In this document: positions 1 through 64,000 of the stretch, piece after piece
Layout of the letters: each line of letters starts with the position of its first letter
How positions within the stretch are numbered: position 1 is the stretch's first letter
Assembly: GCF_964204645.1 (NCBI RefSeq)
Contig: NC_134034.1
Span: 990,001-1,054,000 of the forward strand
Length of the DNA stretch: 64,000 bases
Reading direction: 5' to 3'
Source of the DNA: Tubulanus polymorphus
Taxonomy: Eukaryota > Nemertea > Palaeonemertea > Tubulaniformes > Tubulanidae
The notes under the pieces: generated by a model
What the model was told of the DNA's origin: nothing
Database searches by the model: none
The model's input: only the letters and a program-made list of their open reading frames with translations
Program-made: the position numbers and the translations under genes

Positions 1-189
1 CTACGTTTCGAGTATTATAGAGCGTTCACACTTCTTACGCTCGGTTGAACTTATCGATTCTCGCCGACGGGGATAAAATTTATCAATGATAACTAAAAAG
101 GAAAACGATAAGTTTCACTGGAGGAACATCTGTTACTGAACTCATCTCGATAACAGCAGAGTATTCTATACACACAGCACCAGTACGCG

Positions 190-465
190 ATTCAATGATG
201 TCATAGGGACATTTTTCTTGAGGCAGACATCTTTTTCATCTTCATTTTCAGTTATCACGATTTGATGACGTCAAAGGGGGATTCATGGCAGCAGACATGT
301 TTTCTTAAAAGGGTCTATAGATCAAATCACTAGAAGATAATTTGATGATGTCATAGGGGGATTTCTAGAGGCAGACATCTTTTCTCACAAGGGTCTATAG
401 AATAAATCATTAGTAGGTAATTTGATGATGTCATAGGGGGATTTAAGGAGGTAGCCATTGAGCCT
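190..465 (+). repeat. 79-bp dispersed repeat (GATGTCAT family), locus 1
   Basis: About three to four units, each carrying 'tttgatgatgtcatagggg' followed by a GCAGACATCTTTTCT-like segment and a 'gtctatagatcaaatcac' segment. One unit carries the exact palindrome TGACGTCA. The same unit recurs at six other loci in this window in both orientations. Confidence 0.85.
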
Positions 466-894
466 AGTAGGGTTATTATATCTAATACAACTATGTTATA
501 GTCTGTTTGATATTACCGGTAATTTCTTCTGATTTTCCGTAGACGATTTCATTGATTCAATAATGCTGCGTTGAACTGTGTATATATACTCGCCCCCCAC
601 TCCCCTGTTCCTCCCCCTCCCCACGGAGCACACGAGGGTAAATGACCCGTGGATCACGAACTATTAAAGATTACGTGGACCGTTAAATATCTTTTCATGT
701 TCCGACAAAAAAGACAGAAATGACACAGTTATGAGAGAAGGAAGGAAGACCTTTGATATTTTATCGGTGTCCTGCAGGGATGTATTAGTAGCCTACACAC
801 ATTGAACTACATCGAGTTGCAAACTTCATTTACAAACAGTTGTGGGTCTAAATCTTGAAAAATTCAACTAAAATAACTTCAAATTGAACAGGGT

Positions 895-1255
895 TTAAAT
901 ATAACACCAGTTTAAGCTCATTTTGGTTCTATAACCAATCTAACAACTAAAGACCGGTCTAAGCTCATTTTGGTTCTATAACCAATACAACAACTTAAGA
1001 CCAGTCTAAGCTCATTTTGGTTCTACAACCAATCTAACAACTTAAGGGCAGCTCATTTTGGTTATATAACCAATCTAACAACTTGAGACCAGTTTAAACT
1101 CATTTTGATTCCATAACCAATCTAACAACTTAAGACCAGTCTAAGCTCATTTTGGTTCTATAACCAATCTAACTACTTAAGACCGGTCTAAGCTCATTTT
1201 GGTTCTACAACCAATCTCACAACTTAAGACCAGTCTAAACTGATTTTGATTCTAC
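895..1255 (+). repeat. 47-bp minisatellite, about 8 units
   Basis: The unit contains 'accaatctaacaacttaag' followed by 'accagtctaagctcatttt' and GGTTCTATA. The same words appear inside the inverted-repeat elements at 25710, 42173 and relatives, so this array looks like a tandem amplification of their interior. Confidence 0.85.
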
Positions 1256-1462
1256 AGCTGTTATCATTAACACCAATAATTCAACTATTTTCACGCGAAC
1301 AAATTCTATATTTGTTCGCATAAATTCTAAATCGATCGCCGTCTTTCATTTGAACGGATTCTAAGAAATCGACGTTTGTTACATACAAATAGCTAATCAT
1401 TAATATCTAGTTACTTTGACAACCGTTTTGAAAAGCGCGTTGAGTCGTCCTCGCCTCGAGCA

Positions 1463-1469
1463 TATAAAA
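1463..1469 (+). promoter_or_regulatory. TATA-like motif before a short open frame
   Basis: TATAAAA lies 71 bp upstream of an ATG in an AAAATG context at 1540. The spacing fits a TATA promoter with a short leader. No CCAAT box or other support was seen, so it may be chance. Confidence 0.25.
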
Positions 1470-1539
1470 CAAACATTCCTTTTCAACCGCTCCACTCGGC
1501 GACAACGGCTGCGGCGTCTGCTAATCAGATTAAGTCAAA

Positions 1540-1689
1540 ATGTCTGAATCGTGCAAAGAAGATTTGAAACTTGTTGATTTCAGTCATTCAATATTTCTAA
1601 GGAAATCGTCTCAGCGAGGTTTGATGATAGGGTTTAAGTCTATCCCGGTTTTTTTCAAATCTATACTATTTGTAGGGCAAAGTTATTAG
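1540..1689 (+). CDS. Short open frame, 49 residues, unknown
   Basis: The frame starts MSESCKEDLKLVDFSHSIF and ends at TAG. It follows the TATA motif at 1463 and lies on the strand opposite the cyclase. I do not recognise the product. The first 26 residues look more protein-like than the rest, so it could be a first exon with a downstream donor, but no strong donor was found. Chance is a real alternative. Confidence 0.15.
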   Translation: MSESCKEDLKLVDFSHSIFLRKSSQRGLMIGFKSIPVFFKSILFVGQSY

Positions 1690-2331
1690 CCTAAAGTTAG
1701 TTTTAGAATGACCCTTTAAGGGCAAATAACAACAATATATAGTTGTGGGTAAGTTTTTATCAGGAGTATGCAGTTTAAAAGGGAGCACGACCCTGTGCAA
1801 GGTTTTAGGGACAGGTAAGGAGTACGCCTGTCATTGGGTTAGTTTTTCGAAGAGTTTCATGGGGCAGGTGGTTCGAGCAGGTGTCCCGGAGCAAGTCTTG
1901 ACCGCAGGTTAAAAGGGAGTGTGACCCCGGGCAAGGTTTTAGGGATAGATTAGGAGTATGCCCGTCCTTGGGTAAGTTTTTGAAACCGTAAGAGAGGTTT
2001 TCTATTCTGAGGCAAGTTTTACGGGAGGCCGGAGGTTTGGAGTTATCATGTCCTTGGGTAAGTTTTTGAAACCGTAAGAGAGGTTTTCTATCCTGAGGCA
2101 AGTTTTATGGGGGGCCGGAGGTTTGGAGTTATCATGTCCTTGGGCAAGTTTTTGAGACAGGAATGAGCGCGTCTTATCAAGAACAAAACATTGAGAGAAA
2201 TCTCAACATAAAATCCACCTCAAAAATTATTTGCGAAATTCTGAAAATGAATTTTCCTATCGGCAGTTAAGTCATCTTTACCGATTTGAGGTTGCCTATG
2301 ACATCATCGTCGAGTTTATTATCGAACTTAC

Positions 2332-2490
2332 CCGGGAATTCCGCCGGCTTCCATCACGTTCGCCAAGGTGACGTCGTTCGACCAGACGTCGAATTGCCAC
2401 TTGCGTAACCCGAGTACGCCGCAGTGTACGCGCCCGCTGTGTATACCAACTCTCATATTCACATCTACAGCTGTAACGTCTCGTACCAAC
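2332..2490 (-). CDS. ADCY5: Adenylate cyclase coding exon 5 (C1 domain)
   Basis: 159 nt with acceptor TTGAAG and donor GTAAGT, in phase with exon 4. It encodes [40 protein letters not shown] and [12 protein letters not shown]. The next expected exon, with a RIHITKATL-like sequence, is not visible in 1-2331. Confidence 0.95.
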
Positions 2491-5400
2491 CTTCAACAAC
2501 AACAACAGAGATTATGTGCCTAGGTTTCTGTGTACTGAAGGGCACCTGTATCATGAAAATTTTTTAATTTTCAGGGCTCTGCATCCAAAATATGACATTT
2601 TGACGTGTTTAAAAAAAATTATTCGACTTTATCCATTTTTGATTATTCAAATTGGCCACTTTAAATTACTTCTACCAGAACATGAGATATCGACGATTGT
2701 AGAATTGTTCATTATTTTGCTTTTACTGAAACATTACTGTTTTTTTTTTCTGAAGACTAGAGTTGTTTCTTCGTAGACGGAATCCAGATACATCTGTTTA
2801 AACTATCAGATAAACAAACTTAGGGCATCATCAGTAATATGTGGGGATCGTTCGTCAACTTCTACACCAGGAATACCCATCAGTCTTATCAGTCTTATCA
2901 TGAGTTCTACGTTCATCATAGATAATTATTAGATTTTAGAAATTCCGAAGAATATCATTAGCTCGAGAAACTCGAGTATCTGACAGCAGACTTTCCGGAG
3001 CGAAAATAATCAGTTTCCAGGCAGCCAGAGGAGGTGTCGATGTGTCTTTTTTCTAATTGCCGGGGAGAGGGGACTTAGAGAAACTGCCTGAAAACCCCTT
3101 ACAATCAGAGCGAAGCAGGTTTTCATATCGCCAGAGGTTCTACGCGTCATTTTTTCCTCGTTTTTTGCCGTAGGGAAGTTCGAAGCCGCCATCGCAGTAA
3201 CCTAACCCGCATAATATCAGACAACAAGCAAATAATAGGGTTTTTTTCTGTAAGAAGAACTTTGCACCAAGTTTCCAGAGATTTACCAGGGGGTAACCAG
3301 GGATTCCCAGTCTATAAAACCAGGCCTAGGTTAAAGATTTACCCCTAGGGGTTGATACTTAGTCTATAAAACTGGGTCCAGGATAACGATTTATCCCTAG
3401 GGATAACTTTGATACCCAGTCTAAAAAACCAGGCCCAGGTTAAGGATTTATCCCTAGGGATAAGTTTGATACCCAGTCTATAAAACCAGGCCCAGGTTAA
3501 GGATTTACCCCTAGTGATAAGTTTAATACCGAGTCTATAAAACCAGGCCCAGGTTAAGGATTAATTCCTTTAGGGTAAATTTGATACCCAGTCTATAAAA
3601 CCGGGGCCAAGGTAAAGGATTAATTCCTTTAGGGTAAATTTGATACCCAGTCTATAAAACCGGGGCCAAGGTAAAGGATTAATTCCTTTAGGGCAAATTT
3701 GATTTTAAAGATTTTTAAATTTTAAAGTTAAAAGCTATAAGCACTAGACCCGAAATATGTAAATACGTAAAACACGATATTTGATATTTGATACTTACGC
3801 AATAGCGTCAATCATATCGAGACCCATCTCGACGCAGCAGTGGGCGTGGTCCGGGCGCGGCTCCGGTAGACCGCTCACGCAATAGTAACAATCGCCGAGG
3901 ATTTTAATGCGTAGACAATGATTATCGGAAGCGAGACGATCGAAACGCGCGAACAGTTCGTTGAGAAGCTGCACGAGCTCCTGAGCCGTGCATTGAGACG
4001 ACAGAGACGTGAAACCACAAATATCAGCAAACAGAATACTGAAAATATATATATATATATACATCATTAGACGATATCCACCTTATGACATCATCATCAA
4101 AACATTATCAGAAATCCCCTAGGACATCGTCATCATCGTGGTCAAAAATTCACCTGAGATATCATCAAAATGCCTGATGTCAAATCATTGAATTATGTTT
4201 ATTAGAACCTTAAAAATTACCATGATGCCCACCTCCTTTAATCCCCCTATGACATCATCAAATTGTCTACTAGTGATTTGATCTATAGACACTTCTAGAA
4301 AAGATGCCTGCTGCCATAAATCCACCTATGACATCATCAAATTGTCTACTAGTGATTTCATCTATAGAAACTTTTAGATGCCTGCCTTCAGGAATCCCCC
4401 TATGACATCATCAAATTGTCTATTACTGATTAGATCTATATGCACTTCTAGAAACGATATGTCTGCCTCCATAAATCCCCCTATGACATCATGAAAACTG
4501 TAGTAGTTTTTAGTCGTAGACGTCTCTCAGAACGGCTCGTCAGATCTCGATGAGTCTCACAAACCAATCAATCTTCATTTGTGAAATGACTTTCGGTAAA
4601 AACTGATAAATAGTTGATCAGCTCAGCTACAAGCGGGACTCCGAGCGCGGGACTCAGCACGGGACCCAGCGCTGTCATCAACTGCAGTTTAATTAATCGG
4701 TTTTAGTTTAATTAATTTATGCGTTGCTGGAAGATGACACTAATACACAATGAGCGACTGTAGTTTATTGTCAATAGTAATAAATATAACATAGCTGCGT
4801 GTGTTACATTGAGTATATATAGGATACAGTTCCACAGTCTAAACACAAGGCTCAGATCATTTTAGTCCAGTTTCACTATAGACACCTTAGATCAAACAGG
4901 TCTAAGCTGATTTTGGTCCAGTTTCACCATAGAAACCTAAGATCGGACCAGGCTAATAGTTTTTTGGTTGTTTAACGGTTAAGACTTAAGATAAAACCAG
5001 GCTAAGATTATTTCAGTGATTACCTCAGTTAAGACTGAAGATAGAACACATTTTGGCCCTAGAGCCGATGTTCTCCAAACAGGGAATCAGGCTCAGGTCA
5101 CGATAAACGAGCTATCAGAAACAGTGGTAGTGAAATGAACACTTGTATTTCATTCATCGGTTCATGTTAATTTCAGGTTGGATTAGTTCTGACCGAATGG
5201 GATATCGATAACTGCAATTACTACAACCTGACGACATCCGGGGTTCGGTCAGCTCCGGCGGCGTTACGAGACGACACCCGCGCAACAACGCTACAGAGTC
5301 ATGTGATAAAAACCACCTGCATCAATACAGGACAACATCGTCCGCCGCGGCACTCGCGACGACCACGATCAGCTTATAGCTCATATACAATACTGACGTT

Positions 5401-8400
5401 ATTGCTGATTAATACTTAATATAGACAGAGACAGAGAGCAAGATTATGAGAGAGGGATAAATGAGAGAGAGAGGTGAGGGTAGAGAGACAGGGAGAAGAG
5501 AGGGGAGTGAGAAAGAGGAGAGGGTAAGAGAAGAATGAGACTTAAGGGAAAATGAGAGAGGAAGAGAGAGAGGGAGAGGTTAGAGGTAAGGAGGGAGAGG
5601 GAGGAGAGGGGAGAGGGGAGGAAAGGGGAGGGGAGAGGGGAGAGAGGGAAGAGAGGAGAGGGGAGAGAGGGGAGAGGAGAGGGGAGAAGAGAGGGGAGAG
5701 GAGGTGAGAGAGGAGAGGGGAGAGGAGAGGCGAGGGGAGAGAGGAGAGAGGGACTTCCATTCCTTTTTTGATACCCAGAGTTTTAAACTAGTTCCAAGTA
5801 ACTGATCCGGCTTATAGTGTTGATTTTACAGTCACCAGCAGTGTTCCAGCTAAAAGGTCATTCTTACCTCAATCATTCATACAATGATCATAATCTCAAT
5901 GTTTACAAACACTAAATACCCTATATAACTCCTCCCCTCCCCCAGTGCTCACATGATTGCCAATTATAAATATGTCAAGGGTTTGACCTTCAGTTCTATC
6001 GATTCTTAGCTCTCATACTAAGGGGGAGGGGGAGGAGGGGGGATAGAAGGGGTGCTGTAGTTATTGTGCAGATCAATGCTCTATTAACCACTTGTGTAAA
6101 ATCAATGAGACTGAAATTATGTTATATCAGTTCATATACACGACGCGACTGCAACAGAAACCTTTCAAAACTGCTGTCATCGAACGTTTTTCCTTTTTTT
6201 TTCAGTAACATTTCATCGAAGACGAAAATGTTCAAATTTATCAATAATCAATATTTAGACGATCAGTAACTGAATTCATATTTCAGCAGCGCACAACGTC
6301 AAATCAGTATTTCTAAAAATAGTAACGAAATACTGACAATTAGAAATAGTCGATGATTCTGTTCCTATTAATATAGGGTGGACTTCAATGTGACGACAGA
6401 TTAGACCGGGCTTAACTCATTTCAATCCAGTTCCACAGTTGAGACTTAAGATAAGATTGGGCTTAACTCATTTCAATCCAGTTCCACAGATGAGACTTCA
6501 GATAAACCAGGCTAAACCCATTTTAGTCCAGTTCCACAGTTGAGATTTATGATAAAATCGGGCTTAGCTCATTTCGGTCCAGTCCTACAGTTGAGACTGA
6601 AGATAAGACCGGGTTAAGCTCATTATGCCGGTAGGAAGTCGAGACGTAAGATAAGACCGGACTGAGCTGATTTCGTCGGACTGGGGTTAGCCAGTTCCCG
6701 AGATCAGATCTGTGTAAGCTGATTTCTCTGAGCGCCGCTGATTGCCGAGCGTAGTATAGTGAATATGAACTGAGTTTTTACGACAGGGAAATTCAAGTGG
6801 CAGAGCAGACGTGTTCGTTGTCGCGGGAACCAATAAATCTGTCACATATATCGCGTTCTAAGAGTCACTTGCCACAGATGTAAACAGCCTAGTGACACGA
6901 ATGTAATTAAAATACGTATATTAGAATCTAGGATATTTTAAAAGAAAACGTAACCAACAACAAGAGCGTATGAAATGGTGCCTGAGGATGGTTTTTGGTA
7001 AATAAAAATCCCTACATCCCCTTTAGTTTGTCATTTGCCTTCTTTCTTCCTTAGCGTTCCGGTTTTTGTTATTTAATTACTTTAATCTTAATCCTTTAAT
7101 CTTTATCATTTGTCATATTCTAGTATAAATATCCTGATATTTTATTTTGTTCTCAGTACGCCTGCTGATGGCTAACAGTTGTTAGCCGAAACGTCGCTCC
7201 TCAAATATAATCATTCTGATATAGAATCTTGGCTTCGTTATTGTGGGATTTCTCTCGTCATCCCATGATCGATCTATCAAAAATTCAGAATCTTAATTTC
7301 TCAATTAAAAACCATTTTGAAGAAATGATTGCGTAGTTTTAGGTTTGATTAGTTTAAATTCTATGGAATATGAATGTAACTAGGGTTATTCCATGTGAAC
7401 TGAACCTAGGGTTGGTCAGCTTGTATAACCCTAGCTGTTCCACCTCCAGACGAATAGACCTTACCCTAGGGTTAGCCCATTACTCTTCAGGAGTGAGACA
7501 GCTAGGGTCTGAACTAGCTGACCAACCTTAGGGTTATAGACTAACCCTAGGGAAAAGCCATTAGTCTCTAGAGGTGATATAGCTAGGGTTATGCTAGCTG
7601 ACAAACCTTAGGTTTAATCATAATGGGATAACCCTGTGATTGGCCAAGAAGTGGTCACATGGCACAACATTCCCAAAACATAATTGCAATAGTTTGAAAC
7701 TTCTTTCTAGAAAGAGACATTTTTGAACTGACAATGTTTGAGCATCATATCATTAAAATCTTAGTCCCTTGCAGTCATTCAGCTATGGAGCTGATATAAA
7801 TTGACTCGCTACATCATGGAATGCTACTCTTGGTGACTTAAAAATTGTTGCAAGCTTCACCTGAAAGCCACACCAGCAAATTTTGCAATTAATTAACAAT
7901 TATTCAATTAGAGTGTGCACCACTTAATTAGGAGTTAATTACCGATGCTATGAAAATGAGTTAGAAATTAATTAACTACCAATTAATGAATGCGATCAGT
8001 AATTACCCTACCTGACGTTTTCGTGTCGTTGAATGTAGATTTTATGAAACATCGTGTCACGAACTTTACCGGCGATATCGGCTTTCATCTCCATGGCAAC
8101 GTGACGCGGCAACACTGACAACAATAAACGCTCCTGAAAAAAAAAAATTAAAACGGAATAAACACGTTTGACTCATAGAAACACTCGCTCGCTAATTGGA
8201 TTTCTATTTCATTCACTACAACTTCCATTTATAAACCTAGAATTTAATCTTAAGTAAAAGACTTTATTCCAACTTAAAGGTTGTGATAAGTCGCTAATCA
8301 TAATTTACAGAATTGTTGAAGTCATCGATAATGAGAAGGTCGTCATTAGTAACTAATCATAATTTTTCTGAATCGTTGAATCATTGAGAATGAGAAGGTC

Positions 8401-11400
8401 GTCATTAGTAACTAATCATAATTTTACTGAATCGTTGAAGTCATTGAGAATGAGAAGGTCGTCATTAGTAACTAATCATAATTTACAGAATTGTTGAAGT
8501 CATCGAGAATGAGAAGGTCGTCATCAGTAACTAATCAAAATTTTACTGAATTGTTGAAGTCATATGAAATGATTTTTCTATTTATTTTGTGTTTTCACGG
8601 TGAAACTGGATGCAGCAGTAAATGCAGGTATCGCAGTAATCTCTAGTCCTCACTCGCCACAGACTCCTCTCACTGATATCGCTGATTATTTTTACGGTCC
8701 ATTCAGTAATCAGCGAAATGGTTTTTTGGTTAGAAAAATATCGTGATTGCGAGTGGTTTTATTATCGCGCTGCAGAACGCGGCACGGGACTCAATCCTAG
8801 ACGCGTTCCGGCGCTGATTAAAAATCATGTCGGCGGAAAAACATTCGCGACCGACGCACGTGACCAACGTCGACGGCAACGTTCAACAATACGAGAAATG
8901 ACGGCGCGCGGAAAACGCCGGAACGAGAAAAATAGCATTACTGTTAATGAAAAGTGAATGAGGAGATTAGGAGGGAGTGTGGATGTCACGGGGGGCGAGG
9001 GGGGATATACTACAAGAGTGTGTGATTCAATGAGACACAATAATCAGGGATATAGAGGGGAGGGGAGAGGGGAAAGGGGAGGAAGGGGGATAGGGTGGGA
9101 GAGGGGAGAGGTAGAGAGGGGAGGTAGAGGGGAGAGGAAGGGGATAGAGGGGAGGGAGAGGGGAGAGGAAGGGGATAGAGGGAGGGAGAGGGAAGGGGAT
9201 AGAGGGGAGGGAGAGAGGAGGGGAGGGAGATGAGAGGGGAGAGAAAGGAAAGATGGAGGAGAAAGAAGCATGTTTCCATGAAGTAGGAACTTCAGAGCAG
9301 ATTCAGAACCGAGTCCACCTGGAGCCACACGCTAGATAGGGAAAGCTCCCGAATATCAGGCTTTGGATTATTGGATATTATCGGAGCCACCGCAAGAGAA
9401 AGGAATCTACGGCTGAGTTCAAACTTTACTGACAACAATAACCTGGGTGGTGAACCAGCGACGCGGTTACCCGGGTGCTGGACAGGTGAAACAGCGACGC
9501 GATACCGGTTTGATTACCTGTTGTTGATTCTCGCGTTGAATGGTGAGTCGAGCCTCGATGCAACGCCTCGTTTCCAGGAACGCCTGCCGCTGGGCGACCT
9601 CCGTCGGGTAGTGTATAAAAACACCCGTCAGATTCACGGCCGTAAAAATAAACGAATTCGCTACGATCTGAAAAATAGAAAACTTTAAATTTCAAATTTA
9701 GATATAGATATATTTATTTTCGTCAGATTTGAATGTGACAAATTTTTGATTTTCATTATTAATATTGACATAGAAATTTGTATAAGATATCAGATGATTC
9801 AGGGATGTATTTCGAGAGTGGTCTTACAGGTCCGAACCCTGCTTTCCCGTGTTGCCCTTGTCACCGAGACAAAGATTGTTAAAAATTGTAAATTTAGATT
9901 TTAAGGTTTAGATTCATGAAAAAGGTTAAGCTTAAAATGGTTAAGTTTGAATAATTTTCCTCAGTGAAAACATGAAGAAACCAATATAGCAATTCTACCA
10001 ACAATATGAGAATAACGTTTTTGTAAAATTGAACCCAGGGTTCAGTTTGATCCACAGTTGTGTGTTTATTAAACTTAGTTACTTTTCAAATGTTTTAACT
10101 TGACATTTTAAATTTTGATCATGAACTGGAACTGGGCCCTGTATCATGATCGGGAACTGGGCCCTGTATCATGATCGGGAACTGGGCCCTGTATCATGAT
10201 CGGGAACTGGGCCCTGTATCATGATCGGGAACTGGGCCCCTGAAGGTCGGTTAGAATGAATAACTAATTTCAATTCTGAAACTCAGAACGGCGGAACCAC
10301 ATTCTGACAACTTGTAACCAATACCAGTTAGATTAAAATTTCTCGTGAAAGTGCGCCCTGAAGTTTGTTAGTCAAAAAACGATGCAAATTGAAAATTGAA
10401 AATAAAAATTTCTATTCGGTTTAGTCTATAGCAGCAGAACCTGATGACTTAATCTAATTCGGTGTTCAAGCACGCAACAGCAGAACAGCTGGAAATATAG
10501 AAAACAAATTTTTTTATATATCTCTCTCGAGGGCAGAGCAGCAGTAACAAGCTGAGTGTCGATGAGATCGTCGTACAATAACGATATCTGATCTATCTAC
10601 ATGATACACACGTGTATAAATGAATGTTTGATAACAACGCGAGCCTCTAAATGATATCTGAATATCATCGATCAACCAGGCACATCCGAAATACATCCCT
10701 AAAACCCCCAATTCACACGACACAGGGGAAACAGCATGGAAACAGGAGATACAAACATGTTTCCCTGTGTTGAAATACGGTTTCGGGAAACAATGTTTTC
10801 GACATCCAACAACTTTCACCAGCGCCCCCTAGCCTCACGACGAGTTATCTAATTACTGGCACTTTTACGTGTGATGCCAACCTGCGGATATACTCCCCTT
10901 TTTTGCAAAAAAACGTTCGCTGATTGGTCCATCCGATCGGGAATCCAACAGAAGCCTAAAGTCGTTTGTTACAAGCGCTGTGATTGGTACGACCGGATGC
11001 TGGTCGGCTAACAACGACTCCAACAATCACGAGGTCAAGGGGTTCGGGGAACAACTTTAATACCAAATACATCATAATACATCGTAATACCTCAAACACT
11101 GTAATTCCTAATGCATTGTAATACTAAATGTACCTAATGCATTGTAACACTTATTTCACCTAATGCATTGTAATACTTATTTCACCTAATGCATTGTAAT
11201 ACTTATTTCACCTAATGCATTGTAATACTTATTTCACCTAATGCATTGTAATACTTATTTCACCTAATGCATTGTAATACTAAATGCACCTAATACACTG
11301 TAATACCTAATAGATCGTAATACCTATTGCACCTAATACACTGTAATACCTAATAGATCGTAATACCTAATACCAGAAGAGACATTAACGGCTTACTGAA

Positions 11401-14400
11401 ATCCTAATGGGATAGTCACGGACCGCACAGTGATGAAACAATCGCGACTTTATTTCCTCTATCGCCGACGGCAACAACTCGAGACCAGCAGACGTAAAAC
11501 GAATCGGACGAAATTATCGCCGCGAATATCGCGAAAATGGACGCAGAATGGACGACTAATGAAAAATGTAGACTTGATTCGTGTATGATTTACGATCAAT
11601 CAGTGATCATCAGTGATCATCAGTGATCATTGGTAATCATAGAGTTATTGTCTATCAATCATATGTTTGTGTTAAATCAACCAACGCCCGAAGATCTTAC
11701 AACTGAAATGTTTTATACTAGGAAGGGAATACTGTATTTGAAAATATCCGTAATATCGAATAGTTTTCTGTAATAAAGCGCTTTGAGTCATTATGAAATT
11801 TAGCGCTGAATAAATTCTAATATCATCATTATTATTACTATTGATCTGTAAGAAGCCCTGCATGTACCTGAGCTAAACCCACCGGGTGAGCAACCTTCCA
11901 CCTAAAAAGTGCCCTAATTTCTGGCCCCAATTTTTCTTTAATACATTTATAGTTTCACAGTTGCTAATAATTTTTTTTTGGATTTAAAGCTGTGAGGAAT
12001 GAATATCAGCTCAGTTTCTCGGCCGTCTGGTGACCGCCAATCTTCACTGCTGTCTGATAGAGATACCCCACACAGGTCCAGAAGACCAGGTGTCCAAAAG
12101 GAGTATTTCTCATGAAGCACTCAAGTTGGGTGGCGCCCTCAAGTGTTCGAAATTTGTTATCAAACCCAATGGAAACAATGCATGTTTTTAGAAGAGCAGC
12201 ATAAAATTTGGAGGTTTTAACCCTCTTTGACTTAACGAAATTGAACCCATTCTTAACCCTTTCAGTGCGTCTACACCGCAGTGCAGTGTATAAATCGGTG
12301 ATGGATTTTGCTAGTACATCGCACCGCGGTGTATTGATGTAATTATCTCTATTGAAAGATGGCAGCACGTGTCAAACATAGGGAAATACTAGTAACTAAC
12401 GATACACCGCGCCGCGGTGTAGACGCACTATAGTGGTATTCCCATTATTCAACGCACTAGGGTGGAATTATTCAAAATTTTCAAATTATCTCCAGCACTA
12501 TATGGTATTAATTAGTCAGCACTGAAAGGGTTAAGTCTCAGAGTCCAGTTAATATACCCGCGGATAAGCAGAAAACACGTACAGACTCAGCGGACTCTCG
12601 TTCCTAAAGCTAAATTCACGAAAAATATAGAACGACAATAAAATAAGATTATTACGGATTTCATTCATTTTCGTAGATGGATTTATGCGCGGCTATTTCG
12701 CCGTAGCCGTGGCGATGATACGATTATCGCGATTGCATTGTTGTCGTCGCGCGTAACACCTGGTCGAATCTCATTACATCCGACGCGTAACAAAATAATC
12801 GTAATAACGGCTTTCATCGAATATTGAATTAACCGCGACGGAAATAATCGGAAAATTCGCATCGCAAACAAATAATCGAATTTACCGGCAATTATCGCGA
12901 GTGTTTTTTTATTGTTCGGTGACAGAAATTCATCTTCGAGATTGAATCATAAAAAAAAATCCTATAACCGGTACGCAATACAGCAGGTTCTACGATCTCC
13001 TCGCAAATTCCATTTCAACCGGCAAATATAACCACACTTAAACGTGCAGAACAAATAATTAGATAAAAACCCAATTATTACAAATTAAAAATCGAGAATT
13101 TATTAAAAAAATCAAAAACACTTTTTGCCATTTTTATTTTTGAATAAATTCTTGATCTTGGGCGCTTGCTGTAGCGGCCTATTGTTTGGCCCTCATCGAA
13201 ACAGCCTTCTGAATTTTATCTTTGCTTTACTTATAAATATTTTCAAACCATGATCTCATCATATTATCATATCATACCATAATGAAATAAATTGAAATTG
13301 AAATTCGGTAGCCAGTTAAGGAGCATGGGTTCACAAGGATAGGGGCCACGACCCTGGTCCAAAATCTTGCGATGTCATCCAGCTTGAATACCGGCTGAGG
13401 GAGGAACGTGGGAGAGTCTCACGATATCATCAGGTTTGCCGAGAGGAACAGTCGCTCTAACTTTCCTTACATATTCTAACTAAACATATTTTGCAGTCAC
13501 GCATGTATTGGCATCATACACAGATGTCGTGTAGATTTTTTTTTACAAAAAAAAATGCCTGTACAGGCTTCCTCTCTCTCTCTCTCTCCTCTCACTCTCT
13601 TCAATGCACCTGTGGTACTTGATCAAAAAGAGTAAATTCAGAATATCAATACGGGAATAAAAATCCTATTAAATAAGGATTATTTCGGCTCTGGTAGCCG
13701 CGCAAGAGATTTAAGTCTGAATGTATAAAATATAAAGGTAGGAAGAAAAGCGCCGTTGTGTGATGTGGTAGAATGTAGGGGTTTTAGGTAGATCCGGTCT
13801 GTACCGTGTATGGAGTGATACCGTCAGTCCGTTGTGTATGGAGTCTATGAATTATTCGCCACACGCGACAATTGGTCAAATCATGTATTCATGCTTTCAG
13901 CCTGCGATGAATCGTAAATACGTCTCTAAAACGCTACCGGATTCCTGATTCAAGGTGATTCACGCGACGATTCAGAGACTGCGACCCGCTTCGAGATATT
14001 ATATCTATTAACAGTAGACGATAATATCAACTGAACTGAGGAACTTGAGATATGCGGTGGAGAGAAGAGAGGAGGGACGGAGAGTGGGGAGAATGGAGAG
14101 ATATCTGAGGGAAGGAGAGATAGGTAGAGAGGGAAGGGGAGGGAGAGAAGGGAGAGGGAGGGAAGGAGCAGAGAGGGAGCCACACATAGGAAAGGGAGAG
14201 AGGGACCCACAGATAGAAGAGTGAGACAGATTGAAAGACAGATGAGGTGAGTGAGGAAGGACAGAGGGAGGAGAGGGGAGCAGTAATGAGGGAGAGTTGA
14301 GAAGGGACAAGGAGAAGAGTTTCTTTCTAAATATAGTACGATGACCAATGATCACTTAATGACCATCACAGATATCTAAATAATCTGATTTTCCATTAGC

Positions 14401-17400
14401 CAGTTTTGATAAACTGCACCAATATATAGAGATAACAGTAAGAGTAGCAGCGACCAGGTGTCATACAGACACAATATCAGTCAGAACTCATTTCAGTTCC
14501 ATAACCAATCTAACACCTTAACACCAGCCTGCTGATTTTGGTTCTATAACCAATCTAACAATTTAAGGCGTCTTCGGTAAGAAGAGCATAATGAACTCAA
14601 GTCACGACCTAGGCCCAGGATATCTTACTTGAAACTAGGCTTACCGGTTAAGATAAACAAGTCCCCAGTTTACCTAAAACCTTCTGAAAAGGGGAAGGGG
14701 TGCATGCAGGGCCTGCTGGATCCAATATCAAAGGGTTGTTTGAGATTTAAGGGGCATTCTTAAACACCAAGGCCTGGTTTACTGGAATAGAATAAAACCA
14801 TCAAACAATTTGATTATTTACTGTATATCGTAGAAGGGTTATGAATTCACTGATATCAGCAGAATTGAATCAGTCTCAATCGTGATATATCAAACTTACG
14901 TGATAATTCACGCTGTTTTTGATCTAACACTTCGTGATGTGTGTCTAAACTCTGTGAGATTGTCCATAGTCGCAGGTGTTACCTGTCGATGACGAACACC
15001 TGAGTTCGACACACGCAGTCGTATTAACACTCCATCGCAATCATAAAATAGTTTTCAGTTGAGAAATTTGTCGACACTATTCCGCGGGACAATTTCTGTA
15101 GCCCTGACTTTATTTCATACGGAAATTTTGAAATTTCAATGGATAATTCGGGATTCTGCCTGCAGCAAGTGAGGATCCACCAGGTGTCGCTAGTGTGCAG
15201 TAGGATATCAACTACTGCGGCGATAAGAGGATTCCACTTGTGGCAAGTGAAGATCCACCAGGTATTGCTAGTGTGCAGTAGGTCATCGACTATTGCGGCA
15301 ATAGAGGATTCCACAGTTGTGGCAAGTGAGGATCCACCAGGTGTCGCTACTGTCAGTAGGACATCAACTACTGCGGCAATAGAGGATTCCACTTGTTGCA
15401 AGTGAGGATCCACCAGGTGTCGCTACTGTTCAGTAGGACATCAACTACTGCGGCAATACAGGATTCCACTTGTGGCAAGTGAGGATCCACCAGGTGTCGC
15501 TACTGTGCATTAGGACATCAACTATTGCAGCAATAGAGAAAGCGAGGTTTCACTATCACAGGTGTCACTTATCAACAATACCCACCACCCCCCCGCCATT
15601 CTATGGCAACCATTTTTGTCACTTCTAACAACGCTCCATTTCTGTTCAAATCGGACGAATTCGTTTTAAACAAATAAATAAATTATTGATGAAAACTATA
15701 CCAAATATCGAGCATATTTGGACACGGATCGAGTGGTAATGAAAACTAGAGAAAAGAAAGATGAACGTATGATGTTTGAGAAACCAACGACGACAACGGT
15801 AATAATTCTGATTTATTGCCGATAAGAATAAGTACCATAAGCAGCGTCTATTCATTCACTTATCAGTAACTTATCCTGCGAGATCGATGACCCCCGCAGT
15901 AAATAGGGATAATACGACGGACACTCCGGAACTCGCCAACGCATTGCTTATCAGTGACTTATCCTAGGAGGTTCGTCGACCTGGTGGTAAGCGGTAAGAT
16001 TCAGGCATCAGACTCTGCGGTGGCCGTCTGTGTGGGGGGTAATATATTATCACGTTCGTAAGTCTTGTGGCTGTACGATCAGTTCGACAAAGACGTAAAA
16101 TAAACCAAGTCATTAGACGTAAGACGTTCACCATTAGATATAAGACATTCTCTATAAGACATCATTTAGTGGTCCGTAGAATACTTTCGTTTTTTAGAAT
16201 TTCCCAACAGAAAGTAAGCATTCGGGATGGAAGTTTATAGAGACAAGTTTGACATCAGCCGATCTTTGATGACTCCGAATGCCAAGATTAGGATATTCGC
16301 GGAGCCACCCATTAGAGAGACAGAGTGGTGACTTCACCGAACAGACGTCATATTAACCCTCTATCATCTACCATACCCTTTACCCATTGAGCTTCGACAA
16401 ACATCAAATTAACCCTTTATCTCCGACACCCGTAACCAAATTTGTCTTCAACGAACATCATTAACCCCCTACTATTTGATATTTCACAACTGAATAAGGG
16501 TGGCCGCTTTCTGCCCATTTCTCGGCCTAAATCCCCTCAGTTATCTCTGATTTCTCCCTGAGTGCATCAGAGAAATTTCTAGGTTAAAAATGTTACAAAA
16601 TTCATTCATTTTTCCAGAGAATCAAGTGATCAATAGCGTTTTCTGAATTCCCTGAATTTTCCAGGTCTTCAGGTAAAACTTGTCAAACTCCCTGATTTTT
16701 TCAAAAATGTATTTTATCCCTGAATTCACCAGGTTTGGGGTAGAATTTGTCAAACTCACTGATTTTTTTCTGGTTCCCCGAGTTCCCACTCGGCGGCGCC
16801 ACGCTGCAAAAATAAAAAAGTTTTCCGTACCTGACGATAGAGAAATTCATCGGATTGGTTGACGACTGCAGACGCCACGACGTGTATCACAGACAGCGAC
16901 ATTCCGCCGAGCACCGACAGACGCATTCTCAACGGTAACAGAGTATAGATCATATAAATAAAAAACATCGTCGGCCAGACGCCTTCGCTCGAATTCCGTA
17001 GATCCACGTCCAGCGTAATCAACGCCGTCATCGCCGCGAGTAACACTAAAATCGTATAGCACAAATAGTCCAAAAGCGGCAGTTTGAACGCGCTACGGTT
17101 CGTTAGGATTTCCAAAACGACGAAGACGACGATGACCGCCGAGAGGGTCGCCGCCGTGTAGAACCTCTCGCGGCCGTTTGCGTAATAAAACACTAACAAT
17201 ATAACCGAAACGACGATCAACTGAGCCATCATCACCGTCACGTTCGTCTGATTCAGTTTGAAGAAGTAACGCTGATACAAACGTTCAAAGTTCGGAACCG
17301 CGAATTTCTTCGACGTGAAAACGTGTACGAGCATTTTCCAGTTGCAGCACGGATGTCCGTCGTCGATGTACTCCACGGGACATCCGTCGGCGTCGGTGAT

Positions 17401-17730
17401 CTCGAACGTTTTAACGCGCGATCGTCGCACGTCGTTTTGGTGCTGTTCGTATTTCTCCTGCGCGCGTTCCCACGCCGATTTACGCGTCTGCGAACCGGCC
17501 GTCCGCGGTCGGGAAACCGGCGACGACGGAGGTTTCCCGAGCTGGACGACGGTCACCGTGTTCGTGCCGTTCGCGTTGTTTAATCCGAGAACGTGGACTT
17601 CGGTTTGTCCTTCGTTTCCGGGTTTCCGCGCCCCGGCCGACTTCCGCATCTCGGCCGGCGCGTCCCACGCTTGTCGACTGCCCGAGGACTGCGGGCGTCC
17701 TCCGGGCACCGGCGAACTTTCTTTCATCAT
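2332..17730 (-). CDS. ADCY5: Adenylate cyclase type 5/6-like, 5' part of gene (partial, runs off left edge)
   Basis: Membrane adenylyl cyclase that makes cAMP from ATP. Five coding exons read right to left: 17730-16831, 9667-9518, 8133-8012, 4038-3799 and 2490-2332. All have GT-AG borders and matching phases, giving 523 codons plus 2 nt. Residues 1-165 are the cytosolic N-terminus, ending in a conserved stretch with [13 protein letters not shown]. Hydrophobic segments at about 167-184, 190-208, 218-241, 251-268 and 271-291, plus one at the start of exon 2, form the first six-helix bundle. The C1 catalytic domain follows, with FADICGF (Asp396) and KILGDCYYC (Asp440), the two metal-binding aspartates known in this family. 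The N-terminal block and exon 3 ([15 protein letters not shown]) resemble vertebrate AC5/AC6 most. The second membrane bundle and C2 domain are absent and must lie left of position 1. Introns reach 7.2 kb and are full of tandem repeats. Subtype 5/6 is from remembered similarity, so a different paralogue is possible. Confidence 0.93.
3270..3700 (+). repeat. 57-bp minisatellite, about 7 units (in cyclase intron 4)
   Basis: The unit contains 'tataaaaccaggcccaggtt' and 'aaggatttatccctaggg' with 'tgatacccagtc'. The same array recurs in the same orientation at 26150-26550. The rest of the intron between exons 4 and 5 shows nothing else. Confidence 0.85.
3799..4038 (-). CDS. ADCY5: Adenylate cyclase coding exon 4 (C1 catalytic core)
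   Basis: 240 nt with donor GTAAGT. It encodes [17 protein letters not shown] through [20 protein letters not shown] to MGLDMIDAI. It carries both metal-binding aspartates of the C1 domain. The residue after the first DI is Cys, where I remember Glu in vertebrate AC5/6. Confidence 0.96.
4205..4495 (-). repeat. 79-bp dispersed repeat (GATGTCAT family), locus 2
   Basis: Four units containing 'ccccctatgacatcatcaa', in the orientation opposite to locus 1. They lie in the cyclase intron about 170 bp from the acceptor of exon 4. Confidence 0.85.
4840..5090 (+). repeat. About 50-bp imperfect minisatellite (CAGTTTCAC.. family)
   Basis: Diverged units contain 'ggtccagtttcacca' and 'agatcaaacaggtctaagct'. 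It is related to the better preserved 51-bp arrays at 6390 and 32150. Confidence 0.7.
5400..5757. repeat. GA-rich purine tract
   Basis: A low-complexity run of GAGAGG and AGGGGAG words. Its pyrimidine strand gives an open frame of Ser, Pro and Leu only, which is an artefact. Confidence 0.9.
6390..6690 (+). repeat. 51-bp minisatellite, about 6 units
   Basis: The unit contains 'cagttccacagttgagactt', 'aagataagaccgggctta' and 'actcatttcaatc'. It is the inverse orientation of the array at 32150-32760. Confidence 0.85.
7165..7262 (+). repeat. Repeat end with hammerhead-like core
   Basis: 'ctgatggctaacagttgtta' is followed by GCCGAAACGTC, and about 50 bp later by TTATTGTGGGATTTCTC. The GGCTAAC/GTTAGCC hairpin sits between CTGAT and GAAAC, the layout of a hammerhead core, although the conserved A after CTGATG is missing. 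The same layout recurs at 34.05, 34.65, 37.17 and 59.9 kb. Confidence 0.45.
7375..7640. repeat. CCCTAGGG inverted and direct repeats
   Basis: CCCTAGGGTT and its complement recur about six times, with GCTAGGGT and 'agctgaccaacc' words, in alternating orientation. It resembles a degenerate foldback element. It is not a telomeric array. Confidence 0.5.
8012..8133 (-). CDS. ADCY5: Adenylate cyclase coding exon 3
   Basis: 122 nt, entering in phase 0 and leaving two bases. The acceptor is a T-run plus CAG and the donor is GTAGGG. It encodes [20 protein letters not shown] and then [11 protein letters not shown], the helical linker into the C1 catalytic domain. It is too short to appear as a long open frame and was found by joining phases. 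Confidence 0.93.
8225..8560 (+). repeat. 60-bp minisatellite, about 5 units (cyclase intron 2)
   Basis: The unit contains 'gtcattagtaactaatcata' and 'gttgaagtcattgagaatga' with GAAGGTC. It starts about 100 bp from the acceptor of exon 3. Confidence 0.85.
9040..9257. repeat. GA-rich tract in cyclase intron 2
   Basis: A low-complexity run of GGGAGAGG and GGGGATAGAGG words. Open frames on both strands here are compositional artefacts. Confidence 0.9.
9518..9667 (-). CDS. ADCY5: Adenylate cyclase coding exon 2
   Basis: 50 codons, phase 0 at both ends, with acceptor TTTTTCAG and donor GTAATC. It encodes the last helix of the first bundle ([20 protein letters not shown]) and the linker [20 protein letters not shown] up to ENQQQ, a junction also seen in vertebrate AC5/AC6. 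Confidence 0.92.
10117..10242 (+). repeat. 25-bp minisatellite, 5 units
   Basis: Near-perfect units of 'aactgggccctgtatcatga' plus TCGGG. GAACTGGGCCCTG is also the terminal word of the inverted-repeat elements at 25534 and 29978. Confidence 0.9.
11060..11370 (+). repeat. 26-bp minisatellite, about 11 units
   Basis: The unit is 'cctaatgcattgtaatactt' plus ATTTCA. It is cleanest at 11130-11280 and degenerates at both sides. Confidence 0.9.
12253..12534. mobile_element. piggyBac-like non-autonomous element (274 bp, TTAA flanks)
   Basis: The element is bounded by TTAA on both sides (12253-12256 and 12531-12534). Its ends are CCCTTTCAGTGC and the exact reverse complement GCACTGAAAGGG. CCC-starting ends and TTAA target duplications are the hallmark of piggyBac-type transposons. 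It has no open frame of note. Palindromic CACCGCGGTG-like words lie inside. Confidence 0.75.
14050..14310. repeat. GA-rich tract in cyclase intron 1
   Basis: A purine-rich stretch of GGGAGAGAG and GGAAGGAG words. Overlapping Leu/Ser/Pro open frames on the other strand are artefacts. Confidence 0.85.
15155..15535 (+). repeat. 77-bp satellite, about 5 units
   Basis: The unit contains 'gtgaggatccaccaggtgtc', 'tgcagtaggacatcaactac' and 'tgcggcaatagaggattcca'. It is the same family as the array at 22490-23210 but in the opposite orientation. Confidence 0.9.
16831..17730 (-). CDS. ADCY5: Adenylate cyclase coding exon 1 (start to TM5)
   Basis: Exactly 300 codons, ending in frame at CAG before the donor GTACGG. 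The start ATG at 17730 is followed directly by a second ATG. The cytosolic N-terminus is GC-rich and low in complexity (Gly, Ser, Pro, Arg) up to about residue 100, then becomes family-like from residue 105 onward. Confidence 0.9.
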
Positions 17731-17833
17731 GTCGACTAGCGGACGTATTTACGGTTGCTAACGGCGATGACTAGCTAGCAGACGGATCGTCGGTTGATTT
17801 CATCGCGTTATGAAATATCGCCGTCGTTCGCAC
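17731..17833 (-). promoter_or_regulatory. Probable 5' UTR part of the adenylate cyclase exon, with upstream acceptor
   Basis: Reading leftward, a TATTTTCCAG acceptor ends at 17834 and 103 nt of leader precede the ATG at 17730. This suggests at least one non-coding exon further right. Its position and the true promoter were not found. Confidence 0.45.
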
Positions 17834-18065
17834 CTGGAAAATATGACACATAAATCAGCGGTCAGTCATTGAAGACTTTCATTGAGTTGTAAGGAGAAAA
17901 CAAGATGGCTGAAAGTGACTTGCGTACAATAGTCGATAGTCGGGCAGCTTCGGGGCAGGGAATGAATGCGCTGATTCTGCCATTACCAGTGCAGCTCATA
18001 AAAGTTTCAAACCTTTGCTGTCATAAAAGTTGATAAAACGATCTCTCGATACTGATAGTCATCTA

Positions 18066-18190
18066 CAGGGGCCAGTTGCACAGTCGTGACTTAAGTCCAA
18101 AAGGGGTCTTAAGTTGTTAGATTAGCGATAGAACTAAGTTGGTCTTAGACTGGTCTTAAGTCTAAGCCATGAATATGCAACCGGCCCCAG
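18066..18190. mobile_element. Short inverted-repeat element, GGGGCC family, copy 1
   Basis: The ends are 'caggggccagttgcacagtc' and, inverted, 'ctggggccggttgcatattc'. The interior has GACTTAAG, GGTCTTAAG and 'ggtcttagactggtcttaag' words. Related copies are at 19964, 25710 and 42173. Confidence 0.65.
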
Positions 18191-18489
18191 GAGTAGGCCT
18201 ACTAGTGTTATAACAAAATTATGAGATATATAAATAGTCCACAACAAAGAGACTAATTATTACACAATTTCTAACTTAAGTTGAAAATGACTTTTCGAGA
18301 GCTATCGATCTTTTTATCCGTCTGACGTCGCCTCGGTGAATGCGTCTGCTTAATTCTGGCTGATCGCCAGATTGCTGTTGATGATGTATTTATTCAATAG
18401 ATAAATATTCAACTATAAACGAGCATTTATTAATTATGACTACAGACTTTCATCAGTCGATCAAAAACTGATCTTTCCATCTCCTAAGT

Positions 18490-18975
18490 CCCACCCTCTC
18501 TCCCCCTCTCTAATTTCTTCTTACACTCCCTCTCCCTTCTCTCCTCTCATTGCCCCCTTTCCTTCTCCCTCTCTCCCCTCCTCTCCCCCTCTCCAATTTC
18601 TTCTTACACTCCCTCTCCCTTCTCTCCTCTCTCCTCTCATTGCCCCCTTTCCTTCTCCCTCTCTCCCCTCCTCTCCCCCTCTCCAATTTCTTCTTACACT
18701 CCCTCTCCCTTCTCTCCTCTCTCCTCTCATTGCCCCCTTTCCTTCTCCCTCTCTCCCCTCCTCTCCCCCTCTCCAATTTCTTCTTACACTCCCTCTCCCT
18801 TCTCTCCTCTCTCCCCTCCTCTCCCCTCTCCAATTTCTTCTAACACTCCCTCTCCCTTCTCTCCTCTCTCCTCTCATTGCCCCCTTTCCTTCTCCCTCTC
18901 TCCAATTTCTTCTTACACTCCCTCTCCCTTCTCTCCTCTCTCCTCTCATTGCCCCCTTTCCTTCTCCCTCTCCCT
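18490..18975. repeat. 90-bp pyrimidine-rich satellite, about 5 units
   Basis: The unit contains 'ctccaatttcttcttacact' followed by CCCTCTCCC runs and CATTGCCCCCTTTCC. CTCCAATTTC recurs every 90 bp where units are intact, with shorter variants at the right end. Confidence 0.9.
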
Positions 18976-19423
18976 CCTCTCTCATTCTTCCTCTGTCCTC
19001 TATCTCAATCCCTCCCCCCTCTAATGTACACATTCGAAAATTCTTAATCAAACTTGCCCCCGGTGCAGCTACAGAAAACCTACGCACAGTAATTTCAAAG
19101 GCAAAATAAAAACAATTTCATAATATATATAAATAGACAAACTGAAAACATAACGAACTTCAGAGAAAAATGCATCCATCAAAATGACAACTGTCAGCGA
19201 TATTTACAGTTTATTAATCTCTCTGAAACAATATTAAAAATACCTTATAGACTTCTATACCATGCCGGCTATACATATATACAGAATATTCTTCAGATCC
19301 AGTTCTCTCCGCGCACCACCGGGATTCATAATTACTAGGTGAAAATTGTGAGGCAATTAGCAGTAGTTAAACTCTGAGTATAGGACCCCAACTGTCAGCC
19401 GCCTGCCACCCTCCCCCTTAGTG

Positions 19424-19788
19424 TTAAGCCTAGCGCACATTGACACTGCGATTGGAGACAACTAGTTGCAAGGCAGTTTTCGGCGCATGAGAGCAACTGG
19501 CTGGATACGATCAGTTGCTTGAATGTGTCGATGTGAGCGAGCTTACGATTGGTAAGCGTCGATCTATCTCCAGTTCCAGCTAGTTGCCCATGTTCTACTT
19601 TTGAGCAACTGGTTGTACTCAATCGCAGTCATATCCGTCGATGTGCGCGCTCTGGATCTCGACGATCGACACGCGCCATGCAGTTGCTGCAACTGACCGG
19701 TTGTAACTTGATTTCGATGTGCGCGGGGTAATCGTTCGGTAGCAACTAGTTGTCTCCGATCGCAGTGTCGATGTGCGCTAGGCTTTAG
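19424..19788. mobile_element. TTAA-flanked inverted-repeat element, copy 1 (about 360 bp)
   Basis: It begins TTAA-GCCTAGCGCACATTG and ends ATGTGCGCTAGGC-TTTA. The terminal repeats extend over 40 bp, including GGAGACAACTAGTTG at both ends. A close copy lies inverted at 62829-63185. No coding capacity was seen. Flanking TTAA or TTTA suggests a TTAA-targeting family. Confidence 0.8.
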
Positions 19789-19963
19789 GACACATCAGGT
19801 TGACAGTGTAACTTGTTGTTTATGTCATTGTAGTTGGGAGGGTCATTGTTGAAGCCTTCGATGAAAAAATAGATAAAAATTGTGATGAATCAAAACTTGA
19901 GATGGCTTAAATCAAAATTTTCTGCTGAAATCAATATCACAACTAAAACAGTTCTAGAAAATT

Positions 19964-20107
19964 CAGGGGGCTGGTTCCATAGTCGAGACTTTAGTCCGAA
20001 AGTGATCTTAAATCTTAAGACTGGTCTCAAGTTGATAGATTGGCTATAGAACTAAGTTGGTCTTAGACTGATCTTAAGTCTAAGCCATGACTATGGAACC
20101 GGCCCCT
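19964..20107. mobile_element. Short inverted-repeat element, GGGGCC family, copy 2
   Basis: The ends are CAGGGGGCTGGTTCCATAGT and the inverse of 'caggggccggttccatagtc'. The interior contains 'ttaagactggtctcaagttg', matching the minisatellite words seen elsewhere. Confidence 0.7.
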
Positions 20108-20819
20108 GGTCACAACAGGTAAAGGACCGATGTAGTAGCCTACTTTACAAGTACAAACTATAGACTAACATTTCTAAATAGCCCTATTTCTCCAATATGA
20201 GAAGTTTAAAGCATTTTGCTCAAATCAAAAAGAGTTTAAAACACCTTTAAAAGCATTTTTGGTTTAGCAGAAGTTTTTGAAGAATTAAGGAATCGTACGA
20301 CCCTGTAGAAAAACACTACGAGAAGAATATAAAGTAAATTTTCCAAATATTTCCCGGATAAGAGATTAGATTGTCCCGTAGACTCCTTACCTGCGAACAA
20401 AATACACCATTGTTGATAACGCACCCTCTCCCTGTAGATCCTGGTTTATAAAAGCAACTACTCGAATTCAAAATGAATTGTGAAAGTCGATATTTTGATG
20501 ATTACGATTTCGAGAGTCGAATCTATATTTATAAATGTAAGTACGCGTACGCAGAGTGCTAATTTCCTCTGATTTACTTACAGTCGTCATGGTGACGCAA
20601 GAACACTGAAATAATGTCATATGTTTACAATAAACTAATATTACAAACCGCGTGACACTGGCGCAGGTTACCGGTAATATCGGGTAATACCAGTCGCGAG
20701 GTTTGATTAGAATCTAAATAATTCATACACAAATCACGAATTTGTCAGCTTTCCACAGAGCTATCAATCTGTAGCCCTTCAGACATTTACCCCGTTGGAG
20801 AGAAGCGTGGATAAAATAA

Positions 20820-21415
20820 ATATCTAATGTCTGGTGTTTTTAGTTCATTTTCAATAAAAAAAATGTCTCAGGTTAAGTTCTGAACACATGTGAAGTGTGG
20901 ACGATCAGTTTTTGAAAGTGTGATGATAAAATGTCTAATATCTGGTGTTTGTAGTTCATTTTCAATTAGAAATGTCTCAGGTGAAGCACTGAACACATGT
21001 GAAGTGTAGACGATCAGTTTATGAAAGTGTGCTGATAAAATGTCTAATATCTGGTGTTTGTAGTTCATTTTCAATTAAAAATGTCTCAGGTGAAGCACTG
21101 AACACATGTGAAGTGTGGACGATCGGTTTTTGAAAGTGTGCTGATAAAATGTCTAATGTCTGGTGTTTGTAGTTCATTTTCAATAAAAAAAACGTCTCAG
21201 GTTAAGTTCTGAACACATGTGAAGTGCGGACGATCAGTTGTTGAAAGTTTTGCTGATAAAATGTCTAATATCTGGTGTTTGTAATTCATTTTCAATAAAA
21301 AACGTCTCAGGAAAGTTCTGAAGACAAGTGAAGTGTGGACGATCAGTTTTTGAAAGTGCGCTGATAAAATATCAAATATCTGGTGTTTATAGATTAAAAA
21401 TATCTCAGATGAAAG
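20820..21415 (+). repeat. About 110-bp satellite, 5-6 units
   Basis: The unit contains 'atgtctcaggtgaagcactg', 'aacacatgtgaagtgtggac' and 'gataaaatgtctaatatctg'. Units differ by small indels. Confidence 0.85.
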
Positions 21416-21794
21416 GTCCAAGCTCAGTGAGATTGAAAAACTAGTATATCAATAAACTAACTTCAGATAGACTAGTCTTAGAATACATGTCAGAGCTTCG
21501 CGAAAACCAGACGATACTTCCAAATGAAACCCTTCAAGCTGCAAATAATTATTCATTCCTAGCTGATATTGGTTATTTCCGAGACGAGATTTTTCTCCTC
21601 TAATCCTCGCTGAGCGCACGTCGGTTTGACCACAGGCCAGAAACAACGAATCAACATCTGATTGCCTCAATTATTGCGGCTTATCACCACGGTGACCTAC
21701 TACTGCGGGCTATTGTTAGCTGATTAGCTTGTCCAGTTTTCAGTTCGCAGTCTGGATGGAGTCAAGAATTCTGTGTAATCAGCAAGAGTAAAAT

Positions 21795-21985
21795 GGCCTA
21801 CATCTAAGACCAGTCTAAGCTGATTCTAGTTCAATAACCTTTCTAAAAACTTAAGATCAGCCTAAGCTCATTTTGGTTCCATAAGCAAATCTAACATCTT
21901 AAGATCAGTCTGAGCTCATTTTGGATCTATAGCCAACCTAACAACTTAAGATCGCTCTCAAGATTTAAGAGCACTTTTGGACTAA
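21795..21985 (+). repeat. About 47-bp CTTAAGATCAGTCTAAG repeat, 4 units
   Basis: A diverged relative of the 47-bp array at 895-1255, with 'taagctcattttggttcc' and AACTTAAGATC words. It ends in a segment like the right end of the GGGGCC elements. Confidence 0.65.
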
Positions 21986-22489
21986 TGACTTTACCACTGG
22001 GCTCTCGTTAGGTAATCAGCAATGCAAAAATAAGCCTAAGATTTTAAACATAGATTCCATGGCGAAGACCATTATTGTTTTTGGTTTGAGCCCACGCAAT
22101 GTCGTTAATGGTTTATTGCTGTTATTTCCGATATAGAAATTATGTCGGGCAGAGACTACAGTTATTAACGGCACGTTTCAACACTGGAAAAACCGGGTAA
22201 TTTCTGCGCAGTTTGTTGACTTTACGTTTACCACTGATCGGATATTGCTATCACTGCTGCCTGCCGCGCGTAAAGTGGTAACGCAAAATGTCTTTTCAGC
22301 GACACGTCTTTATTTCTACGATCACGAACACGACTTAAAATCCCGCCACCAGATGGCATGCATAACAGTAGGACAAATCGAGTAAAAAGAATTTAAATCC
22401 AGTTTCGGTTTTTTTTTACATCCACCCCATAGGAAATAATTACCCAGCTCCTATCCAAGTTAAGTTTGACAAGCTAAAATCTAGCCCAT

Positions 22490-23215
22490 ATCCTACTGCA
22501 CAGTGACACCTGGTGGATCCTCACTTGAAACTAGTGGAATCGACTATTGCCGCAGTAGTTGATGTCCTACAGCACACTAGCGACACCTGGTGGATCCTCA
22601 CTTGAAACTAGTGGAATCGACTATTGCCGCAGTAGTTGATGTCCTACTGCACACTAGTGACACCTGGTGGATCCTCACTTGCCACAAGTGGAATCCTCTA
22701 TTGCCGCGGTAGTTGATGTCCTACTGCACACTAGTGACACCGGGTGGATCCTCACTTGCCACAAGTGGAATCCTCTATTGCCGCAGTAGTTGATGTCCTA
22801 CTGCACACTAGTGACACCTGGTGGATCCTCACTTGAAACTAGTGGAATCGACTATTGCCGCGGTAGTTGACGTCCTACTGCACACTAGCGACACCTGGTG
22901 GATCCTCACTTGCCACAAGTGGAATCCTCTATTGCCGCAGTAGTTGACGTCCTACTGCACACTAGTGACACCTGGTGGATCCTCACTTGCCACAAGTGGA
23001 ATCCTCTATTGTCGCAGTAGCCGATAGCCTACTGCACACTAGCGACACCTGGTGGATCCTCACTTGCCACAAGTGGAATCCTCTATTGCCGCAGTAGTTG
23101 ACGTCCTACTGCACACTAGTGACACCTGGTGGATCCTCACTTGCCACAAGTAGAATCCTCTATTGCCGCAGTAGTTGATAGCCTACTGCACATTAGCGAC
23201 ACCTGGTGGGATGAT
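22490..23215 (-). repeat. 77-bp satellite, about 9 units
   Basis: The unit contains 'gacacctggtggatcctcac', 'ttgccacaagtggaatcctc' and 'ccgcagtagttgatgtccta'. Two unit variants differ at TTGCCACAAGT versus TTGAAACTAGT. It is the inverse of the array at 15155-15535. Confidence 0.92.
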
Positions 23216-23514
23216 TACTTGCTACAAGACCTCAACTGCCACAGTCGACTAGAGAATCCTCTGTAACCAGGCACAAGTATTCACTCACTTCCACGTATTT
23301 GACTCAACCAGGAGTCGACGATAAAATATCGATAACCAACGATAGCCATTGTTACAGTTGTCGACGGCAACAATTGATTATTTGAATGGAATGAATACAC
23401 GTATTTTTAGCAGAGGATTGATTATTGATTTTTCTATTCACGTATAAATATATATTTGAATAGTTAGTTGAGTTTGAAGTGTAGAATATTGTTATTATAG
23501 ATGCATCTGTGAAT

Positions 23515-23815
23515 TCGAATAACACTGACAACCGTGGTTCAGGAATACTGGCATTAAAGGCCGACCTGGGCAACCATGGTTCAGGGAATCCAGCATTAAA
23601 GGCAGATCTAGACAACCATGGTTCAGGAATACTGGCATTAAAGGCAGACCTGGGCAACCATGGTTCAGGGAATCCAGCATTAAAGGCAGATCTAGACAAC
23701 CGTGGTTCAGGAATACTGGCATTAAAGGCAGACCTGGGCAACCATGGTTCAGGAATACCGGAATTCAAGGCAGAGGCCTGGGCAACCATGGTTCTGAGAA
23801 ACCAGCATTAAAACT
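23515..23815 (+). repeat. 42-bp minisatellite, 7-8 units
   Basis: The unit contains 'aaccatggttcaggaatact' and 'ggcattaaaggcagacctgg'. Two subtypes alternate (GGAATACTGGC and GGGAATCCAGC), so the higher-order period is 84 bp. Confidence 0.9.
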
Positions 23816-23929
23816 AGAGGCCTAGACAGCCGTGGTTGAGCGGTACCAGCATAAAAGAGGGATGGTCAAGTGGCTTGAATTCTGAGGCTGGTTGGACAGG
23901 CTACTTTTGAAGACCTGTCAAAGTTCCTT

Positions 23930-24145
23930 TACATTCTGCAGCCAATCTAACAACCTCAGACCCTCTCAGTTTTATAACCAATCTAACAACCTCAGACCCT
24001 CTCAGTTTTATAACCAATCTAACAACCTCAGACCCTCTCAGTTTTATAACCAATCTAACAACCTCAGACCCTCTCAGTTTTATAACCAATCTAACAACCT
24101 CAGACCCTCTCAGTTTTATAACCAATCTAACAACCTCAGACTGGT
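23930..24145 (+). repeat. 36-bp minisatellite, 6 units
   Basis: Almost identical units of 'aacaacctcagaccctctca' plus GTTTTATAACCAATCT. The TATAACCAATCTAACAAC part is the same word as in the 47-bp array at 895. Confidence 0.92.
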
Positions 24146-24489
24146 CTTAAGAATGAAGACCATAGCTCATAGTAAGTGATGGTCAGTGGTCATTCAAATC
24201 ATTCGAACAAAATATAAATAATTTCTATCAATTGGATTTAAACCTTAAGCTAAAAACAATTAAAAATTACTCAATGAAACTAACTTACTGTTTAAATCGT
24301 TTTCACCGTTGTAAGACGAAAGGTTTCATGCTGTATGATTACAACACATACAAAAGCACTCAGGTAACAAACACTATAGTGTTAATTAATGATATTCACC
24401 TCAGTGTGTACGATAACCAGGGCAAAATTAGGTCACTAAATATATGAATAAATTAACTTACATCTCACAGATTCAACTTGAGCAAAGGC

Positions 24490-25035
24490 CTACTGCGCCT
24501 TCAAGATCTGACTTGAGCGGAGTCTACTGTACCATCCAACTCAGATATCACTCTCAAGTCAAAAGATCAGACTTGAGCGGAGTCTACTGTACCATCCAAC
24601 TCAGATATCACTCTCAAGTCAAAAGATCTGACTTGAGCGGAGTCTACTGTACCATCCAACTCAGATATCACTCTCAAGTCAATAGATCTGACTTGAGCGG
24701 AGTCTACTGTACCATCCAACTCAGATATCACTGTCAAGTCAAAAGATCAGACTTGAGCGGAGTCTACTGTACCATCCAACTCAGATATCACTCTCAAGTC
24801 AAAAGATCCGACTTGAGCGGAGTCTACTGTACCATCCAACTCAGATATCACTCTCAAGTCAAAAGATCCGACTTGAGCGGAGTCTACTGTACCATCCAAC
24901 TCAGATATCACTCTCAAGTCAAAAGATCAGACTTGAGCAGAGTCTACTGTACCATCCAACTCAGATATCACTCTCCAGTCAAAAGATCAGACTTGAGCAG
25001 AGTCTACTGTACCATCCAACTCTCATTCAAGAAGT
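24490..25035 (+). repeat. 60-bp satellite, 9 units, open in one frame
   Basis: Units contain 'gacttgagcggagtctactg', 'taccatccaactcagatatc' and 'actctcaagtcaaaagatc'. One forward frame stays open for 203 codons (from 24444), because the unit is 60 bp and lacks a stop there. No start context, splice site or homology supports a protein, so I call it a satellite. Confidence 0.88.
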
Positions 25036-25533
25036 TACAAGCGCTCGTTTTGTGACAAATTTTACCAGAGTGTGACAAGATTTTAATGATTACTGGCCAC
25101 ACGCAAAGGTGTCATATAAAGTTCATTACACGCACGCTCCAGTCAAGACTGTCCAAGTGATTACAGGAAATTACTTATTAGCAATTTATACACAGCACTA
25201 ATGAAGGTAGGACGTTTTACTGTAAGAAGGCTTGGGCTTCTAATCTCCTCTCATCATTGATTGGCACCTTACAGGCCGATATAAGCGGCTACAGATCTGT
25301 CTGCTGCGTTTATTAAAAGGGTATCCGTACATCAAATCCGCATCATAAATAGAGCTCTATGAAATCATTGTTTTACCGTCCCTTGCCGGATATAGAAGCT
25401 GCAGCGCTGTGTCTGTGTTAGGGGAACTAAGAACACGGTCACCTATTAAAAGTAGCCAGGTTTTAACGGTAACCCATTCGTATACTACACAACTGAAGCT
25501 GAAGTCTTGTTTTCCTCGTGATTTACGGAAATC

Positions 25534-25687
25534 GGGATCCAGTTAAAAAGGCGTGAGTTCGAGTTACCTCAGAGAATTTGAGACTCAACTTAACACTTCG
25601 AAACTGGCTCTTTTGTAAAATTAAGTCATTTTCAATGAGTTAGCTCCAAGAGTCAAATCTGAACTCACTACTGCGGAACTGGGCCCT
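25534..25687. mobile_element. Short inverted-repeat element, GGATCCAGTT family, diverged
   Basis: It starts CGGGATCCAGTT and ends GGAACTGGGCCCTG, with AGTTAGCTC and ATTTGAGACTCAACTTAAC inside. It matches the cleaner copy at 29978-30091. Confidence 0.45.
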
Positions 25688-25709
25688 GCAGAGCTTCATT
25701 AGAATAAAG

Positions 25710-25850
25710 CAGGGCCACTGGTTCCGAGATGGCTTAGACTTAAGACCAGTCTAAGACTGTCTTAGTTCTGAGCCAAATAACAATTTAAGACCAGTCTTAA
25801 GATATAAGACCACTTTTGAACTGAAGTCTCGACTATGGGACCGGTCCCTG
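25710..25850. mobile_element. Short inverted-repeat element, GGGGCC family, copy 3
   Basis: The ends are CAGGGCCACTGGTTCC and GGGACCGGTCCCTG. The interior contains 'gacttaagaccagtctaaga' and 'caatttaagaccagtcttaa'. Confidence 0.7.
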
Positions 25851-26139
25851 GATTTAGCAGTTGTTTCTGTTCTCAAACTCTGAATCGTAAATGCATGTTT
25901 TAGTTACACGAGTAATGATGACATTTAAAAGAAGGGAGGAAACTGCCTCGAGGTAAGAACCTCATTTCCTCACATCTCGAACATGCCCCCCTCTCCCTCC
26001 GGGGTGTTAATAACTGGGTAAAATGAATTACCTCACATGTATCTTGTTACAAGCCGAGTCCCAATAATTACTGGTTACACGGTTCCTATACAGGTTATAT
26101 TACATAATTTCTGAATCTGAATTTTTATGGCAGCCAGCT

Positions 26140-26550
26140 TCTAGGTTTTATCCCTACTGATAACTTTGATCCAAAGTCTACGAAACAGGACCCAGGTTAA
26201 GGATTTATCCCTAGTGATAACTTGATACCCAGTTTATAAAACCAGGTCCAGGTTAAGGATTTATCCCTAGGGATAACTTTGATACCCAGTCTATAAAACC
26301 AGGTCCGGTTAAGGATTTATCCCTAGTGATAACTTTGATACCCAGTCTATAAAACCAGGTCCAGATTAAGGATTTACCTCTAGGGATAACTCTGATATCT
26401 AGTCTATAAAACCAGGTTCAGGTTAAGGATTTACCCCTAGGGATAACTTTGATACTGAGTCTATAAAACCAGGCCCAGGTTAAGGATTTACTCCTAAGGA
26501 TAACTTTGATACCCAGTCTATAAAACCAGGTCCAGGTTGAGGATTTATAC
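26140..26550 (+). repeat. 57-bp minisatellite, about 7 units
   Basis: Same unit and orientation as the array at 3270-3700 ('tataaaaccaggtccaggtt', 'aaggatttatccctaggg'). Confidence 0.88.
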
Positions 26551-28699
26551 AAAATTCATGCCCTGAGAATGAGTTTGTCTGAGAAAGCAAATATCACACT
26601 TTCCATTCCTGAATTCGAAATTATTTCGATAGACAATATTTCATTCACGCCGTCTGCATTCATTATTGATAAAGCAAATATTTAAATGAAAGGTCCTCCC
26701 TTCCGGTGTCATGCGCTGAATTTAAATTACTTTTGTATCTCGTCAATGGGATAAATATGTACCTATTCGCTTGCTGTTTGATTTAAAAATACACGACAAA
26801 CAAATTAAAGGAATTTCGATTGCACAGGTACCAATAGTTGAAATAGAATTATTGATTTAGAATATCATTTTAAAATCCCACGCTAAGTGAATTTATTGAA
26901 AAGAGTCTGAAATGTTTCGTTCAGCCTAGTTTATTCAACGTTTTCTCTTTTCTTCTAGAAGCCTGCCGTCCAATATTCCTAGATCCACTGCCCTCCCAAC
27001 CTGTATAACTTGCTCTACAAGAAAGCACAAGCGAGTGTTAATGACAGCACAAGTGATCTAAGTGTTGTATGTGCGTTGACGCGGTCATTGTTAGAATGTG
27101 TATAATTAGTAATTAGAACTACAACACTAACGAACAAAATGCGCCACTAACGAGCCAACAGCATGATCACGGCCATAATAAGGCCAACCCAAACCTTGTA
27201 TCCTACTTTCTTGGTTTCCCGAGGAGACTAACCTCCTATTGAATCGTTCATTTAACCGAGACGATAGAATTTTTTCCAAAGAGTTTAAAGATGAAAAATA
27301 TTCTTTTCTCGAAAGACGAATTTCTATTTTTTGCCTCTTCTTGTTTGAATCCGCGATGAAACCCAAAACTTCCGCGATGAAACATTTTTTTTTTTTTAAA
27401 TTGATCTATCTAGCTTTGTTTAGCGCGCTGAGAACTCGGGACCTAGATAAACAATACCAGCGGTGAGTCAATTCAATAACTCGAAATTGTGTATGTGTGG
27501 ACACCTGCAGCCCACATTGGACACCTGCACTTCAGCCATGAAGGGGTCCACTCCACTTATATGCAAATTTCCTCTATGGCCAGATGCTTGGGCAGCTCAC
27601 TGAAATATTTGATCAAATCAACCATGTTTCACAATGCACATAACCCTGGCCCAATTTCACAATCATTCTTTAAATATTGATTTTAAAATTCTTTGTCTCT
27701 GAACAATTCACTTTTTTTCCAGTTTTGATTATGAATTAAGAGGTTATTAATTCTAAGCAATTGGATCCAGTACCCAAGTTGGGTATTGGTCAGAAATTCA
27801 GTAAATGTTTTTGGTTCAAAAACATTTTTATACCTAATTTAAAAGAAAATATGTCTTCTGTTTTATCCAGAATTAGTTTTGATTAGTATTGATGCTACAA
27901 AAAATCAGATGCCAAAATTTGTATTGTAAACATTAAAGTGAACCTTTAGTTGTATATGTTCATAATTACTCTAATTAATTGATCACTGTAATTAATTATG
28001 TATTGTTTATTATTTTGATGAACTTAGTAATTAATTAAAACAAACTTCATCAAAATGATTTTTCTTTGGGACTTTGTTGTATTAACTGGGCAGCATTTAT
28101 TGAAAAAATTTAAATTAGTTTGGACACAAGATTGAAATCATCATCTCATCGAAATCCAGATTTGAAACTTAATTCCTTTCTAATCTAAGTCTGCATGTAA
28201 AAAAAAAACAGGAAGTTTCGACGACAAAAAAACCGAGGAAGATACTTACGAAAATATATCCGAACCGGGCCGCCGGCTCTACCCTAAAACATAGCTCATT
28301 CATTCATAAAGGGATTAATGCAGCCTCTGAGAACCGGTTGCCGTTCACCGTTCAAATCTAGCGCACAAAACCACTATATAATCCGAAACGGGTCATATCA
28401 GGTTCCTATTGATCGGTTCTATCCCGTAGAGCTCCAATTCGGCGATGACAACTCCTAGAACGACGCGTTGGACTGAACTTTCAGAAGGTTTGTACGCTCT
28501 ACGCGATGTTACTAAGGGATGGACGCCGCGCTAATGCAGCGTATGTACGTACACTACTGAGAGTATATACGCGTGCCGTATCGATTATCCAAGGTGGCAG
28601 CACTCGACGGTCGATTGCATCCTCAGCAACAAAAGATGCGGGCATCTCAATCGCAATTTTACTCTCAAAATAAAACATTCATTTTACCAACAAATTTCA

Positions 28700-28905
28700 A
28701 CAAATTTTAACATCCTCCTCTGCAAGGTATCCAGGTTTATGATATTGCAAGATTCTGCTACCGCGGCCCAGGCTCAGGAACTCAAAATTTTTTCTAGAAA
28801 ATGCTTAAATGATCTTATAACATTTTTTCCTCCGCGCGCAGGGATTCGAACCTGATCGAATTGTCCGACTCGCACCACGGCCTAGACTCAGCAACTCAGA
28901 CCTAG
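28700..28905 (-). repeat. tRNA-derived (SINE-like) repeat, two related modules
   Basis: On the minus strand, GGTTCGAATCC fits the Pol III B box, with GGCCGTGGTGCGAG upstream. A second, more diverged module (GGGCCGCGGTAGCAG through GCAGAGGAGGA) follows in the same orientation. The same layout (GTGCCGTGG, ATCAGGTTCGA, GCAGAGGGAGGA) is found in the ends of the elements at 59482 and 60949. The spacing between boxes is too short for a true tRNA gene. Confidence 0.5.
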
Positions 28906-29111
28906 ACTCAGCAATATGAGACATCCTTCCAATTGTCGATGGCCTCATCAAAGAATTGTTTTCAACTAAAAATTCCAAATTTTCCTCGAAGAAAATCCTC
29001 TTTCCTTCGACATTTATTTCAAATTTGTAATTTTTGTTAAAAAAACCGAGAGAGAAAATAATTTCAAGAGAAGACCAATAATGTTTTTTTATGCAATAAA
29101 CAATTATACTT

Positions 29112-29117
29112 TTTATT
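29112..29117 (-). promoter_or_regulatory. Candidate NDUFA10 poly(A) signal
   Basis: AATAAA on the minus strand about 220 nt beyond the stop. A nearer AATAAA overlaps the stop codon itself. Confidence 0.35.
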
Positions 29118-29333
29118 CAATGCTTTCTTTACTGTTTCCAGCGACGCCCATTATAAATCCATTCGGTTAACACTAAAACACGGTTATAATCCTAGTAACC
29201 GGCTGAATCTTAACCGCTCAAAACAAAAAATACAATATAAGTTATCAATATTCACATCAATCTACGACTAAAAACCGATACAATTTCATTCGTTTCTTTA
29301 AATCTAAATTTTTTGGTTTTATTAACTACGGAT

Positions 29334-29429
29334 TTATTTATTGACGGGACTTTTGATTCCTAGTAAGATGTTGGAGAGGCTGGCTCCACGTTTCGGATTG
29401 AATTCGGCTACATACTCCAAATGTGGATG
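29334..29429 (-). CDS. NDUFA10: NDUFA10 exon 7 (C-terminus)
   Basis: 31 codons plus TAA after a T-run acceptor. It reads HPHLEYVAEFNPKRGASLSN and then ILLGIKSPVNK. Only the phase-0 donor GTAATG of exon 6 joins this frame, and the total then divides by three. The stop overlaps an AATAAA. Confidence 0.85.
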   Translation of the reverse strand, partial: HPHLEYVAEFNPKRGASLSNILLGIKSPVNK

Positions 29430-32400
29430 CTGAAAAAAATTAGGAGAAAGTAAATTAATTTTTAGATCGATCCCGGTTTATGACCCGGGCCGGGTTTCAC
29501 GAAAAAGTGGCGCCACCGCGAATCACCGGAACCCGCCCGCCGCAGTAAGACTCCTCATTACCCGCATAGCCGCCGTATTTCGTTCGTTCAACTGTTCAAT
29601 GTTAGCGATCATTTCGGGCGCGTCCCACGGGCCGTCCATCAGCCCGAACAATCTCATCATGTGCTTCTCGCTGCTGAAGTATCGCCGATGCCACGCCCAT
29701 TCCTGTTCCTCGTTCGCGTGCCAGTCCTCGAATTTCGTTTCGTCCTCCGGGTCGAGTTCCAAGTTCAAACGTTCGATATCCTCGACTATCTGAAACAACA
29801 TACGAACAACATCGCAATAATTATTGAAACCATTGAGAGAAGAGGAAGGTGCAGGATGGGCAGAGAAAAACAGATCAGCATTTTCCATATGCTGGAAATA
29901 GAAAGGGGCTGCATTCATAGTTCAGCGAATGACATCGTAGCTGCCGAAATAGCAAAACTTTCAATCCCCCAAAAATACAGGGTCCAGTTCCACAGTTCTG
30001 AGTTAAGATTTCACCCTGGGTTAAAACATTGAAAATGAATTGGTTTTAACTCAGAGTTAACTCTAACTCGCAACCGTGGAACTGGGTCCTGAAAATAAGC
30101 TAAATTTTGGTTTTATCTTTTTCACATAAGGGATCATTCATTTATTACGTACGCATAAAATTTGAATTTAAATAAATCCCCCTCGCGCCCTGTACGCAAA
30201 ATCGGCCATTTTTGCAATTTCGGCAATTGCACCGACCCCTCCCCCCTCCCCTAATGCGTACGTAATAAATGAATGACCCCTAAGCTCGATATATTTCAAA
30301 GCAATTATCAGCATTGATAGCATATTGTGACATCCACTCTGGTAGGAGCAGCAGATAGTTTGTAAGGGGTTGCTGATTTTTAGAGGGGTGGATGTAAAAT
30401 TGAAAGGGATTGCCAATCCCCTCTAAAACACTGATTAGATTTCAAAATATTTTTAAAATGGAAATATCAAGTGGAAATTTGCCAAGCATTTCCTGATTTC
30501 CGAGCACTGTCGAGCGTTAACACCTGACTTTTGAGTCAAATCAATGAAAAATTGATGCCTTCTTTTCCTATGATTAAATTATACCGAAATTTGATCAAAG
30601 ATTTCAGCTGATTAAAATTGAAAGAGTTCTTAAGTTTAACTTACAACTTCCCAATCTTCCAGATCAGTGGCATCGTAGGTCAACACTTCACCATACCTCC
30701 TACATAAACAATCAAACAACAGTTACTGACAGCACAACAACAACACATCTGCCTCTACAGATCCCCCTATGACATCATCAAATTGGCTACTATTGATTCG
30801 GTCTATAGACACTTCTAGAAAAGATGTCTACCTCCATAAATCACCCTATGACATCGTCAATTCTTACCTCATTTCTGGCAAGAAGTTGTTCTTGAAACCA
30901 TGTTCTAAACGCGATAGATATTCATCAGTTAGAACCTTTGAGTTCACTTCATCGGGCTGCAACAAATAAAACATAAACAACTTAAACAGAGTATAGAATC
31001 CAGAGGTCGGTTCACTCAAAACCAGCTGCAGTTGCAGATAAGTTGGTTCAAGATAACCGGTGCATAGTTGATATAGTAACAATTCGAAGTTCATTGTAAC
31101 TATGGTATTTATCCACTGGTTACTAATGAGCACTGCAGCCCCTGTTCGACAGTTCTGACTTCAGTTCTTAAATATTAAAAATTGAACCGTTTGGAAATGA
31201 ACTAATTTGAAAAGTTGAGGCCCAAATTTAACCAATAACTATTGAACTGGATACAAACTGTGAGGACTTATAAATACTATGGATAAAAAGATCCAATTCA
31301 ACGTGTCTCCTGGCCAAAATCAGACTCTAAATGAATTAAAGTCTTCAACTAAAAACATTGAAAGTGAACTAATCTAAGTGCGAACATAACCAAACACTCT
31401 TGATCCTGGATCCAAACAATGAGGACTTCGAAAATAATGGATAAATCGACGAGAATTTGAATGACTTACGTTGTTGCGTTTAGTTATTTGGGCGCGGACG
31501 TGTTCTAACGGAGCGTCGAGATAGATAGTCAGGTGAGGTTTCCATAATTCACAGATAGTGTTCACACGAACTCGATTATAGAAACTTAAACCTGCAGTTA
31601 AAACATCACACAATGACATCATCATTATCATCAAATAACACTTCAGATAATTCTAGAAAAGATGTCTGCCTTCATAAATCCCCCTATGATATCATCAAAT
31701 TGTCTACGTGTGATTTGATCTATTAACACTTCTAGAAAAGATGTCTGCCTTCATAAATCCCCCTATGACATCATCAAATTGTTTCCTACTAGTGATTTGA
31801 TTTATAGACACTTCTAGAAAAGATGTCTGCCTTCATCAATCCCCCTATGACATCATCAAATTACCTACAAGTGATTTGATCTATAGACACTTCTAGAAAA
31901 GATGTCTGCTTTCATCAATCCCCCTATGACATCATCAAATTGTCTACTAGTGATTTGATCTATAGACACTTCTAGAAAAGATGTCTGCCTTCATAAATCC
32001 CCCTATGACATCATGATACGAACCTCTAGGTTTGATATATCCGCATGCTCTCATGGCATCAGCGTAGACACTGTCTCCAAATACCGACCGGTCACAAACC
32101 ACACCTTGACCTAAAATAACAAAACGTTTAGAAAATCTAAATACAAGCCCAAAATCAGTTTAAACCAGTCTTATCTTAAGTCTCACCAGTAGAACTGGAC
32201 CAAAATGAGCTTAGTCCGATCTTATCTTAAGTCTCAACTGTAGAACTGGACCGAAATGAGCTTAGTACGATCTTATCTTTAGTCTCAACTGTAGAACTGG
32301 ACCGAAATGAGCTTAGTCCGATCTTATCTTAAGTCTTAACTGTAGAACTGGACCAAAATTACCTTAGTCCTGTCTTATCTTAAGTCTCAACTGTAGAACT

Positions 32401-33372
32401 GGACCAAAATTACGTTAGTCCTGTCTTATCTTAAGTCTCAACTGTAGAACTGGACCAAAATGAGCTTAGTACGATCTTATCTTAAGTCTCAACTGTAGAA
32501 CTGGACCGAAATGAGCTTAGTCCGATCTTATCATAAGTCTCAACAGTAGAACAGGACTAAAATGAGCTTAGTCCGATCTTATCTTAAGTCTCAACTGTAG
32601 AACTGGACCGAAATGAGCTTAGTCCGATCTTATCTTAAGTCTTAACTGTAGAACTGGACCAAAATTACCTTAGTCCTGTCTTATCTTAAGTCTCAACTGT
32701 AGAACTGGACCAAAATTACCTTAGTCCTGTCTTATCTTAAGTCTCAACTGTAGTACTGGATAATAGTTAGTTTTTTTAAAGTCTTATCTGAAATCTGGGT
32801 CATATTTTACCTGTATTTAAAAGATGTTTCAGCGCATTCGTGTATTTTAAGAATCGTGCCAGGTAGAAGTCGAGTTGTAGCCGGCCGGGTACGCCGGACT
32901 GCGGATTGGCGTCGTTATAAAACCGTTTCAAGTCGTAAACGCGCGAGTTTTCGCTGACCATGAAATCCAGATTGCGTTGATCGCTGGCGTGAGCCTCCGA
33001 GCGATAGACGTCGTCGCACGTCGCTTCCGACAAATAGTGAAACCCGAGCTCATTCGCGAGCGATTCCGCGAACGCCGATTTTCCGACCGCGGGCATCCCC
33101 TCGACGACGATGATTTTGCTGTTCTCGTCTAAACGAGCCTCCGTCGAGTCGACGAACGACCACAACAGATTAAACTGACGCTGCTCGTAAGGCCACGGTT
33201 TCGGTTTCGATTTCAGTGAACCCTGATCGGCGTGGCTCAGATGAGACGGTGCGGTTATTTTGGCAGTTTGATTCACGACGACTGGCAGCAGGTTTTTCGA
33301 TCTGACGATGTTTCCTCGCATGCCAGCGGTTGACGCGGCGCCTAAACGAGCCCCTAAAGCGGCTAAAGCCAT
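29334..33372 (-). CDS. NDUFA10: NADH dehydrogenase 1 alpha subcomplex subunit 10 (complex I 42 kDa), complete
   Basis: Accessory subunit of mitochondrial complex I, on the matrix side, belonging to the deoxynucleoside-kinase fold family. Seven exons read right to left: 33372-32811, 32110-32024, 31591-31470, 30956-30868, 30699-30645, 29789-29562 and 29429-29334. They sum to 1239 nt, or 412 residues plus stop, with GT-AG borders and matching phases throughout. Residues 1-35 look like a mitochondrial presequence rich in Ala, Arg and Ser. The P-loop EGMPAVGKSAF is at residues 91-101. Later marks are GVVCDRSVFGDSVYADAM, HLTIYLDAPLEHVRAQITKR and DWEVIVEDIERLN. The start sits in CAAGATGG. The protein is longer than the roughly 355 residues I recall for the human one. 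Introns carry 79-bp and 51-bp repeats that come within tens of bases of exons. Confidence 0.95.
29562..29789 (-). CDS. NDUFA10: NDUFA10 exon 6
   Basis: 76 codons, phase 0 at both ends, with acceptor TTGTTTCAG and donor CGG-GTAATG. It encodes IVEDIERLNLELDPEDETKF through MIANIEQLNERNTAAMR. If the donor is not used, the frame stops at 29523 after 13 more residues. Confidence 0.9.
29978..30091. mobile_element. Short inverted-repeat element, GGATCCAGTT family (114 bp)
   Basis: The ends are CAGGGTCCAGTTCCACAGTT and the inverse of CAGGACCCAGTTCCACGGTT, running on into GAGTTAA. It lies in NDUFA10 intron 5. Tandem arrays at 52675 and 53700 use the same words. Confidence 0.7.
30130..30280. mobile_element. 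Harbinger-like short element with TAA target duplication
   Basis: The ends are GGGATCATTCATTTATTACG and its inverse (27 bp, one mismatch, reaching the palindrome GTACGCAT). TAA flanks both sides (30127-30129 and 30281-30283). A 3-bp TAA/TTA duplication is characteristic of PIF/Harbinger transposons. No transposase is present. Confidence 0.65.
30645..30699 (-). CDS. NDUFA10: NDUFA10 exon 5
   Basis: A 55-nt microexon with acceptor TTTATGTAG and donor GTAAGT. It encodes RYGEVLTYDATDLEDWEV. It was found only by matching splice sites and phase between neighbouring exons. Confidence 0.92.
30755..30870 (-). repeat. 79-bp dispersed repeat (GATGTCAT family), locus 3
   Basis: One and a half units, in NDUFA10 intron 4, ending within a few bases of the donor of exon 4. 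Confidence 0.85.
30868..30956 (-). CDS. NDUFA10: NDUFA10 exon 4
   Basis: 89 nt with acceptor TTTGTTGCAG and donor GTAAGA. It encodes PDEVNSKVLTDEYLSRLEHG and FKNNFLPEM. Confidence 0.94.
31020..31144. mobile_element. Short element of the TTGCTCAAAAGTTGG family, diverged
   Basis: It contains AAGTTGGTTCAAGATAACCGG, GTAACTATGGTATTTATCCA and the end GCACTGCAGCCCCTG, matching the copies at 40848, 58408 and 58814. It lies in NDUFA10 intron 3. Confidence 0.5.
31470..31591 (-). CDS. NDUFA10: NDUFA10 exon 3
   Basis: 122 nt with acceptor AACTGCAG and donor GTAAGT, ending in phase 0 at KRNN. It encodes LSFYNRVRVNTICELWKPHL and TIYLDAPLEHVRAQI. Confidence 0.95.
31650..32015 (-). repeat. 79-bp dispersed repeat (GATGTCAT family), locus 4, about 4.5 units
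   Basis: The best preserved array of the family: 'gatgtctgccttcataaatc', 'cccctatgacatcatcaaat' and 'gatttgatctatagacactt' per unit. It fills most of NDUFA10 intron 2. Confidence 0.93.
32024..32110 (-). CDS. NDUFA10: NDUFA10 exon 2
   Basis: 87 nt with acceptor TATTTTAG and donor GTTCGT. It encodes GQGVVCDRSVFGDSVYADAM and then RACGYIKPR. The 79-bp repeat ends about 10 bp inside the following intron. Confidence 0.94.
32145..32765 (-). repeat. 51-bp minisatellite, about 12 units
   Basis: The unit contains 'cttatcttaagtctcaactg', TAGAACTGGACC and AAAATGAGCTTAGTCC. It fills NDUFA10 intron 1 almost completely and is the inverse of the array at 6390. Confidence 0.93.
32811..33372 (-). CDS. NDUFA10: NDUFA10 exon 1
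   Basis: 187 codons plus 1 nt, with donor GTAAAA after AATACAG. It holds the presequence and the P-loop. A further in-frame stretch upstream (33363-33590) lacks a better start, so I chose the ATG at 33372. Confidence 0.94.
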
Positions 33373-34045
33373 CTTGATTTGTCTAATGTCAGTAAAACCG
33401 ATCGAAACGCCTTCAGTTCATCAGATTTACACGGTTTTTTAGGTGAATTCGGGGAAATCTTAGGGAAAAATTGATGACTTTCGCCAGATGGCGCTGCGCG
33501 TATGGACACGGATCCGGACTTTATTTCTTGTCGATAGACGGCGGTGTTAAAGCGGACGCATGGTCGGACGCCAGAAAACAATGCAAACAAAGTTTATTGA
33601 TTAAAGCGGGCCGTGCGAGGACGTATGGATAGTTTTCGCATTAATATCGCGATAAAGTGTATTTTTGTCTAACTGAGAACTGCAAGGATTCGACAAGAAT
33701 TATTTTCGAATTTATGTAGACCTATTAAGTCGACTAAAACCTCTTCTTAATGAATAGTCATTTCTATTCAAATTCCACCAGATGGCGAATACGTCGGCCT
33801 CAATGCGATAAGCATGTGTCGTACAGGCGTTTGTGGCATTTGTCACGATGAACCCAGTCGTTGTGCGGTAGGCAGGCTGTGACCGCGTGAGTTATCTCGG
33901 TTAATCTGTCTTTGGAAACCAAAATCAGAACGATGTGAAGCAAAACCGATTCAAAATCGGCTCATAGAAATTAGTGGAAACGTTACCGCTGACTCATTTG
34001 AAAATGGTACGGTAAAATTGATCCTAAGCGAGTTAGTCTGAATCG

Positions 34046-34180
34046 GCCGAAACGTTTGTAAATCAGAAAATGATTTCGGTTTCTTTCAGTTGTATTTCGA
34101 AGTATCGACTATATCGATAATGGTCATCTTCAGGAATAACGAATAAGGAATTATGTAAATTGAAACGTTACCCTTGAAGA
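34046..34180 (-). repeat. Diverged hammerhead-like repeat copy
   Basis: On the minus strand 'cctgaagatgaccattatcg' is followed by ATATAGTCGATAC, a decayed version of the core seen at 34654. A TTGTGGGATTCTATC end-like word lies about 55 bp to the right. Confidence 0.4.
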
Positions 34181-34544
34181 TAACTAGGCCTATAAGGATA
34201 TAGTCAGAACTCACTATAGCTAAAGCAAACATTTTTCTTGTGGGATTCTATCGGGTATTTTACAGATAGTTGGGGCCGCGAATGTGGACTATGTTCATGT
34301 ATCTGAGTTATCACTAATTGCAAGCTCATGCTTATAAATAGGTTAAATTAAGGACTCTTCGTTTTAGAGTCCAAAGTTCGACGCGAACGTGGAAAAAGAC
34401 ATTATAATGTTGGGCGGTTGTGATCAATCATTTGTCAAATCGCTATACAATTATCAGATGTTTGTTCATTGAGTGACCTTTGAAGTTTAGATAGTTAAAC
34501 CAGGTCGTTCACGATTGGTAGAACACTATATCCGTGTTGACGCG

Positions 34545-34747
34545 ATGAGGAGAGAATCCCACAATGATAATAAAAGTCCGAAAATGAAACTTCGAGATAG
34601 TAGTTTATTTCAACGTTTCGACTATATCCTAATAGTCCATTATTCCTGAAGATGACTATTAGGATATAGTCGAAACGTTGAAATAAACTACTATCTCGAA
34701 GTTTCATTTTCGGACTTTTTATTATCATTGTGGGATTCTCTCCTCAT
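34545..34747. repeat. Near-perfect foldback, 93-bp arms, 16-nt spacer
   Basis: The left arm (34545-34637) and right arm (34654-34747) are reverse complements except for one extra T. Each arm carries 'gactattaggatatagtcga' then AACGTTG and ends in ATTGTGGGATTCTCTCCTCA. The spacer plus right arm gives CTGAAGA, a GACTAT/ATAGTC hairpin and GAAAC, a hammerhead-type core. Confidence 0.9.
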
Positions 34748-35471
34748 AAACCAAATCGTGTTCGCGCTTAGAGCTGGCGTATAAGTAGTTGTTGCTCTGT
34801 TGTCTGGGAGGACAATTACTTCCTGCCTCCACTATACAGGTGTTTGCGTCGGCTTATGGCGGAGTCAAAGGTTTTGCAAACTGAATTCCGATACACTGGC
34901 AGCAGAGTAGAGAGAAGGTCGCGGAGGTTGAGTGCTTGCGTACGAAACCTCGATTCTCAGAATAGCTCCATGATTAATGGTACGATTGCTAGGGATGTAA
35001 GACGCCGGTTTTAGGATCGTGTGCTGCTGACTGCTGGAAATGCTGCACTGCTTTCCGAAACTAACCTGTACGCAATCGAGTATCTCAGGTCTATGATAGT
35101 TTCCCTTCCTAATTACTTTTTTGTATCTCGGTCATCACGCGGCTGTGGCCAACGGATCCATTTCCCTAACCCCTGCTGACCAGAGTCGAGGAATGTATCA
35201 ACTCCTATTCAATGTCCATTTAGACAACCTACAGTTTGTATCAATTCAGTTCGTCTGTACTTGGATAAGACTGATAAGACTAGTAGATCGATAAGACCCC
35301 ATAAATCGGCGAGCGGTAACTTTCCACAGCACAGTTCCCGCGCAGACGCACCAATAGGATTTATCCGAGCACGCGGTGTTCACGTGATGCGCTCGGGCTT
35401 GGCGAAGAGCCAAATGTGCGAATGAGGCCTCGTTGAGATAAGAGCCAATCAGCGCGAATGCTCACGGCTGG

Positions 35472-35480
35472 TATAAAAGG
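35472..35480 (+). promoter_or_regulatory. TATA box of a plus-strand promoter
   Basis: TATAAAAGG is preceded at about 23 bp by a CCAAT box in AGCCAATCAG (35445-35449). A second CCAATAGG lies at 35351 and an E-box CACGTG at 35381. The local DNA is GC-rich with many CG pairs. Transcription would start near 35503. The nearest plus-strand coding exon with an unpaired acceptor is at 42972, so this may be the PHD gene promoter. Confidence 0.6.
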
Positions 35481-35502
35481 CGCGCAGATGACGCGCGATC
35501 GG

Positions 35503-35652
35503 GATTGCAATGAGAGGTAGTGATGGTTTGAAGTACGGCTGGTCGTCTGCTTCGTGTGGTGGAAGAGCGCGCACGATTGAACGTATCGGCGCCGTGTGTA
35601 GTAGCGTCGTGAAGGCGAGGGCGGTTAGAGCAACTTAAATCAAATCGCTACG
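35503..35652 (+). promoter_or_regulatory. Probable non-coding first exon with upstream open frame
   Basis: The segment runs from about 30 bp after TATAAAAGG to a donor CTACG-GTAGGT at 35653. It holds an ATG at 35510 opening a 42-codon frame (MRGSDGLKYGWSSASCGG..) that stops at 35638 before the donor, which would act as an upstream open frame. Linking it to the PHD gene 7.3 kb away is an inference. Confidence 0.45.
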
Positions 35653-36831
35653 GTAGGTTATTTTCAAAACAAATAGCATGTTATCGCTTATTAGTATTCT
35701 AAAATGATTTTCCGTCGCGAGGCCCGCGGTTTTCATGAGCTAAATATCGATAAACTGTAACTTGTGCCGTCGCTGCAAGATATCGTGGCTGCTGGAGAAG
35801 CGATTGTGAAACCAGCTCTCAGCGGGTGCCCGGTTGACTGCAAGATAACGCCTGTGAATATGAATACCGCTGAGAATGTTTTCAAGTACTATGAGGAATA
35901 AGCTGGCTGGAAATAAACCGCTCGCGAAAGAATTTTAAGTAAAATGTTGATATTCCGCGAGAGATATCGTTGTCGTTTTAAATCCACTCGTGTGATGTCG
36001 GTCGCCCGCATGAAAACGGTGCCACAAATTGAAGATTGTTTTATTTTTTTCTCGATGTGAATCGCTAGCTCGGAGATCGATCGGATACTTTCCGAGATTA
36101 GCCGGAAATTTCCGAACACGGCGGCCGTGGGTTTAGTGCGTTTATCAGCGATGAAACGAAACTACGATATGACCTCACATGCCGATACTGACACTGATCC
36201 AGGGTACTCATGCGAAACGGATTATGAAGGGGAGATATGTGGAATTTTGGACTCGGGGACGTGAAAAGCGACGGAAGATCAAAGGGCCCAGTTGACATTT
36301 CTGGCGTGTTCATTCACGATTTTGCACTTAAATTGAAATTGTGATTGTGGATAATGATAAATGTATCGATTATTCACGTGTAGCATCAGCTGCTGATTAT
36401 TGGTAGCAAATTAATCACTGGAATTAGTTTTAGTTTTGGTTTTCGAGATGATGAGGATTGTTCGATTATGGTACGGGAACAAAGACTGCACAGACGCCCA
36501 TAAATAATTCTTAATGGGCGTCATCTCACAGGCTCGATTGTGTGACAGTAAACAGCACACTCGCTTATTTCTAGTTAGTTTGGATCTGGCTTGTTAATTC
36601 GGCTGCAAACACATCCCGAAGATCGTCGTCTTACTGTTTTTAAAGTAAATAATGTTATTTCTTCTGTTATCGGATGCATGACTTCGAATCCCGAACTCGA
36701 TAGAGCCCAATGTCCGACTTGTCTGAGTGGATAAGGGTTTTTTTTACAAAAAGTGGCACAAAAATTGATATTCCCAAAAACATCCGACTCGAGCGGAGTT
36801 TATTGTAATATTATTTCCTTATGATCAAATG

Positions 36832-37058
36832 TTAAGGCTAAACAAAAATGATACCTTGTTTCTCCGCAGCGGCCGGGTCATTTTTGTAAAATATGATAAA
36901 ATTTATAAACAGTTCATTTCTATACCGGCCGGGTCTGTTACGTTAAAATTGATCACGATTTTAAAAAAAGTAATGTATAGGGTAGATAGGCGGCCGGCCG
37001 GGTCAACATTTAAGCTCAGCAGAGCGGAGAAACAAGGTATCAATTTTTTTTAGCCTAA
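36832..37058. mobile_element. Inverted-repeat element with CCGGGTCA motifs, copy 1
   Basis: The ends are 'ttaaggctaaacaaaaatga' running into TACCTTGTTTCTCCGC, and the inverse of 'ttaggctaaaaaaaattgat' running into the same word. CGGCCGGGTCA occurs three times inside. A diverged relative lies at about 39380-39690. It is flanked by TTA-like bases. Confidence 0.7.
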
Positions 37059-37084
37059 CACTGTGAGTCCGTGTTGTATCCCGA

Positions 37085-37290
37085 TATCTATAGAGAATCC
37101 CAACACTGATAAACGAGAAAGATTAAGTCCAAAAAGATTCATTCAAGCTGATGATTTATTGACTCTTTCTTCAACGTATTCTTGTAGATGACTTTAAGGT
37201 TATAGTCGAAACGTCGAATGAATAAATTATTAACTTCAAGGAAACACTTTTTAGCTTAATCTTTATCATGTGTGAGATTTACTATAAATT
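37085..37290 (+). repeat. Diverged foldback relative of the 34545 element
   Basis: AGAGAATCCCAACACTGATA on the left mirrors TTTATCATGTGTGAGATTT on the right. 'gatgactttaaggttatag' then TCGAAACGTC sits near the middle, as in the cleaner copy at 34654. Confidence 0.5.
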
Positions 37291-38234
37291 ATCAAATATA
37301 TTGTATTGTGTTATGTAACTATAAGTGTCAAATGGTCATTTGTTTGTTTTTGAATAATACGAAGAAAACAAACATACCCCTCTCCAGGCCAGGTGTTTAC
37401 GGAAGCCCCGAGGGTCCGTAAGAGACAATAAATCCTAAAACAACCAGGTCATCTCTGCACAGGTCAAAGATCACTCGTGCGTTTGTAATCTTCCTCTAAC
37501 CCGGGGCAGGTCGTGTGCTTTACGTAATAACCTAAAGAATGAGCCTTAAATTATTCTAAAACAATACTGTCAGAAAGGGTCGTTACACGTGACTGCTGAT
37601 GTGGTCTTAATCCAGAACAGGCGTGGTGGTCAGTCGTTCGGCGCCATACATTTTATAAACGTTTAGAAACTTTGATTACGGGATTAAGCCGGCGTCCTCT
37701 GTTATAATCCCTCGACATCTGCGCGACGCTCAATCAAGAGTCTATTGTAATAAGATAAAATAACCCACTATCTACAGATTAAAAGCGCTCAAAACCGTAA
37801 ATAGTGGGTTTTTATCTCATTATCCGTTCACCACGTTTGAGTGTGGTTATCGTTCTAGAGTCTGTGGTGGGGTGGAGTATATAGTTAGACAACGTTTAGG
37901 TGACTCGAGTGGTATATTTGATTGACGGCGTGTAAGTGATAGACGTTATTAAACCATTCGGTCTCGCCGAACCCTCATAAACCGATACTCAACACCACTG
38001 AAATACCGGGCGGATATAATTTAAACGATTCTAGGGTATAAACTATACGTAGACCTGTAGAATATAATAAGATCGGGTTTTGAGTCGGGAGACGGCGTGT
38101 AGAATTCGTAGAATGGCGGTCCTCCGTGGAATCGAAGGTCGAGGTAGGTCAGAGTTTATGAGGTCACTCACATCTCGTATATAAACGCGTTCGCGTATTA
38201 TAGAAAACGTGTGAAATTTTATTCTTTGCTCGAA

Positions 38235-38465
38235 CAGGGAAGTGTGATGAGATGGAATACGGACGCTATTGTGCAGCTCTTGTCGAATGTGCGTTGTAAT
38301 TGCCCTAAAGCCGATAACGGTTCGTCGGCGAGCGCTTTGTTACGTAACGCGCCGATAAGCGATAACCAGCGAGATCGGGAATCTCCGTAATAATTCAGTT
38401 GTTTCCGAATATCGGTTTTTCATCCCATAATAAACTTATATAAAAATTCTCATCACACTTCCCTG
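38235..38465. mobile_element. hAT-like non-autonomous element, 231 bp
   Basis: The ends are CAGGGAAGTGTGATGAGA and its perfect reverse complement (18 bp). It is flanked by a 7-bp direct repeat GCTCGAA (38228-38234 and 38466-38472). CAGGG-type ends are typical of hAT transposons, whose usual duplication is 8 bp. Here 7 bp match exactly and the eighth differs. The interior is non-coding. Two copies reduced to the terminal repeats alone lie at 58440 and 59299. Confidence 0.85.
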
Positions 38466-39497
38466 GCTCGAATCAGTATTAGTTGAGACAAATAGTGCTT
38501 TGAAGGTATTAGTTTTGAGCTTTCGCCTTTAGTACGCCTTTTCGCCTTCATCGTGCCCCCCCCCCCCCCCCGGTATACTATATACTGAGTGAGAATAACT
38601 ATTAGGATAACGGTCAAGAGAACAAATTGCTTGGTTTTCATCGAAGTTTTGAACTGGTTTTTATGGAATTTTTAAACTGTTTTTTATTAAGTTTTGATCT
38701 ATTTTTTATGGAAGTTTTCAACTGGAGTCAGGATTGATAGTAGTTTGTTGTGAAAGGAGGAAACGGATTATTCAGTAATTTCTCGGATAGTTCGCTCATA
38801 AACCCGTTATTTTCACGGCCCGCCGTGAATCAGAGCGCGCGTTCACAGTAACCCATTCCACACTCACTCGATATACCGAAAAATGCCAAACGCAATCGGC
38901 CCGTTCTAAAATTTCGCTCGGGCCTGCTCGGATAGTTTTGATCGGCCCAAACGCACAAGGGTCCATATTTGGCACCGTGTGAACAGTGTGTTGATGTTCC
39001 GAACCAAATTTGAACCAAATTTGGCCCGGACCTAAAAACGATCGTGTGTGACCGTGGCTTATGAGTATGTATATATTATGTGTATTGCAGTAGCGATGTT
39101 GTATATCAGTTGATAATAATTGCTTTTGCTAATGTCACCAGCCCGGTCGTTATCATTTATCACAATCCATAATTTATTCATAATTCATCGTCGTTGTCTG
39201 TTTAAGTTAATTTATTCATGCAGTTTTGTGCGAATAACATTAAATTAACCTAATGAAAAATACGCCTTGTGTTTCACAACGTATCAATCTACCGGTTACT
39301 ATGTTATAATGTAGGTTACAGATTGTTTATCAAAGTACGAACTTGTAGCTATAAAATGTAAACTTGTAGTAGTAGCTCCTGCGGGTCTTTTGGCAAAAAA
39401 ATTGATACAAATTGTTTCCCATTTCTGTGAGCTAAAAAGTTGACCCGGTCGGCCGCCTAGCTAATACCATGTACATGACAAAGCTAACAATAACCCA

Positions 39498-39527
39498 CGA
39501 GCAATTATCTAATTAGATAATTGCTCG
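39498..39527. repeat. Perfect 30-bp palindrome
   Basis: 15-bp arms, CGAGCAATTATCTAA and its reverse complement, no spacer. Confidence 0.95.
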
Positions 39528-39529
39528 TA

Positions 39530-39578
39530 GCAATTATCTAGTTAGATAACTAGATAACTTATCTAACTAGATAATTGC
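39530..39578. repeat. Perfect inverted repeat, 20-bp arms, 9-nt loop
   Basis: The arms GCAATTATCTAGTTAGATAA and its reverse complement flank CTAGATAAC. It begins 2 bp after the previous palindrome and shares GCAATTATCTA with it. Confidence 0.95.
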
Positions 39579-39708
39579 TCGTAGCAATAAAAGCCTCGCA
39601 GCTATAGAAATGAACTGCAGTTTACAAAATGACCCGGCCTATTGTAAGGCGAACCCGGAAGGTTAAAAAAGGTATCACTTCATATAGCCGTATTTGAAGT
39701 TGTTTTCA

Positions 39709-39769
39709 AAATAATGTCCTAAATAAGATTAATGATCTAAATTAGATCCCAACAATTAGGACATTATTT
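39709..39769. repeat. Inverted repeat, 14-bp arms
   Basis: AAATAATGTCCTAA (39709-39722) and its exact reverse complement (39756-39769) are separated by 33 nt. Confidence 0.85.
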
Positions 39770-39810
39770 AAAAAAAAAAAATAGAAAATTAAAGAAAATC
39801 GAATGCACTG

Positions 39811-39839
39811 TACATATGACTTATTATAAGTCATATGTA
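39811..39839. repeat. Perfect 29-bp palindrome (1-nt centre)
   Basis: 14-bp arms, TACATATGACTTAT and its reverse complement, around a single T. Confidence 0.95.
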
Positions 39840-39843
39840 GTCA

Positions 39844-39864
39844 GATGAATTAGACTAATTCATC
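39844..39864. repeat. Perfect 21-bp palindrome (1-nt centre)
   Basis: 10-bp arms, GATGAATTAG and its reverse complement, around a single A. Confidence 0.95.
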
Positions 39865-39910
39865 GGCCATATTACTATCATAATAAATGTCACGAAATGT
39901 TTGTTGGGAT

Positions 39911-39942
39911 CATGGACGTATAAACTAGTTTATACGTCCATG
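39911..39942. repeat. Perfect 32-bp palindrome
   Basis: 16-bp arms, CATGGACGTATAAACT and its reverse complement, no spacer. Confidence 0.95.
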
Positions 39943-40429
39943 TTTGGATCTATTCTTTGTGTTACTACTATAGGGCTTAATGGCACTAAACGTGCGGGAC
40001 GACTCATTCACGATATCTGTATAGTAATAGTAATAGACTGATGAAAATTAATGTGCAAATTGCTATAAAGCAATTCAGAGTTATCTATTTGAAATCTCTC
40101 ATCCGTGTTAGATTAATGTTTATGATAAAAACATAAAGCAAAGCGGCTTAAATCTTCTTTGATGAACCGACAAAAGCTGTTGCCCTGAAATACCAAAAAC
40201 TACTACTACATAGTTGACCACCGTTGACATATCGAGAGAAAAATAAAAAATATTTTAAAAACGTAACAAGGGTATTTACAATATATACAAATACAGTGTA
40301 CTATTTACAATTGACAGACTACAGGAGGGATCTATATACATCTAAACCATCTTTTATAAAAAAAATGCGCCCGACTTGGGACCGATACCAGATGTGGTAG
40401 CGTCGAGAAAAAAAAATATTTCGACAAAC

Positions 40430-40510
40430 ATCTGAGTTGAATGGTTATCTCTGAGTTGAATGGTTATCTCTGAGTTGAACGGTTATCTCTGAGTTGAACG
40501 GTCATCTCCA
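40430..40510 (+). repeat. 19-bp minisatellite, 4 units
   Basis: Units of CTGAGTTGAATGGTTATCT with one or two changes. Confidence 0.85.
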
Positions 40511-40847
40511 GATCCGAACGGAGGCCCGTTATTAATTCGGCTCCCGGGGATCCGAATCCGAGTGGAGTAGGAAGAATGGTGTCATCAATTATAGTAATGG
40601 CGATACGGGGATTATGACCATTATCGAGTCCGGACTTTGACTGATGTAATTATCGTTAATGTGTATATTAGTGTAACACGGGAGACGAGGGGATGCTATT
40701 GTTAAATAGTATATATATATTTGAGATATACGGGCTTTCGCTACTGACAGTAGCTCCATTTGGTGAATGAGTGTGCCGAGACCGATGAGTGGTGACCAGG
40801 GATTAAGTAAGTACAGTATATGTAGAAGCTAAATAGAGGATAGTCTG

Positions 40848-40944
40848 CAGCCTGTTGCTCTGAAAGTTGGTTAGACTTAACACAGTTGACATAGCGACAA
40901 TTAAAAGTCATAGTATTTCAAATTTTCACCAACTGCAGCCCCTG
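40848..40944. mobile_element. Short element of the TTGCTCAAAAGTTGG family
   Basis: It starts CAGCCTGTTGCTCTGAAAGT followed by TGGTTAGACTTAAC, and ends CACCAACTGCAGCCCCTG. The order matches the copy at 58814-58941. Confidence 0.55.
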
Positions 40945-42172
40945 ATATGTAGAAGATGTATTGAATTTCATCGAGAGCTAACAAATTTGCTAAATCTATC
41001 TCAAACTCAATGGAAATACCATTAATGCCAGTTTCGTTTTAACGCCAGATTGTTCATCAGTCCTAGCAGTCCTGGTAACGGTGGAATTGATGATTGCGTG
41101 ACCTGCTATCTTTGAATAAGAGTAGAACTCATTGTAATTCGGATTACTAGGGTCTGAGCGGGACTGCCCCCCAGATTTCTCAGAATTAAGTAAAAACCAA
41201 ATTATGAATAATAGTTTTAACGGTTCCAGGTTTAAATGGACCAAATATTCCATATCCGAACTCGACGAAAATCCCGACTGCAAGTTCTGCTGTATATATT
41301 AGTGTATGCTACAGGCGTACGGTTATTAGAATTTTTTATGGCTCTCTCGCGGGTAACATTACCGGATGATGTGAACGCCACGGAATAATATATCCATAAA
41401 TCACTCCTCTCGTAAACGTACGGCGCGCGCATTCTAATTGCATTTGCATATGGAAGCTGTATCGCCCCCCGAGCTGCTTTCAGAAACTTTCATAATTTGA
41501 CTAGAGTATTTTTGGGGAGTTGAAAAGGGTTATCAGTTTATAATGACTAGGTCTTGTTAAACAGAATTGTGGTAAGCACTGTGATCTTAGAATTGTATAT
41601 TCTGGACATTGAAATAAAAAGTGATATTCATTTCCAATTACATTTTGGTTGCATTTTAAACAAAATCTCTGGTTTTGAGGTGTATTACTTTATCTACCGG
41701 TTTCAATCGGTAGTTTGTGATTACTACATCTAAACCGGCACAATGTGCGTCGCAATGAAATAGGGAGGTCATGCAAATATGGTTCGAACTTTAGTTGCTC
41801 CTCGATGCGCGATGTAATTCAGGCTAAGGTATACAATACCGCTTATAGAAAATGGGTGAAAACATCGTGAGTCGTCTTTATAAAATGAAGCGTTCGTTTT
41901 CTCGGATACAGGCGATCACAGAGCTGCTTGAAATCATTTACCGCGTAACAACAGTTCAGTTTTTTTTGGATCCAGGAGCTGCACAGCTCGGAGTTAAGAA
42001 GACTCCACTCGTATAGACTTTACTTAGTTCTAGTGGAAATTGGCGCGAGCTATTTTGATCTATAGAGTTAACACGCTAAACTGTTTAACCTGAATAATCT
42101 AGCTCTGATTTTTGCGAGCTCAATTAATGGTCGTCGACCAACAACTCTCCTTTATCCTTCCCCACATGTGAC

Positions 42173-42315
42173 CAGGGGCCGGTTCCATGGACAGGGTTTA
42201 GACTTAAGACCGGTCTAAGACAAACGTAGTTCTATAGCCAATCTAACAACTTTAGACCAGTCTTAAGGTTTAAGACCACTTTCGGTCTTAAGTCTTGACT
42301 ATGGAACCGACCCCA
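42173..42315. mobile_element. Short inverted-repeat element, GGGGCC family, copy 4
   Basis: The ends are CAGGGGCCGGTTCCATGG and the inverse of CTGGGGTCGGTTCCATAG. The interior contains 'gacttaagaccggtctaaga' and CAATCTAACAACTTTAGACC, the exact words of the 47-bp minisatellites. Confidence 0.8.
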
Positions 42316-42981
42316 GAGCTACAACACAACTCCCCAATCTCGCGCGCATCTAGGCCTCTAGTATCGACACGATAACCTTAAAAGGGCAGTTTTTACCCTC
42401 CAATGTGTGTTACTGTGAAAGTATTTGCGGAATTCTCATCTGTTTGTTTATATACGAGCAGCCGATAAAATCTACTCGACGTATCCGTTCAACTCGGTAC
42501 TAGAAAATAAAGTGATTAATGATCACGGTGCTATGTTAACAGCCGCATGTATTATTCCCTGCAACGATTATCGGCCGAACATAGACTAACACTTGACGCT
42601 TAGCCTGCCATCTATCGGAAGTTCGAACAAGTGGAATTGATATAAATGCGAGTTCGCGCGCTTGCTAAAAATGGACTTATCCCAATATATAACATCACCA
42701 TAGCGGAGTGCTCGTTGACTAGTCAACTGACTGACCGTATATTCGAGGATGGATTTACATATCATTTTGGGTTGGACCGACATGCGACTAGCGTGCCATC
42801 TATCTGGCATTCAATCAACTATAATACACGCACGCAATTCGTTATCACGAGTGCATTTATAATTCATAATTGTTTATCTTGAAGAGAATGTTCTGTTCAC
42901 CAACGCCTTCCTTTGTGAATTGCCATCGATGTATATGATCTATCATGAATTTGTATGTTTCGTTTACTTTCAGAAATAAAG

Positions 42982-45900
42982 ATGGCGTTCGCGTTCGAAA
43001 ATGAACCGGATCATGATCCGTTTATCGACTCTCTGCTCGACTTCCAACTCCGAACGAAGCTATCGACTGAACGAAACCAAGCCGTCATTGAACACCGCCG
43101 ACAAATAGAATTCATACTATCTGAGAATAAGAACGCGGCCAATCTAGCCTCCGACCGTAAGGTGTCGCCATCTAGTTTCACCGCGCGTCGCGATCAGGAT
43201 ACGGATAAGGACTTGGACGTGCGGTCGGGTTCGACTAGCCCACCGACGTCAGCGTCACCTGGCGTCGATTTTCCAAATCATCGACAGAAGTCTATCGATA
43301 TTGTGCGGCAGTATATGGCGCGGAATGAATTGGACCCGGCCATCGAAATTCTCCATTACACGTTGCCGAACGACGCGACCAGCAGAAATCTCCTCAGCAC
43401 GATATTTTTCACCAAGGACGCGACGACGATTCCGAGAAACCGAAAGAACATTTGCTATCACGCGATAAAGAAACATTTAGCGCGGGAGGACCCGTCATCG
43501 AGGAGCAGTTTGGGTTTCATCGTCGAAAATTACGTACGGTTGACGACTGATAAATCGATGATACAAAGACCCGTAAGCTATCCGCCTGCGAGATGCCGCC
43601 CCAATGCTCGTCAGTATCCGCCTGCGACTCAGAGTCGTCCCAATAATGGATTGCCTGTTCGTCAGGGTCCGCCTGCAACTCAAAGTCGTCCCGATAATGG
43701 ATGGCCCGCTCGTCAGTGTCCGCCTGCAACTCAGAGTTATCCCAATAATGGATTGCCTGTTCGTCAGTGTCCGCCTGCAACTCAAAGTCGTCCCGATAAT
43801 GGATGGCCCGCTCGTCAGTGTCCGCCTGCAACTCAGAATCATCCCAGTAATCGATTGCCTGTTCGTCAGTGTCCGCCTGCAACTCAGAGTCGTCCCGATA
43901 ATGGATTGCCTGTTCGTCAGTGTCCGCCTGCAACTCAGAGTCGTCCCGATAATGGATTGCCGGTTCAACAGTGTCCGCCTGCGACTCAGAGTCGTCCCGA
44001 TAATGGATTGCCGGTTCAACAGTGTCCGCCTGCGACTCAGAGTCGTCCCAATAATGGATTGCCTGTTCATCAGTGGAACGGAACGGCGTCATCTAGCGGA
44101 AAAGTTCTCAATAACTTCAACACCTCACTGTCCGATTCTGGAATCCCACAACAACGCCACCAGCCACCAGTGTCGAGGCCGCCACCATCCACGGTGCGTA
44201 TTGGAAATCCAGAAACCAAGTCGCAAGAGAATGCATCCGTTCCGCTAGCAGCACCAACATACATCGGACCGTCAACCGCTTCTCGACGGGTTCTTCAACC
44301 AAACGTAGATCACCATTCAGCAGCGCGGGCAAGTTTTCGGACGGCAGAATTGGATTGGAGTTCTTCGTTCTGGTCACCTGCCACCGTACACGCTAAATCG
44401 GTACCAGTTGCATCCGCAACAAAACCTCTATCAGCTACACATACTGCGACACAGTCAGCTGCATCTAAAAGTGTACCAGTTGCAGCCGCTACTAGACCTC
44501 TATCAACTACACATTCTGCATCACAGTCAGCTGCATCTAAAAGTGCTCCAGAAGCAGCCGCTACTAGACCTCTATCAACTACACATTCTGCATCACAGTC
44601 AGGATCACCTAAAAATGTACCAGTTGCAGCCGCTACTAGACCTCTATCAACTACACATTCTGCATCACAGTCAGCTGCATCTAAAAGTGCTCCAGAAGCA
44701 GCCGCTACTAGACCTCTATCAACTACACATTCTGCATCACAGTCAGCTGCATCTAAAAGTGCTCCAGAAGCAGCCGCTACTAGACCTCTATCAACTACAC
44801 ATTCTGCATCACAGTCAGGATCACCTAAAAATGTACCAGTTGCAGCCGCTACTAGACCTCTATCAACTACACATTCTGCATCACAGCCAGCTGCATCTAA
44901 AAGTGCTCCAGAAGCAGCCGCTACTAGACCTCTATCAACTACACATTCTGCATCACAGTCAGGATCACCTAAAAATGTACCAGTTGCAGCCGCTACTAGA
45001 CCTCCATCAGCTACACATTCTGCATCACAGCCAGCTGCATCTAAAAGTGCTCCAGTTGCATCCGCTACGAAACCTCTACCAGCTACACATTCTGCATCAC
45101 AGTCGGCTGCATCTAAAAGTGTACCAGTTGCAGCCGCAACTAAACCTCAATCAGCTACCGATGTACCGCATTCTGCGACACAGTCAGGATCACCTAAAAA
45201 TGTACCAGTTGCAGCCGCTACTAGACCTCTATCAACTACACATTCTGCATCACAGTCAGGATCACCTAAAAATGTACCAGTTGCAGCCGCTACTAGACCT
45301 TCATCAGCTACCGATGTACCACATTCTGCGACACAGTCATCTGCATCTCAAAGTGCTCCAGTTGCAGCCGCGACGAAACCTGCAATTTCTACTGAGGCAC
45401 TGAAACGTGAAGCACCTAATGCAGCTACTGCTGCTGCATCTAAAAGTGCTCCAGTTGCAGCCACGGCGAAACCTGCAATTTCTACTGAGGCACTGAAACG
45501 TGAAGGACCTAATGCAGCCACTGCTGCTGCTGCTGGTGCTGTTGTACCAAAACCAGCAGTTTATTCGGAACCGGCTCCAAAAACTGAACTACTTTACTTC
45601 GACGACTTGGTCCAGTCTGGTTTACTGAACCGATTAGATATCCGTGACGTAGACAACGAACCCGAACCCGATATAGACGTGTGTAGTATAAACACCATCG
45701 ACGAGATTGACGGGCTCGTCATCAAAATCGAACCGCCAGACGATAACGATTCGACGACTCAACCACTAGACGACGCTTTCGATACACCAGAGGGCGCTCA
45801 CGAATCCGTATCGACAGAACTCGAAGTGGACGACGGTTTATTTTCGTTAAGCTGTTTGAATTCGCAGTTAGTTGTTGCTCCCGAAATTGCCGTTTTCACC

Positions 45901-46461
45901 GTTGATGGAGAAACTAGTTGGCTCGTTTGTAAAGGTCAAGGTTGTTCGTTTACGACGACGTCCGCGGTTGCGATGGAAACACACGTGATTGTTGCGCACG
46001 GTATGGTCGATACACGTGATTGTAAGATCACCGTTCCTAAACTCACAGTCCGTGTGACGCGCATCGATGACAGTAATCTTCGGCGTATTTCCGCTTCCGG
46101 TGGCGGCTATGATTGCGCGGATGGTGATGTCACTGATGTACGCAGTTCAACTAACGACGACATTACTGGTGTGCGCATGCGCGATTCAGCAAACGACGAT
46201 ATGACCGATGTGCGCATGCGCAGTGCAACTGACGACGATACCACCGATGTGACTGATGTCACCGACACCGATCTATGTCCAGGCGATGACGATGAAGGTC
46301 ACCTGCCAGCGTCGAGAAAGAGGAAACGTTCGACAGACGACGAGGAGGAGGAGGAGAAGGATGAACCGAGACGAAGAAGGAAAAAGCTAAACTTGCGGTT
46401 CCGGCTCGATCTAAACGAAGAGTTTATAATTAATCGACAATCTGAGGACGATTACGAGGAC
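42982..46461 (+). CDS. PHD-protein exon with repeat arrays
   Basis: An uninterrupted 3480-nt coding exon of 1160 codons. The open frame extends nine codons further upstream into the intron, but the TTTCAG acceptor and Kozak context favour the ATG at 42982. Beyond the donor the frame reads only ten more residues. Confidence 0.88.
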
Positions 46462-47035
46462 GTAAGTTACAAATATGTCTGTCTCCATTAATCCCCCTAT
46501 GACATCATCAAACTGACTACTACTGATTAGATCCGTGTAAACCTAGGCTTTAGAAGCGATGTCTGCCTCCATTAATCCCCCTATGACATCATCAAACTGT
46601 GTGCTAGTAATTTGATCTACAGACACTTATAGAAAAGATGTCTGCCTCCATTAATCCCTCTTGGATGTCATCAAATTACCTACGTATTGTAGCGTTTCTA
46701 TCTACGAAAGACCCACCACAAAATGGCTACCTTTAAAAACCCCTCCTATGACATCATCGGTTGGTTTAGTGTTGTTACAGTGTGTGTTTATTTGTGTCTG
46801 GTTTCAGGATGAGTCGTGCGGTAATTGCGGTAAACAGTTCGACGTGATGGATATAGCGATCGATCCATGGATCCAGTGCGACCTATGTGACGTGTGGTTC
46901 CACGGATCGTGTCAACGTCTGTCTGCCGATGCAGTTCGTCTGCTCGGGCGCACGTCGATACAGTTCAAATGCAGCCGATGCACGCGACTGGCTAGAAAAT
47001 ATCAGAGGAAGCGTTATCGACAGTTCGTCAAATAG
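42982..47035 (+). CDS. Large PHD-finger protein with internal repeat arrays (1235 residues)
   Basis: Two coding exons, 42982-46461 and 46808-47035, join in phase 0 (donor GTAAGT, acceptor GGTTTCAG). The start in AAGATGG follows a TTTCAG acceptor at 42971, so a 5' non-coding exon is expected. Order: an acidic then helical N-terminus (1-190); nine 17-residue PPATQ repeats (about 210-364); a Ser/Ala/Thr-rich array of 24-residue units (about 472-790); two 31-residue units; an acidic stretch; a C2H2-like finger starting at about 983 (Cys-x4-Cys-x12-His-x4-His); an Asp-rich repeat (about 1047-1095); a basic/acidic nuclear-type segment (RKRKRSTDDEEEEEK); and a C-terminal PHD finger with Cys1164, 1167, 1184, 1187, His1192, Cys1195, 1215 and 1218. 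PHD fingers bind histone tails, so a nuclear chromatin role is likely. I do not recognise the orthologue. Confidence 0.88.
43605..44075 (+). repeat. 51-bp coding minisatellite, 9 units
   Basis: The unit encodes 17 residues of the QCPPATQSRPDNGLPVR type. The unit length is divisible by three and lacks stops in several frames, so open frames of 191-214 codons appear in other frames on both strands. Confidence 0.93.
44397..45360 (+). repeat. 72-bp coding satellite, about 13 units
   Basis: The unit encodes 24 residues of the KSAPEAAATRPLSTTHSASQ type. Three subtypes (APEAA, VPVAA with SAASK, VPVAA with SGSPKN) are interleaved, pointing to repeated block duplication. A +1-type frame stays open for 331 codons across it. 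Confidence 0.92.
46475..46695 (-). repeat. 79-bp dispersed repeat (GATGTCAT family), locus 5
   Basis: About 2.5 units filling the PHD-gene intron, starting about 15 bp after the donor. A further TCCTATGACATCATCGG lies at 46744. Confidence 0.88.
46808..47035 (+). CDS. PHD-protein terminal exon (PHD finger)
   Basis: 75 codons plus TAG. The Cys4-His-Cys3 signature is complete, with CDLCDVWFHGSCQRL at the core, followed by a basic tail (RKYQRKRYRQFVK). Confidence 0.9.
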   Translation, partial: DESCGNCGKQFDVMDIAIDPWIQCDLCDVWFHGSCQRLSADAVRLLGRTSIQFKCSRCTRLARKYQRKRYRQFVK

Positions 47036-47772
47036 CACCACCTGTCGACCGATCCGTGGATTCATCGGATGGCACCACCTGGCGTCAGCAGCTATCGAAG
47101 TCCACCTGGGCCAAATTCGGTCTACTCTAGCGCACCTGGTGGCAGAACTGTAGAACAATATGCAGTTAACACGTCATGTATACGTGATCAAACATTATAC
47201 AGTAGCGCATCCTATGATAATCGATTTTTTCCTTTTATATAATATTTACTTAGTTTTGAATACGTGAATTTTATACGTAGCATTTTGTTTATTTTAACCT
47301 TTTAATTTTCTTAAAGAATTATTTGTAAATGTGTAAATAAGTAAATAAGTATACGTGATTACGTAGCTTATGTAGTTTGTCTGCAACCTCTGTTGGCCGA
47401 TTCTAGGCGCCACTGCGTGTCCTAGATTGCCAGGGGTTGTGTTGTCGTGTTGCGGGCTCGCTCAGTTCGCATTGGTGGCCGGCGGGTGATTTTACGCCTG
47501 CTGCCCCCTGCCGAGTGAAAGAGCTGAGCCGCAGCGACGACCGAATCGACGAACGGGGAGACTCCCGATTAACGCAATGCCCAAAAACCTATTCGTTCCA
47601 ATTTGAGAAAAGAAAAAAATCATTATTTTGTACAAGAAAATTGAATGAAACCGCCGATCCAAAACATATTTAATCTTGTTTCGAAATCCAAACGTTTGAA
47701 TTTTTGAATGATATATTTCTCTTTCTAAACGCAATGATTTAGATTAAAAGATCGATTTTCGATATTCGATTT

Positions 47773-47778
47773 AATAAA
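47773..47778 (+). promoter_or_regulatory. Candidate PHD-gene poly(A) signal
   Basis: AATAAA about 740 nt after the stop. Another AATAAA at 49025-49030 would give a 2-kb 3' UTR. The sequence does not decide between them. Confidence 0.3.
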
Positions 47779-48149
47779 TTCCCAATCAATTCGGAATCAT
47801 TTTCGTTAGAAAACAAATGAGTGATTTTAAAGAATAAAATCAAGACGAATTTCGTGTATGGCATTTGTAAGTTGAGCGGTCGAGCCTCCCCTAGTAGATC
47901 GAGTGTTCTGTGCTGGAGAGCTGGTTATTAGTGTAAATATGACTCTTGTAGATAAACCAGCGTCAGCAATGAAGTATACTAAAATTGGATTTATTCAGAA
48001 AAGTAAGTCGTGACGATCTGTCTGATGTCTTTAGTTGGAAGAAGGGCACGTCGGTGAATGTCACGATTTAGTTTTTTGTCTGATCGGTTTACTGCCCGAA
48101 ATGGACCCGGCATTCGCGGTGATTGGCTACGAGCGTGCCGGGTCCAGCT

Positions 48150-48312
48150 GGGATCGCTGATTGGTAAAATGAATGCTTCAAATTGAGGTTGCAAGTCGCT
48201 GATTGGTAAAATGAATGCTTCAAATTGAGGTTGCAAGTCGCTGATTGGTAAAATGAATGCTTCAAATTCAGGTCGCAAGTTGGTGATTGGTTAATTGAAT
48301 GTTTCAAATCGA
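48150..48312 (+). repeat. 42-bp minisatellite, about 3.5 units
   Basis: The unit contains 'gctgattggtaaaatgaatg' and CTTCAAATTGAGGTTGCAAG. Confidence 0.88.
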
Positions 48313-48639
48313 AGTTTCGAATTCAATCTTTTATCACGTTTTATTTTCTTATCTAATCCGATATGATACGTATTACATTAAACATGTAGCGATTGTAAAT
48401 ATGAATACTTTTTTTGTGATTTGCTAATCCAGTGGATTATAGACGATGGATTAACGCGTAGGATTAGAATGGGATTGGTCGGTGAATTCCTATGGAAACA
48501 ACCAGAGGCGTCGCGTCGCCTTCTTGTAAATAATATTGTAAATTATGATATGCATGTTCAACTCTACGAAGAAAGGAATTGGTATTGTTATTAATGTATG
48601 ATGCTTGTATTAATGATTCATGGTGAATAGAATTCGTTT

Positions 48640-48790
48640 TAAGAAAACAGGAAAAAAAAATTTAAAATAGAAAATGAAACAAAAAAATTTTAAAAATAGA
48701 AAATGAAAAAAAAAAATTTTTTAAATAGAAAATAAAAAAAAAATAGAAAATGAATAAAAATATTATAAAAAATAGAAAATAAAAAAATCA
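48640..48790 (+). repeat. A-rich AAATAGAAAATG repeat
   Basis: About seven imperfect copies of an AAAATAGAAAATGAAA word separated by A or T runs. Confidence 0.85.
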
Positions 48791-49533
48791 AATACTGTAA
48801 ATATGACTTATAGAAATGGAAAGTTTATGAATGAATTTCGCAATGCTTTAACGATGATTTGAAAGTACAGGATCTGCTTCCAGAGAACCGGCTCCAACTG
48901 TAGGAGTAGAGTGGTTTTAAGACTGTAATGTAATGAATTGAATGTCAATGAAAGAGCGTTTTAAATGAGGAAAGCGATGTTCTGAAGTACAGAGTATTTA
49001 AAACTTTGTAATACATTTATCGTGAATAAAGACAACTGCATGTTTAAAATGGAAAAAACTGTCTCATTTGAGTGTGTTTTGAGGTTGATGCGGAACTCCT
49101 GACCTGGAAAACATCAGAAAAATCTAGAAAAACATCAGGCACAACTCGCAGGGGAATTCTGACTGCCATCGCGCACGCGTATCTTAATCGACGTTATTCG
49201 TGAAAAAATGAATATATCGCAGGCAATATCTTCATAACCCTGCCCTTGATTCACTCAGGGAATTATCTGTTGGAGAACTGAGGGAACTTGTGTAAATTGG
49301 GATAAATTTTCAGGATTGAAACTGACCAGTAATTTCCGTTTCAAACATGGAATAAGTGGATGATTTTACAGAGTGCAACAAGTTCAGTAAACCTCGACCT
49401 CTGTATCTGGAAAACTGCAAAGCCGGGTGCGATGCCCGAGATCAGAGAACATTTTAAAAAAATGATTTCGTTTTTATTTGTCTCTGGTCAAAATAAGTCC
49501 GACGTTTGAAACCATATCCGCCTGCTGTTCAAA

Positions 49534-49699
49534 CACGGTGGAATCTTGTTACGGCGAACTTCACGGGACCAGAAAATCTGTTCGTTATAACCGATAGTTC
49601 GTTATATCCAACATGAAATTAATTAAATTTTCTTACTCGGGAGGAAATTCTATTCCGAAGAATCGTTGTATCCGAGTTCGTTATAACGAGGTTCCGCTG
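49534..49699. mobile_element. pogo/Tigger-like short inverted-repeat element
   Basis: The right end, read inward, is CAGCGGAACCTCGTTATAAC then GAAC. The left end is CACGGTGGAATCTTGTTACG then GCGAAC. Ends with CCTCGTTATAACGAAC are typical of pogo/Tigger-type Tc1-mariner relatives. A TA follows on the right but is not clear on the left. Confidence 0.55.
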
Positions 49700-50087
49700 T
49701 AATTATCACCAGTTAGATATCTCTGAATTCGGATGATCGGAAGTTTGTCTAGTTGAACTGAGGAGAACAGCATCTGATGGTTCTTAAAGGTTCGATCTGT
49801 TGTCTGCGCTACTAATAATCATCCTCGCTTTCCAGGGTTTCCTTACCGCTACTGATTATACACAGAAATAAGCTCGAAGTTGCTACTCACCCCCTCTCTG
49901 GTAAGTAGCACAGTTTTCTTGGCTCTGCATCAATTCCGGTGTTGCTTCTACGCAGAGGAAATCAACCACAACAAACGCATTAACATCTCACGGATAGGAA
50001 AAGATGGGATCACTGGTAGCGTTACGATCGTAGGTCGTAACGAAAGGAACCCAGATTTCTAGAAATTTATCGAGCACTTTAATCGCT

Positions 50088-50095
50088 ATGGCCGG
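50088..50095 (+). CDS. ASB coding exon 1 (8 nt)
   Basis: ATGGCCGG before the donor GTAAGT leaves two bases, exactly what the acceptor at 50613 needs (GG+A), giving MAG-VLYSVSKNS. The in-frame TTG inside exon 2 is not a credible start. Confidence 0.6.
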
Positions 50096-52457
50096 GTAAG
50101 TTCTTTTTCGTTAACATCGAATTTAACTTGATGGTTCCACGTACGTAACTTACAGACGTAATTTTGCCCATTGTCAAGGTCATTTATAGGCAAAAGACGA
50201 TCTCCCTCACTTCCCAAAGCGATTCAGGGGGTGAGACTGTGTACCGAGTTCCCTTTTTCGTTGAGGATATTTGGTCATTTCTTTGGGAGTGAAATTGCCT
50301 TTTGGACATCAAAGGGAATCTTAACTGATGTCAAAAGAGTCAAAATCAGCCACTCGGAATAGGTTTGCCTAATATTGCCTTTTTGAAACGTCCTTTAGTG
50401 CAGGTTTGCCTAATATTGCCTTTATAATGTCCTTTAGTTGTGTGACCAGAGCTTTTCAAAATCATCCCTTTTGAGCAGGTTTGCCTAATATTGCCCTTTT
50501 TAAACGCCATTTTAGATGTGACAATTAAGTCCTTCAAAACCTGTCCCTGGATCCGGCCCTGTTTAGGATACATTTCAACTAAATTTTCTATCGAATTTTT
50601 CGAACGATTTCAGAGTTTTGTATTCGGTGAGTAAGAATTCGCCCGACGAACTGAACAAGCATCTACGATCCAAGAGTCTTCACAGTCAGGTGTTACTTAG
50701 TCGAGCTATTCTACTGGCAGCAGAGAACGGGTACGCGGAATGCGTATCGCTACTGTTACAGGCAGGTACACCGGCAGATACTCATACTGCAGGTACTTCA
50801 TCGGCTCCCCTTCGAAAATCCCCCTATGACGTCATCATTCGAATTGTGACGCTATACATCCACCATAAATCCCCCATATGACGTCATCAACTTCATGGTT
50901 TATCAGACCGACCTACATTGATCGGTTGATTCTTATCGTTCAGGAGGGTATGCGCCGCTCCACCTAGCGGCCAGGGCTGGCCACGCTGACGTCATCAAAA
51001 TTCTCGTCGATGCCAACTGCAACAAAGAGCGACGCGTTTACCGTACCTTCGCTACAGCGCTACACTGGGCGACCGGTAAGAGTAGTGGGAGAGGGGAGGG
51101 AGGGATGAGTAGGAAGAGAAGGTGAGGGGAGGGAGGCTGGCCCAGAGTTTTTGAAAACATGGCAGTTATCATTTAACAAACACTTAGCACATTTTTTTGT
51201 TCAAAATCTAAGGCATTTACATTGTTTTAATTGATGGCGGTTGAATTTCAATTTGCGGAATAATTCCCGTTTATGAATTTCATGATTTCAGCTCGTGGAC
51301 ATGTTGATTGTATGCAGGTGTTATTGGATGCTGGATGTTACATCGACTCGCGAACCGTCCACCAACAAACACCGCTGATGGTCGCCGCCATCAACGACGA
51401 GGTCGACGCCATGAGACTGCTGATCGGACGCGGCGCCGGACTAGAAGCGGTCGATTCGAACAAGGCCACGGCGCTGCAGCTAGCCGTTAAAGAGTGTAAT
51501 CTAGATAGTATGGAATCGTTGATCGAATCGGGGGCCGATATTAACCATCAGGATCGGTATTATAAAACTCCGTTGCACGAGGCTGCACGTGCCGGGCACG
51601 CTTACATCGTGCGCGGGTTATTGCACGCCGGCGCATGCGTACTCAGTATGGACGCGTACGGAATGACCCCTCTGCACTACGCGGCTCATTTCGACAATCC
51701 GACCGTAGTCCGCGTGCTCATAGACGAGGGCGGCTCCGACCCGAAACTCGTAACCAGCCCTCGGAAATACTGGGAGCCCATCCCGTTTTTATTCGATAAC
51801 CTTGAAGAACGGTTCGTACGCGGCATGACCGCGGTGATGCTAGCATGCCAGGCCGGGGCAGTCGCTTCCCTGGGCATCCTTCTCACCTATAATGACGTTA
51901 TAACTTCCGCCAATGATATCGATGATAACGACATGAACGCGTTATTGTACGCATGCGCGGAAGGGAACGCCGAATGCGTAGATATGCTAATGAGGTTGAC
52001 CGATGTTGACCCCGATGGACCGTTCGGTTACGACCATTTAATCACCCCGTTAAACCTGGCGATCGAAAATTCTCAGCTCTCCTGTGTTAGGAGTCTCATT
52101 CGTGCGAATTGCACGATCATGCAGGATCACGTGAGGAAGGCTGTCGTCTGCGGCGGCGCGGAGACCCTCGACGCCGCTCGTCTGCTCGTCCTCGCCATGC
52201 GGTCACCGGTCTCTCGTGACTTGCTGCTAGTGATGACCACCGACCCGGCGTGTCTTACGCAGAAGGATTTCGATGAGTTTCTCGTCTGGGCTGAAGAATT
52301 CGCGGCTCCACGCTCGCTGCTGCAGAGCTCTCGAGCTATCATTCGCGATAGCCTCGGTCGTCGAGTCCTCAACCCGTGCGCTATCGCCACACTTCCGCTT
52401 CCGGCACAGCTTCAACGATATTTGGAACTTACCGACTTGAAATATTTATTTTCGTGA
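50088..52457 (+). CDS. Ankyrin repeat and SOCS box protein (ASB family), complete
   Basis: Substrate-receptor type protein for a Cullin-5/Elongin BC ubiquitin ligase. Four coding exons: 50088-50095 (8 nt, ATGGCCGG), 50614-50792, 50944-51075 and 51292-52457. They total 1485 nt, or 494 residues. Ankyrin motifs include APLHLAARAGHADVIKIL, TPLMVAAINDEVDAMRLL, TPLHEAARAGHAYIVRGLL, TPLHYAAHFDNPTVVRVLI and TPLNLAIENSQLSCVRSLI, about nine in all over residues 30-390. A SOCS box spans about 446-486, with SLLQSSRAIIRDSLG (BC box) and LPLPAQLQRYLEL (Cul5 box). The Cys usual in the BC box is Ser here. The ASB subtype is not assigned. Exons 2-4 are secure. The tiny first exon rests on its phase match, Kozak-like context and GTAAGT donor. 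Confidence 0.9.
50350..50525 (+). repeat. About 60-bp repeat in ASB intron 1, 3 units
   Basis: 'aggtttgcctaatattgcct' recurs three times with TTTTGAAACGTCC-like and GTCCTTTAG words. Confidence 0.75.
50614..50792 (+). CDS. ASB coding exon 2
   Basis: 179 nt with acceptor ACGATTTCAG and donor GTACTT. It contains the first ankyrin-like helix pair (AILLAAENGYAECVSLLLQA). Confidence 0.88.
50812..50895 (-). repeat. 79-bp dispersed repeat fragments with exact TGACGTCA, locus 6
   Basis: Two fragments, 'atccccctatgacgtcatca' and CCCCATATGACGTCATCAAC, in ASB intron 2, just downstream of the exon 2 donor. Confidence 0.7.
50944..51075 (+). CDS. ASB coding exon 3
   Basis: 132 nt with acceptor TTATCGTTCAG and donor GTAAGA. 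It encodes GGYAPLHLAARAGHADVIKI to TALHWAT and leaves one base. Confidence 0.92.
51292..52457 (+). CDS. ASB terminal coding exon (ankyrin repeats and SOCS box)
   Basis: 1166 nt after an ATGATTTCAG acceptor, beginning A-RGHVDCMQVLLDAGCYID. It contains six or more ankyrin repeats and the C-terminal SOCS box, ending DLKYLFS and TGA. Confidence 0.95.
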
Positions 52458-52674
52458 GAAAGATTCGTTGAAATAACGCGGTTTTCTGTGATAAATCTTA
52501 AAAACTTCTCTTTTTGATATAAGAATTGCAAGGTGGGGGTACTGGCGATGATCCCAATATTGACGAGTGAGGATCTGCCTGGTGCACTAGTAGTTAAAAC
52601 TAAAAACACAAAAAACTATATGAAAAACTTTAAGAAAAACTTCGCCAATGTCCACATTCATGAATTAGAGTGAA

Positions 52675-52850
52675 CTCTGAACTCAGGATCCAGTTCCACA
52701 GTTCTGAGTTAACTCTGAACTCGGGATCCAGTTCCACAGTTGTGAGTTAGAGTAAACTCTGAACTGAGGATCCAGTTCCACAGTTGTGGGTCAGAGTTAA
52801 CTCTGAACTCAGGATCCAGGTCCACAGTAGTTAGGAGTTAACTCGAGTAA
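52675..52850 (+). repeat. GGATCCAGTTCCACAGTT tandem repeat, about 4 units
   Basis: Units combine GGATCCAGTTCCACAGTT, TGAGTTA and AACTCTGAACTC, the terminal and subterminal words of the element at 29978. Confidence 0.8.
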
Positions 52851-53149
52851 CAGGTTTTTTTTTCATTTGGTCAACTCATTGCGTCAAATCTCACAAGAGA
52901 TCATCATCAGATGTGATCACACATGATGATGATATCTGTATATAGTGGGTTTTCGTCTTATTACATGTAAATATTAATCGGATTTTTAGGTGATTTAGTT
53001 TATTTCAAGAAATTGATAGTTTACGTCACGAAGAACGAGTTTATGAACTTGTTTTGTTTTCTAAACTGTTGTCGTTTGTATCACGAGTTTTGGCACCTGG
53101 TTTGAGTTCCTTAGAAAAGAGCAGTGGATCTAAACGAAATTGAATTCTG

Positions 53150-53155
53150 AATAAA
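53150..53155 (+). promoter_or_regulatory. Candidate ASB poly(A) signal
   Basis: AATAAA about 690 nt beyond the ASB stop, and about 50 bp from an opposite-strand AATAAA at 53207-53212. Confidence 0.45.
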
Positions 53156-53206
53156 AGAAGTAAAGATTCGTCTGATTTTATGCCGAGATAATAGTAATAG
53201 AAGTAA

Positions 53207-53212
53207 TTTATT
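53207..53212 (-). promoter_or_regulatory. Candidate minus-strand poly(A) signal
   Basis: AATAAA on the minus strand, 81 nt beyond the stop of the small frame at 53293-53475. It supports two genes ending towards each other. Confidence 0.4.
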
Positions 53213-53292
53213 CTTTATCTAAGTGTGTACGACACTTGCACGACACTTGCACGACAGATAACAAAATTTCAACAGAATAATCTAATACAAAA

Positions 53293-53475
53293 TTACATAT
53301 TGAAAAAAACAAAAATATCAATTTGACAGAGTGACGGCAATAACGGTAATGATGTCACCGGGCACCGGGATGGTTCCGTACTGTTGGCAGAAAACCCAAT
53401 CAGTGAATCAATGTGTACTTCCGCAACGGAAATTAGAACGATGAACACGATGGCGACGGATTTGGAAACTGCCAT
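53293..53475 (-). CDS. Possible small secreted protein (60 residues)
   Basis: The frame opens MAVSKSVAIVFIVLISVAEV, a convincing signal-peptide shape (short basic start, hydrophobic core), in a TTTTATGG context. The rest of the frame is unremarkable. A neighbouring frame from about 53391 reads FCQQYGTIPVPGDIITVIAV and stops at TGA soon after, and looks more protein-like, so a frameshift or sequencing indel is possible. An AATAAA lies 81 nt downstream. I do not recognise the product. Confidence 0.3.
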   Translation of the reverse strand: MAVSKSVAIVFIVLISVAEVHIDSLIGFSANSTEPSRCPVTSLPLLPSLCQIDIFVFFNM

Positions 53476-53699
53476 AAAATGACCACGATCATATAAGCGT
53501 TGACAAAAACGTATAAGAATTTATTAGCTCCCATACACTAAGGAGTTACTCAGTAACAGCTTTTTCCACAACAACCAAATTTTTCATACACTGGCAGCTG
53601 GCTACCACTGAGGGACACTGGCCATTCGCCAAATAAACCTAACATTCATACATGTACTACACATATTAAATAAACAATTAGGAACCCTCACACCAAGTT

Positions 53700-53990
53700 T
53701 GACTCTGGATCCAGTTTCGCAGTTGTAAGAGTTTAATTTGACTTTGAACTCAGTTCAACAGTTGTGTGGGTTTAATTTGACCCTGGATCCAGTTACAGTT
53801 GTTGTGTGGGTTTAATTTGACTCTGAACTCAGTTCAACAGTTGTGTGGGTTTAATTTGACCCTGGATCCAGTTTCACAGTTGTTGTGTGGGTTTAATTTG
53901 ACTCTGAACTCAGTTCCACAGTTGTGTGGGTTCAATTCGCTCTGGATCCAGTTCCACAGTTGTGTGGGTTTGATTCGTTTCTGTGTGACT
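53700..53990 (+). repeat. About 40-bp GTGGGTTTAATTTGAC tandem repeat, about 7 units
   Basis: Units alternate between CTCTGAACTCAGTTCAACAG and CCTGGATCCAGTTTCACAG, joined by TTGTGTGGGTTTAATTTGA. Confidence 0.85.
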
Positions 53991-55179
53991 CTGGATCACT
54001 TTTTGCGAGAGCCACTATCATCGAGGAAGCAAAAACAATTACGACATGTTTTTCCAAAAAGGCTACTTAGATACTAGCACATCAAATTAACAGGTTTAAT
54101 ACGTCTATTTTTTTTGTTTGCTGATACGAGCATTTCAGTATACAATTATAATATATTACAAATACTATCGTTACTTGTTGATGAGACATGTCATTTGCGA
54201 TATCTTTATTTCTATTTCGGGATTCATTCATTAGTTAGGTCTTCCTTAATACTTCCTTTCAAAAAAGCGTGGCTGCATTTTATGAAATAAATCAAATTCG
54301 ATTATATGTTTCCATGCCTAAAACAGAGATTATTATCAGATCAGCAAAAAATCAAGGATCATCATATGGAGTGGTATTATCTTTAACCCGGGGACTAACT
54401 CAATTCATTTACAACTGAGTAAACCCCCGAGTTAAAGTTAATACCAGTCTTTAAAACGGGCATAAGATCTGTAGTAATGGAAAAACAAAGAGGATATTGT
54501 GGTACATTAGAAACATGAGTCACTGTTCTCTGATTAAACTTGATAAAGAAGACTTTTTGCGTGTAAAATGACAATTTTGAGGTATTAGGTACTCAGAAAA
54601 TTAAGCGAAATTTAAAGTAAAAAGAAACCGGCCTACTGACATGCAATAAACCTCTCTATTTGGGGGTTATCAAACGGTTAATACGGAAATTCGGTTTGTA
54701 CGATGATTTTCGCTTTTTCCGACTGTACAACGTTCGATCATCCGTCTGGATGAGCTCAGACCACTATTCCAAAATCTTCTATATCCTATAGTAAAAACAA
54801 GAAATTCGAGAGTTTAGTTCATACATAAGCGCGTAAATTCAGGGGAAATCCTGCTTATGACTCATAGGCCAGCATCTTAGCTACGCGCATTGAAGTGGTT
54901 TTCGCCCCACATACCCAAACTAAATTTTGAAATAATCAAACCTTTAGAAAGAAGGGGTATCCCAGTACAGGTATGCGAGTACATCCCATCGAATATCTAA
55001 GGGAATCCCCCACCGTGTTTGGTACATTTACTCCAAGCAAAAAAGTCCTGGAAATCCCTTATTTCATTAATTATCAATCTGTCTCTCAGGATCAATGGAT
55101 TTCATGCACATAACCGAAATTCGTTACCTATCCCATTCGCAGAATTATGGCAACAAGTATGGGGGACCTCTTCTTCACT

Positions 55180-56334
55180 CTAGGTACTATTTTTGTAGTC
55201 CGGCCGTACGCATGTCGCTGTCGGATCTTGAGGAGATGACTTGCACCGGTTCGGTTCCGCATTGATTGAGTCGCCGCTAGATGTCGCCTGCTTACGGCTG
55301 CAGACGAACGCCCCAAGAAACACGCGTCTGAACTCTTCCCCGGTCAGCAAATAGATTACTAAATTCAAAGCATAATTCAACGACCTAACGATATGTAGAT
55401 AGTCCATCGGAACAGACAACCACGGCCGCCATTTTGGATAAATTAAGATCAGAAAAACGGTTATAGCTAAGGGCCCGGTTAGCAACAGGAACGAGATCGA
55501 TAGTGTTAACAACATGGCCGTCGCTTTACGGAGCCTTCGCGATTTGACCGAGCTGCCGCTTTGGACGCGATCCCGCGACCGACGTATGTACACCAAAGTG
55601 ACGACGTTGAACGCTAAAACGATCAGACCCGGACCGTACGAGATCATCGGGTTACCGTAGACCGTACGCACGAAGTGATGACGTTTCGTGTAAAAACAAC
55701 CGTGACGCTGATCGTAGTCGACGAAAACGAAGATGAAAGAACTCGAAGCGAAAATCGATACGAGGAATACTAGCGCCACCACGCGGGCTTTGGTAACAGT
55801 ACAGACGCGAAGTCCGAGAAAAGGGAAACGCACTACGATAAATCGCTCGACGGACACAACGGCAACCATCCACGAACTGTAGATAGCCGCTGAGAAATAT
55901 ACGTACTCGCTGACCTTACAGGCGTATTTAGACTCGATCGATATTAAGATCACGTGGTCGGTAGTGCCCAGAACCGAGTATTGATTGATGAGCGATAGCA
56001 GGCGCGGTAAAAGAGCGACGAAATCAGCGACAGCCAGCGCCCCCAAGTAGACGCTGTGGGCATGTCTGCGCAAACGCGTCGACGTCATAATTATGAGTAT
56101 CACAGGGTTTCCTAGGAAACCTAATAAATTGATGATGGTATAGCAGATTACGATGTACCACCTATCGGCGCGATTTGCAATGCTAAACGGAAATTTTTCG
56201 ATGAGACCGATCCATAACGGCGTCATGAGGTCTTCAACGAGCCCGGCTGCTGTTGTTGTAGTGGACGAGGATATATCAGAAACAGTAGTTTCCGTAGCGT
56301 TGGTGATTGTTGCGTTTACGTGTGTCCGATCCAT
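55180..56334 (-). CDS. Rhodopsin-family G protein-coupled receptor, orphan, 384 residues
   Basis: A complete seven-helix receptor in one exon, starting in AACCATGG. The first 50 residues are extracellular, with several N-glycosylation sites. Helices lie at about 60-84, 93-115, 138-165, 182-205, 228-250, 270-298 and 310-331. Class A marks: Asn76 (GN in TM1), Asp104 (LAVAD in TM2), Cys139 pairing with Cys213, Glu163-Arg164-Phe165 in place of DRY, and an NLVIY motif at 324-328 where NPxxY is usual. A basic third loop and a Cys-containing tail follow. The overall shape fits a peptide-type receptor, but the ligand is unknown. A CTATTTTCAG acceptor about 30 nt upstream of the ATG implies a 5' non-coding exon to the right. 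Confidence 0.9.
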   Translation of the reverse strand: MDRTHVNATITNATETTVSDISSSTTTTAAGLVEDLMTPLWIGLIEKFPFSIANRADRWYIVICYTIINLLGFLGNPVILIIMTSTRLRRHAHSVYLGALAVADFVALLPRLLSLINQYSVLGTTDHVILISIESKYACKVSEYVYFSAAIYSSWMVAVVSVERFIVVRFPFLGLRVCTVTKARVVALVFLVSIFASSSFIFVFVDYDQRHGCFYTKRHHFVRTVYGNPMISYGPGLIVLAFNVVTLVYIRRSRDRVQSGSSVKSRRLRKATAMLLTLSISFLLLTGPLAITVFLILIYPKWRPWLSVPMDYLHIVRSLNYALNLVIYLLTGEEFRRVFLGAFVCSRKQATSSGDSINAEPNRCKSSPQDPTATCVRPDYKNST

Positions 56335-57130
56335 GGTTCTTTATAAATAGCGGGGTTTTTTTATACCTGAAAATAGTTTATTTAAATCATTCATTCTGGA
56401 AAAGGTCGGCGACCATGACATCTAGCTGCAGTTCCGGTCGTGACAAACTGTTTCCGCCTTCTGTGTCATGACATTCCTGTAACTGACCCGTGGTATCGTG
56501 AAAATACAATCAATCCCAAACAACCTTTCTAAGAACCGTGGGATTTTTCATTTTAAAGTAGGGATTGACCCTTTATTTAATTGGTTGGTAGATTTCGTTT
56601 GATTTGTATTGATTGTTGTCCCTTGGAAACCCAACACACCTGTCGGGAGTGAAACAGGACGAACCGTGTTATTAAACTCAAACTGATGATATGATTTCAA
56701 CATAATGTCGATAAAAAGCCTTCGAGCTGGGCCCCTCGTCACTGTAAAGCCTTATTTAGATATTCGCTCCTTTTTTCTGCAGTCCTTCCACGTAGAGAAT
56801 ACTCAATTAATAAAACAAATTTTAATTTTTTCCCCGTTCCCTTTCATTTTCAAACGCCTATAATAGAAAATAATTTACCCATTCAAGTTTTTGCTCGCCA
56901 TCATCCTACTTTTTCCTTGAAAACAAAATGCTGTACTCTAGGTAATTCTGAAAGGCCTTTCTAATGAAAATGACGAACAGTTAAGAATGAGTTTAAAATG
57001 CATTGAATACTTACTGACAATCCAAACCTCGAAACTAATGAAAATACGAAACCAATGAAATGTCGTCTTATTGAAACTGGTCCGGTATCAAAGCATGTAT
57101 TACTTATCAATTCTGTTCTGATTCCCAGAA

Positions 57131-57499
57131 ATGTTGTTACGCCACTATCGCGTCCTTCAGAGCGACGAAATTATAAATTCACATACACATTTGTCGGACG
57201 TTATCACAAACAAAGTCCACAACCGCGATTTTAAGTTTTCGTACGTACCCGAGGTGAATATATCCCGGCTCGGATATCCGAATACGGCAAATGCGGGTGA
57301 TATTTTCGGTGCAGTCACCACTGTGGAGACTTACCGCAGAAATGAACGTCAACGATGGACAGTAGAACTCAATACTACTGCACCGCGGCGGCTATTCGTG
57401 ACGTCACTCGACGCTGATTGGTTAAAATCCCTCTGCTTGTCGTGCAATGCGCACGAGACTACCGTTGAGAATACCTTGATTCTTCAGCCCAAAGTTTAA
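57131..57499 (+). CDS. Possible terminal coding exon, 122 residues, unknown
   Basis: A 369-nt open frame begins two bases after a good acceptor (TTCTGATTCCCAG, ending 57128). The composition looks protein-like (for example SRLGYPNTANAGDIFGAVTT, then TAPRRLFVTSLDADWLK). It ends at TAA. It could start at its own ATG or be the last exon of a gene whose earlier exons I cannot see. No domain recognised. Confidence 0.35.
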   Translation: MLLRHYRVLQSDEIINSHTHLSDVITNKVHNRDFKFSYVPEVNISRLGYPNTANAGDIFGAVTTVETYRRNERQRWTVELNTTAPRRLFVTSLDADWLKSLCLSCNAHETTVENTLILQPKV

Positions 57500-58407
57500 A
57501 TCTCATCTTTAAAAAAAAGCAATTGATTCAGCCCCAAACCAACCCCATACCGCACTTACCCCCCCCCCCCCCACCCCCACTTGACCATATGGGATGATTG
57601 GCGCTGAGGTAATGGGGGCTTGCAATTGAGGTCTGATTTGAGGCGGGATTTCTATGATATTCTAGCAAAGCTATTTTCGGTCCTATTCGTGAAGAATGGT
57701 CGACGTCGGAATTACGGAACAGAGCGAAGAGACTGAGAGTTAACTAACAGTTCGTAATACCAGAACTGGAAATAATTTATTTTTACACACGAACTATTCA
57801 TATTCATTGAGATACGAGACGCGGTGTGGAGACATGGAAAATGATACGAAAACAAAGGTGACGAGTAGCGACATGACAGAGAGATAAACAACTATTAACG
57901 CATTAAACACAGACAAACCGTCTCAAGAAACAAAGAGCTATTACACGTAAACATATAAACATTAAAGGAATATAGATGAAATATATACGACAATTATCAT
58001 GGACATTTAGTGTTCTTAAAATATCCGATCTTCGGTGGTTCTAGGAATTTCATTCCGCGGATTATAAATGCCTCCCCTTTTCCAGAAGTTACGGATACCT
58101 GTCCTCGTGGGAAGCCGTCCGTACGAGTAAAGCGCGTGGAGCGTTGCCCCGCTGGAACTCTATTGGTCCCATTAGAACACTGTATATTCAATCAGGATAT
58201 AATATAGATACTGTTCAATAACAGTGAACTTGGATCTTCATTTGGCCGCCATGTTTCCCCTAGGTAAATCGGATTTCCATAGCTATTGTTATGTGACTTA
58301 CACAAACCCATCCGCATCTGTCGGGAACGAAACAAGGGGTTTGTTTTTGGAATCGGAAATCGAAGTACAGATTGGATGGTCGATCGTATCACGGACGTAT
58401 TATCTAC

Positions 58408-58580
58408 AGGCGCTGCAGTTGGTCATAAGTTGGTTAGAGCAGGGAAGTGTGATGATGTCACACTTCCCTGGTTAGAGTTAACCAGCAGCGGCGGATATTT
58501 GACAAAAGTGACAATTAACTGTTCTTTGTTTCTATGGTTTCTATCCGCTGGTTGTCTTTAATCAACTTTTCAGCAACTGA
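58408..58580. mobile_element. Short element of the TTGCTCAAAAGTTGG family, interrupted copy
   Basis: It matches the copy at 58814 over TAAGTTGGTTAGAGTTAACC (after removing a 31-bp insertion), the following CAGCAG, TGACAATTAA and the closing AACTTTTCAGCAAC. It hosts the hAT-like mini-insertion at 58440-58470. Confidence 0.6.
58440..58470. mobile_element. 31-bp hAT-like mini-insertion with 7-bp target duplication
   Basis: 13-bp arms, CAGGGAAGTGTGA and its perfect reverse complement, around TGATG. It is flanked by GTTAGAG on both sides (58433-58439 and 58471-58477). The arms are the terminal repeats of the 231-bp element at 38235. Confidence 0.9.
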
Positions 58581-58813
58581 CTCTACGGTGTCGGTCCTAA
58601 GTCAAGCACCTTTTCGGAAAAAAATGCTCCGACAAAAAGAAATCATTATTAATTTTTACCAAATCGTCACCGATTGTGCGGTAGATGTATTTGATTGCCA
58701 AATGCCCAATTACGCCCACGGCTTAGCTTCAATTGTTGTTACTGATTTACATCCTTATTAGGCTCGGGGATGTTGAGTTTTGAAAAAGTTGCGTCAATTT
58801 ATGGAACACTCTC

Positions 58814-58941
58814 GGGCCTGTTGCTCAAAAGTTGTTTAGAGTTAACCAGCAGATAGTTGGCAGAGTGACAATTGAAAGTACATTGTTACTATGGTATTTA
58901 TTGGCCAGTTATCTTTAACCATCCTTTGAGCAACAGGCCCC
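58814..58941. mobile_element. Short inverted-repeat element, TTGCTCAAAAGTTGG family (128 bp)
   Basis: The ends are GGGCCTGTTGCTCAAAAGTT and the inverse of GGGCCTGTTGCTCAAAGGAT. GTTTAGAGTTAACCAGCAG lies inside uninterrupted. Related copies are at 31020, 40848 and 58408. Confidence 0.8.
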
Positions 58942-59298
58942 TGTAGTTTAATCAACACGTCCATGGTCAAATTTACAAAACATTCATGTATTACTCATGA
59001 ACCTATTTTAGGCAACACGCCCGCATCGACACGATTTAAGATGGACCAATTAGTCAGGATAAATTATTGACTTAGGACTGAATAGAATGATATTACACAA
59101 AGTATTTCAAATTTCATACATCCCCGAAGCGGGTAAACGCACTATTAAAATGCGCGCGCGACCCGCTGATAAGCAGCTACAACACGAACGCTATATTTAA
59201 CAGTTCATTGTTATTCGTGTAGCTATTATAGTAGTTCGTTTAAACTGATGCGCGCACTTCCTCCACGTGAGAGCGATAATGACAGGCCTTCGTTATTG

Positions 59299-59329
59299 CA
59301 GGGAAGTGTGATCTCATCACACTTCCCTG
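59299..59329. mobile_element. 31-bp hAT-like mini-insertion with 7-bp target duplication, second case
   Basis: 13-bp arms, CAGGGAAGTGTGA and its reverse complement, around TCTCA. It is flanked by GTTATTG (59292-59298 and 59330-59336). Read on the minus strand it is the complete 18-bp left terminal repeat plus the last 13 bp of the right one. Confidence 0.9.
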
Positions 59330-59481
59330 GTTATTGGCAGGTATGTGACTGGTGAGTTGGTTCGCGTGGGACAAACCGAATAACTTGATAGAAATCAAGT
59401 CGGTGTAGTAAATAACAGGGAAAAACATCCCTTGATTTCGAGATGAGTACGAACATTGGAATGAACGAATTTGGTGTCAAA

Positions 59482-59822
59482 CCATCCTCCCCCGACAGGG
59501 ATTCGAACCTGATGGCATCGAGATTGCCACGGCACGAAACCCTGCCATAATCGACCGTGTGCGCAGATACATGCGCAGTTCAGATGATGTGATTTTTAGC
59601 CAATCAGAAATCCCGTTTTATTTTAGCCCGGGTTTTCCCATTTATAGTTCATCCTTGAAATTTGCCTCAACGATTATACAACGAGCGATCTGATTGGTGC
59701 CGCAAGTTTTCGTTCGTAAAGCTGCGCATGTACCTGCGCACCCGGTCTACTGATGCAGGGGTTCGTGCCGTGGCTGAGTGTAGCGATGCCATCAGGTTCG
59801 AGTCCCTGCAGAGGGAGGATGG
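59482..59822. mobile_element. 340-bp inverted-repeat element with tRNA-like boxes in its ends, copy 1
   Basis: The terminal inverted repeats are about 95 bp, starting CCATCCTCCCCCGACAGGG. Near the right end GTGGCTGAGTG fits a Pol III A box, and GGTTCGAGTCC, 14 nt later, fits a B box perfectly. The left end, inverted, keeps GGTTCGAATCC. There is no coding capacity. It is about 98% identical to the direct copy at 60949. Confidence 0.85.
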
Positions 59823-59879
59823 AGTCAAACTAAACCGTTTGTAAACAGTCGAAGAAATCCCACAATTCGAATTTTATAC

Positions 59880-59960
59880 GATATGATTTATCAAAACGAA
59901 ACCGCAACGTTTCTGCTGTTGACTAACAGCCATCATCAGGTGAAATGTGACCCGTAACAG
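59880..59960 (-). repeat. Hammerhead-like core, intact CTGATGA and GAAAC
   Basis: On the minus strand CTGATGA is followed by a GCTGTT/AACAGC hairpin and then GAAACGTT. About 50 bp further lies AATTGTGGGATTTCTTC, as in the repeats at 7165 and 34654. No pairing for stem I is visible, so ribozyme activity is not supported by this sequence alone. Confidence 0.5.
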
Positions 59961-60239
59961 AAGTAGCATATCATATGAACTTACAGGACGTAAACAAATG
60001 CTATATGCGTCATAATTAGAATTAACAGAACAAGCGACCATTTAAACCGAGTATGATAAGTCTTCCTTACTCGGTATATGTTATGCCAATCTCAGTCGCA
60101 GGGATTCGCATCCGATGACATCGTCGCAGGCTGTTGATTGTATCAGAATTATAAATGGTACCTACAAGTCACAATCTCCTGGATTTGAATCTGAGAGTAT
60201 CATCGTGCCTGTGTTTCTATACTTGATTATTGGGTGTAG

Positions 60240-60731
60240 AGGGGATAGCGCGTACGCAGTCCCCCACTACCAGAAATTGTACACCCGAGTCTCCCAGTCT
60301 AACTGCTAACCAACGTGAAAGTGTCATAAAAGCATGGAATAAGTTGGATCCACATGATGGGAACATCCAACGGTTTGATAGCCTATACACTTCACGCTGG
60401 GGAAATACGTTGTTTGGTAGAACGAAGGGAGACCCCGAGGACGCATCAGTGGTGCAGAAATTAAAATTCGGGAAAAGATTTGCACCTGCACACCTCGTTG
60501 ACTCGCGAAAAAATCGTCTGATGTACTGTATTATCAAACAGCTGTGGCTTCGTCGTCAAGAGAGAACTGCTCGGATTTCCCCACAAAAACGGATCATAAC
60601 AAATGTTTACCAAAGGCTGCAGCAGCGAATTACGGTAGATGACCCAGTTCTGAGCAAATTAGCAATTCTTTTATTGAAAATAAATACAAAACCCGTCTCC
60701 GAGTTCATTCGACGACAGGAAGCACTAGCAG
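60240..60731 (+). CDS. Putative coding exon of an unknown gene
   Basis: After an acceptor GGGTGTAG, one frame stays open through 60731, where a strong donor CTAGCAG-GTAAGA occurs. The frame itself runs on to 61015, ending inside a transposon. Residues begin EGIARTQSPTTRNCTPESP, then SLTANQRESVIKAWNKLD, a basic helical region (NRLMYCIIKQLWLRRQERT) and KLAILLLKINTKPVSEFIRR. Composition looks like real protein. I do not recognise a domain. The first codons resemble a globin A helix only superficially. The phase fits splicing to 62103. Confidence 0.45.
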
Positions 60732-60948
60732 GTAAGAATATAACTGACCAAGGTTTATCAGTACTGAAACGGTATGAAATTGTTACCAGCGCTGAACAAC
60801 CACCAAGTAATGAATTACCGGAAAAACGACCACCAAATAACAGACCCCAAACCGAATACACAGATGCAGTCAACATGTCTGGCACACGACGGGGACTCAA
60901 AGTTCGTCGGGATTACTTAGTTGAGCCACCATCGAGCAATGAAAACAC

Positions 60949-61287
60949 ATCCTCCCCCGGCAGGGATTCGAACCTGATGGCATCGAGATTGCCACGGCAC
61001 GAAACCCTGCCATAATCGACCGTGTGCGCAGATACATGCGCAGTTCAGATGATGTGATTTTTAGCCAATCAGAAATCCCGTTTTATTTTAGCCCGGGTTT
61101 TCCCATTTATAGTTCTTCCTTGAAATTTGCCTCAACGATTATACAACGAGCAATCTGATTGGTGCCGCCAGTTTTCGTTCGGAAAGCTGCGCATGTACCT
61201 GCGCACCCGGTCTACTGATGCAGGGGTTCGTGCCGTGGCTGAGTGTAGCGATGCCATCAGGTTCGAGTCCCTGCAGAGGGAGGATGG
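60949..61287. mobile_element. 340-bp inverted-repeat element with tRNA-like boxes, copy 2
   Basis: Same orientation and about 98% identity to copy 1, with six or so substitutions. Its left end supplies the last 20 or so codons of the open frame from 60240, which are therefore not ancestral coding sequence. Confidence 0.85.
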
Positions 61288-62102
61288 TTATACACCCAAC
61301 GTTCATTCCAATATATCCTATAATCCTTCATCAACTTTCATCACAATATCTGAACTGCTGTAATTTCCATTTTTTTTGCCTCAGATATTGCCATATGTAT
61401 TGAAAGCCTAAAATTTTAAATGATGAGCTGTAGTAATTAGAGAGAGATCGACTATGTCTAAAGAAAAGATTTCAAATACGTATATTTAATTTTAGTTGAC
61501 GGCTGATATTTATTGAGAACTAAGAGCTGAGGATTTTTACACCAACATCTACCCGAGGAAAGGCTACAATAAACATTCGGACTATTTACACGTGGAAAAC
61601 GACCAAAAAAATGTTAAAAATTGACAAAATGATCTTCAACCTTGTAATATAGTTATTTCCTAAATCTTGATGTATTAAATTAGGCAGCCAACTAAATTAA
61701 CCCCAATCAGTCGCTTGCCGGTTCAGACTGCTTGGATGATTGTTTGAATGAACCGGAACCGAAAATTTCAAATTATGTACTTCGATTTAAACAAAAAATT
61801 CTGTAAACTCGAAAAAAAAAAGCAGTGAAAATGAAGATGATTTGATATGGCAGTCGTTTTCATATCCTAAATATTGGATATGATAGTCCTACATCATTGG
61901 GTTTTGTTTTTGCTTGGGGTTAGTTTCATTTGGATTCTGAAGGGTTAGTTTCCTGTTGTTTTGGGTGTGTGCTGCAAGAAAAGGGACATTGTAATGGTTG
62001 AACAGTTAAATAATCTTCTGCTTTCCGTCTCGGGGAAGAACATCTGGACAGTAATTAAGAGGTTTGTTTGAATTAACCGTTCCATTTTTCGTTTGTTCAT
62101 AG

Positions 62103-62256
62103 AGGGGATAGCGCGAACGCAGTCCCCCACTACCAGAAATTGTACACCCGAGTCTCCCACATTTGGGGAGATCGTATGGGTCAACCAGTCTTTGTGCAAT
62201 GACAGGCCTCGCCATAGAGGCACCGCCTTCCAGATCACGGTGGACCTCTGTGCCAG
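62103..62256 (+). CDS. Putative coding exon sharing its start with the exon at 60240
   Basis: 154 nt between a good acceptor (TTTTTCGTTTGTTCATAG) and a strong donor (TGCCAG-GTAAGT). One frame is open throughout: GIARTQSPTTRNCTPESP, then TFGEIVWVNQSLCNDRPR and TAFQITVDLCA. The first 54 nt differ from 60240-60293 at one base only. The phase matches a join from 60731. No homology recognised. Confidence 0.45.
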
Positions 62257-62524
62257 GTAAGTATGCTTACGTAATGTCCGCCATTTTATATATACGACTG
62301 ACCCGGATATTATCTGACCGGTGTTTAAATTATATCATAAATATATCAATATTAACATTGATCTGACTATTTTCCTTATAGTATACACTTGGCAAATTTA
62401 AAAAGTATTTTTAAGTGTTTGATCAGAAATATCGAATCGATGTTTTCATTGTACAGCGATACCCGGTATTTAGATAGAAAGAATACACAGTTGCTGATTA
62501 TCAATATTGACGCTACGTGGCGCC

Positions 62525-62600
62525 ACTGACTAGTCAAAAGTCGCAAGTATCCGGCTCGAACCTGATGCGAAAAAGATTTACCAATAGACCATTTCACACC
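62525..62600 (-). repeat. tRNA-like fragment with A and B boxes
   Basis: On the minus strand AATGGTCTATTGGTAAATC resembles an A box region, and GGTTCGAGCCG follows 18 nt after it. The boxes are too close for a functional tRNA, as in the elements at 59482 and 60949. Confidence 0.35.
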
Positions 62601-62828
62601 AATAAGCTTTTTTCTGCCCGCCTAGACAGCAGCTTGACAGGTGTAAAGTTACCCGAGTTAGCATTAGCCTAAATACCTAACCCATAAACCTCCGTCGTAT
62701 CTAAGTTAATTGTGGGGCAACTTTTCATACCTGGGTATATCAAACAGCCCTATGTGGCTCAGTGGGATATGTATATGTTGTCGCATTCACGGTCTGTACC
62801 GCCGAGTGACTAGCGGGTCCCTGCAGTC

Positions 62829-63185
62829 TTAAGCCTAGCACACATCGACACTGCGATTGGAGACAACTAGTTGCTACCGAACGATTACCCCGCGCACATC
62901 GAAATCTAGTTACAACCGGTCAGTTGCAGCAACTGCATGGCGCGTGTCGATCGTCGAGATCCAGAGCGCGCACATCGACGGATATGACTGCGATTGAGTA
63001 CAACAAGTTGCTCAAAAGTAGAACATGGGCAACTGGCTGGAACTGGAGATAGATCGACGCTTACCAATCGTAAGCTCGCTCACATTCGAGCAACTGATCG
63101 TATCCAGCCAGTTCCTCTCATGCGCCGAAAACTGCCTTGCAACTAGTTGTCTCCAATCGCACTGTCGATGTGCGCTAGGCTTTAA
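62829..63185. mobile_element. TTAA-flanked inverted-repeat element, copy 2 (357 bp)
   Basis: It is flanked by TTAA on both sides (62829-62832 and 63182-63185), starts GCCTAGCACACATCGACACT and ends GTCGATGTGCGCTAGGC. It is inverted relative to copy 1 at 19424 and aligns along its whole length. Confidence 0.85.
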
Positions 63186-63524
63186 ATTGCTGCTGGCTGC
63201 TTACAGTGTGGGGCCATGTTCCCATCGTTAGGTCAAAAAGACAATCCAATATCGATTAGTCTTGTGGGAAACCAAGAACCGAATAACATAAGAGAAAAAC
63301 GCTTTTATTTAAAATCGATATTTACTGTAATTATTTCCAGTATTTGCATAAATTCTACATCTTTTCCGTCAGATGATATTTTATACAATTAGAAACGTCT
63401 TTAATAAATACAACGCACAGTACATATACAAACATACTCATATTTTACAAGAAATGTCAAACTTTTTACAATAATGTGGCTTTTTGGTATGAAAAAGAAA
63501 TCCCTCCTTATAATACCATATACA

Positions 63525-63935
63525 GTAATTTGATGATGTCATAAAGACGATCTACGTAAGCAGCCATCTTTTCTAGGTTGTGAATAACAAGACGATTTGA
63601 TGATGTCATAGGGAGATCATCTTTTCTGGGTTTTATTTTGACGGTTGGTGAAAAACAAGATGATTTGATGATGTCATAGGGGGATTTATTGAGGAGTCAT
63701 CTTTTCGAGGTTTTATTTCAGACGGTTGGTGAAAAACAAGATGATTTGATGATGTCATAGGGGGATTTATTGAGGAAGTCATCTTTTCAAGGTTTCATTT
63801 CAGACTGTTGGTGAATAACAAGATGATTTGATGATGTCATAGGGGGATTTTTGGAGTCGACTTTCATTTCGAGGAAGGTCTAGAGAAACTTTTCGAGCGG
63901 TCGATTTGATGATGTCATAGGGGGATCTATGGAGA
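63525..63935 (+). repeat. 79-bp dispersed repeat family, locus 7 (variant)
   Basis: Five units carrying 'gatttgatgatgtcatagg', with GGGATTTATTGAGGA and 'ttggtgaaaaacaagatgat' instead of the usual CTATAGATCAAATC segment. The period here is about 70-80 bp. Confidence 0.85.
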
Positions 63936-64000
63936 CGGCCATGCTTGAGAGGATGACTAGAAAATTTAAATATCGATGAGATAAGGCAACACTTATTACA

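Follow-up and report, generated by a model that had tools for sequence, protein, structure and literature searches.

The closest described systems are DNA transposons of the P superfamily. In Drosophila, the cut that P transposase makes in the 5' strand lies 17 nt within the inverted repeat (PMC7776569), and 17-nt single-stranded tails stay on the donor ends after P excision (PMC2895639); since the cut lies 17 nt inside each end, a scar should hold at most that much per end. Repair junctions of the Drosophila P{wa} element combine an 8-bp duplication with at most 17 nt from each end, and are closed through 1–3 nt of microhomology, bluntly or with templated insertions (PMC2895639). Galileo, a Drosophila member of the superfamily, produces 7-bp duplications with a palindromic target preference of GTANTAC or GTATTAC (PMC4168063). 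The P elements and P-MITEs of Anopheles gambiae are natural families with terminal inverted repeats (TIRs) of 27–31 bp and short non-autonomous copies; they have 8-bp duplications and THAP domains, and a THAP domain is present in all P proteins known in 2006 (PMC1562414). The zebrafish Pdre2 / THAP9 system belongs to the same superfamily, and Pdre2, with a 13-bp TIR and an 8-bp duplication, could be excised in cell assays (PMC10983969). The word 'footprint' is absent from the text of the Anopheles paper (PMC1562414), and the covered portions of text mention no scars of the kind described below for Galileo and no genome-wide scars for Pdre2 / THAP9 (PMC10983969). A literature search by terms, within the portions of text it reached, revealed no recognised report of natural genome-wide P-type scars, and prior reports may exist.

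In the window, which is the whole 64,000-nt stretch of DNA that was analysed, a 31-bp insertion reads CAGGGAAGTGTGA TGATG TCACACTTCCCTG and is flanked on both sides by a perfect GTTAGAG, as the original prediction of an 'ends only' insertion had described. It consists of 16 nt, the dinucleotide TG and 13 nt (Table 1). This 31-bp sequence was assigned, with a probability of about 95%, as the excision footprint of a P-superfamily DNA transposon that was sealed by end joining. The single 31-bp copy known to the original prediction is real, but a second one in the same window had been missed. The second scar occurs approximately 830 bp downstream of the focal scar, carries a different duplication, and can be split as 14 + 17 nt or an equivalent. 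The 231-bp element of the window has 13-nt ends identical to the arms of the focal scar.

Table 1. Coordinates of the scars, the short element and the uninserted repeat copy in the window.
Feature	Positions	Strand	Remark
Left 7-bp target-site duplication GTTAGAG of focal scar	58433–58439		
Left arm of focal scar	58440–58455	+	first 16 nt of the 33-bp terminal inverted repeat
Filler TG at focal scar junction	58456–58457		2 nt
Right arm of focal scar	58458–58470	-	last 13 nt of the element
Right 7-bp target-site duplication GTTAGAG of focal scar	58471–58477		
Left duplication GTTATTG of second scar	59292–59298		
Second 31-bp putative excision scar	59299–59329		left arm 12–14 nt, right arm 17–19 nt, depending on placement of a 2-nt overlap
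Right duplication GTTATTG of second scar	59330–59336		
Left 7-bp duplication GCTCGAA of 231-bp element	38228–38234		
231-bp internally deleted P-type element	38235–38465	+	
Right 7-bp duplication GCTCGAA of 231-bp element	38466–38472		
Diverged copy of the dispersed repeat hosting the focal scar, insertion absent	58814–58941	+	paralogous empty site, target 7-mer 58835–58841

The 13-mer arm was detected six times in the window with up to two mismatches permitted, all six matches being exact, compared to a mean of 1.08 in shuffled sequences; a count of six was reached in none of 100 shuffles. A palindrome scan of the window (22–49 bp, arms of at least 10 nt, flanking duplications of 6–9 bp) produced four rows, namely the two 31-bp scars and a single hairpin reported as two rows, while each of 15 random sequences with the dinucleotide transitions of the window produced none. 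The hairpin, with 19-bp arms at 39531–39577, is located inside a 29-bp tandem repeat and was not taken as a scar. The window is rich in minisatellites overall (84 rows), and long tandem arrays of 51, 72 and 93 bp extend over 43608–45530, where coding may be possible. No Rfam family could be found at 57000–60000.

The focal scar is hosted by a dispersed repeat, and the empty-site comparison of the original prediction was repeated by joining the two flanks without one of the GTTAGAG copies. The joined flanks aligned with 58820–58934 at 75% over 122 positions, the insert being absent there. Thus, an uninserted copy does exist; however, this copy is diverged, reading TTTAGAG where the focal site has GTTAGAG, and therefore represents a paralogue rather than an empty allele. 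The repeat is approximately 128 bp long with imperfect inverted ends GGGCCTGTTGCTCAAA, and stretches related to it were observed near 31025–31122 and 58469–58581.

A genome-wide census of family 1, which comprises the loci with the same 33-bp ends as the focal scar, was conducted on one assembly of 267.8 Mb in 77 contigs, in which the window corresponds to G000:C10:990001-1054000. The pattern consisted of an arm followed nearby by its reverse complement, both as exact 13-nt matches, which short-armed and mutated scars escape. It gave 88 matches of 26–56 bp (gap of 0–30 nt between the arms) and one further match of 57–117 bp (gap of 31–91 nt), and the reversed-pattern control gave 0 in both size ranges. 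The 89 rows represent 88 places, one match being nested, and were pruned to 83 independent loci by dropping the nested sub-match (L084:271) and the duplicated loci L067, L012, L013, L002:2185 and L007. Perfect 7-bp duplications were present at 76 of the 83 loci and duplications with one mismatch at four, while three (L058, L099 and L102) had no matching duplication; duplications longer than 7 bp were found at none of the 83. The further copies and the duplicated flanks on which the original prediction depended were therefore both recovered. The commonest bases of the target 7-mer in the 83 loci were G-T-T-A-A-A-C, with T almost as frequent at position 4, and the 7-bp length is the same as in Galileo (PMC4168063).

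Reducing the arms to 9 nt gave 128 matches at 18–34 bp, of which 58 had been counted before. Judging from the approximately 50 of 128 that were listed, the 70 further matches include those of a sister end type, CAGGGAAGTGTAATGAGA, as well as one or more nested matches. When the 231-bp element was used as a query, 40 of 243 candidates were scored, so that older, diverged copies exist outside the exact-end counts. Scars were found close to other scars or to elements more often than expected: one pair of scars was located within 1 kb of each other, compared to 0.025 expected, and two scar-to-element-end pairs were found, compared to 0.06 expected, although these are small numbers.

Analysis of the joins revealed 37 different junctions in the 83 loci. 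Simple joins of arms up to 18 nt, of which the search pattern allows only 19 distinct forms, accounted for 53 loci, and filler of 1–25 nt was present in 30. Arms of no more than 18 nt could explain 163 of the 166 arms; the three that exceed 18 nt (19, 20 and 20) were among the 60 arms next to filler. If arm ends were distributed uniformly over TIR positions 13–33, the probability that all 166 would be 20 nt or shorter is below 10 to the minus 60, by a hand estimate that treats the arms as independent. The parent TIR, at 33 bp, is longer than the arms, and sequence identity therefore does not force a stop at 18 nt. Because the search patterns need arms of at least 9–13 nt, the distribution of arm lengths is truncated by design on its lower side. 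The patterns are also blind to joins in which a long microhomology has removed the ends; the fly data include this class, at microhomologies of 5–10 nt (PMC2895639).

An overlap of 1–2 nt was found at 30 of the 83 junctions. Several fillers are made of end-like pieces (CACTTC, AGGGAAG, CACACTTCACA and CACACAGGGAAGTGTGATGACA), and CA or TG fillers were present in 12 of the 30 filler loci; the fillers resemble the templated insertions studied in fly polymerase theta mutants (PMC2895639). Identical forms recurred among the 83 loci, with a 26-bp form at eight loci, a 34-bp form at seven, and one 29-bp and one 31-bp form at six each. Simple joins came back at different sites, and a preference for a few joins would explain this recurrence of short forms. 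Three forms with a 2-nt filler also recurred, one of them four times and two twice each, while none of the 11 family-1 loci with a filler of at least 4 nt did. A single interior dispersed at unrelated sites, as in a MITE, was thus not what was found. The scars instead show a duplication on both sides, arms no longer than the stagger, and microhomology, blunt or filler joins, which is the arrangement of the Drosophila P{wa} junctions; those were induced in laboratory flies (PMC2895639), whereas the scars described here are natural and many.

A second P family could be identified through a locus found via PF21787. Its element, L106:1329-7218, is flanked by a 7-bp duplication, contains an open frame of 773 codons and has 31-bp ends CATGGACTCTAAAACGAAGGGACGTGAAACG that are unrelated to those of family 1. 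The expectation that its scars would end near CATGGACTCTAAAACGAA, at position 18, was written down before the search. The search with these ends gave 170 matches against 0 in the control. Among the approximately 50 of these 170 that were listed, none extended past TIR position 19 by eye, and the 35 loci that were fetched had arms up to 18 nt, with four ambiguous cases of 19 and none longer. The predicted 18-nt ceiling held, and the footprint features of family 1 were thereby replicated with unrelated ends.

The 35 fetched loci are a non-random set, taken from the first contigs and deliberately including repeated forms, with duplicated loci kept in; in this set the 7-mers were perfect at 12 loci, had one mismatch at 10 and at least two at 13. 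At five loci with the sister ends CAGGGAAGTGTAATGAGA (L145–L149), no 7-mer was perfect, three had one mismatch and two were worse. We tentatively read the mismatched 7-mers of the L106 family and of the sister-end loci as age or rearrangement; L116, L117 and L135, whose arms are 10–12 nt and whose 7-mers are mismatched, are possibly something other than scars. Four loci with duplicated flanks share one insertion site, which is occupied by a 47-bp scar in three of them (L110, L111 and L112) and by a 31-bp scar in the fourth (L144). The latter was dropped as proof of independent excision, as its alignment also fits a 16-nt deletion with one substitution. Three further P loci of 9 kb each (L107–L109) had no recognisable ends.

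An ends-only mobile element was considered as another explanation of the census. Here, a transposase would recognise and move palindromes of 26–38 bp, each making its own 7-bp duplication. The perfect ends, the perfect duplications at 76 of 83 loci and the recurrence of some identical forms are in agreement with this, and its best case is the form with a 2-nt filler found four times, together with the two found twice; but given the frequent CA and TG fillers such forms can also be independent, and simple joins make up the forms that recur most. If scars moved, each would bring its filler along to every new site, so the long-filler singletons of family 1 speak against movement. In the L106 family, the repeated long-filler scars (47 bp in L110–L112, 39 bp in L113–L115, 27–29 bp in L116, L117 and L135) share their flanks and therefore indicate locus duplication, not transposition. 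In addition, the end sequences required by Drosophila P measure at least 138 bp and 216 bp (PMC1562414). The scars appear not to move, and the ends-only element was rejected on junction diversity as very unlikely. The suggestion of the original prediction that a transposon remains mobile even when it lacks an interior does not fit 37 different junctions, an arm ceiling of 18 nt and unrepeated long fillers. Its other suggestion, a loss of the interior after insertion, is supported, with excision as the mechanism.

Inverted repeats can promote deletions, and a generic deletion through slippage, or through a palindrome or cruciform between the inverted repeats, would need no transposase. The overlap of 1–2 nt at 30 junctions is compatible with such an origin. 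The breakpoints would, however, be expected to scatter through the 33-bp TIR and beyond, whereas 163 of 166 arms end within 18 nt, a single match was found at 57–117 bp compared to 88 at 26–56 bp, and the ceiling was repeated in a family with an unrelated end sequence. Generic deletion is thus an exceedingly improbable origin of these loci, and excision of a P-type element is retained as the reading.

The parent elements were collected with a 28-nt end pattern, CAGGGAAGTGTGATGAGATGGAATACGG, which is longer than any scar arm and gave 103 matches, 100 of which were listed. Among those listed, 36 elements could be defined by neighbouring ends less than 12 kb apart, and 28 ends were unpaired. Thirty of these elements measured 2.1–2.2 kb, eight of them exactly 2221 bp, and the others 5910 bp (two), 5511 bp (one), 4847 bp (one) and 181 bp (two). 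Matches to PF21787 (TNP-like_RNaseH_N) were located inside both 5910-bp elements and the 5511-bp element. An ORF of one of these three elements, at L029:783-2633 (in G000:C6:18193600-18199715), matched PF21787 (E value 2.4e-26). It also matched structure 6p5a, the P transposase of Drosophila, with an E value of 1.9e-7, D230 and D303 of the structure being aligned to Asp. In a separate C-terminal ORF, E531 was aligned to Glu, weakly (E 0.86), and the match of this ORF to PF21789 was just under the cut-off. We take D230, D303 and E531 of 6p5a to be its catalytic residues. By this predicted P-type RNase H catalytic domain, the focal family is a member of the P superfamily.

The TIR starts with CA. 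Both L029 and the L016 copy of 2221 bp have an exact TIR of 33 bp, and the ends of L106 are 31 bp, as is usual for the roughly 30-bp TIRs of the superfamily; Galileo differs, with TIRs of about 300 bp to 1.2 kb (PMC3573991). A 7-bp duplication was found at five of six elements inspected (L030–L034), while the flanks of L029 did not match; L033 and L034 are apparently duplicates of a single locus. The duplication length is within the 7–8 bp of the superfamily, being 7 bp at the scars and 8 bp in Drosophila P. In ORFs read directly from the genomic sequence, Pfam zf-AD scored 26.9 bits at residues 7–64 of the L029 ORF, against a cut-off of 28, and 31.2 bits, above the cut-off, in the 2221-bp copy; no THAP domain was found by Pfam at the start of the transposase ORFs. 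Among the Pfam matches of the three ORFs scanned there was no GTP-binding domain model and no hAT domain. The same ends were also sought in two P-type loci of about 3 kb each, and one match with three mismatches was obtained in L014 and none in L015. In both P families, a second gene lies on the strand opposite to the transposase (L029:3855-4847, minus; in the L106 element, a plus frame that begins at position 949 of the element). A single comparison showed their products to be related (25% identity over 254 aa, E 2e-20), and Pfam gave no name for that of L029.

The ends of hAT elements resemble CAGGG-type ends with a short flanking duplication, a likeness that speaks for the 'hAT-like' label of the original prediction. 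Against it, hAT donor sites are not known to keep any TIR. This label is practically untenable: the same ends bound P-superfamily transposase genes and are therefore not hAT, the three ORFs contain no hAT domain, no duplication in the 83 loci exceeds 7 bp, where hAT elements make 8 bp, and hAT donor flanks are hairpinned and leave a random footprint (PMC3878927).

According to the excision reading, a P-type element would insert and duplicate 7 bp, and its transposase would later cut one strand at the outer end of the element and the other approximately 18 nt inside the TIR. The element would depart and leave up to 18 nt of each TIR on the chromosome as 3' overhangs, which the cell would join by microhomology, bluntly, or with a short and often end-like filler. 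The product would have the order duplication, left arm, filler if any, right arm, duplication. By analogy with Drosophila P, we infer the 18-nt stagger with 3' overhangs, and polymerase-theta-like end joining presumably made the filler. The 231-bp element matches 215 nt at the left end of the 2221-bp copy and precisely the last 18 nt of that copy, with a 2-nt overlap between the parts. Retention of exactly 18 nt of the right end fits a gap repair abandoned on one side; such an interrupted repair may have copied one side from a template while the other stayed as the cut had left it. The evidence for excision consists of scar loci read from one assembly, from which we infer the excision itself. 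Against the P-excision reading stand the 7 bp and 18 nt found here, compared to the 8-bp duplications and 17-nt tails of Drosophila P (PMC2895639), the three of 83 loci without matching duplications, the 13 of 35 fetched L106-family loci with at least two mismatches and the lack of a perfect 7-mer at the five sister-end loci, and zf-AD instead of THAP at the start of the transposase; the A. gambiae elements likewise differ in their 8-bp duplications and THAP domains (PMC1562414).

A shared target and possible rearrangements were also observed. At L016:138-2414 (G000:C8:4799037 onward; C8:4799044), three copies of GTCAAAC occur in a row as duplication, 35-bp scar, duplication, 2221-bp element and duplication, and therefore indicate two insertions at one target. 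L007 consists of the scar and one flank of L006, inverted and 746 kb away, with a different other flank. L006/L007 and the unmatched loci L058, L099 and L102 are possibly transposition-linked rearrangements.

Taken together, at least two P families with unrelated ends probably share a stagger of 18 nt and a target spacing of 7 bp, compared to 17 and 8 for Drosophila P, and in one family the encoded P transposase starts with a zf-AD-like zinc finger. Donor breaks in the germline are probably end-joined so often that readable scars (83 independent loci in one family) rival exact-end copies (36 paired elements and 28 unpaired ends among the 100 matches listed). If this is true, the scars would be a fossil cleavage assay for transposases that nobody has purified. 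From them, the site at which an uncharacterised transposase probably cuts could be read to approximately one nucleotide, together with its target spacing and the germline repair spectrum. The assembly alone provides 83 independent natural scars in one family, while the fly scars in the cited work are laboratory-induced, and well over a hundred further candidates are present in related and unrelated P families. Scanning the inner limit of the arms against the full TIR length could be applied to any genome with P-superfamily elements. For annotation, a short and perfect palindrome between duplications is not necessarily a miniature element, and such palindromes ought not to be scored as transpositions. 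The mechanism itself is known; it is the scale and the near-nucleotide ceiling that make these scars useful as a natural record of how P-type elements are cut out and the breaks repaired.
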